DNA of 34,323 bases from Pirellula sp. (GTDB lineage: Bacteria; Planctomycetota; Planctomycetia; Pirellulales; Pirellulaceae): positions 1-34,323 of the forward strand of contig JAIPFP010000037.1 of assembly GCA_021736575.1 (NCBI GenBank), written 5' to 3'. Below the pieces are notes generated by a model. The model was not told where the DNA came from and did not search any database. It saw nothing but the letters and a program-made list of their open reading frames with translations. Every line of letters begins with the position of its first letter. The first letter of the stretch is position 1. Below, one piece after another: positions 1 through 34,323 of this stretch. The position numbers and the translations under genes are program-made.

Positions 1-938
1 AGTATCCCATTATCGCCGGTGTCGCCGACGGTCATCATCACCCCATTCGCATACTTGTAGGTGACGTTGTAGTCGATCGCGACGTTGTAGCCATTGGCGA
101 CGGTTGGCAACGTTGCTGCTCCGTTGATTTCGACTGGATAGGAATCGATTGCCCACTGTGCGATATCGATGTGGTGAGCTCCCCAGTCGGTCATTTGGCC
201 TCCCGAGTACTCGTACCACCAGCGAAAGGTGTAGTGCGAGCGGGCCTCAATGTAGGGTACATCCGGCGTTTGCCCCTGCCACAAGTTCCAATTGAGATGC
301 GCTGGGGGATTACGAGGCACGAACGCACCGCTTGTGACATTCTTGCCAAGCACGACATCTACCTTCTGAAGCTTTCCAATGCGGCCCGATCGGACCATTT
401 CGACGGCGAGCCGAAAGCGATCGTCGCTGCGCTGCCAGGAACCGACTTGCACCACACGTCCGGTTTCTTTCACGACTCTTGTGAGCAGCTTACCCTCATC
501 AATGGTCAGCGTCAGTGGCTTTTCACAGTAGACATCTTTGCCGGCACGGCATGCGTCGATCACCATTTTGGTATGCCAATGATCGGGACTACCAATCGTG
601 ACGACATCGACATCTTTGCGAGCGAGCAACTCGCGGTAGTCTTCGCTGCTGTGCGGGGTACTCCCAAAGGCAGCTTTTGCCTGATCGCGGACATTGCGAT
701 CCACATCACAGACGGCAACGATATCGCCGTACAACTGCGCTTTATTCGCAATCACACTCCCCTGGTATCGCAGGCCAATCGCACCAATGCCAATGCGTTC
801 GACCTTTTGAGGAGGCTTCTCTTGTCCCGCTGCCGTTTCAGGCGATAAGAAAACTCCCGGCAATGATGTGCCCAACACCGAGCCCCCTGCCAGCGTCGAT
901 GCGATGAAGGTTCTTCGAGAGAGCGATGAATTCGACAT
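1..938 (-). CDS. Gfo/Idh/MocA family oxidoreductase, secreted, 3' end outside window
   Basis: The reading frame is open from the ATG at 938 to the left edge (312 codons seen, no stop), so the gene is partial at its C-terminus. The start is supported by GGAG about 7 nt upstream. The N-terminus carries a Tat-like leader (LSRRTFIASTLAGGSVLG), then a Rossmann-type start (VERIGIGAIGLRYQG), the family's Glu-Lys-Pro signature (YCEKPLT) and the C-terminal-domain segment GAHHIDIAQW. Members use NAD(P) to oxidise or reduce sugars and sugar acids; planctomycetes carry many exported paralogues. The substrate cannot be inferred. It is followed upstream, on the same strand, by the DUF1559/lipoprotein pair, but the 161-nt gap gives no proof of cotranscription. 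Confidence 0.9.
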   Translation of the reverse strand, partial: MSNSSLSRRTFIASTLAGGSVLGTSLPGVFLSPETAAGQEKPPQKVERIGIGAIGLRYQGSVIANKAQLYGDIVAVCDVDRNVRDQAKAAFGSTPHSSEDYRELLARKDVDVVTIGSPDHWHTKMVIDACRAGKDVYCEKPLTLTIDEGKLLTRVVKETGRVVQVGSWQRSDDRFRLAVEMVRSGRIGKLQKVDVVLGKNVTSGAFVPRNPPAHLNWNLWQGQTPDVPYIEARSHYTFRWWYEYSGGQMTDWGAHHIDIAQWAIDSYPVEINGAATLPTVANGYNVAIDYNVTYKYANGVMMTVGDTGDNGI

Positions 939-1099
939 TTGGATCTCCAATGATTACCATCTGAACTTGAGAACCATTTTACCGTACAAGTGATTCACCC
1001 ACACTCGATATCGAGCTTTTCTCGACCGCCGCGAGAGTTTTGTCGACTATCTGCGAGCACGGGATAGGAGTGTTCTAGGGCGTCCAATTGTGCCAAAGA

Positions 1100-1552
1100 T
1101 TAGTTCTTGAGGTCGAACGAAAATTTGTTGCTACCCTTTTTTACTTCCGCTTGGAGCCCCGATGTCCCGGGCGCTGAGTACTTGCCCGGGATGAGACTCT
1201 TGAGCGGAGTTAAAGGAGAATAGCCCACCGTGTCGGCTTGATCCGCTGGCACAACTTTGGTCTTTACGCTTTTATCGACTTCGGTCTTTGTGATCATCAC
1301 CAAGTTGTTGCCAACAACGGCGCCATCCTTGGTTCCATAAGTCGATAACTGAGCAACACCTTTCGAGTCGGTGATGCCGTTGGCTGCGATCGGTTCCTCT
1401 GTTGTCACGAAGGTAACCGTTGCGCCTTCCAGCGGGCTACCTTGATAAGTCACGGAAACCTCAACCGGAGCCGTCGGGCGTTGCCCCTCGGGTGTACCGC
1501 AACCCAAAAAAACGCAAAGGCAACCCGTGACGCACCAATTCGATCTCGACAT
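1100..1552 (-). CDS. small lipoprotein-like secreted protein with carboxypeptidase-regulatory-like fold
   Basis: A 150-residue protein with a short hydrophobic leader ending in a lipobox-like FLGC (Cys18; the -3 residue is Phe, so not a perfect lipobox). The rest, with VEVSVTYQGSPLEGATVTFV and a following turn/strand pattern (GITDSKGVAQLST), resembles the beta-sandwich of carboxypeptidase-regulatory-like domains. It lies 61 nt downstream of the DUF1559 gene on the same strand. Such small lipoproteins commonly sit next to DUF1559 genes in planctomycetes, so the two are probably cotranscribed. The function is unknown; an envelope-surface role beside the pilin-like neighbour is inference. Confidence 0.75.
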   Translation of the reverse strand: MSRSNWCVTGCLCVFLGCGTPEGQRPTAPVEVSVTYQGSPLEGATVTFVTTEEPIAANGITDSKGVAQLSTYGTKDGAVVGNNLVMITKTEVDKSVKTKVVPADQADTVGYSPLTPLKSLIPGKYSAPGTSGLQAEVKKGSNKFSFDLKN

Positions 1553-1613
1553 GTAACACCCAACTCAAGCGAGTAAAACTTTAGGAAAGTCCGAACATAA
1601 GCATCGATCCAGC

Positions 1614-2738
1614 TCAGTCCGGCACATTCGCTACCTCACCGCTACCGGCCGATCCAAGCGCACCCCAAACTCCGTAGAGACTAGGTCCTGAAGTTACCGG
1701 AACAGCAGACGAGTTTCCCGCATCGATCGAATTGGAGATAAATCGAACCGAACCGTCCATGAAACAGACACTCACGCCCCCCGTATGAAAACTCGCAGCA
1801 GAAAAAACACCACCGTTGGAATCCGCTGCGTTGTTCGCATCGTTGGTGCACGATGGACTGTTGGGTGCAAGAACGGTAGTAAATCCGGTTCGCTCTGGTT
1901 GCCCATCGGTCCAAAGAATTCCGAATCGTCCTTTCAAGGTTTGTCCTGGTGCAAACCGACCGCTGATGGCAACCGCTCGGCAATCGTTTGGATTGTTGCG
2001 AACGTTCGGTACCGAGGCTGTAAACCTACGAATGTCTTCCGTTCCGGTGGCTGCAAAGACAACTCCATTGTCATTATTTGAATTGTGAGCCGTTCGCTCG
2101 CTGAACGCAATCGTATTGCTCGTGCCGTCAGTGATGATACTCATTCCATTGCTGATGTTGGCAGCGAAAGGACCTCGGGTCTGTCGTTGACCGGCAGTAA
2201 GATCATTAACTTGGTCGCCGAGGCTTACCGCGTAGGAATTCGTTCCGTGCTGGCCCCACCGGGTCGGGATTGGTGTATCGGACGGACAATTGAAGGCGGG
2301 AATGGTCACCGACCAAGGAAAATAAGTGGGTTGATCCCCATCGATTCGAGGATACCAAGCGGATGGTCCGCCAGGCGCGAATACAAAGCCATTGACCACC
2401 TCGCCAGCCGTGATTCGAGAGGACAAAGCGGTTTGTTCCACAAATGGCAACATTGCAACGAATGGACTAAGTCGCTCGTAGTTCGCCAGGTTTCGTGTGC
2501 TTGGATTCACGAAGGCTCGTGTTCCTGTTCGAACCGAAATGAGTTTCTTGTAGGCACCTTCGTAGTTATGAATAGCCAAACCGATCTGCTTCAGATTGTT
2601 GCTGCATTGCATCCGACGAGCGGCCTCACGCGCGGCTTGAACCGCAGGCAACAACAACCCCACTAGGATCCCAATGATGGCAATGACTACAAGCAGTTCT
2701 ACCAGAGTGAATCCACGTTGTACCAACTTTGACTTCAT
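1614..2738 (-). CDS. DUF1559 prepilin-like N-methylation protein
   Basis: 374 residues from the ATG at 2738. The frame is open further upstream, but that extension lacks a leader-like start, whereas this Met gives the classic type IV prepilin leader [20 protein letters not shown] (cleavage expected after Gly9, Phe+1, Glu+5). After the hydrophobic helix comes the conserved [20 protein letters not shown] segment, and near the C-terminus the planctomycete H-X9-DG signature ([12 protein letters not shown]). These proteins are a large planctomycete-specific pseudopilin family; the exact role is not established, but the leader predicts processing by a prepilin peptidase and envelope location. The small lipoprotein gene follows at 1552. 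Confidence 0.93.
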
Positions 2739-3066
2739 GATTAAAAATTTCGCCTGAATGAAAAAAAGGAAGGAGAAGGGAGCCCCAATCGACATAAACA
2801 TCGACCTGCGCAAGATGGGCGGCCAATCCGACGCCCTAGAATAACTCAATCCTGTTTTTTTGGACAAGAAATTTAGAAAAAACCGGCATTTTTTGGGTTT
2901 CTTCGAATGCTAGAAATTCAGTCGGATGCAGTTGCGGCAGCCGCTGCATTCGGTGCCCCGGAAGCCATTGCAAAATTCGGGAATCGAAAGGGCTAGTCGG
3001 GAGCGTTCTGGCGAACTCATGTCGGCGATGCGGGCTACATCAGCGGATTGAAGCATTGTCGGCGGC
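2739..3066. other. 328-nt intergenic region, no gene recognised
   Basis: Between the DUF1559 start and the end of the TIM-barrel gene. It is A/T-tract rich near 2850-2900 (several runs of 6-7 A or T) and holds the promoter candidate listed separately. A 60-codon minus-strand frame at 2910-3092 overlaps the neighbouring gene and shows no ribosome site or family resemblance; I see nothing else. Confidence 0.5.
2838..2867 (-). promoter_or_regulatory. weak sigma70-like promoter candidate for the DUF1559 gene
   Basis: On the minus strand TTGTCC (2867-2862) is followed after 18 nt by TATTCT (2843-2838), about 100 nt before the DUF1559 start. Both hexamers match consensus at only four positions, and planctomycete promoters are poorly known, so this is a tentative call. 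Confidence 0.25.
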
Positions 3067-4014
3067 TTACGGCGCGGCCAACGGCGCGACAACTGGCTTG
3101 GGAAGCGCTGGCGCGGGTGGCGCGGGCTCCTGCGGCTTGGGCCCGCCTGATCCGGGCTGACGCAATTCCTTTTGAACCCACTCGAGGCCTTGCAAGTTGC
3201 CCTTGATCCCGTCGGCTGCGTCGACGGTGGGGCGTTCGTGGATGACGCCGATCGAACCTCGCCAGCCGCTCGCTTCGACGACGCGGATCATCGCCAGTTC
3301 CGACTCATCGGAGCCGATGAAGCGCACTGGGGGATACTGTGTGGTATCGGCTCTCATTCCGTTGAAATTCACCGCGAGCAGATAGGGCTGGATGCGTTTG
3401 AACAGAGCGGGGAACTCCGCCAGCGAGCCGCGCCAGTGGTGGAAATTGAAGACGATGCCCACGTTCGTCAGCCCATCGCGGCGCAGGCGCTCGATAATCG
3501 CGACTTGATGATCCTGCTCCTCAAACCAGGGCTCGCGGTGATTGTAGAGCCCCACTTTGCAACCAAGCGCCGCCGCATCTTCCGCGATAGGCCGGATGCG
3601 CGCCGCTTCGGCTTCGATTCGCTCGGCATCGTTCGTCACCGGGATAGCGCGTGATCCGCAAACCCAGAACTGTGGATGAATGCCGTAGCGCTTGATGGCA
3701 TCGACGATTTGCGGATTCCGTGCCGGATACCAGAACGCGGCGATTTCGACGCCGTGCTTCTTCGCTGCTTCGATTTCGGCATCGACCGCGCCGTCTCCGT
3801 TGTACGCGAACTTGCTCAAGCCAAGCTCTTGCAGCATCTGCATCCGTTCCTCTGGGCCGCGCTTTTTCGCATCCCACGGAGCCGCGATCCATAACGCGGA
3901 GATGTTCTTGCGGTCGAACAAGGACAGAGTGTCGTCCGCAATTGACTTAAGAGATGTGGTCGCGAGAAAAGCGACAGTGAGGAGGCCTATCAACGCGAGC
4001 GGTTTTGGTTTCAT
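3067..4014 (-). CDS. secreted sugar-phosphate isomerase/epimerase-like TIM-barrel protein
   Basis: 315 residues with an N-terminal signal peptide (MKPKPLALIGLLTVAFLATT, cleavage near ADDT). The body follows the xylose-isomerase-like TIM-barrel pattern: strand segments ISALWIAAP, HGVEIAAFWYP, CKVGLYNHREPW (Asn/His/Glu as potential metal ligands), NVGIVFNFHHW and YLLAVNFNGM, and a C-terminal SIGVIHERP. The last ~35 residues are a Pro/Ala-rich tail (QEPAPPAPALPKP) that looks like a cell-wall or unstructured extension. It is 14 nt downstream of the alpha/beta-hydrolase gene, as the last gene of a three-gene operon. Exported proteins of this fold are common in planctomycetes and their substrates are unknown; a carbohydrate-derived substrate is inferred. 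Confidence 0.78.
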   Translation of the reverse strand: MKPKPLALIGLLTVAFLATTSLKSIADDTLSLFDRKNISALWIAAPWDAKKRGPEERMQMLQELGLSKFAYNGDGAVDAEIEAAKKHGVEIAAFWYPARNPQIVDAIKRYGIHPQFWVCGSRAIPVTNDAERIEAEAARIRPIAEDAAALGCKVGLYNHREPWFEEQDHQVAIIERLRRDGLTNVGIVFNFHHWRGSLAEFPALFKRIQPYLLAVNFNGMRADTTQYPPVRFIGSDESELAMIRVVEASGWRGSIGVIHERPTVDAADGIKGNLQGLEWVQKELRQPGSGGPKPQEPAPPAPALPKPVVAPLAAP

Positions 4015-4028
4015 GGGTGGTCTTTCAC

Positions 4029-4892
4029 TTATGAGTTGATTGAGTAATGGAATGCCGTGAACTGCCGCAACGCTTGTAGGACCTCTTGCGGTCGGTCACG
4101 ATGAAGCTGATGGCCGCAGCCGGAGAAACGGACATGTTGGCATGATGATAGCGCGGCTACGGCGCTAGCCGCGTCGGCATCAGTCAACGCGCCACCAGCC
4201 GTCGGGTCACCTTGCAGCAAAAGCGTTGGACAATGAATGGACGCGAGAATATCCGCGACATCGTAGCCATCGAGCCAGCGGCCTTCGATGACCGGCGTCA
4301 GCAATTCGGGGGCTATCTGGCTAAGGCACTGGGCACTCCAATTCAATGAGGATCGGTCGCGAAGCTCGCCGAGTCGTTTCAAGCCGCCACCGTTCACGGG
4401 AATTCGGATATCGGCCAAGGCATCCGCGATTGCGGTTACGGTTCCTCCTCGCCGCGCGGCTTCTCGCATACCGATGAACTGCGTTTGCCATGCGCTGCCA
4501 GCGATGCGGTTTCCCATGGTGTGAAAAGGCGGGTCTTCGAGGACAATGCCCCGTACGCGATGTGGCAGTTCCGCAGCGACAGCAGCAGCGACCATCGCGC
4601 CCAGCGAATGACCAAAGACGATAAGCGGTCCGGCGAGTTCGTCACGTATCCATCGTACAACATCGTCGACGTAGTCCGTAACAAGATAACTATCAGCTCG
4701 CTCAGAGCCACCGTGACCCCGCTGATCGAACGCGACAACGCGCCAATCGTCTATAAGCCCTGGCAGCAATGGTTCCCAATCCTTGCCACAACGCGTTACG
4801 CCGTGAAGCAACACAAGCGTCGGGCCTTCGCCACCGAGTTCGACGTAGTGGAGTTTAGGCTGACTATTGGTATTTCGCCCAAAGATACTCAT
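4029..4892 (-). CDS. alpha/beta-hydrolase fold protein
   Basis: 287 residues, no signal peptide. The fold is shown by the oxyanion segment LVLLHGVTRCGKDW, the DQRGHGGSE strand-turn, the nucleophile elbow GHSLGAM (Ser96) and the C-terminal His context FSGCGHQLHRDRP; the acidic residue is probably in LLLQGDPTAGG. The start overlaps the end of the amidohydrolase gene by 4 nt (ATGA), implying translational coupling, so the two enzymes probably act on one substrate: an amidohydrolase and an esterase/C-C hydrolase-like step. The precise reaction is not readable; the family includes esterases, epoxide hydrolases and haloperoxidase-like enzymes. Confidence 0.88.
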   Translation of the reverse strand: MSIFGRNTNSQPKLHYVELGGEGPTLVLLHGVTRCGKDWEPLLPGLIDDWRVVAFDQRGHGGSERADSYLVTDYVDDVVRWIRDELAGPLIVFGHSLGAMVAAAVAAELPHRVRGIVLEDPPFHTMGNRIAGSAWQTQFIGMREAARRGGTVTAIADALADIRIPVNGGGLKRLGELRDRSSLNWSAQCLSQIAPELLTPVIEGRWLDGYDVADILASIHCPTLLLQGDPTAGGALTDADAASAVAALSSCQHVRFSGCGHQLHRDRPQEVLQALRQFTAFHYSINS

Positions 4893-6184
4893 CGTTCGCG
4901 TTTCACCACCGTTGGAAAAGATTTTGCAAGTTGCCCAGCTTTGATAATGCCTCCCTGCATGACCGCGATGAACTTCGTCCGATCTTCGAGCAGGCTGATA
5001 TCGGCGATGATATCTCCATCAACAACTAACACATCTGCGAGCTTGCCTTTTTCCAACGTACCAAACTCATCGCTTCGCCCCATTATTTCAGCACCTGTCT
5101 TGGTGGCGCAGGTGAGAACTTCGAGCGGTGTTAGGCCTACGTCTTTGACAAAGAAGGTCAACTCTCGCGCGTAATCGCCGTGTGGATTCCAGCCGAAACC
5201 GTAATCGCCCCCCATCCCCAGCCGACCTCCTGCGCGAAGAATGCGTCGGGCGCTTTCGATACCGCCATCGAGGGTTTCCTGATGTCCGTCGATCACACGT
5301 TGCGACAATCCAAATTCCGGACCAAGCTCGACGCTGGCCTTTTCAAAGTAAAGGGCCGGAACACACGGAACGTCGCGCTGCAACAAAAGATCTAATGCTT
5401 CGTCGTCCATGAAGGTTCCATGTTCGATGCAGTCATAACCGGCGCGCAGCGCATTCTTAATCCCCTCGGTGGCACGGCAGTGGCCGGTCACCTTGAGCCC
5501 ATGATTGTGCGCCGTGCTCACTACCGCATTCATTTCCTCGAAGGTCATGCACAGGGTATGGTGATCGTTGATGTCGGGAGACGCAGCGTCGCCAGTCGGA
5601 TAAGTCTTCACCCATTCCACGCCATCCTTGACCAGCGCACGGACTGCTTTGCGTGCATCGTCTTGGCCATTGATAATGAAGACGAGCCCTTCCATTCCGA
5701 TCTTCCGGAACTCGGGATTCCAGTCCATCAATCCACCGGCGGAACAAATCTCGCGGCCGCTTGCGGAAAGTCGCGGTCCAACAATGAGGTCTTCTTCGAT
5801 CGCCTTCTTCAACCAGAAGTCGACATTAAAAAGACAGCCACCTGAACGCGCCGCCGTATAACCGCACTCGATCGCCAACTTGGAATTGACCGAAGCCAAC
5901 AGCGATACGTATTCGACTGGGTACTTAATATCCAGATCTTCGAGCGCAGCGATGTTGAAGTAGGTAGCATGAAAGTGCGCTTCGACTAACCCCGGCATGA
6001 TCGTGCCGCCTCGAGCATCGATGCGTTCGACAGATTCGGGTACGTGAGGCGCATCCGCAGCCGGGCCGACGTAAGCAAGTTTCCCTGCTTCGACGAGGAC
6101 CACGCCATCGCGGACCGGTTGTGCACCCCTGCCATCGACGATCGTTCCGTTGTGAATGAGCAGCGAATGATCGGCCATTTTCAT
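4889..6184 (-). CDS. amidohydrolase family metal-dependent hydrolase
   Basis: 431 residues from the ATG at 6184, chosen because AGGAG lies 7 nt upstream. The amidohydrolase superfamily pattern is complete: N-terminal beta-sandwich (NGTIVDGRG...IDARGGTIMPG), metal ligands H70-F-H72 (VEAHFHAT), the probable carboxylated Lys in GVEWVKTYPTGD, His in KVTGHCRAT and CIEHGTFM, and the late Asp in MGGDYGFGWN, then the LEKGKLADVLVVDGD closing segment. This subgroup resembles imidazolonepropionase/prolidase-like amidohydrolases. No signal peptide, so cytoplasmic. It is the first gene of the operon with the alpha/beta hydrolase (4-nt overlap) and the exported TIM-barrel protein. The substrate is unknown. 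Confidence 0.92.
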   Translation of the reverse strand: MKMADHSLLIHNGTIVDGRGAQPVRDGVVLVEAGKLAYVGPAADAPHVPESVERIDARGGTIMPGLVEAHFHATYFNIAALEDLDIKYPVEYVSLLASVNSKLAIECGYTAARSGGCLFNVDFWLKKAIEEDLIVGPRLSASGREICSAGGLMDWNPEFRKIGMEGLVFIINGQDDARKAVRALVKDGVEWVKTYPTGDAASPDINDHHTLCMTFEEMNAVVSTAHNHGLKVTGHCRATEGIKNALRAGYDCIEHGTFMDDEALDLLLQRDVPCVPALYFEKASVELGPEFGLSQRVIDGHQETLDGGIESARRILRAGGRLGMGGDYGFGWNPHGDYARELTFFVKDVGLTPLEVLTCATKTGAEIMGRSDEFGTLEKGKLADVLVVDGDIIADISLLEDRTKFIAVMQGGIIKAGQLAKSFPTVVKRER

Positions 6185-6227
6185 CTACAGACTCCTGTTT
6201 AGAAACTCGAAAGTGGTAGGCGCAGTC

Positions 6228-6295
6228 CATGTGCCGTGTGGCTGGAAAGCGAAAGGTTTTTAGATCGCGGACGACACACGGAGTGTGCCTGCTGC
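6228..6295. repeat. REP family 2 element with degenerate inverted partner
   Basis: Positions 6269-6295, read on the minus strand, match the second GTAG-type REP of this window: GCAGCA head, then the imperfect palindrome GGCACAC-TCC-GTGTG and the tail CGTCC. A degenerate inverted copy (GTGCCGTGTGGC) lies at about 6230-6241. It sits in the spacer upstream of the amidohydrolase operon. See the copies at 22901-22927 and 24341-24367. Confidence 0.7.
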
Positions 6296-6371
6296 ATTGG
6301 GTACTCAGCGAAACAATACAGAATATTGTACCGGAACGATGACGCAAACATTTTTAGGCCTTATTTTAATT

Positions 6372-6394
6372 TAGGACGGCTTTTTCAGGCCGTC
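6372..6394. repeat. single REP family 1 hairpin downstream of the sialidase gene
   Basis: TAGGACGGC and AGGCCGTC arms around a T-rich loop: a slightly degenerate single copy of the 24-nt REP that frames the RAYT gene at 11473-12350. It lies about 30 nt after the stop of the minus-strand sialidase-like gene, so it could serve as a 3'-end hairpin for that message (inference); no clean U-tract follows. Confidence 0.7.
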
Positions 6395-6422
6395 TGCTTG
6401 GCCGTTCTTCAACACGGTCGGC

Positions 6423-8696
6423 TTATGGAGGCGCTGGCCATTCAATTCGCTTCTGACCAGATTGAGGCTCGAACCGACCAACATCCTCTAGTTTGCCGAA
6501 CATGATGCGGTCGGAGGAGCCTTTGTGATCGCTTTGCGTAACGGTGAGCCAAATCGTGCCGTCGTGTTCATGGAAGGTCGGATACTGAAATGAGTGCGGA
6601 GACTCGAAGCGGTATTTGCGTTCCCACGTCCTGCCGTCGCGGGAGATGTCCACGTTGAAGACGCTGCGATTGCAATCGTGGAAGCGAGTGTTTTCTTGCC
6701 AGCCGAGATAATAGACGCCGCCGAACTTGTCGAAGGTAGGCTTCGAATTGAGTCCGTTCGGCACAAAGGGTTTTGTTTCACCGACGGTCCACGTCTTGCC
6801 GTCTTTGCTCGTCGTGAAGTGATAGTTGCCCGCATCGTTGCGACAGATTGCCATCCAGGTGCCGTCAGGCAAACGGTTCACAGCCGACTCGCTGAGCTGC
6901 TGCGACTGCGGCTCGTTGTAATGTCCGATGATCTCGAAAGTCATGAAGTCATCGTGCAACACGGCGAGGGCGTTTTGTTTGCCGGGGAAGTTGTTGAGCG
7001 CCACGTATCGCCGACCGTCGAACTCTTTGAATGAATCGAAGATGTAGAGCCCTTCGCGAACCGGCGGCTTCTTGAAGCCCTGCGCCGCAGCGTCGGCATG
7101 GAAATGACGAGGCTCCATGTCGAAGGTCCCCGCCGCCGTCTTGAGCTTCGCCTTGTGGATGCTATCCTCGAAGGCCTGCGTGCGAAGATCGAAGTCACGA
7201 AACCACGTCACCGCTTGTTCCTTGGCCGGTTGGCTGCAGAAGAAAGTCCGCAGCGTGTGGTCGTCTTTGCGAATGATGCGAGGAACGAAGACCTGCGCCT
7301 CCGGCAAGGTGACGTTCGCAAACGCTTGGCCTGCTTTAGCCATCGGGATGGTCTTTTCCACTGCCAGCGTCTTCAGGTTCACCACCGTCAGTACGCAAAC
7401 CATCGCAACACCAGCGCCGTGTCCGGGAGCGACATCGTTATCGTGCTCGACGATGTATGCACGCTCACCGATGCAGACGAACTCCGCATCATGCGCCCCT
7501 TTCATCTGCGGCGCAGTTACCTTGATGAGACGCTGCATGACAATGTCACCCGCCAGCGCCGCGTCCCAGTTGGCAGTGAGGTACGATGGCTTGTCGAGCT
7601 TGTTAATGGTCTGCGCGAGCGTCACGGCACCCGAGACGTTCTTGCCTGCAAGCACATCTTCCTCGCGGAATTTTGCGAGCAAGATTTCGCCAACACCTTG
7701 CCGGTCGCGATCGTAAGTCACCCAAATCAATCCATCGCGATCCTGCACACCGTCGGGATAAGAGACACCTCTGCGCTCATCCAGTAGCAGCCCCTCGTTC
7801 CACGTCGCACCATCATCCGTCGAAACATGGGCGGTGAGATGACTGCGCCCGGTGAACTTGTAATGATTCACCAGCAGCAGATTGCCCGAGGAGAGGCGGC
7901 GGATGAAGAACCGCGATCCGGGATTCCTAATGCCGCTGGCCCTCGCTTCGTTCCATGTCCGTCCTTTGTCGCTGGAGTGACTCTCCCAAAGAAAGCCGCT
8001 GCCGGTGCGAATGAGCATCCACAAGCGGCCATCTTGCAGTTCCGTAATCATGCACTCCAGCGCCCACTCAGGTGCTTTCACCGCGCCGTGAAGTTTCCAT
8101 GTTTTGCCCTCATCGGTCGAAATGCCTACGCCTTGCAGTTGCTTCGGTCCAGCAAACCAATCGTGAATCGGCTCCACTGCATGCGTCACCGGCATGATCC
8201 ATTCCCCGGAGGAAAGCACCGTCGGCTTGTTCATCCGGAAAGCGTACGGACCCTCGTAGCCGACGCGAAACTCGGTACCGAACACAGGCTTCGGAGCATC
8301 CGGGTTGTCGCAGATACGCGCCCAGACATCATGCTTCGGGATCTCGTTGTTGCCGCGATTGAAAACATACCAGAGCCGCCCCTTCGGATCGATCCAAAGC
8401 GTGGGGTCGAAAACGCGGGTGCCATCACTCGACGGCAAAGCGATCGCTTCGGGCGGCGTGAAGGTCTTGCCATCATCGTCTCTGTAGGAAAGCACCACCG
8501 TGTTATCCGGTGCCGGCTCCTTTGGCCCGCCGGTGAACCACGAGGCAAAGACTCGCCCCTTCGCGGTGCGTTCGATGCCGGGAATGCCTTGCCATGTGCG
8601 TTGGGTGAGATCAATCGCCACGCGGCTGTCAGCGGCTTGCGCCATCGCATCTGTGACGACAAGGAACAACGATGAAAATAGTAGTAGAGTTCTCAT
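6423..8696 (-). CDS. secreted sialidase-like (BNR/Asp-box) protein
   Basis: 757 residues from the ATG at 8696. The frame is open 76 codons further upstream, but this Met begins a clear signal peptide (MRTLLLFSSLFLVVTDAMAQA) and is therefore preferred. At least five Asp-box motifs (S/T-x-D-x-G-x-T-W) are visible: SYRDDDGKTF, STDEGKTW, SSDKGRTW, STDDGATW and TSKDGKTW. They are distributed over both halves, so the protein seems to contain two propeller-like modules: residues ~30-350 (sialidase-type, with IERTAKGRVFASW near the start) and a second ~400-750. It probably hydrolyses or binds exported glycans; whether it is a true sialidase or another exo-glycosidase/lyase cannot be decided without the catalytic Tyr/Glu/Arg triad being aligned. 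Confidence 0.85.
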   Translation of the reverse strand: MRTLLLFSSLFLVVTDAMAQAADSRVAIDLTQRTWQGIPGIERTAKGRVFASWFTGGPKEPAPDNTVVLSYRDDDGKTFTPPEAIALPSSDGTRVFDPTLWIDPKGRLWYVFNRGNNEIPKHDVWARICDNPDAPKPVFGTEFRVGYEGPYAFRMNKPTVLSSGEWIMPVTHAVEPIHDWFAGPKQLQGVGISTDEGKTWKLHGAVKAPEWALECMITELQDGRLWMLIRTGSGFLWESHSSDKGRTWNEARASGIRNPGSRFFIRRLSSGNLLLVNHYKFTGRSHLTAHVSTDDGATWNEGLLLDERRGVSYPDGVQDRDGLIWVTYDRDRQGVGEILLAKFREEDVLAGKNVSGAVTLAQTINKLDKPSYLTANWDAALAGDIVMQRLIKVTAPQMKGAHDAEFVCIGERAYIVEHDNDVAPGHGAGVAMVCVLTVVNLKTLAVEKTIPMAKAGQAFANVTLPEAQVFVPRIIRKDDHTLRTFFCSQPAKEQAVTWFRDFDLRTQAFEDSIHKAKLKTAAGTFDMEPRHFHADAAAQGFKKPPVREGLYIFDSFKEFDGRRYVALNNFPGKQNALAVLHDDFMTFEIIGHYNEPQSQQLSESAVNRLPDGTWMAICRNDAGNYHFTTSKDGKTWTVGETKPFVPNGLNSKPTFDKFGGVYYLGWQENTRFHDCNRSVFNVDISRDGRTWERKYRFESPHSFQYPTFHEHDGTIWLTVTQSDHKGSSDRIMFGKLEDVGRFEPQSGQKRIEWPAPP

Positions 8697-8835
8697 GGAG
8701 TGAAATGCTAACAGCCTGCCGAATGGGTCGCAATGGAATTGTTCAGGGAAGCTCACATTTGCTTTCATCGCTTTCCGTTCAGTAATTGAAATCGGCGGAT
8801 TGCGTCGGTGTAGATCGGCACGAACATAAACGAAA

Positions 8836-9084
8836 GTGGATCGAGAGCGGGTGAAGCAGGCCAGCCGCAGCCTGCTGGAATCCGTCCAGAAACTAATCGC
8901 CCCGCTGGAGCGTTGGACAGACAAAGAACAGACTCAGGCCGAAGTGGAGGTGTTCATACTCGACCACGTTTACGCCACGTTACCTTCGCCACCATTCACT
9001 GACGAAGAAAAGCAGTCTGTAGCCAATCGCGTTTACCAGCACATCTGGCAACAGAGTATTGGTTCCCATACTATTGCCGCGTAA
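8836..9084 (+). pseudogene. probable C-terminal remnant of a type I restriction enzyme R subunit
   Basis: An 82-codon frame beginning with GTG; an in-frame TAA lies directly upstream at 8827, so no longer protein is encoded. The sequence ERWTDKEQTQAEVEVFILDH followed by LPSPPFTDEEKQ and VYQHIWQQS resembles, from memory, the extreme C-terminus of HsdR-type restriction subunits. No methylase or specificity gene is nearby, so if the resemblance holds this is a leftover of a lost restriction system. Alternatively it is a small free-standing gene of unknown function. A truncated toxin follows, marking this stretch as a decayed defence-gene spot. Confidence 0.5.
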
Positions 9085-9222
9085 CAGTAGAGTTACCACA
9101 ACGTCAGTTGCTCGGTAATTTTAAACGTGGGTATGCGAACGATTGGTTGTATCCTCACTAGCGCAAGAGTTGTTAACTGTTGGTTGAGTCCATCGAACTT
9201 TGGCAATAAGAGAAAAGACAAA

Positions 9223-9252
9223 TTGCCAAATTCCTTAAACTGGGAGTATAAT
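9223..9252 (+). promoter_or_regulatory. sigma70-like promoter of the antitoxin gene
   Basis: TTGCCA (9223-9228), an 18-nt spacer and a perfect TATAAT (9247-9252). The antitoxin ATG is at 9260, only 7 nt past the -10 box, so a transcript from this promoter would be leaderless or nearly so. Confidence 0.6.
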
Positions 9253-9259
9253 TTGAGGT

Positions 9260-9532
9260 ATGGAAAGCATCACTAAAAACGTCCGTGACATCAGCCCACC
9301 TGACAAGCTCGCCTTGGAGCATGTCATTGGTCAGCAATTGAGTGAAAACCAACAAGTAATTATCCAGATTTACAGTATCGATTTACGGTCTGAACCAACA
9401 ACGACCGAAACTAAATCGGCTCAAGGCCTTCCGGAATGGTGCAACGTTTACGCTGGACTCACCGACAAGCAAGTCGAGGCCGTTGAGCAAACTGCATTGC
9501 AACGAGCAAACCTGACGCGGACGACCGACTAA
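9260..9532 (+). CDS. antitoxin-like protein paired with PIN toxin
   Basis: 90 residues. The segment DISPPDKLALEHVIGQQLSEN and the following QQVIIQIYS resemble the N-terminal part of antitoxins that accompany PIN-domain toxins (pattern of 'alle...lG..l..nqqV.I'). It is followed after 4 nt by the start of a PIN-domain frame, the typical antitoxin-first order. A strong -10 box lies immediately upstream with almost no leader, so the start codon choice rests on there being no other Met. Because the toxin is truncated, the gene may be an orphan antitoxin. The family assignment is by pattern and context only. Confidence 0.65.
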   Translation: MESITKNVRDISPPDKLALEHVIGQQLSENQQVIIQIYSIDLRSEPTTTETKSAQGLPEWCNVYAGLTDKQVEAVEQTALQRANLTRTTD

Positions 9533-9536
9533 TCGC

Positions 9537-9695
9537 ATGCAAGCCGCACTGCTCGACACCGACACGCTGAACGAAGTTCTGAAGCAGAAAAATGCGAATG
9601 TCGTTCAGCATGCCACCAACTATCTGAAGCAACATGGCCAATTCGCTATTTCCAGCATGACTCGATACGAGTTGCTCCGTGGCCGTTCATGGTGA
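9537..9695 (+). pseudogene. truncated VapC-like PIN-domain toxin
   Basis: 52 codons: MQAALLDTDTLNEVLKQKNA, then HGQFAISSMTRYELLRG. These are the PIN-domain N-terminus with the first catalytic Asp (LLDTD) and the Glu of helix 3 (YELLRG). A normal VapC continues for another ~80 residues with two more acidic residues; here homology stops after Arg-Gly at about 9683 and a stop comes at 9693-9695. The break coincides with the 3' end of the convergent beta-helix gene (stop at 9687), so a deletion or insertion joined the two. The ribonuclease active site is incomplete and the product should be inactive. Confidence 0.8.
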
Positions 9696-11345
9696 GTTCG
9701 TTTCGTTCATAAATGTCGCGCCCACGTTTTGGCGGACCGTGACGTTCGTGCAACCGGTGGCCGGCGCGATGGTGCGGACCTTGCCCTGAAAGATGTTGTC
9801 GGTCACGAGCAGCGTGTCGCCGCCGGGGGCGAAGGTGATGGCGTGCGAGGCCTTGTCGCCGCTGCTGAAGATGTTGCCGCGCACCGTGACGTTGCCATAG
9901 CGACCGTCCGGTTCGTGAGTCGTGAAATAGAGTTCCGCATACTCTTCATAGTCGCCGGTGACGAAGCTGCGTCGTCCGCGACGCGGGTCTTGTTCGCACT
10001 TGGTCGTGTTGTTGACAAAGATGTTGTCCGCCAGCACAAAGTTTCTTGGCTGATTGATCCACGAACCCCGGCCTCCATTGCGGAAGGTGTTGCCAACGAT
10101 GGTCACATCTTCGCAGGACTTCTCAACGCTAATCACCCGCGAGCCGTTGGTGCCATCGACAGTGTTGCCGGTCACGACCGCGTTGCGACAGAACTCGGCC
10201 AGAAAAAACGCACCCATCCGCGAACCGGTGATGTGATTGCCACTGAAGACGATGTTCTGACTTTTCTGAATGTGCATCGTGTCGCCAAGCGCGCTGAGCC
10301 GACAGCCTCGCACAATCACAGCCTCGCAGCCAACAAGGTCCAGTGCACCCTTGCCCGGTCCGCTTCCCTTCGGCGCGTAAAGTGCAAGGTGAGCGTTAAA
10401 CAACGGAACCATCAGCTTTGAGTTTACCCCGGAGTCGCTGGCGAACTGGATCGGCGTGCCGCCTGGCTGGTCCGCGATACGGATGAATACAGGTTCGCTC
10501 GCCACAATGAAATACTGCCGGCCTCTGACAATGTTCGACGGAAGATCATCATCGTAGAAACAAAGCGATTGCTGTCCCCGATAATCTCGCTCCGACACTG
10601 GGAGGGGTTTCGCATTGTCGAAATAGACGGCGTCGTCACCCTGCTTCATTCGAACCGGTCCGCGGATATATTCCGGCGGGAAATATTTCGCGGCGAGCGC
10701 CCGTTCGGCTTCGTTGTAATCTTCTGGCCAGACGGTGATCTGCCAGAGATAACCGTAGTCCCACATGAACTTGCCACTGCGTTCAAGCGTGCAGTTCTCT
10801 ACGGTCACGTTGCGGGCATAAGTGTCGATCTGGCGATCACTGCCCGGCTTCGCAGCGCCCAGAACCGTGATGACCGCGCCGGCCATGCCATCCGAACTAA
10901 CATCGCGAAAGGTCAGGTTGGCGGTTTCGCCGCCGGAAGTGGTGGTGATCACGATGCCGCGGGTGTTCGCGTTCGGTTCCCATGAATTGTCTGTCCTGTC
11001 CGGGTCAAACACACGTCCGACAAAGTGACCACCAAACCAGCGAAAGTCGCTCACGTTCTCACCAGCGAAGACAACCGCCCGAGCCTGATCACCGAGCTTC
11101 TCAGGAAGATGAAACCGCGTTCCATACGCAAACACGGTGGTGCGTGAAGCCAGCGGAATTGGTTCAGCACCGTCGAGGTAATAGTCACCAGGAGGAATCG
11201 TCACCGTGCCGCCATGGTCCGCCCCTTTTGCAAAGAGAGCCGCGAGTTTCAACCGGTCAACGCTGCCCGGATTCACGCCTTGAGCTTGAAGGCTGATTGG
11301 CGACCCAAGCAACAGAAGCAATAGCAGTGCAAAAGTCGTTTTCAT
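9687..11345 (-). CDS. secreted right-handed parallel beta-helix repeat protein
   Basis: 552 residues with a leucine-rich signal peptide (MKTTFALLLLLLLGSPISLQA, cleavage near QAQG). The N-terminal part (GTVTIPPGDYYLDGAEPI...) is the usual pectate-lyase-superfamily entry. From about residue 130 onward coils of the type NLTFRDVSSDG, VTVENCTLERSG, IVFSGNHITGS, AVVTGNTVDGT, VTIVGNTFRNG, VLADNIFVNN and VTVRGNIFSSG follow at ~22-30 residue spacing, the Asn-ladder pattern of right-handed beta-helices. Expected role: extracellular or periplasmic polysaccharide lyase/hydrolase or surface protein; no catalytic set can be assigned. Its 3' end overlaps the truncated VapC frame, and a REPIN plus RAYT gene lie upstream. 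Confidence 0.88.
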   Translation of the reverse strand: MKTTFALLLLLLLGSPISLQAQGVNPGSVDRLKLAALFAKGADHGGTVTIPPGDYYLDGAEPIPLASRTTVFAYGTRFHLPEKLGDQARAVVFAGENVSDFRWFGGHFVGRVFDPDRTDNSWEPNANTRGIVITTTSGGETANLTFRDVSSDGMAGAVITVLGAAKPGSDRQIDTYARNVTVENCTLERSGKFMWDYGYLWQITVWPEDYNEAERALAAKYFPPEYIRGPVRMKQGDDAVYFDNAKPLPVSERDYRGQQSLCFYDDDLPSNIVRGRQYFIVASEPVFIRIADQPGGTPIQFASDSGVNSKLMVPLFNAHLALYAPKGSGPGKGALDLVGCEAVIVRGCRLSALGDTMHIQKSQNIVFSGNHITGSRMGAFFLAEFCRNAVVTGNTVDGTNGSRVISVEKSCEDVTIVGNTFRNGGRGSWINQPRNFVLADNIFVNNTTKCEQDPRRGRRSFVTGDYEEYAELYFTTHEPDGRYGNVTVRGNIFSSGDKASHAITFAPGGDTLLVTDNIFQGKVRTIAPATGCTNVTVRQNVGATFMNETNSP

Positions 11346-11472
11346 ATGGCGACCTCGTTCAATGTGCCAGTGTTGCTGCCGAAGGAGTCTGCTTCGATAT
11401 CGAGCTGCGCTGTCTTCGGCTGGCAGTAGGACGCCGTCGCGCGAAGAAACCGATGGCGTTTAATTTGCCCAT

Positions 11473-11568
11473 GTAGGACGGCCTTTCTAGGCCGTCGCTC
11501 TTCATTGCGCACTAACATCATTCTAGTCTCCTTGTGTTGATTTCGACGGCCTGGAAAGGCCGTCCTAC
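11473..11568. repeat. REPIN: inverted pair of REP family 1 hairpins, downstream flank of RAYT
   Basis: Forward copy 11473-11496 and inverted copy 11545-11568. Each is GTAG followed by a hairpin with GACGGCCT / AGGCCGTC arms and a 4-nt TTCC loop (TTCT in the forward copy). The GTAG heads face outward. The inverted copy is inside the C-terminal codons of the RAYT gene. Confidence 0.9.
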
Positions 11569-12267
11569 GGAGTGACTATCATGCTTCGCATCGCGGAAGC
11601 CCCAGTTTGCTTGTTCCCAGGCAGGGTGAATCCAACGGAACCAGACAGACTCTGGAAGACCTGCCTTTTGAGGATTCTTGCCGATGTACTGCACAACGCG
11701 GAAAAGATGTTCTTCATCGCGAATGATTCGATCATAACTTTCTTCCTGCCAAAGTACGCCGCTGCGCTGCATGGACTTGTTGACCGAGTGTCCGACGAAA
11801 CCTTTCCAGCTATCCAAGATCTGTTCCAATTGCCACGCGCCAAGCGGCTTCATAACGACGTGAACATGGTTCGGCATCACAACAAACGCATATGTAGAAC
11901 AGCGATCGTCTTGGAAAAAGAGCATCGCTTTCGACATAATGTCTGCATTCTTCGAATCGCCAAATACACATTCGCCATACCCTTCGTCCAGCCAGCCTTC
12001 GATACGAATGGTATGGCGTCTAGTGAAGTCCTGCCATTGAGCCTCCGTGCGGGGTTCGGGATGAGTACGCTCCCATTCAGCGCGCCAGCGTTGGAGTTCC
12101 GCCAGTTTATGCTGCGGAAGCGAGTCAGCTAGTCGAAACGTAACAAAGTACGTTGCACCATCCTGTCGCCAGTGTGGCAGGTGCCTCTTATACATCGTCA
12201 CGGGAATATCGGGATGGAGTCCACGAAAGCCAGGCGGCGCATCGAGGTTAAATGAATCGTTACTCAT
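11518..12267 (-). CDS. REP-associated tyrosine transposase (RAYT, Y1/HUH family)
   Basis: 249 residues from the ATG at 12267; the frame extends upstream through a REP but this Met precedes the conserved body. HUH motif: FVVMPNHVHVVMKP (His-Val-His). The catalytic Tyr is probably in RVVQYIGKNPQKAGL. The N-terminal YVTFR-like strand is present (YFVTFRLADSLP). The enzyme is expected to nick single-stranded DNA at GTAG-headed REP hairpins and mobilise them. It is flanked on both sides by inverted REP pairs (11473-11568, 12282-12350). The gene has no stop before the downstream REP, so its last residues (VGRPFQAVEINTRRLE) are REP-encoded. It looks intact and may be active. Confidence 0.9.
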   Translation of the reverse strand: MSNDSFNLDAPPGFRGLHPDIPVTMYKRHLPHWRQDGATYFVTFRLADSLPQHKLAELQRWRAEWERTHPEPRTEAQWQDFTRRHTIRIEGWLDEGYGECVFGDSKNADIMSKAMLFFQDDRCSTYAFVVMPNHVHVVMKPLGAWQLEQILDSWKGFVGHSVNKSMQRSGVLWQEESYDRIIRDEEHLFRVVQYIGKNPQKAGLPESVWFRWIHPAWEQANWGFRDAKHDSHSVGRPFQAVEINTRRLE

Positions 12268-12281
12268 CGTGTGTCCTTTTC

Positions 12282-12350
12282 GTAGGACGGCCTTTCCAGG
12301 CCGTCGTTCGCATTCACATCGTTTTCGACGGCCTGAAAAGGCCGTCCTAC
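12282..12350. repeat. REPIN: inverted pair of REP family 1 hairpins, upstream flank of RAYT
   Basis: Forward copy 12282-12305 and inverted copy 12327-12350, GTAG heads outward, 21-nt spacer. The first copy has the GACGGCCT-TTCC-AGGCCGTC hairpin; the second has one change in the loop-side arm (CCTGAAAAGG). It lies 14 nt upstream of the RAYT start, where REP hairpins commonly control RAYT expression (inference). Confidence 0.9.
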
Positions 12351-12535
12351 TTTCTTGCCAACTACGAAGCCACGCGGATAACCAAAATAGGGCCAATGAG
12401 CCGACCGAAACAGCGCAAAGTACATCGCCGCGCGTTCCAAGCTGCTCATGTCAGGTTATCCCTGTGGCATTGGTTTGTTTGTTTTGCTTTGATGGTTGAT
12501 GATCGGTAAAGTAATGAGAGCTGGGAATCCCCAGT

Positions 12536-14242
12536 TTACTGTTTTATTGGCAGCACAATCCGAGATCCCTTCAACGACGAGTGATAGACAGACTCGGTCG
12601 AGATCAGTGTCCTGGCACCGAACGGGCCTTCGCCAGTATTGGAATTGCGATCGTACAGCGGGAACAGAGAACCGCAAATGTCGACTCGAAGTCGATGCCC
12701 TTTCGCAATCGTCGCGGCACAAGGACCGAGATCCACCGTGATCTCGTACACTTTGCCGGGTTGCAGAGGCGATGGTTTAAGCAACGAATCTCGATATCGG
12801 CCTCGAAGAATGCCGGTGGCAAGATTTTGAGCAAAACCGTCCGGTCGTACATCGACCAGCTTGACGGCCCAATCCGCATCCGGAGTGTCGGCGCTCACAA
12901 ACAGCTTCGCTTCGACATTGCCGGCAAAGCGGAGCGGCTCAGTCAACACATTGCCGGTATAGACAAGCACGTCGTCTCGGTCTTCGAGCGCACCCTGATC
13001 AACCGGTCCCCATACCGCAGCTTTCATCGGCCGCGTCCTCGTGACCGGGCAGGCAGGTACAGGATTCGCCGGATCCGCGCGAAACGTATCGGCGGGTTCT
13101 TCGCCAGCAGGTTCTTCGCGGTTCAACTTGCCGGTGCCGCTACGTGTGTTCGCTTTGCTGTCGGAGTGAAGGTAGAACGATGTCGCAGAGAAGCCTTCGG
13201 GCGGCCACGTCTGCGCGTCATGCCAAACGTTTTCCCCCATAGAAAAATATCGGACGGGCGGAAACGGCTTGGCGATTGCTGCGGGATCCTGTTTGAGATG
13301 GCGATCGAACCAGTCCATTTGAAGTGCTAAAGCATCCACTGCAGCATCAGAACCGAAATCAACTTCGGCGACTGTCGCCTTGCCAACGGTGCCGTGGTCC
13401 CACGGACCAAGGACCAGTCGTTGTGCCTTGCGAGTCTGCGGATCGCGAGCCTGCTGCATGATCATGAAGTTCCCGACGGACTCACGTGAGAAGTAGTCGT
13501 AATAGCCCACGACATGCAACGCGGGCATCTTCAAGTTGGGCAGTTCGTCTGTCAAATCTAGTCGCGTCCAAAATCCATTCGGTTCAGGATGAGTGAGGTA
13601 GGCATCCAGCCATGGCATTGGCCAGCCGATCGCCAAGTCGACATCGCTCAGCGGTAGACGCAGGAGCGCTTCATTCATGTCTGCCGGTTGTACACCTTTT
13701 GGCTTAGGAGTGTTGCCAGCCAGCCAGCCTGAAATCAACGACAACCGCACGGCCCCGCCCAGATACAGGTTGCGGTAGAAGCTGCTCCAGGTAGCAGTCG
13801 GCGTGATCGTGACCAGTTTGGGTGGATGCTCGACGGCTGCCTGCCATTGCGTCGCACCGACATACGAACTGCCCCACATCCCGATACGACCGTTGCACCA
13901 TGGTTGATTTCCGATCCACTCAATCGCATCGAATCCATCCTGACCTTCGTTGTTGTAGGGACTGAACACTCCTTCCGACGCAAATTTGCCGCGGCAATCC
14001 TGAACGACGGCAACATATCCCGCGGCCGCGAACCGTTCTGCGGCTCCCTTGGCGAGAACCTTGTTGTAAGGGGTTCGCATGAGCACGACCGGAGCAACGT
14101 TCGTCGTGTCGTCACGATAGATGTCCGTCGCTAGATTGACGCCGTCTCGCATCGAAACCATCACGGTTTCGACTCGAACGTCGGCGTGTGCCTCCAGCGG
14201 CGAGAACAGCAGGGCGGCAAGGAGTACGATGGCGTGTTTCAT
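12536..14242 (-). CDS. CocE/NonD family secreted serine hydrolase
   Basis: 568 residues with a signal peptide (MKHAIVLLAALLFSPLEAHA). The X-Pro dipeptidyl-peptidase/cocaine-esterase fold is evident: VMVSMRDGVNLATDIYRD, VVLMRTPYNK, VVQDCRGKFASEG, the nucleophile motif GMWGSSYVG (GxSYxG, Ser126) and the His loop LVLGPWDHGTVG; the C-terminal jelly-roll domain (RFAGNVEAKLFVSAD...HRLRVDICGS) is complete. Family members hydrolyse acyl esters, beta-lactam side chains or X-Pro peptides. It is the last gene of the minus-strand DUF1552 run; array 1 of the heptamers lies directly upstream, and its message leader would contain that repeat. Confidence 0.92.
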   Translation of the reverse strand: MKHAIVLLAALLFSPLEAHADVRVETVMVSMRDGVNLATDIYRDDTTNVAPVVLMRTPYNKVLAKGAAERFAAAGYVAVVQDCRGKFASEGVFSPYNNEGQDGFDAIEWIGNQPWCNGRIGMWGSSYVGATQWQAAVEHPPKLVTITPTATWSSFYRNLYLGGAVRLSLISGWLAGNTPKPKGVQPADMNEALLRLPLSDVDLAIGWPMPWLDAYLTHPEPNGFWTRLDLTDELPNLKMPALHVVGYYDYFSRESVGNFMIMQQARDPQTRKAQRLVLGPWDHGTVGKATVAEVDFGSDAAVDALALQMDWFDRHLKQDPAAIAKPFPPVRYFSMGENVWHDAQTWPPEGFSATSFYLHSDSKANTRSGTGKLNREEPAGEEPADTFRADPANPVPACPVTRTRPMKAAVWGPVDQGALEDRDDVLVYTGNVLTEPLRFAGNVEAKLFVSADTPDADWAVKLVDVRPDGFAQNLATGILRGRYRDSLLKPSPLQPGKVYEITVDLGPCAATIAKGHRLRVDICGSLFPLYDRNSNTGEGPFGARTLISTESVYHSSLKGSRIVLPIKQ

Positions 14243-14250
14243 GTTTTATT

Positions 14251-14398
14251 TCTTTGTTCTTTGTTCTTTGTTCTTGGTTCTTTGTGCTTTGTGCTTTGTG
14301 CTTTGTGCTTTGTGCTTGGTGCTTGGTGCTTGGTTTGGGATGCTCGTCGTCTTGCTGGGCCACGAAGAACTCAGAACGAGGAACCAAGAACGAAGAGG
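14251..14398. repeat. heptamer array 1: 12 forward units plus inverted arm
   Basis: Twelve units in strict 7-nt phase occupy 14251-14334: TCTTTGT x3, TCTTGGT, TCTTTGT, GCTTTGT x4, GCTTGGT x3. After a ~29-nt loop, five inverted units follow in the same period at 14364-14398 (GAAGAAC, TCAGAAC, GAGGAAC, CAAGAAC, GAAGAGG). Together they could fold into a long hairpin. It fills the spacer between the 431-residue protein gene and the CocE gene. Confidence 0.9.
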
Positions 14399-14400
14399 CA

Positions 14401-15696
14401 TCAGTATTTCGGGAAGATGGCCGGGGTCGGGAAGCGGTCTTCGTGGCTACCATCGCCCAGGAATTCCTCCCGAGGCACGTTGACCTTGGGCCAACTGGCG
14501 GGGCAGACACGGACGACTCTACCCGGACGGATGCCTTCGATGATGAGGTCCGTCTCAAAACGGATTTGAATGCCACTGCTCCCCAGAGGCACTTCGCCAG
14601 TCGACTTGATAACGTCGATGATGGGGCCTTTGGATGCCATGTGCGCTGGGCCATAATCCCCGCCCAGGTGCTTCAACGTGTTCTCGGATGCATTCATCGT
14701 GGCGGAGACATCTTTTTTGAAATCGGCGTAAAGCGTTTCGTCCATGCCACCGAACAAGGTTGCGGTCACGGTCGCGCGACCAAACTTGCCATACTCGACG
14801 GCGTCGATCCAGGCGGGCATCCAGCGGCTACGGATGAAGGCCTTGTGCACTGCGGTTTGATTGCGGGCGGCGCGTTGCATTGCGTGGTCGTCCAGCCAGA
14901 TGTCCGAGATGTGGAACCGGGTGAACACGCCATCCGGTGTGGGTTTCCAGGTGATACCAAGCAGGACGGCCTCGCCACTGAGGGGTTTTTTCCCTTCTGC
15001 GGGCCACGCGCCTTCGGCGATGAGTTCCTCAATGCTGAGGCTTTCGCGCCCTCGCCAGATTCGGGTGGCAGCATCGAAGGTCATCTTTTCCTCGGTCGAA
15101 TTGCCGTCTCCTCCTTGCTTTGGTTCGAGGCTGGCTACGATCGTACCCTGCAAATTCTTAAGGTCCACTTCTTTGAGCTTCCAGACCTTACCCTCGCGAA
15201 GGCATTGGCTGGGCTCGTCTTCTAGGAGCAGGACGTGGTTCTCGGCGGGGAAGATACCCGCTCCACGGTTGTGGTTCGCGTCTTTCGTCTTACTGTCTAT
15301 TGGCAATACCGGCACAGAGGATGTCTTCGGGTCCGGCGGGAGGAAGGCTCGGACATGCATCACAGTGCCGAGCGGGATGTCGCGCAGGTCCGCTGGTGCG
15401 CCGTGATAGCGGATGATGCCGTAGGGCAACATGGCGAAGGGATGGGGATCGTTTCGAAAAAACATCCCCGCTCCTTGCACGCGGACGCTGCCTCGGCGGT
15501 TGGCATGATCCACGAACACCAGTTCGCCTCGATAAGAGAGCGACTTTTCCAGCGGGGGAAACTTCCCCGACTCCGGCCGAAAGACTTCGGTTCCTGGTTC
15601 TGGGTTCTTCGTTCTTGGTCCCTCGCTAAAGACAGTCGCTTGAACAAGGAACGAGCAAACCAAGAACCAAGAACCAAGTACAAATAACTTCTTCAT
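14401..15696 (-). CDS. secreted protein of unknown function in the DUF1552/DUF1592 operon
   Basis: 431 residues; I do not recognise the family. The start at 15696 overlaps the end of the DUF1552 gene by 4 nt, implying coupling. Residues 1-20 ([20 protein letters not shown]) form a plausible signal peptide, but this and the next ~13 residues ([13 protein letters not shown]) are encoded by heptamer repeats (15590-15674). The mature part starts around [19 protein letters not shown] and shows a beta-rich pattern ([43 protein letters not shown]) suggestive of two small barrel-like domains, then a longer alpha/beta part with [13 protein letters not shown]. The context suggests a partner of the DUF1552/DUF1592 pair in the envelope. 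Confidence 0.75.
15590..15674. repeat. heptamer array 2, inside the 5' coding end of the 431-residue protein
   Basis: Forward units GTTCCTG, GTTCTGG, GTTCTTC, GTTCTTG, GTCCCTC (15590-15624), a 17-nt loop, and inverted units starting GAACAAG at 15642 and ending with two CAAGAAC-type units at 15664-15674, with one 1-nt phase slip. Same inverted-arm architecture as arrays 1 and 4, but translated. Confidence 0.85.
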
Positions 15697-17048
15697 AGTT
15701 CGATTGCCTTATTGCTATCGCCAAACGCGTCGGTCTCCACACCCATGCGTTGGGCCATCAGGAGCAGCAAGTTGCTCATGTGGGCGTCCGGGTTTGCGGG
15801 GCGACTGCAGAGCCCGTAGTGCTCACCGGGCTTGTCGAGCTGGTATCCGTTGAAGTGGCCCTGGTTGAAGTCGAGATGGCTGCCGTGCTTGAGGCCGAGA
15901 TCCGAACCGCCAGCGAGCACTAGCGGGAGATTGGCGTTACCGTGGCTGTGGCCGTAGGACATGCCGCTGCCGAAGAGTGCCATCGTGGAGCCCAAGAGCG
16001 GCTGGCCGTTGACGTCCTTCGTCTCCTCAAGTCGTGAGAGAAAGTAGCTGAACTGTTCGATGGCGAAGGTGTCGTAGATGGTGAGCTTCTCGATGTAGCC
16101 TGCGTCGCCGCCATGGTGACTGAGCTGATGCCGCGACTCCGTAATGCCGATCTCTGGAATGGCGAAGGCATCCCCCTCGCCTCCCAAACTGAACGTGGCC
16201 ACTCGCGTCACATCCGTCTGGAAGGCGAGCACCATGAGGTCATAGACGGTCCGGAAATAGTCGCCCGCCATCGTGGCGGCGATGTCGCGTCCGGTGCGTT
16301 TGCGGTCGGCTTCCGAGATGGCGGGCAGCGGCGTGTCGAGCCAGGCATCGGCCCGCCGCGTACGGATCTCCGCCTCACGGACCGAAGTGAGGTATTGGTC
16401 AAGGCGTCCTTTGTCCGCCGCTCCCATCTTCTGCTCAAGCCGACTCACTTCCGCGAGGTTGTCATCAAGAACGCTGGCTTTTCGGCGAAGCGCTCGCCGC
16501 TGGGCCGCTATGCCCCCTTTAGGTTCCTCGAACAGCGACGCGAAGATTTCACTGCAACGACGCAACGCGGGAAGTTGGACCCCATCCGAAGTCCACGCGA
16601 GGGAGCCCTGCGTAAGCGCGATCTCCATCGAGGGGTATCGCGTATGCTGCGCGGTGACTTGCGCCATCTTCTGATCTACGGAGATCGTATTGCGATCCGA
16701 AGGGCCGAGTTTTCCACCTGTCAGCCAGACCGAAATACAGTTGTGGTGATGGCTGATGGCTCCCGGATGATGCAGACCGCTGATCGGCGTGATGACCCGG
16801 CGGTGCTTTTCCAGAGGCTTGAGTGATCGGGAAAAGTCATATTCTTTACCCGGCTTGGTGATCTGATAGTTCAGCGAATGGACGCCGTTTGCGAGGTAGA
16901 TGAATGCACTGCGCCGAGGCGTGGCGGACTGTTGCTCGGCCGCTCTGAGCGGGATCATGCATTCCAGCATGGGAAGCGAGATGCAAGTCCCCAAAGCGCG
17001 CAGCGCGTGTCGGCGGTCGATCAACCAGGATTGGGAGAGGTAGTTCAT
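15693..17048 (-). CDS. DUF1552 family secreted protein
   Basis: 451 residues. N-terminal Tat-like leader: [21 protein letters not shown], followed by [35 protein letters not shown], the central helix [22 protein letters not shown] (a long charged helix; only its start is typical), [33 protein letters not shown] and [24 protein letters not shown]. These segments are the usual landmarks of DUF1552, a sulfatase-fold-like exported planctomycete/verrucomicrobial family normally next to a DUF1592 cytochrome protein, as here. The start codon lies inside heptamer array 3, whose AAGGA units give the only ribosome-site-like sequence. Confidence 0.92.
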
Positions 17049-17140
17049 GGTTCTTGGTTCCTTGTTCCTTGTTCTTAGTTCTTAGTTCTTAGTTCATGGT
17101 TCATGGTTCATGGTTCATGGTTCTTGGTTCTTGGTTCTTG
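17043..17140. repeat. heptamer array 3: 14 forward units in perfect 7-nt phase
   Basis: Units from 17043: GTTCATG, GTTCTTG, GTTCCTT x2, GTTCTTA x3, GTTCATG x4, GTTCTTG x3, then a decayed GTTGAGG. Variant units are grouped in runs, the signature of local unit duplication. The array contains the start codon of the DUF1552 gene at its left end and the last codons and stop of the four-helix-bundle gene at its right end. There is no inverted arm beside it. Confidence 0.93.
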
Positions 17141-17506
17141 GTTGAGGGTATTCAATAGGTAGCGAATAAAGCCGCCTACTTTGGCGTGTGTCTTCGCCAC
17201 TTGTTCGTATATGGAGTCGAACTCATCCTGCGAGATGTAGCCCTGATCTAAAGCGACATAGAGTTGACTTTGAACCTCAGTGCATGAACGCTGCGAGTAG
17301 CGTAGAAACTTGACGAACTCAGCATTGCTCCCTCCGTCGAATCCTTCAGCGATGTTGTGCATGGTCGAGCCGGACGCACGGGTAATCTGGTCCCGTAGTC
17401 CGAAGTCTTTCGCAAACCCTCCTCGCATCGCCACTGCATAGACTCGCTTCGTTAGCTCCCGCGCCAACTGCCAGCCTTCTATGTCTTCAAAGCGTCGGAT
17501 AGGCAT
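17108..17506 (-). CDS. four-helix-bundle protein (S23 rRNA intervening-sequence protein family)
   Basis: 132 residues, slightly longer than the usual ~120. Family landmarks: FEDIEGWQLARELTKRVY (helix 1), GLRDQITRASGSTMHNIAEG (helix 2), SNAEFVKFLRYSQRSCTEVQ (helix 3), LYVALDQGYISQDEFDSIYE and a final helix ending GGFIRYLL. Relatives are encoded in 23S rRNA intervening sequences, and the accessory protein Avd of diversity-generating retroelements has the same fold; they bind nucleic acid and form pentamers. The C-terminal tail NQEPRTKNHEP is encoded by heptamer array 3, and array 4 begins just before the start codon. The gene interrupts the DUF1592-DUF1552 operon, on the same strand, so it seems to be an insertion. 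Confidence 0.93.
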   Translation of the reverse strand: MPIRRFEDIEGWQLARELTKRVYAVAMRGGFAKDFGLRDQITRASGSTMHNIAEGFDGGSNAEFVKFLRYSQRSCTEVQSQLYVALDQGYISQDEFDSIYEQVAKTHAKVGGFIRYLLNTLNQEPRTKNHEP

Positions 17507-17511
17507 TGTTC

Positions 17512-17647
17512 GTTCTTAGTTCTTAGTTCTTAGTTCTTAGTTCTTGGTTCTTGGTTCTTGGTTCTTGGTTCTTGGTTCTTGGTTCTTGGTGCTCGGTTGC
17601 TGGTCGTCCGGTGAACAAAGAACTAAGAACAAAGAACCATGAACTAG
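17512..17647. repeat. heptamer array 4: 11 perfect forward units plus inverted arm
   Basis: GTTCTTA x4 then GTTCTTG x7 (17512-17588), two decayed units (GTGCTCG, GTTGCTG) to 17602, a ~10-nt loop, and five inverted units in phase (GAACAAA, GAACTAA, GAACAAA, GAACCAT, GAACTAG; 17613-17647). It fills the spacer between the DUF1592 stop and the four-helix-bundle gene start and could form a hairpin of roughly 35 bp. Confidence 0.93.
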
Positions 17648-17658
17648 CGCTAGCGCTA
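17645..17658. repeat. perfect palindrome at the DUF1592 stop codon
   Basis: TAGCGCTAGCGCTA is its own reverse complement and continues as a third, altered hexamer TAACGC. It contains the DUF1592 stop (17656-17658) and adjoins the inverted arm of heptamer array 4; it might be a junction or a small cruciform. Confidence 0.6.
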
Positions 17659-20118
17659 ACGCTTCCTCATCAGCTCCGACGAAGCCACCGCACGCACGAT
17701 GTCCTTGACTCGGTAATCGTTCTTCTTCGCGACTTCTTCAATCAACTTGATGCTATCCGAGTCATCCACGGTCAGCACGCGGCGGAGGGAGTAGGTGCAG
17801 AGTTGTTCAATGAAAGCTCTCGCGATCTTGTCGCGGTCCTCAAGCAGGAGTTGTTTGAATTGGACGGAATGGGTGAACGGACGGCCGTCGGGCATCACGC
17901 CGGAAGCATCCACCAATGGATCCTCACCCACTCCCGTTGGAACCTGCTCGCGAGTGCGCCACTGGCCGATGGCATCGTACTGGTCAAACGCCAGTCCCAG
18001 CGGATCGATGTTGCGATGGCAAGCGGCACAACTCGCGTTCTTGGCGTGCGCTTCAATTCTCTTGCGGATCGTGACCTTGGTTCCTGTAGGCGGAATGGGC
18101 TCAATCGGATCCACATTGGCCGGTGGCGAAGGCGGGGTCTTGTTGAAGATCGCTTCGCTGAGCCAGACGCCACGGTGCACCGGGCGGTGGCGCGTTCCGT
18201 CCGAGGTCAACCCGAGCACCGCGCCCATCGTGAGCAGACCGCCGCGATGGTCCTCGGGCTTGAGCGAGACTCGCTGGAAGCCGTCGGTCTTCAGCTCCGG
18301 CAGTCCATAGAAATCACAGAGCCGAGCGTTGGCCATGGTCCATTCGGAATCGAGGAAGCCGTCGATGGGCAAATTTTTCGCGAACATCTCGCGGAAATAC
18401 TCGACCGGCTCGGCTCGCATGCTCGTCTCTAGCCAGTCGTCGTAGCCAGGGTACAGCTTCTTGTCTGGCGGGAACATGCCCACGCGATGTAGTTGCAGCC
18501 ACTGCCGCGTAAAGTCATCGATGAAGCGATTGGTCCGGCTGTCTTTCAACATTCGGTCTACTTCATTCTTCAGACCCTCGCCATTGAGCTTCCCACTTTG
18601 GGCGGCGGTGAAGAGGTCGTCGTCGGGCATCGAACTCCATAGGAAGTACGAGAGCCGCGAGCCGAGTTCCCAGTCCGTGAGTCGTTCGCGAGCCACTGGA
18701 TCGCCCTCGACGAGATAGATGAAGTTTCTGGACGTCAGCACACCCTGCATCGCGATCCGATAAGCATTGGCCATCTTTTCGCCCGCCTCGCGTTCGTCGC
18801 GGTAGGATTGCAGATAGTCCTCCAACTCACCCTTCTCCACCGGTCGTCGCCAAGCGCGATGGGCCAAGCGATTCAAATGCTCCCCCACCACTTCGGGAGT
18901 TGCGTCGTCGGGTGGCAGCACACCGACGCGCCGGGATTTTTCCTCCTCCGTGACCAGCGGCCCCTCCCACTCGATCCAATCGAGGAGCACCGTCGAGAAG
19001 ATGCCATTCCCGTTGCCGTCGAACATCTGTGGGGCGTTCGGGTTTAGGAGAGAGCTCTCGCTGCTGTGTGTAAAAATATACGACCTCCCAGAGAGCGCAT
19101 TGCGGAAGGCTGCGCCGCCTCGCCTGTCCACAGCGTCAGTAGCCACCACGCAGAGATGCAGCGACGCAGGCATCTCAAGAAACACCTCGAACTCATAAAC
19201 CTGCGGACTGTCCTCCTCGGCCGTGATGTCGAATTCGATGAGTCCATCCACGGTCTCCTCACTGGTCTCCTTGCCGATGCTCAGGTGTGCTGGCTGACCA
19301 CCAGGCGGACGGATTCCACTGGCCTGGAGTCGCATGCGATACAGCCCGCTGTGTTCCGGACCTGTATTTCCAAACCAGTTGGACGAGAGCGCGTTCTGGA
19401 CTCGACCGGGAAAGAGCAGGTAACGCAGAGGCCGCTTGATGCCGAACCGGTCCAACGCCACCTGCTGGTCCTTCCCGCCGCCGTAACGCAACTCCGCTGC
19501 AGTCTTGCGGATTTTGCGAGCCTCACCGGACGTTGTGGGGAAAGCGCGGTCGACCACGATGTCCGCAGCGCGGTAATAGCGGTCCACATGTGACGGCGAG
19601 AGCGAAAGCTGCGAGCCGATGCGTTCAAACCCGTGCCATAACGTGTCTTCGTTTAGCTCGCCCGGTTTGGCCGGATCGTAGCGCACGCCGAGCAGGTCAT
19701 AGACCGTGTTCTGATATTCCTTGCGACTGAGCCGATAGTGCGACACCGCCGGCCGCGCCGCCATCCGTGCCGCTCGGCCATCCTTGAGCAGTGCGTCAAG
19801 ACTCACCACGAACGTTGCAATCTCGTCCAGAGTCGGTTGCGGCTCTTTCTTCGGAGGCATCTCGCCGCTGTTGATCTTATCGAGCGCCTCCGCCCAGTGG
19901 TGCGTGTCTACGCCCGCCTTGAAATCGCGCGACAGCCGGTCGATCCGGATGTCTCCCTCTTGCTTCTGCGGGCCATGACAGCGGACGCAGTGCTTGTCCA
20001 GAAACGCTTCAAACCGTTCCGCTCCAGAGACGGCACCGACGAGGCTGAAGATACCGCTGAGGACGAGGCTCGCACGTAACAATTCTCGAATAGGGAACTT
20101 GGTCGTTGCCAGTGTCAT
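17656..20118 (-). CDS. DUF1592 domain-containing cytochrome-type protein (DUF1587/1595/1592/1588/1585)
   Basis: 820 residues with signal peptide ([20 protein letters not shown]). A c-type haem site C44-V-R-C-H48 in the N-terminal cytochrome-like domain precedes the run of planctomycete domains: [18 protein letters not shown] (DUF1587), [18 protein letters not shown] (DUF1595), [20 protein letters not shown] (DUF1592), a second CxxCH in the DUF1588 part ([18 protein letters not shown]), and a C-terminal DUF1585 segment ([18 protein letters not shown]). AAGGAG lies 11 nt before the ATG. Its start overlaps the stop of the DUF1501 gene by one base (TAATG). Expected periplasmic; proposed role in oxidative attack on polymers is inference from context in the literature of the phylum. 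Confidence 0.93.
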
Positions 20119-21518
20119 TACGCCAGGATCTCCTTCACTACGGAGCCATACACATCGGTGAGTCGGAAGTCGCGACCGACATTACGCCACGTCAATCGCG
20201 TGTGATCGAGACCTAATAAGTGCAGCATTGTGGCGTGCAAATCGTGAATGTGGACCTTGCCGTTGATGACTTTAAAGCCCATGTGGTCGGTCTCGCCGTA
20301 AGTATGCCCGGGCTTGATTCCGCCGCCGGCCATCCAAGCGCAGAAGCTTTGTGGCTGATGCTCGCGACCGTGCGTATCGATCGGTGCTGTACCGCTCAAG
20401 TCCTGGCTCCAAGGCGTACGACCGAATTCGCCAGACCATAGTACGAGCGTGTCTTCGAGCATTCCTCGCTGTTTCAAATCTTTGACGAGAGCGGCAACCG
20501 GCTGGTCGGTCTGGTTGCAAAGCTTGGGGAGATTGCCGCGAATGTCGCCGTGATGATCCCAGCCATCCATCGTGACTTGCACAAATCGAACACCTGATTC
20601 GCTAAGTCTGCGAGCCAACAAGCAGGCCCGCGCATTCTTGTCGGTGTCTTTGCCTCCGACGCCGTACATCTTCAGCGTCTCTTCACTCTCCTTCGAAACG
20701 TCAACCAAGCTTGGCGTCTCAGTCTGCATTCGAAATGCCAGCTCCATGTTTTGGATCATACCTTCCATGCTCGTATCGCCATGAAGATCATCGACCAAAC
20801 GTTCGTTCATCCGACGGGTAAGATCCAGTCGTTTTCGCTGAACAGCTTCGCTTATCGATGCATTCTTGAGGTTCGCTATCGGAGAGCTCTTGCTATCGAG
20901 CGGTATGGTTAATGCAGTCCCTTGATGGATAGCAGGCAGAAATGCCGAACCGTAAGTGCGAACGCCCTTTGGATGAATCGTGATAAAGCTGGGCAAGTTC
21001 TGATTCTCACTTCCCAGTCCATAACTGATCCACGATCCCATCGACGGACGAACTTCCGTGAAGCTGCCTGTATGAAACTGATTCTCAGCACTCGCGTGTT
21101 GAGGATTGTCCGCGTTCATTCCTCGCAACAAACATAGCTCATCGGCGATCTCAGCAAGATTCGGCATTAAGTCAGAAATCATCATCCCCGACTGGCCTCG
21201 CGGTTTCACAGGAGCCATCGCGCCCAGCGCAAGAAACTTTTCAGTCCCAATTTGGGTCACGTTGCGGTCCAGCGGTGAATCGATCGCCTCGCCATGCTTG
21301 CCGCTGATGTACTCTTTTGGATCAAACAGATCCATTTGCGACGGGCCACCGGCCATGAACAGGAAAATAACCCGTTTGGCTCGCGGGGTTAAGTCCAATG
21401 CACGGGCCCCCGAAGCCTTATCCGCTGCATGCAGCATGTCATGCAATGCCAGTGCGCCAAAACCGCAAGCGGCATGTTGTAAACACTGTCGTCGATTCGG
21501 AATGAAATTGTTGTTCAT
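20118..21518 (-). CDS. DUF1501 family secreted protein
   Basis: 466 residues with an unusual Tat-like leader ([22 protein letters not shown]). Typical DUF1501 landmarks follow: [128 protein letters not shown] and the final [15 protein letters not shown]. The fold is alkaline-phosphatase/sulfatase-like but without a formylglycine Cys. It normally partners a PSCyt1/DUF1549/DUF1553 protein, which is exactly the upstream gene (110-nt spacer holding a REPIN). The downstream DUF1592 gene is coupled by a 1-nt overlap. Confidence 0.94.
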
Positions 21519-21535
21519 GGTGGGACAATACTTTC

Positions 21536-21594
21536 GTAGGACGGCCTTTCCAGGCCGTCTGTAAAATCGAGACGGCCTGGAAAGGCCGTCCTAC
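21536..21594. repeat. REPIN: inverted pair of REP family 1 hairpins between two operon genes
   Basis: Forward copy 21536-21559 and inverted copy 21571-21594 (11-nt spacer), both with the perfect GTAG + GACGGCCT-TTCC-AGGCCGTC structure found around the RAYT gene 9 kb away. It lies in the 110-nt spacer between the PSCyt1 and DUF1501 genes, where it may stabilise or attenuate the operon message. Confidence 0.93.
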
Positions 21595-21628
21595 AAATGT
21601 GGACGCTAATTCAAAACAATTGCCTTGC

Positions 21629-24385
21629 TCAAAGACGAAATACAAAATGATTCGAGGACATCAAGCTGTGACATAGCTCCTGCCAGACAATCGAGTCAGC
21701 AGTAGCTTTATTTGGTTCATGCGTGATAAGCGACTTGGCTTCTTCAAGAAACGAGCTTGCTTCCTGCCGCTCGACGGAGGTAATCGGCCGACCTAAAACG
21801 CGAATCCAAAGCTGGTTTAGTCGTTCGTCATGTGCTGCCGACCCGGCTAGCAACGGATCGACCAACGACTTTGCTCGTTTACGAAATAGGTCGTTGTTCA
21901 TCAAGAACAGCAACTGAGTTGGAACGACCGTTTGATTGCGTTGACCTGCGATCTGTGCCGGATTAACAAAATCGAAGTAAGTCCTGACGCGATCGTCGTT
22001 GGTAAAGCCGTTCCGCATGACGGGTAAATAAACGGTTCGTTCAAATTCCTGAGACGGCCGAGGTTTGCGATGCGTATAATTGGGAGGATTCACTCCCTTC
22101 TGGACCAAAGCCCCGGTGTTCTCGACAACTTCGAGAACCAATGCTGGCCCTCCATGACTCTCTCGTAGCTCACCGCTGACGGCAAGGATCGAATCTCGGA
22201 TCGCCTCAGCATCCAATCGCTGCCGATTCATTCGCCAAAGAAATCGATTGTCCGGATCGCCCAGTGTGCCTGCTACATTGGGGTTCGCGCTGCTGAGTCG
22301 ATAGGTACGACTCAGGACCAACGAGCGAATCAAAGTTTTTTGCGACCAGCCATCCTTCATGAAGCGAGTCGCAAGGTGATCGAGTAACTCAGGATGACTT
22401 GGCACTTCGCCGCGAACGCCGAAATAATCGATCGATCGCACAAGTCCTTCACCGAACAGCTTTTGCCAGATGCGATTGACCGTGACGCGAGCTGTAAGTG
22501 GATTCTTGGTGTCGACCAGCCAATCCGCCAGTTGCAATCGTCCGCTTTGTCCACTGGGGATTTCAGGAAAGTCCTTCCACGAAGCGACTCTCAGCGCGCC
22601 TCGCGGAACGATCTTGCCCGGAGCATACGGGTTTCCGCGAATGTAGACTGGCATGTCAGCCGGCTTCTCGCCATCGTGCATTGCGAACGCTTGGGGAACT
22701 TTGGAGGAGAAGAACTCTGCATGCTGGATCTCTGTACCAAGTGTCTTGAGCTTTTCGGTCAGTTCGTCCCTCTGCTTAGTCAGCGAGTCCTTCGTAGCAG
22801 GCACACCCCCTGCGTCTCGGCTAGACCGTTCAGGATTCGATTGTGCTTCCTTGCTTTTTTCGCTATCGGTTTTATCATTTTTGATTTCACTGTTGTTGGC
22901 GGACGGCACACGGAGTGTGCCTGCTACCTTGTCATCGGCAGCTGCTTTTTCGAGCTTCGCGATTTGAGCAACGATCGCTTTCTTCTCGTCGTTGAGCTTG
23001 GTTTGTTCGGCCTTCAAACTTGCAATCTTCGCCGAATGTTCTTCTTCGAGCTTTTTCCGCTGCTCAAGCTGCTCAGGAGTTTCAGGAAGCTCGGTTGCGT
23101 TAAGCGTACTCCAGACTCCAAACGGAATCTTGCGTGTCGATGGCGAACTACGTAGCATCCCGGCGATCCCGTAATAGTCATCGACTCCAATCGGATCGAA
23201 CTTGTGATCGTGGCATCGTACACAGCCTAAGGTCATGCCGAGGAATACAGTTCCAATTTTGCTGACCTGCGTATCGATATGATCGGTCTCCATCTTCGGT
23301 TTGTCCGGTTCAACAATCTCGACATCACCCAACATCAAGAAACCAGTTGCCGTAATGTTGTTGGCTTTCTCCTGAGGTGTAGAAGCCTCCATCAAATCGC
23401 CCGCTATCTGCTCGCGAACGAAACGATCGAATGGCTTGTCATTGTTGAAAGCTTCGATCAGGTAATCGCGATAACGCCAAGCGTGCTGAGCGAAAACACT
23501 GTTCGATGTGCCGATCATGTCGGCATAACCAGTCAGATCTAGCCAGTGCCGTGACCAGCGTTCACCGTAGGCTCGTGAATCTAGCAATCGATCCACGACT
23601 GTCGCGCAGGCATGCGGAGAGTTGTCTCGAATAAATGCATCGATCTCGGTATGCGTCGGTGGAAGACCAGTCAGATCGAGACTTACTCGTCTTAGCCATG
23701 TGTAGCGATCCGCATCCCCAACGGGTTGAATACCAACCTCTTCTTGCTTAGCAAGAATAAATCGATCGACCGGATCGAGCGGCCACGATTGGTTGTGTAC
23801 GGAAGGTGGCTGAGGATCTGCAACCGGTTGAAAGGCCCAGAATTTACGACCTTCGTCGAGGTCGATCGTTCGATCGGTCGGTAGCTCATCAGCCACACGC
23901 GGATCAGGAGCCCCCATCGCAATCCAAGCTTGAAAATCGGCGATGATAGAATCCGCGAGCTTTCCCTTGGGAGGCATTTCCGCATCCTCATAGCGCAGCG
24001 CCTTGAGGATGGCACTGCGTTCAGGCTCATTGGGGACAATAGAAGCACCGCTGTCGCCGCCTTTCAGCAGTCCGGCCCGATGATCAACACGCAATCCAGC
24101 TTGTATTATCTTGGAACCGGCCGCATGACATTCGTAACAGTGTTCAACAAGCACTGGTCGTATCTTCTTCTCAAAGAACTCCAATTGCTCCAGTGTAAGA
24201 TCTTCTTTCCCGTGGGCCGTCAAACAAAGTAGTAGGCACACTCCGTGTGCCGTAACCAAGCCACACCAAGTACTTAATCGAGCCAAGAAAGGAAAGATCG
24301 CTCGGAATGCTCGATGGATTATGAAAAAGGCGATACAAGCGGACGGCACACGGAGTGCACCGTTTACTTTAGGACTATTTCGCAT
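21629..24385 (-). CDS. PSCyt1-DUF1549-DUF1553 planctomycete cytochrome protein
   Basis: 918 residues from the ATG at 24385, chosen because AGGAG lies 7 nt upstream; the frame extends 27 codons further without such a site. Order: atypical leader (residues 1-58), PSCyt1 with C83-Y-E-C-H87, DUF1549 (WPLDPVDRFILAKQEEVGIQ...DLTGLPPT) containing a second CxxCH (LGCVRCHDHKFDPI), a coiled-coil linker (EEEHSAKIASLKAEQTKLND onward), then DUF1553 (TARVTVNRIWQKLFGEGLVR, DHLATRFMKDGW, NRFLWRMNRQRLDAEAIRDS). The leader and the linker contain five segments encoded by REP family 2 sequences. It overlaps the end of the GntR gene by 11 nt, and DUF1501 follows. Predicted periplasmic c-type cytochrome. Confidence 0.92.
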   Translation of the reverse strand: MRNSPKVNGALRVPSACIAFFIIHRAFRAIFPFLARLSTWCGLVTAHGVCLLLCLTAHGKEDLTLEQLEFFEKKIRPVLVEHCYECHAAGSKIIQAGLRVDHRAGLLKGGDSGASIVPNEPERSAILKALRYEDAEMPPKGKLADSIIADFQAWIAMGAPDPRVADELPTDRTIDLDEGRKFWAFQPVADPQPPSVHNQSWPLDPVDRFILAKQEEVGIQPVGDADRYTWLRRVSLDLTGLPPTHTEIDAFIRDNSPHACATVVDRLLDSRAYGERWSRHWLDLTGYADMIGTSNSVFAQHAWRYRDYLIEAFNNDKPFDRFVREQIAGDLMEASTPQEKANNITATGFLMLGDVEIVEPDKPKMETDHIDTQVSKIGTVFLGMTLGCVRCHDHKFDPIGVDDYYGIAGMLRSSPSTRKIPFGVWSTLNATELPETPEQLEQRKKLEEEHSAKIASLKAEQTKLNDEKKAIVAQIAKLEKAAADDKVAGTLRVPSANNSEIKNDKTDSEKSKEAQSNPERSSRDAGGVPATKDSLTKQRDELTEKLKTLGTEIQHAEFFSSKVPQAFAMHDGEKPADMPVYIRGNPYAPGKIVPRGALRVASWKDFPEIPSGQSGRLQLADWLVDTKNPLTARVTVNRIWQKLFGEGLVRSIDYFGVRGEVPSHPELLDHLATRFMKDGWSQKTLIRSLVLSRTYRLSSANPNVAGTLGDPDNRFLWRMNRQRLDAEAIRDSILAVSGELRESHGGPALVLEVVENTGALVQKGVNPPNYTHRKPRPSQEFERTVYLPVMRNGFTNDDRVRTYFDFVNPAQIAGQRNQTVVPTQLLFLMNNDLFRKRAKSLVDPLLAGSAAHDERLNQLWIRVLGRPITSVERQEASSFLEEAKSLITHEPNKATADSIVWQELCHSLMSSNHFVFRL
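22265..22277. repeat. half-copy of REP family 2 inside the DUF1553 domain
   Basis: On the minus strand GTAGCAGGCACAC, the head and first arm of the REP. It encodes the VAGTL of NPNVAGTLGDPDNRF, an insertion-like stretch just before the conserved DPDNRFLWRMNR motif. Confidence 0.55.
22794..22806. repeat. half-copy of REP family 2 in the linker
   Basis: GTAGCAGGCACAC on the plus strand, the same 13 nt as the copies at 22915-22927 and 22265-22277 but in the opposite orientation to them. Translated in the gene's frame it gives GGVPAT. Confidence 0.6.
22901..22927. repeat. full REP family 2 element inside coding sequence
   Basis: Minus strand: GTAGCA head, hairpin GGCACAC-TCC-GTGTGCC, tail GTCC. 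It encodes VAGTLRVPS in the Lys/Glu-rich linker between the DUF1549 and DUF1553 domains. The 27 nt add exactly nine codons' worth of sequence and keep the frame. Confidence 0.8.
24232..24254. repeat. REP family 2 element in the leader of the PSCyt1 gene (plus orientation)
   Basis: GTAG then GCACAC-TCC-GTGTGC arms. In the gene's frame it encodes VTAHGVCLLL, the hydrophobic core that a signal sequence would need. Confidence 0.8.
24341..24367. repeat. REP family 2 element at the very start of the PSCyt1 gene (minus orientation)
   Basis: Aligned without gaps to the 27-nt copy at 22901-22927, with changes in the head (GTAAAC) and one arm. It encodes residues 7-15 (VNGALRVPS) of the protein. With the 24232 copy it forms an inverted, REPIN-like pair about 90 nt apart. 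Confidence 0.75.
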
Positions 24386-25085
24386 TCGTAAACTCCTGTA
24401 GCTTAAGTCGATCGAGAACGGCTTGCATGTGCTTGCGCATCGCAAGTTCTGCCGCATCGGGATCATGATCGCGAACCGCTTTCAAGACCGCCTTGTGCAG
24501 CTTACGTCCAAGTTGATTTTCACGCTGAGTCGGTGTCGTGCGAACCATCTGGGTCAACACAAATTCGTAAATTACCTCCATCAGGTTTTGCATCAAGACG
24601 TTGTCAGCGATCTCGATCAACTTTCGATGAAAGCGGAAGTCGATTTCCAGCGCGTCTGCGTAAGGCAGTTCCTCATCATCCAGTTGATTGAGCAGCGCCG
24701 AGAGTAGTTCGATGTCCTTAGCCGTTGCTTTCTCCGCAGCCTGTCGAGCGGCCTGGACTTCAATTGCCGAACGCAATTCAGCATACGACAGCAACTCCTG
24801 CGGCGAAATCGTCACCGCAGACTGCAGCAATCGCACACAGTTAGCCAAGCTGTTTGTATCCCCAACGAATGTGCCGCGACCACGCTGGATGTCGACCAAA
24901 CCCAAGCTTTGAAGTCGAGCCAACGCTTCACGAAGCACTGGACGGCTGACCTGCAACTGTTCCACGAGTTCATGCTCGCCGGGAAGCCGCGAACCGGCGG
25001 CGAGCTTCTGATCTTTGATCACTCGGACAATCCGGTCCACGACCAAATCCACCGTGGTCCGTCGCTCAATTGCTGCCAACTGCAT
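24375..25085 (-). CDS. FadR-subfamily GntR transcriptional regulator
   Basis: 236 residues from the ATG at 25085, with GGGAG 7 nt upstream (a TTG codon just before it is a less likely start). Winged helix-turn-helix at about residues 10-75 (GSRLPGEHELVEQLQVSRP then VLREALARLQSLGLV, RGRGTFV), followed by an all-helical FCD effector domain (ELRSAIEVQAARQAA, LEIDFRFHRKLIEIADN, HKAVLKAVRDHDPDAAELAM). FCD regulators usually respond to small organic or sugar acids. It is the promoter-proximal gene of the cytochrome operon and overlaps the next gene by 11 nt. A family-type operator overlaps its promoter, suggesting autoregulation of the whole run. Confidence 0.95.
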   Translation of the reverse strand: MQLAAIERRTTVDLVVDRIVRVIKDQKLAAGSRLPGEHELVEQLQVSRPVLREALARLQSLGLVDIQRGRGTFVGDTNSLANCVRLLQSAVTISPQELLSYAELRSAIEVQAARQAAEKATAKDIELLSALLNQLDDEELPYADALEIDFRFHRKLIEIADNVLMQNLMEVIYEFVLTQMVRTTPTQRENQLGRKLHKAVLKAVRDHDPDAAELAMRKHMQAVLDRLKLQEFTNAK

Positions 25086-25126
25086 CAACCATCTCCCAAC
25101 GCGAGGCCTCTTGTCACCTAGCCAAC

Positions 25127-25137
25127 TTGTAATACAT
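25127..25137. promoter_or_regulatory. probable GntR/FadR operator
   Basis: TTGTAATACAT contains the palindrome TGTA-A-TACA and fits the FadR-subfamily pattern TNGTNNNACNA at all but the last fixed base. It lies at the expected transcription start of the regulator, 42 nt before its ATG, and just past the -10 box. A second palindrome, TGTTAACA (25137-25144), adjoins it. Confidence 0.6.
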
Positions 25138-25164
25138 GTTAACAGGATGCTGGTCCTCGCTCAA
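25136..25164 (-). promoter_or_regulatory. promoter of the GntR-cytochrome operon
   Basis: Minus strand TTGAGC (25164-25159), 17-nt spacer, TAACAT (25141-25136); four of six matches in each box. The -10 box overlaps the operator-like palindrome, which supports both calls. Confidence 0.5.
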
Positions 25165-25416
25165 GCTGACGAGGGGAGTGAGTCAAGAATTTGATCACGG
25201 ACCAATATCCAAGGGGCTGAAAACAACCGCGCCCGCAGAGTTCAAGCACAGTCCTCGTTGGATTTGTTCGCCTTCGAGCTTTCAGGCTGCCACCCATTTT
25301 CGTACTTTCTCCACCGAGTTACGCCGCATTATGACCGGAAGATTGAGCCGGGACCGCAGTTTATCGCCTATAATTTGGGTACGGATCAGATCTGGGATTT
25401 CTTTGGAAGACGCCTT
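25142..25416. other. divergent intergenic region between GntR and the first Uma2 gene
   Basis: The 330 nt between the two divergent start codons hold the GntR promoter/operator at the left and a TATAAT box for Uma2 at 25369-25374 on the right. A frame continuous with Uma2 reaches back to 25258 but has no ribosome site or family resemblance. I see no small gene here. Confidence 0.5.
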
Positions 25417-25992
25417 ATGGCAACAGTACCCAAGCATTACATAACCCCTGAAGAATATTTGCTCTGCGAGAGAAAGGCCGAGTTTCGGTCCGAGTACTTT
25501 CGTGGCGAAATGTTTGCCATGGCGGGTGCGTCGGCCAATCACAACTTGATTGTCGGCAATTGCATACAGACTCTCGGTCAGCAGCTCAAGAAAAAGCCCT
25601 GCCGGGTCTATCCGAGCGACTTAAAGCTTCGGATTGAAACGACCGGCTTGTACACCTATCCAGACCTTTCGGTCGTTTGCGGCGAACCTCAGCTTGAATC
25701 GGATGCAGGTGATGTGCTGCTGAACCCGGTAGTGCTCGTCGAAGTCCTCTCAGATTCCACAGAGGCATACGATCGAGGGAAGAAATTCGAACACTATCGA
25801 ACCATTCCAAGTTTAAAGCATTACGTTTTGATCGCCCAAGACCGACACTCGATCGATTGCTTCACGCGATCCACCGACGGCAGTTGGAATTTGACGAGTT
25901 GCCAAGGTCTCGACGGGAAGATCATGCTGGATGCGATAGACAGCGAGTTGGTCGGAGCCGAAGTCTACGACAAGGTCGTTTTCGCAAACTAG
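25417..25992 (+). CDS. Uma2 family endonuclease (DUF820), copy A
   Basis: 191 residues from the ATG at 25417, with GGAAG 7 nt upstream and TATAAT at 25369. The Uma2/PD-(D/E)XK landmarks are present: ITPEEYLLCERKAEFRSEYF (substrate entry), GEMFAMAGASANHNLIVGN, VYPSDLKLRIETTGLYTYPD (Asp of the nuclease core), VVLVEVLSDSTEAYDRGKKF (Glu/Asp-x-Lys region) and YRTIPSLKHYVLI. The family is greatly expanded in planctomycetes and cyanobacteria; members are predicted nucleases without a settled biological role. It is followed 140 nt on by a near-identical copy. Confidence 0.9.
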   Translation: MATVPKHYITPEEYLLCERKAEFRSEYFRGEMFAMAGASANHNLIVGNCIQTLGQQLKKKPCRVYPSDLKLRIETTGLYTYPDLSVVCGEPQLESDAGDVLLNPVVLVEVLSDSTEAYDRGKKFEHYRTIPSLKHYVLIAQDRHSIDCFTRSTDGSWNLTSCQGLDGKIMLDAIDSELVGAEVYDKVVFAN

Positions 25993-26131
25993 AAAAGCTT
26001 GAAGCATCACTGCTTTTGGGCAACTTTATTTGTCACGTCTCGTTATGATCAGGAATGCAAAACCGGGACCGCGAGTATCGGCTATAATTCGATGTACGGA
26101 TCAGATCTGGGATTTCTTAGGAAGACGCCAT

Positions 26132-26707
26132 ATGGCAACAGTCCCCAAGCATTACATAACCCCTGAAGAATATTTGCACCGCGAGAGAAAGGCCGAGTTT
26201 CGGTCCGAGTACTTTCGTGGCGAAATGTTCGCCATGGCGGGTGCCTCGGCCAATCACAACTTGATAGTTCTTAACGCAGGCTCCCACCTACGGGAGCAGC
26301 TCAAGAAAAAGCCCTGCCGGGTCTATCCGAGCGACTTGAAGCTTCGGATTGAAACGACCGGCTTGTACACCTATCCAGACCTTTCGGTCGTTTGCGGCGA
26401 GCCTTTGCTTGAATCGGATGCAGGTGATGTGCTGCTGAACCCTGTAGTGCTCGTCGAAGTCCTCTCGGATTCCACAGAGGCATACGATCGAGGGAAGAAG
26501 TTCGAACACTATCGAACCATTCCAAGTTTAAAGCATTTCGTTTTGATCGCCCAAGACCGACACTCGATCGATTGCTTCACGCGATCCACCGACGGCAGTT
26601 GGAATTTGACAAATTGCCAAGGTCTCGACGGAAAGATCATGTTGGATGCGATAGACAGCGAGTTGGTCGCAGCCGAAGTTTACGATAAGGTCGTTTTCGC
26701 GAACTAG
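26132..26707 (+). CDS. Uma2 family endonuclease (DUF820), copy B
   Basis: 191 residues, same length as copy A and collinear with it. Start ATG at 26132 with GGAAG upstream and its own TATAAT at 26083. The nuclease-core residues (YPDLSVVCGEP, VVLVEVLSDST, DRGKKFEHYR) are unchanged. The exception to the near-identity is a block after ASANHNLIV, where copy A reads GNCIQTLGQQ and copy B LNAGSHLREQ. The TATAAT and the ribosome site are both kept, so both copies are probably expressed. Confidence 0.9.
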   Translation: MATVPKHYITPEEYLHRERKAEFRSEYFRGEMFAMAGASANHNLIVLNAGSHLREQLKKKPCRVYPSDLKLRIETTGLYTYPDLSVVCGEPLLESDAGDVLLNPVVLVEVLSDSTEAYDRGKKFEHYRTIPSLKHFVLIAQDRHSIDCFTRSTDGSWNLTNCQGLDGKIMLDAIDSELVAAEVYDKVVFAN

Positions 26708-26913
26708 AATAACTCAACGCATTTACATGAGTGAATCTGTGGTTGCGGCCCCTTATTCGCCATTGCCAGTTGCAACTACACAGGAGTGTTCTTGTGCAGA
26801 CCCCTCGCGCCTGAGTGTGGTTAGTGACCTGACTCGGGCTCAGTCCCATTCAATATCCTCTGGCCCTGGCCCATTGTGAATTGGAATCGAATATCAATAG
26901 GAGTGGTGTTTGT

Positions 26914-27639
26914 ATGGCCGCTGAAATGGAATTGAAACGGATCCCGTCACCACCGCGAATTGTCGCGACTAGCGGGATCGTTTTCTCGGGGCTTTTTATC
27001 GCCAGTCTCGTGCTTATCCGTTTGGCTGCTCCAGCGGATCCGAAAGATCCAGGCGTATGGCTTTCGGACCCAGCTTTACGAGACTGGGTCTCGATGTCCT
27101 TGAACCTCGTTCCATTTACCGGGATTGCGTTCCTGTGGTTTATGGCTGTCCTCCGCAACCACATTGGGCTGTTGGAAGATCGTTTTTTTGCAACCGTGTT
27201 TCTTGGTAGTGGCTTGCTCTTTGTAGCCATGCTTTTTGCAGCAGTCGCCGTCACCCGAGGACTGATGGATGCTTTCGCCAGCGCCGATGGTATTCTTGTC
27301 CAACCGGAAACGTACCAACTTGGTCGTAGTATGGCATTTGCTCTGATGAACACATTTTGCATGAAGATGGCGGCGGTGTTCATGTTCGTCACGAGTACGA
27401 TCGGACTTCGCACAGCGGTACTCTCACATTGGTTATCGTTTGTTGGCTTCTCGTTTGGATTGGTACTACTCCTGGTCATCGCCGACTTTGCCTGGATTGC
27501 ACTCCTGTTCCCGTTGTGGGTTCTACTTGTGAGTGCGTTCATTCTTTACAAAGGATTCAATAAGGATTCTACAAATCCGGTTTCCGACAGAGTAGGTGAA
27601 TCGCAGGCGGAAAGGCGTAACGACCATTTCAACGCATAG
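26914..27639 (+). CDS. six-helix integral membrane protein of unknown function
   Basis: 241 residues from the ATG at 26914; AGGAG lies 10 nt upstream (an upstream TTG in frame is less likely). Six hydrophobic segments at about 18-37, 60-80, 90-113, 138-162, 171-190 and 193-212; the N-terminal ~15 residues and the last ~25 residues (Asp/Arg/Asn-rich) are hydrophilic. I do not recognise the family with confidence; the pattern resembles uncharacterised actinobacterial and planctomycete membrane proteins. It is the first of four plus-strand genes followed by DUF2252, patatin and DUF4239; the ~100-nt gaps do not prove an operon. Confidence 0.75.
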   Translation: MAAEMELKRIPSPPRIVATSGIVFSGLFIASLVLIRLAAPADPKDPGVWLSDPALRDWVSMSLNLVPFTGIAFLWFMAVLRNHIGLLEDRFFATVFLGSGLLFVAMLFAAVAVTRGLMDAFASADGILVQPETYQLGRSMAFALMNTFCMKMAAVFMFVTSTIGLRTAVLSHWLSFVGFSFGLVLLLVIADFAWIALLFPLWVLLVSAFILYKGFNKDSTNPVSDRVGESQAERRNDHFNA

Positions 27640-27739
27640 AAGTCAATCAGCGTAATAACCTAATTCTTTGTAGCGGGGGCCATTTATCGAGTTATTCTTA
27701 GATGAATATCACCCCTATCATTATCCATAGCGTGTCACC

Positions 27740-29170
27740 ATGGGAAAAGGCAAAAAGTCATTTGCCAAATCGGAAGAATCGCAACCCCTAGAGACCAGTC
27801 CCTCGCTCATGTCGCACCCGACATTGGCGGAGCTAGTTGCAATTGGGAAGAGTCTCCGCGATACATGCCCGCGCGAGTCGCACGCGGCCTGGAAACCTTC
27901 CGCTAACCGGGCGCGTCCCCTTGCCTTGATGGAGGAATCGAACAAGGGCCGCATGCCACAGCTTGTACCGATCCGTCACGGCCGCATGATGAAGTCGCCG
28001 TTTACTTTCTATCGAGGAGCGGCACTCAACATGGCTGCAGATTTGGCCAACATGCCTTCGACCGGGATCCGGGTGCAGGCCTGCGGCGATTGCCATTTGC
28101 TAAATTTTGGAGCGTACGCAACGCCCGAACGTCGGGTGATCTTCGATATCAACGACCTCGACGAGACTCTCCCTGCGCCTTGGGAGTGGGACGTGAAACG
28201 CCTAGCCGCTAGCTTCGTGCTTGCTTGCCGCGACAACGGCTTCAGCGAAGAAGATGCCCGCGATGCCGTGCTGAAGTCCGTGCGGTCGTATCGGAAACGC
28301 ATGGCTGAATACAGCGAGATGAGTGTGATGGATGTGTGGTATGCGAGCATGGACGTCGAAGAAGTGATCTCGGCGCTCGAAGATGAAGAGACAAAAAAGC
28401 GAGCCAAGAAACGCCTGGAAAAGGCTCGCGAACGCAGCGTGCTTGAACACGATTTTCCTGAACTTGCCATAAGTACCGGCCTCGCGCCAACGATTAAAGA
28501 AAGTCCACCCTTGATATTTCACTTGCGTGACCAGGAACACGAAGTACAAATGGCAACGATCAAAAAAGCGTTTTCGCACTATCGAGAAACGATGCAAGAA
28601 GACCGTCGATTGCTTCTCGACCGTTTTAAACTGATGGACGTAGCGATCAAGGTCGTCGGAGTCGGTAGCGTTGGAACCTACTGTGGCATCTTGCTGTTGA
28701 TGGCCAGCGAGCACGATCCTCTTTTCCTCCAATTCAAACACGCACGTCCATCCGTACTCGAAGCCTTCGCGGGTAAGAGCCTGCACTCCAACCACGGTCA
28801 GCGTATTGTTCACGGTTGCCGGATGATGCAATCAGCCAGCGACCTCTTTCTTGGATGGACCGAGGGAGCCGAAGGTCGACAATTTTACGTACGTCAGTTG
28901 AAAGATATGAAAGTCAAGCCGATGGCCGAGATTTTCTCGCCAAGCGTCATGCTCGAATACGCAAGCTTGTGTGGTTGGACGTTAGCTCATGCACATGCCC
29001 GTTCCGGCGAACCCGCCAAGATCAGCGGCTACTTGGGTGAAAGCGACAAATTTGATCGAGCCATCGCGGACTTCTCTGTCGCGTATGCGAACCAAACCGA
29101 ACGTGACCATGAGGAATTGATGAAGGCCGTTCGATCAGGAGAACTGGAAGTCTTTGTCGAAGAACTGTGA
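27740..29170 (+). CDS. DUF2252 family protein (kinase-like fold)
   Basis: 476 residues, the normal length. Landmarks: RMMKSPFTFYRGAALNMAAD, TGIRVQACGDCHLLNFGAYA, RRVIFDINDLDETLPAPWEW, DVKRLAASFVLACRDNGFSE, and later KVVGVGSVGTYCGILLLM, FLQFKHARPSVLE, HGQRIVHGCRMMQSASDLFL and LCGWTLAHAHARSGEPAKI. The GDxHxxNFG and FDxNDxD segments resemble the catalytic and metal-binding parts of aminoglycoside-phosphotransferase-like kinases, but no function has been settled. No signal peptide. It lies 100 nt after the membrane protein gene and 108 nt before the patatin gene. Confidence 0.93.
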   Translation: MGKGKKSFAKSEESQPLETSPSLMSHPTLAELVAIGKSLRDTCPRESHAAWKPSANRARPLALMEESNKGRMPQLVPIRHGRMMKSPFTFYRGAALNMAADLANMPSTGIRVQACGDCHLLNFGAYATPERRVIFDINDLDETLPAPWEWDVKRLAASFVLACRDNGFSEEDARDAVLKSVRSYRKRMAEYSEMSVMDVWYASMDVEEVISALEDEETKKRAKKRLEKARERSVLEHDFPELAISTGLAPTIKESPPLIFHLRDQEHEVQMATIKKAFSHYRETMQEDRRLLLDRFKLMDVAIKVVGVGSVGTYCGILLLMASEHDPLFLQFKHARPSVLEAFAGKSLHSNHGQRIVHGCRMMQSASDLFLGWTEGAEGRQFYVRQLKDMKVKPMAEIFSPSVMLEYASLCGWTLAHAHARSGEPAKISGYLGESDKFDRAIADFSVAYANQTERDHEELMKAVRSGELEVFVEEL

Positions 29171-29278
29171 GAGACAGCGAAACGCGAACCTACTTGAGCT
29201 GACTTCGCGAAATGCACTCGACTACAATCAAGTGCTACGGCAGCTTGACTCGAAACGTGGATAACAAAAGGCTCAATC

Positions 29279-31120
29279 ATGGTGACGGTCGACAAATTTC
29301 TTCTGCTGAAGCTTCATCCTTGTGCGGAAGGGTTAAGCGACGAAGTCGTACACGACATAGGCAATCAATGCGATCTACTGCGTTGTGAATCAGGCGAGAT
29401 TCTACACAAAGCGAATGATCCGATGCCGTTCGTTTATCTCGTGATCCACGGTCGCGTTAAGCTCTCGCTCATCGACATTCAAGGGAATGTTTTGCTGGAG
29501 CGATATCAAGTGGCTGGAACACAGGTCGGGGCATTGGCCGCCGCGTCGGGCGAACCGTCTCCCATGCAGGTCGAAATCGTCGAACCCTCCACGTTGCTCC
29601 GTCTAAACTATCAAACGCTATTCAAATTGACCAAGCAACACGACATATTCCGTCAGAATATGTCTCGCATCATCGCGGAAGCGGTCAATGGCGCGCTGAT
29701 GGGAGAGCGACGAAAGAAGTTGCCACGGCTGATTTCTATTTTTCACCAATCGCCATCAACCAGGGAACTCTCGCGACGATTGGTGATTCGTCTACATGAT
29801 TTGGGACAGAATGCGTACGTCGTTCATGACCAGCCGAATTGGACTCCAGTCGACGGAGTTCCTAACTATTGCATGCTGCAAAACGGCCGTTACGCTTCCG
29901 ATTCGGAAGTCCGTCAAGAAATCGACAAGATGCCTGATCGAAAACCGATTATCCTCGACCTGGATGCGGCAATCCCAATTAAGAGGATATCGGACGTCGT
30001 CGAGATAAGCGAGAAGGTTTTCTGGTGCGTCACCCCCGACACATGGCGAAAGGCCGCTGCTCTACTTGTCGAGATCGAACATCAATCTCCGAATTGGCGG
30101 GACAAAATCAATATTGTTTGGTTGCTACCCGGCAGCATGCTCTGGGCGCCACTGGCTCCCGAGTTGAAGTCGCTTGCGATTCGAGACTTCAAGGTGTCTC
30201 TCGATGAACCACCCGAACATCGAAGCCGAGTCATGTTGAATGGTTTCGAACGTATCATTCATGAGATGCGAGGAGTTCGAATCGGCTTAGCGTTGGGCGG
30301 TGGTGCGGCGAGAGGCATGGCCCATTTGGGCGTCCTCCGCGTGCTCGAAGAAAACGGTATTTGCGTCGATATGATTGCCGGCACCAGCGCTGGGGCAATG
30401 ACGGGAATCTTGTACGCTTCGGGAATGAACCCAGCGTACAGCACCGAGTGCTTCGTAAAGGACTTAAGTCCCCCATGGTTCTTTCGAAAAATACCCAACG
30501 GTAGTCACTGGTATCTACTGTACATGTATCGGAGATGCCAATTTGATCCGCTATTGAGAAAGTACTTAAAGGACAGTCGGCTAGAACAACTGCCGATTCC
30601 CGTTCATTCGGTCACTGTAGATCTGATCAGTGGGAAACCGATCGTGCGCCAGGAGGGAGACTCAGTGCACGCCGTCCTCGAGAGTATCAACGTACCCGTT
30701 TTATCGAAGCCGATTAACCGAGATGGTAGAGCGTTGGTCGATGGCGGCATCATTAACAATGTACCAGCCAACACCCTTGTGGCGAAAGGATGCAATTTTG
30801 TCATCGCGGTTAGCGTTACGGCAAAGATAAAACAGGAATTTGCAAAGAATGGACCGGATACTCTGACAGCAAAAATGAAGTCGGCGTCGGTACTCGAAAC
30901 CATCATGCGGACGTATGTTGTACAAAATGTCAATATGAACTCGGTGGGAGTGCAACCGGCAGACTTTGTGATTCAGCCGGATGTACGAGATTTTGATGTT
31001 ACCGAGTTTTCGCGAGCCGACGAGATGTCTACTATAGGTGCACAGACGACTCGCGAGTCGCTGCCGCAATTAAAGCAATTGCTGTCACGAGTCGACAGCA
31101 AACTATTTGAAGACATTTAG
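29279..31120 (+). CDS. cyclic-nucleotide-binding domain plus patatin-like phospholipase
   Basis: 613 residues. Residues ~10-130 form a CRP-type cNMP-binding beta-roll (GEILHKANDPMPFVYLVIHG, RVKLSLIDIQGNVLLE). A middle region (~150-320) with PTWEWF-free alpha/beta character carries PIILDLDAAIPIKRIS; its role is unclear. From ~335 the patatin domain has all catalytic elements: oxyanion loop GGGAARGMAHLG, nucleophile GTSAG (Ser near 369) and the Asp of DGGIINNVP (near 487). The architecture is that of bacterial neuropathy-target-esterase-like lysophospholipases, here without N-terminal transmembrane helix. AAAGG lies 7 nt upstream of the ATG. DUF4239 membrane protein gene follows 54 nt on. Confidence 0.93.
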   Translation: MVTVDKFLLLKLHPCAEGLSDEVVHDIGNQCDLLRCESGEILHKANDPMPFVYLVIHGRVKLSLIDIQGNVLLERYQVAGTQVGALAAASGEPSPMQVEIVEPSTLLRLNYQTLFKLTKQHDIFRQNMSRIIAEAVNGALMGERRKKLPRLISIFHQSPSTRELSRRLVIRLHDLGQNAYVVHDQPNWTPVDGVPNYCMLQNGRYASDSEVRQEIDKMPDRKPIILDLDAAIPIKRISDVVEISEKVFWCVTPDTWRKAAALLVEIEHQSPNWRDKINIVWLLPGSMLWAPLAPELKSLAIRDFKVSLDEPPEHRSRVMLNGFERIIHEMRGVRIGLALGGGAARGMAHLGVLRVLEENGICVDMIAGTSAGAMTGILYASGMNPAYSTECFVKDLSPPWFFRKIPNGSHWYLLYMYRRCQFDPLLRKYLKDSRLEQLPIPVHSVTVDLISGKPIVRQEGDSVHAVLESINVPVLSKPINRDGRALVDGGIINNVPANTLVAKGCNFVIAVSVTAKIKQEFAKNGPDTLTAKMKSASVLETIMRTYVVQNVNMNSVGVQPADFVIQPDVRDFDVTEFSRADEMSTIGAQTTRESLPQLKQLLSRVDSKLFEDI

Positions 31121-31174
31121 TTTTGCTCCTTCGCCTTGTTTGAACTCAAGCAGAATAAGTTAATTGGAATTGAT

Positions 31175-31960
31175 ATGGATATTGAGCCGCTTGATCACAT
31201 ACCTCTTTGGTGCTTCTTTGTCGTCGTAATCGTTCTTTCGATCTTGACAGTGGAGTTTGGGTATCGCTTCGGGAGATGGCGACTTGCTCACAAATCAGAA
31301 GAGCGGGAAACACCGGTGGCGGCGATGGTCGCGTCTATCCTTGGTTTGTTGGCGTTCATACTCGCATTCACATTCAGCATGGCGGCGAGCAGGTTTGATG
31401 CACGCCGCCAAGTCGTGCTTGAAGAAGCCAACTCGATCGGCACTACCTATCTGCGGAGTCAGCTTTTGCCTGAACCGCAGCGGTCGGAGATTGTCAAACG
31501 ACTCCGCGAGTACACAGCGATTCGTGTACAGCCTCTCAACATGGGCATCATGAAGGATCTGATGAAGCAGTCAGATGAATTGCTGAAGCAAATCTGGTCG
31601 CAAGCCGTGATGGCTGCCGACAAGGATCCAAGATCCATTACGACAGGCCTGTTTCTGCAGTCGCTTAATGAGACGATCGATATTCATTCCAAGCGTGTCT
31701 TCATCGGGCTTCGCAATCGAATCCCGCTTAGTATCTGGATAGCACTCTTCAGCCTCACGCTACTGGGCATGTTTTCGATTGGATATCAAGCCGGGCTTTC
31801 CGGAACACACCGTTCGCCCGAGATGCTCATCATGACGCTATCCTTTACTCTTGTGTTGTACTTGATTGTCGACCTAGATCGCGGGCAAGAAGGCTTTCTG
31901 AAAGTGAGCCAACAGGCAATGATCGATGTTTTAAACACGTTGGAAAACAGCAAGCCATAA
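31175..31960 (+). CDS. DUF4239 (bestrophin-like) membrane protein
   Basis: 261 residues from the ATG at 31175 (an upstream TTG in frame is not supported). Two N-terminal transmembrane helices (about 10-29 and 49-70), a ~115-residue soluble segment that begins with the family-typical RQVVLEEANSIGTTYLRSQL, then two C-terminal helices (about 188-206 and 215-233) ending in VDLDRGQEGF. This four-helix layout and the EEANSIGT motif fit DUF4239, distantly related to bestrophin chloride channels. The function in bacteria is unknown. It lies 54 nt after the patatin gene on the same strand, so the two may be cotranscribed. Confidence 0.88.
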   Translation: MDIEPLDHIPLWCFFVVVIVLSILTVEFGYRFGRWRLAHKSEERETPVAAMVASILGLLAFILAFTFSMAASRFDARRQVVLEEANSIGTTYLRSQLLPEPQRSEIVKRLREYTAIRVQPLNMGIMKDLMKQSDELLKQIWSQAVMAADKDPRSITTGLFLQSLNETIDIHSKRVFIGLRNRIPLSIWIALFSLTLLGMFSIGYQAGLSGTHRSPEMLIMTLSFTLVLYLIVDLDRGQEGFLKVSQQAMIDVLNTLENSKP

Positions 31961-32084
31961 CGGGACGGGACGTAGTACTCACATCTGCACCGAATATCTC
32001 GTCGGCAGGTTCAAGATTTCGTTTCCCCGCACACTTTTTGGTTGATCGAGTTCTGAAAACAAAACCTTTACCAATGACTTCCTT

Positions 32085-33845
32085 ATGAAAATTTACTGCC
32101 TCTTCTTCGTTGCCTTACTAATGGGGAACCTGGCCGCACTGAACGCTGCGGCTGCTGAAAAACCGAACATCCTCGTCATCCTCGCTGACGATCTAGGCTG
32201 GTCGGACCTCGGGTGTTACGGAGGCGAGATCCGCACCCCGAATCTCGACTCGCTCGCGGCGGACGGACTGCGTTTCACGCAATTCTATACATGCACGCGC
32301 TGCTGTCCGTCGCGTGCTTCGCTGCTCACGGGGCTTTATCCGCATCAGGCAGGCATTGGGTTAATGACATCCGATCAGTCCGCGAAATTTCCTGGCGCCG
32401 GCGACAAAGGCGAAGCATTTCCAGGCTATCGAGGAGCTTTGAATGCGAGCTGTGTGACCATCGCACAAGTGCTTAAGCCTGCCGGCTACCGCACGGCTGC
32501 TGCGGGAAAATGGCATGTCGGTGACAGAGAAACGCCGACCAAACGCGGCTTCGATGACTTCTACGGCTTCGTCGGTGGCTATGGAGTCGACTCATGGGAA
32601 CCTCGCATGATGACTCGATTGCCCTCGGGTAGTCCGCAGCGAACTTACAAAACCGGAGAATACTTCGCAACCGACGCGATCACCGATCATGCTCTGGATT
32701 TCCTAACCGATATGCGAAAATCAAGCGCGCCTTGGCTGCTCTACATTGGGTATCAGGCCCCGCATTTCCCTGTGCAATCGAAACGCGAGGACATGACAGG
32801 CTACTCGGAAATTTACGCCCAAGGCTGGGACAAAATTCGTGAGCAACGTCTAGGGAGGCAGACGAAAATCGGCCTCGTTCCTGAGAGCACCGCGCTGACA
32901 CCACGAAGTCCTATTCCCCATCCCGTCGCCTCCAAACGCCTCGGCTCGTGGTCTGATGACGGGCGAAATCCCGCGTGGGATTCGCTGCCAACCGATCGCC
33001 GCGCAGACCTCGCGCAGCGCATGGCTGTTTATGCGGGAATGGTCACGGGCATGGACCGCAATATCGGTCGCCTGCTTAATGACCTCAGATCCAACGGCGA
33101 GCTCGATAACACGCTTATCCTATTTCTCAGCGACAACGGTGCGTGCGCAGAGTGGGAGCCATTTGGATTCGAGATGTTGCCGACGGCAAATCCCGTACCC
33201 GGCGCTGGGATCAACCAGGGGACGCAAGCACTGCCGAACAAAATCTACCGAGGTGATGAACTTGCGATGATGGGCCAACCAGGATCGTTCCCGAGCTACG
33301 GCTCGGGCTGGGCGAACGCATGCAACACACCTTGGCGACTCTATAAACACTACGGCCACGAAGGGGGCATCGGTACGCCGCTCATCGCGCACTGGCCATT
33401 GGCCACAGGGAAAGACAAGAACAAAGGTCGGTTCGTGAACGAGCCGGCGCATCTCATTGACATCATGACGACGTGCGTGGACATCGCAGACGCAAAGTAT
33501 CCCGCTGAGTGGGATGGAAAGAAAGTCCTCCCAATGGAAGGCTTGAGCCTCCGCCCGTTGCTTGATCCAACCGATGGTCGCTCAGCTTCGCGGTCTCCCC
33601 GTCTCCTAGCCTGGGAGCATGAGGGTAACCGCGCGATTCGTGAAGGCAAATGGAAACTCGTCTCCATTGGCGCCGCGCCGTGGGAGCTTTACGATATGGA
33701 AGTCGACCGCGTAGAAATGAATGACCTCGCCGCATCCCAGCCGAAGCGAGTGACCGACATGTCCGCGAAATGGGAAACTTGGGCGAATCGCACGAAAGTA
33801 CTTCCAAGACCCGTGGCGCCGCGCGTAGCGAATCCTAAACCTTAG
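32085..33845 (+). CDS. secreted formylglycine-dependent sulfatase (arylsulfatase type)
   Basis: 586 residues with signal peptide (MKIYCLFFVALLMGNLAALN, cleavage after AAAAA-type run). Mature start KPNILVILADDLGWSDLGCY contains the metal-binding Asp pair (35-36). The modification motif is C73-C-P-S-R (C-x-P-S-R), followed by ASLLTGLYPHQAG; Cys73 would become formylglycine if an anaerobic or FGE maturase is present. Further landmarks: AAGKWHVGD (Lys/His), LYIGYQAPHFPVQ, LFLSDNGACAEWE (Asp/Asn) and the C-terminal RAIREGKWKLVSIGAAPWEL YDM-type segment. It would remove sulfate from exported polysaccharides, consistent with the beta-helix and sialidase-like genes on the same window. Substrate not inferable. 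Confidence 0.95.
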   Translation: MKIYCLFFVALLMGNLAALNAAAAEKPNILVILADDLGWSDLGCYGGEIRTPNLDSLAADGLRFTQFYTCTRCCPSRASLLTGLYPHQAGIGLMTSDQSAKFPGAGDKGEAFPGYRGALNASCVTIAQVLKPAGYRTAAAGKWHVGDRETPTKRGFDDFYGFVGGYGVDSWEPRMMTRLPSGSPQRTYKTGEYFATDAITDHALDFLTDMRKSSAPWLLYIGYQAPHFPVQSKREDMTGYSEIYAQGWDKIREQRLGRQTKIGLVPESTALTPRSPIPHPVASKRLGSWSDDGRNPAWDSLPTDRRADLAQRMAVYAGMVTGMDRNIGRLLNDLRSNGELDNTLILFLSDNGACAEWEPFGFEMLPTANPVPGAGINQGTQALPNKIYRGDELAMMGQPGSFPSYGSGWANACNTPWRLYKHYGHEGGIGTPLIAHWPLATGKDKNKGRFVNEPAHLIDIMTTCVDIADAKYPAEWDGKKVLPMEGLSLRPLLDPTDGRSASRSPRLLAWEHEGNRAIREGKWKLVSIGAAPWELYDMEVDRVEMNDLAASQPKRVTDMSAKWETWANRTKVLPRPVAPRVANPKP

Positions 33846-33861
33846 ATTGGAAGAGCAATAA

Positions 33862-33966
33862 CTCTTTCCTGCGAGGCGCGACGAACTTACCAAGCAAGTC
33901 CGCACAGGTGCAGACTGGCTCATCAAGTTACAACATCCCACCGGCGTGTTTCCATTTCCCATTGTT
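33862..33966 (+). pseudogene. short scrap of a secreted hydrolase-type gene
   Basis: A frame reading RRDELTKQVRTGADWLIKLQ followed by HPTGVFPFP resembles the N-terminal repeat of exported helical glycan-degrading enzymes ('GADWL..LQ...G.FPFP'). It has no start and a stop (TAA) directly upstream, and past about 33966 the homology changes to a transposase in another frame. Likely a gene broken by transposon insertion; the family call is weak. Confidence 0.4.
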
Positions 33967-34323
33967 GCGAGACGCTTGGTTGGCACCGCTAACGTTGGAT
34001 CGGAAATCGAATGGTCCGATGGCGAGCAAAGAAGGGCTTCGAGCGAGTGACAAGGGTTTCTTGGACATGAGCGTCGAAGATTACTTGCGATTGTTAGTTT
34101 GGACAGGTCAACAAAAGCGATCGGACAAGAAAGGCTCGATTCCTGCGGACTATGCGCCTGTATTGGAACGAGTTGGCATTGATGCTGGAATGTGGATCGA
34201 CTTGGTATGGAATTTCAAAAAGTACTTTGGAAAGAGCCGAGGTGCCGGATCGCCCGATCGAATGCGTGAGATGGCAGCCTCGGGAGGCAAGATGTTCCAA
34301 CCGGGCCAGAAGCTGGCTCGCAA
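33965..34323 (+). pseudogene. C-terminal part of a planctomycete Y1-type transposase, runs off the window
   Basis: Open frame to the right edge: RDAWLAPLTLDRKSNG, MASKEGLRASDKGFLDMSVE, DYLRLLVWTGQQ, KKGSIPADYAPVLERVGID and WIDLVWNFKKYFGKSRG. This is the C-terminal region of the large IS200-like transposases that are repeated through planctomycete genomes; the HUH/Y1 domain that should precede it is absent here because the frame begins inside the conserved tail. A broken copy is therefore likely, unless the rest of the gene is rearranged beyond the edge. The first in-frame ATG is at 34019. Confidence 0.7.

Follow-up and report, generated by a model that had tools for sequence, protein, structure and literature searches.

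The window, by which we mean the whole stretch of 34,323 nucleotides of a Pirellula sp. contig (C352 in our numbering), carries on its minus strand a gene for a four-helix-bundle (4HB) protein at positions 17108-17506. The protein has 132 amino acids and is designated type A; its sole Pfam match is PF05635 (S23/IVP, 23S_rRNA_IVP; E-value 1.4e-29), and it also matches TIGR02436 (E-value 2.1e-28). According to profile matches, the upstream neighbour is a DUF1592 gene (17656-20118, minus strand) and the downstream neighbour a DUF1552 gene (15693-17048, minus strand), and the minus-strand context as a whole is made up of DUF1592, DUF1552, DUF1501 and PSCyt genes. The dN/dS ratio of the 4HB gene is 0.24 against its counterpart in genome G015 and 0.21 against that in G023, and these low values indicate purifying selection. 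No Rfam match was found within the window. A reading as a defence system was dropped, because PADLOC models matched none of the three proteins submitted (0/3).

As originally predicted, heptamer arrays of the same orientation lie on both sides of the 4HB gene. TRF detected a period-7 array at 17043-17143 (14.4 copies), which overlaps the last codons of the gene, and another at 17512-17598 (12.4 copies), both composed of GTTCTTR-like units on the plus strand. Heptamers in the inverse sense were found at 17612-17644. They belong to an upstream arm (17613-17651, minus strand), which reads as GTTCTTR-like heptamers on the sense strand of the gene (AG, GG or TG followed by TTCTT) and is complementary, across the gene, to positions 17036-17074 (39 nt, 85%). 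The downstream arm, or array 3 (17036-17143, minus strand), reads as CAAGAAC-like heptamers along the sense strand. It supplies the final codons of the 4HB gene and extends to the DUF1552 ATG. The RNA fold of the whole stretch places the 4HB gene inside a long stem (z -3.66, with 0 of 20 shuffles as stable), so that an inverted pair exists beside the direct arrays. The extra array 4 (17512-17598, minus strand), detected by TRF and by the inverted-repeat scan, is of the downstream type yet lies upstream of the gene. It is able to pair with 17613-17647 in a local hairpin, and the fold of array 4 together with the upstream arm (17508-17651) has a z-score of -6.36. The direct arrays of the window copy deviate from the inverted-arm rule described below, and its unit, AGTTCTT/GGTTCTT, conforms to the shared AG+5N unit.

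Two further heptamer hairpins of the window contain no 4HB gene. One (15590-15688, minus strand; fold z -5.46) lies, by its translation, in the N-terminal coding part of the ORF 14401-15696, and the other (14265-14396, minus strand; fold z -2.65, matched in stability by 2 of 200 shuffles) is located between the ORFs 12536-14242 and 14401-15696. The same genome bears additional heptamer arrays without a 4HB gene. A Y1 transposase gene with GTAGGACGGCC palindromes is also present in the window, at 11518-12267.

Complementary flanks of 4HB genes and the heptamer unit

Three sets of 4HB genes were used for the analysis of flanking sequences. The phylum set comprised 107 distinct genes from relatives and from the phylum, 102 of them with both flanks; it was deduplicated by stretch of protein, and the window copy is represented in it by the orthologue L063. 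The named set comprised 79 loci from many phyla, similar to one 4HB protein, with 4HB matches in 78 of them. The plasmid set contained 11 out of 30 plasmid records with a 4HB gene, all 11 cyanobacterial, among them plasmid C of Trichormus variabilis ATCC 29413 (L279). The sets were ranked by match quality and are non-random. The 130 nt before the start codon were compared with 130 nt around and after the stop codon, arms being scored at a complementarity of at least 24, and control ORFs were called by a greedy ORF script.

Complementary flanks were found at 80 of the 102 phylum-set genes, as compared to 9 of 300 mispaired flanks of different genes, and 22 genes were without arms at a score of 24. 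The named set had arms at 59 of 85 4HB genes with both flanks (26 without), with 40/416 for mispaired flanks and 8/338 for control ORFs, and the plasmid set at 9 of 11 genes, with 14/110 for mispaired flanks. Thus, the arms co-vary between loci: own flanks pair, and mispaired flanks do so rarely. Control ORFs of the phylum-set loci had arms in 10 of 165 cases, some of which are Y1 or IS transposase genes or genes with arrays of their own, and size-matched control ORFs of both sets in 3 of 190. The excess of arrays beside 4HB genes elsewhere, put forward in the original prediction as a check, is therefore strong relative to control ORFs, and the same three proportions, set against 3/190, speak, together with the empty and differently filled sites described below, for its proposal that repeats and protein form one inserting unit. 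Its picture of a gene inserted into a single same-orientation array had to be revised, since inverted arms are the usual design and direct repeats (score of at least 28) occur at just 12 of the 102 genes, the window-copy orthologues among them; direct repeats were also seen in the plasmid locus L276. Nothing in the analysis speaks for the "array-maintaining" role that had been considered as well. Two orthologues of the window copy, L062 and L064, scored 15 and 21, below the threshold, because the distal arm lies at or past the edge of the 130-nt window of comparison.

The arms are built of heptamers. The mean self-match at period 7 was 0.68 (76 arms) and 0.75 (58 arms), and at other periods up to 12 it was 0.24-0.36. 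Period 7 reached 0.5 or more in 119 of the 134 arms that were 16 nt or longer; ten fitted period 8 better and one period 9, these classes overlapping, and two of the nine plasmid arms (L277 and L280) were closer to period 8 than to 7. Other array periods were rejected after a scan from 4 to 15, which was about zero except for 14 and for a few arrays at 8, 9, 13 and 15. G exceeds C in 68/76 and 53/58 upstream arms. In the phylum set, the arms lie at a median of 32 nt before the start codon and 7.5 nt after the stop codon.

The unit is locus-specific, with 102 consensuses in 119 arms, and by eye even the units within one genome (G044) differ. Common to them is an in-phase AG, present in 85 of 119 arms as compared to 39.4 ± 3.7 expected with the seven columns permuted; GT, TT and CA in phase also exceed the permutation expectation, less than AG does. 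The shared unit can be written as A G, then T/G, G/T, G/T, T and Y, and contains 2.81 bits of information as opposed to 1.70 ± 0.04 in 30 shuffles. The longest in-phase AG run, with one miss allowed, has its mode at five (44/129). After protein clustering at 60%, runs of five were found in 19 of 67 cases, of four in 7 and of six in 6; without misses, five were found in 17 of 76 and six in 3. No mode at five was seen for any of five control dinucleotides; the CT strand likewise peaks at five, although the peak is broad (13, 13, 16 and 15 at three to six).

A scan of 179 loci (1.34 Mb) for hairpins revealed 36 heptamer hairpins distant from 4HB genes, in 27 loci. The 28 ORF-less hairpins with a local 4HB arm resemble that arm (24.6) more than the arms of other loci (10.7). 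In L189, L210, L214, L222 and L137, inspected by eye, an ORF-less hairpin lies in the same host gene, about 300 nt before the unit. Independence of gene and arrays, which had been named as an argument against a joint unit, was observed in part: arrays without the gene occur in G021, in the window's own genome and as ORF-less hairpins, and of the five genes with a PF05635 match in the own genome, three (L001, L004 and L005) are without arms.

Filled and empty alleles at an operon junction and in protein genes

Besides the window's own gene, the genus contains 14 full-length DUF1552 relatives (84-98% identity) and two partial ones (83%; G024:C114 and G000:C3). The junction was compared in 15 loci, the window's and those of the 14 full-length relatives, and the alleles were inspected by eye. 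A type A 4HB gene with GTTCTTR arrays lies between DUF1592 and DUF1552 in G000, G015, G023 and G022. G005 and G018 have instead a type B 4HB gene with inverse AATGGGT-like and ACTCATT-like arms; type B is decayed or truncated in G019 and G007, and in G010 the contig ends within the gene. A type C gene with short GTTAGCN/CTAACNG inverse arms is found in G024 (twice) and G009, one of the G024 copies (L036) having an arm score of just 16. The second G009 copy of the junction contains a Y1 transposase gene accompanied by palindromes and by heptamer arrays, and that of G021 heptamers alone, without a 4HB gene. In G017 about 52 nt separate the DUF1592 and DUF1552 genes, and this interval contains no gene and no array, which bears out the original view that the 4HB gene splits a pair that otherwise adjoins.

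Types A, B and C are mutually 19-34% identical, whereas the DUF1552 proteins beside them are 84-98% identical. The DUF1552 start region of two type B genomes (L070 and L071) also bears CAAGAAC-like heptamers. In a tree of the 15 DUF1552 proteins, the empty G017 clades with the five type B genomes (support 98/98); the placement of G022, G024a, G009b and G021 is not supported, and the number of gains and losses at the junction is consequently not fixed by the tree. We infer that the window copy arose when one such stem-loop gene inserted between DUF1592 and DUF1552, and that its arrays grew later.

Other units lie inside protein genes. Thirty-one of 179 units are contained in a long sense ORF that is open through the arm, the 4HB gene and the second arm, and the host frame relative to the 4HB frame is identical in all 31. 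Synonymous shuffles gave 2.94 stops in the host frame, with 1.65 of the 31 units expected to be open; as openness defines the in-gene set, this expectation, and not the openness of 31/31, is the informative figure. Among 157 other units that frame is open in 8, as compared to 1.05 expected, so the in-gene set may be incomplete. An antisense in-gene case, L103, was noticed as well, without host evidence.

Pfam searches of 24 of the 31 host ORFs matched DNA methyltransferases in 20 (N6_N4_Mtase, Eco57I, MmeI and N6_Mtase); the four ORFs without a match were shorter (418-578 codons). Among 12 host translations inspected, six were located at one type III Mod site, one at a second Mod site (L138), and one (L168, from Stieleria tagensis) and two (L165 and L041) at two separate MmeI-like sites, the remaining ones being L171 and L140. 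Other units with AGTGG arms have the flank of the first Mod site. Because flanks and sites are shared in this way, the 31 in-gene units, the majority of which lie at one Mod site, correspond to about six sites and not to 31 insertion events.

With the part of Mod that immediately precedes the insertion as query, 25 loci were found in 23 of 392 genomes, and 24 of them could be aligned across the site. The distance from QPDV to the strand before GFDYY is 30-48 nt in 12 loci (L267 being the same gene as L253) and 117 nt in five, and in three loci the interval holds 84 nt of in-frame sequence of another kind. Three further loci contain open units whose lengths (465, 441 and 441 nt) are multiples of three, and one locus (L263) has 434 nt with a shifted frame. 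These allele lengths indicate that the unit was inserted in frame and that its site also accommodates other insertions. The empty site that the original prediction suggested looking for in related strains is accordingly represented both by G017, beside the other fillings of the junction, and by the empty Mod alleles, which exist alongside short and unit-bearing ones. By eye, no target-site duplication was definable at the repetitive borders when empty and filled alleles of the junction and the Mod site were compared. Substitutions by codon position were 0.213/0.244/0.544 in 66 embedded pairs and 0.287/0.158/0.555 in 30 others; the pairs are non-independent, and for that reason this hint of host-frame constraint was given no weight.

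Taken by position and orientation, the unit behaves as an insertion that is mostly sense-oriented and enters operon junctions, or enters protein genes in frame when the second frame is free of stops. Among 107 4HB genes, both neighbours were codirectional in 55 cases and both opposite in 12.

Relation to known elements and proposed nature of the unit

The closest likeness is to the intervening sequences (IVSs) of 23S rRNA, which share with the present units a PF05635 protein and complementary termini around the ORF. In the portions available of a study on Coxiella (PMC4990558), the IVS is described as an S23p ORF flanked by inverted repeats forming a 28-bp stem, sporadic in distribution and open to cleavage by RNase III when assayed in vitro. 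The S23p ATG is immediately preceded by two or three GACAGAT heptamers in tandem, along with one degenerate copy, and this heptamer contains AG and fits the AG+5N of the present units; in the same portions the authors call function and origin unclear, and in their opinion S23p is not made there in vivo. The present units differ in lying outside rRNA, in operon junctions and in protein genes with a second frame open. Rfam found no rRNA in 17 unit loci, the sole matches being a tRNA and a T-box in L227, and BLAST with E. coli 23S and 16S rRNA, run without a positive-control locus, gave no match in the unit loci examined. One family, recognisable by AGTGGTTAGTG arms and by flanks that are conserved, was considered as true 23S IVSs and rejected, since neither Rfam nor BLAST found rRNA and the flanking sequence turned out to belong to a methyltransferase gene. 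As the units are outside rRNA, the location that defines a 23S IVS does not apply to them: the kind is the same and the niche differs, and what connects the units with IVSs is the family of the protein, the presence of a stem and a single description in print.

Rickettsia palindromic elements, as summarised in the accessible part of PMC10969869, are about 150 bp long and lie in frame in protein genes, with their peptide fused to that of the host. The related in-gene units, and not the window copy, resemble them as in-frame palindromic insertions into host ORFs and differ in that their arms consist of heptamers and their 4HB gene is read in a frame other than the host's. Orphan heptamers have been reported from several bacteria: GGGAATC in Xanthomonas and GGGGA(C/T)T in Nostoc, with 70 and 75 close inverted heptamer pairs in two xanthomonads (PMC4692102), 49 four-heptamer elements within and between genes of Geobacter metallireducens, as well as five heptamers at 15 of 16 sites in Geobacter (PMC2700814), and TAACTGA sets in Beggiatoaceae that are direct repeats except for one (PMC4679880). 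In the parts of these texts at hand, none of the heptamers is linked to a 4HB gene. Among the matches listed by our literature searches, which covered mostly literature outside subscription journals, none describes heptamer arms flanking a 4HB gene that lies outside rRNA.

The Avd protein of diversity-generating retroelements (DGRs) offers another comparison, as phrog_3206 ("Avd protein of DGR") matches the 4HB proteins of L037 (E-value 2.8e-11) and L199 (E-value 9.4e-10); the window protein had no PHROG match. Unlike a DGR, the window gene has no reverse transcriptase beside it: an RVT_1 profile search of the own genome gave two matches, on contigs C347 and C180, and none on the contig of the window. 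TRAP is a ring protein of 11 subunits that binds regularly spaced AG-containing repeats in a leader. The model proposed below would be similar to it in that a ring protein reads spaced AG repeats in a leader; TRAP differs by its fold, its 11 subunits and a pitch shorter than that predicted for 4HB binding.

Considering all these observations, we regard it as very probable, judging from sequence comparisons, that the unit is a discrete mobile element. Our main reading, to which we assign a probability of about 0.7, is that it is a mobile stem-loop gene of the 23S rRNA IVS kind living outside rRNA, with transcript binding and an enzyme acting in trans as the parts that we infer. It is built upon the anatomy of the unit, the locus-specific pairing of the arms, the shared AG unit, the polymorphic sites and the in-gene copies with an open host frame. 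The S23/IVP 4HB ORF would be situated in the loop of a long stem, each arm having some four to five AG+5N heptamers, with the AG strand preceding the gene and the CT strand following it. The 4HB protein would form a ring of five chains, as in the two solved relatives (PDB 2gsc and 2rld, five chains each), and may bind its own transcript, or the single strand, each subunit contacting one AG heptad. A pentameric 4HB protein is reportedly the subject of a 2006 work by Lin, to go by its title. Such putative binding of the protein to its own arms is a tentative suggestion, for which we see somewhat less than even chances. The bound protein might then deliver the stem-loop to an enzyme acting in trans, a reverse transcriptase or an HUH transposase, which would copy it to new sites; neither the reverse transcriptases of the own genome nor the Y1 gene of the window is tied to the unit, and putative movement via an RNA intermediate appears rather doubtful to us.

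Three other explanations were weighed. The unit could be inherited without any mobility and serve autoregulation, a 4HB ring binding the AG heptads of the leader, in the manner of TRAP on its AG-containing repeats, while the downstream arm competes for it. The proximity of the arms to the gene, an AG every 7 nt with a run mode of five and the purifying selection on the window protein would all suit such a regulator. It would leave unexplained why a single junction can hold dissimilar 4HB types or a transposase or be empty, and likewise the insertions in methyltransferase genes and the ORF-less hairpins of the same unit, and we find it improbable as a full account; autoregulation and mobility can coexist if the element benefits from the binding. 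Alternatively, the arrays may have come first, slippage and template switching at palindromes building the hairpins and homologous recombination shuttling 4HB genes among arrays. A slippage hypothesis for heptamers is stated in the part of PMC4692102 available, arrays and hairpins without a 4HB gene do occur, and the CAAGAAC-like heptamers at the DUF1552 start of L070 and L071 stand beside a gene of another type. We nevertheless consider this origin quite improbable, given the rarity of such arms at size-matched control ORFs, their adjoining this single gene family across many phyla with differing motifs, and a constraint on AG beyond what slippage alone would give.

In the third explanation, the 4HB gene is cargo and the hairpins are REP-like substrates of an HUH enzyme. 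REP/RAYT systems consist of palindromes and a cognate small gene, RAYT being a Y1 transposase. In G009, the DUF1592/DUF1552 junction is taken up by such a Y1 gene, which has palindromic arms and lies next to heptamer arrays, and the window has the Y1 gene with GTAGGACGGCC palindromes mentioned above. The unit itself encodes PF05635 and no Y1 protein, however, and its arms have a 7-nt period, whereas the Y1 palindromes are unlike the heptamer arms in sequence and by eye contain no heptamers. A passenger of this type is therefore very improbable in our opinion.

To return to the mobile stem-loop gene, 4HB genes have been familiar chiefly as inserts in bacterial rRNA, and the heptamer-armed units seen in many kinds of bacteria resemble a class of selfish genetic elements that has so far gone unnoticed. 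A broader version of this reading, which we put forward with reserve and as slightly less probable than its opposite, is that mobile stem-loop genes are bacteria-wide, that a pentameric 4HB protein reads five AG+5N heptads of RNA, and that IVSs are one branch of the class. With the pitch and AG alone fixed, each locus would drift to its own motif. A second frame kept open would let host translation read across the unit, with an internal start serving for synthesis of the 4HB protein, so that units could persist in transcribed DNA, restriction-modification genes included, and the heptamer hairpins that occur as orphans in cyanobacteria, Geobacter and Xanthomonas would be non-autonomous relics. 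A free-standing relative of IVSs in several phyla, with a readable arm pattern, makes the question of IVSs testable. It would also give a biology to the common annotation "four helix bundle protein", could account for orphan heptamer repeats and would be a case of a selfish gene surviving within a host gene by dual coding.

As a minor observation, the 4HB genes of the cyanobacterial plasmids have a particular neighbourhood in several records. The gene is located between cas6 and cas4 in L271 (Anabaena sp. 90) and L276 and between cas10 and a Cmr3-family gene in L277, and in L270 and L275 it is oriented against both neighbours.

A heptamer hairpin in the coding start of an open reading frame

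In the window, a heptamer hairpin (an inverted repeat built of heptamers) occupies positions 15590-15688, within the N-terminal coding part of the ORF at 14401-15696 on the minus strand. As judged from the translation and the repeat positions, the signal-peptide-like start of this ORF, 19 protein letters in length, is encoded largely by heptamers. The leader of the ORF may have been supplied by an inserted hairpin.

Different in-frame sequences were also observed at the Mod site, the insertion site in a type III Mod methyltransferase gene that is used by units carrying a four-helix-bundle (4HB) gene. In L245, L246 and L247 these sequences measure 84 nt, and those of L245 and L246 are palindromic in part, by eye; in L257-L261, which belong to one genome group, the site is filled by a charged coding stretch of 117 nt.

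Y1 transposase genes and palindromes

The Y1 transposase gene of the window (11518-12267; RAYT-like by eye) has GTAGGACGGCC palindromes on either side, at 11473-11568 and 12282-12350, and a further copy of the GTAGGACGGCC palindrome lies away from the gene, at 21530-21600. In the congeneric genome G009 (L073), the DUF1592/DUF1552 junction that elsewhere houses 4HB units is filled by a Y1 transposase gene with palindromes, after which CACTACT and CGAACCA heptamers follow.

Heptamer arrays at other loci

In a Pseudanabaena galeata plasmid (L276), a 4HB gene lies between cas6 and cas4 with direct AAAGCTA and AAAAGCC arrays on its two sides, an unusual arrangement that is also seen at the window 4HB gene. 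Very long heptamer arrays (TAGGGAA and CCCACTG, about 200 nt or more) adjoin the 4HB genes of L099 and L130. In L128 and L115, one-motif heptamer arrays can be observed at several junctions between genes that by eye resemble sugar-nucleotide/polysaccharide genes.
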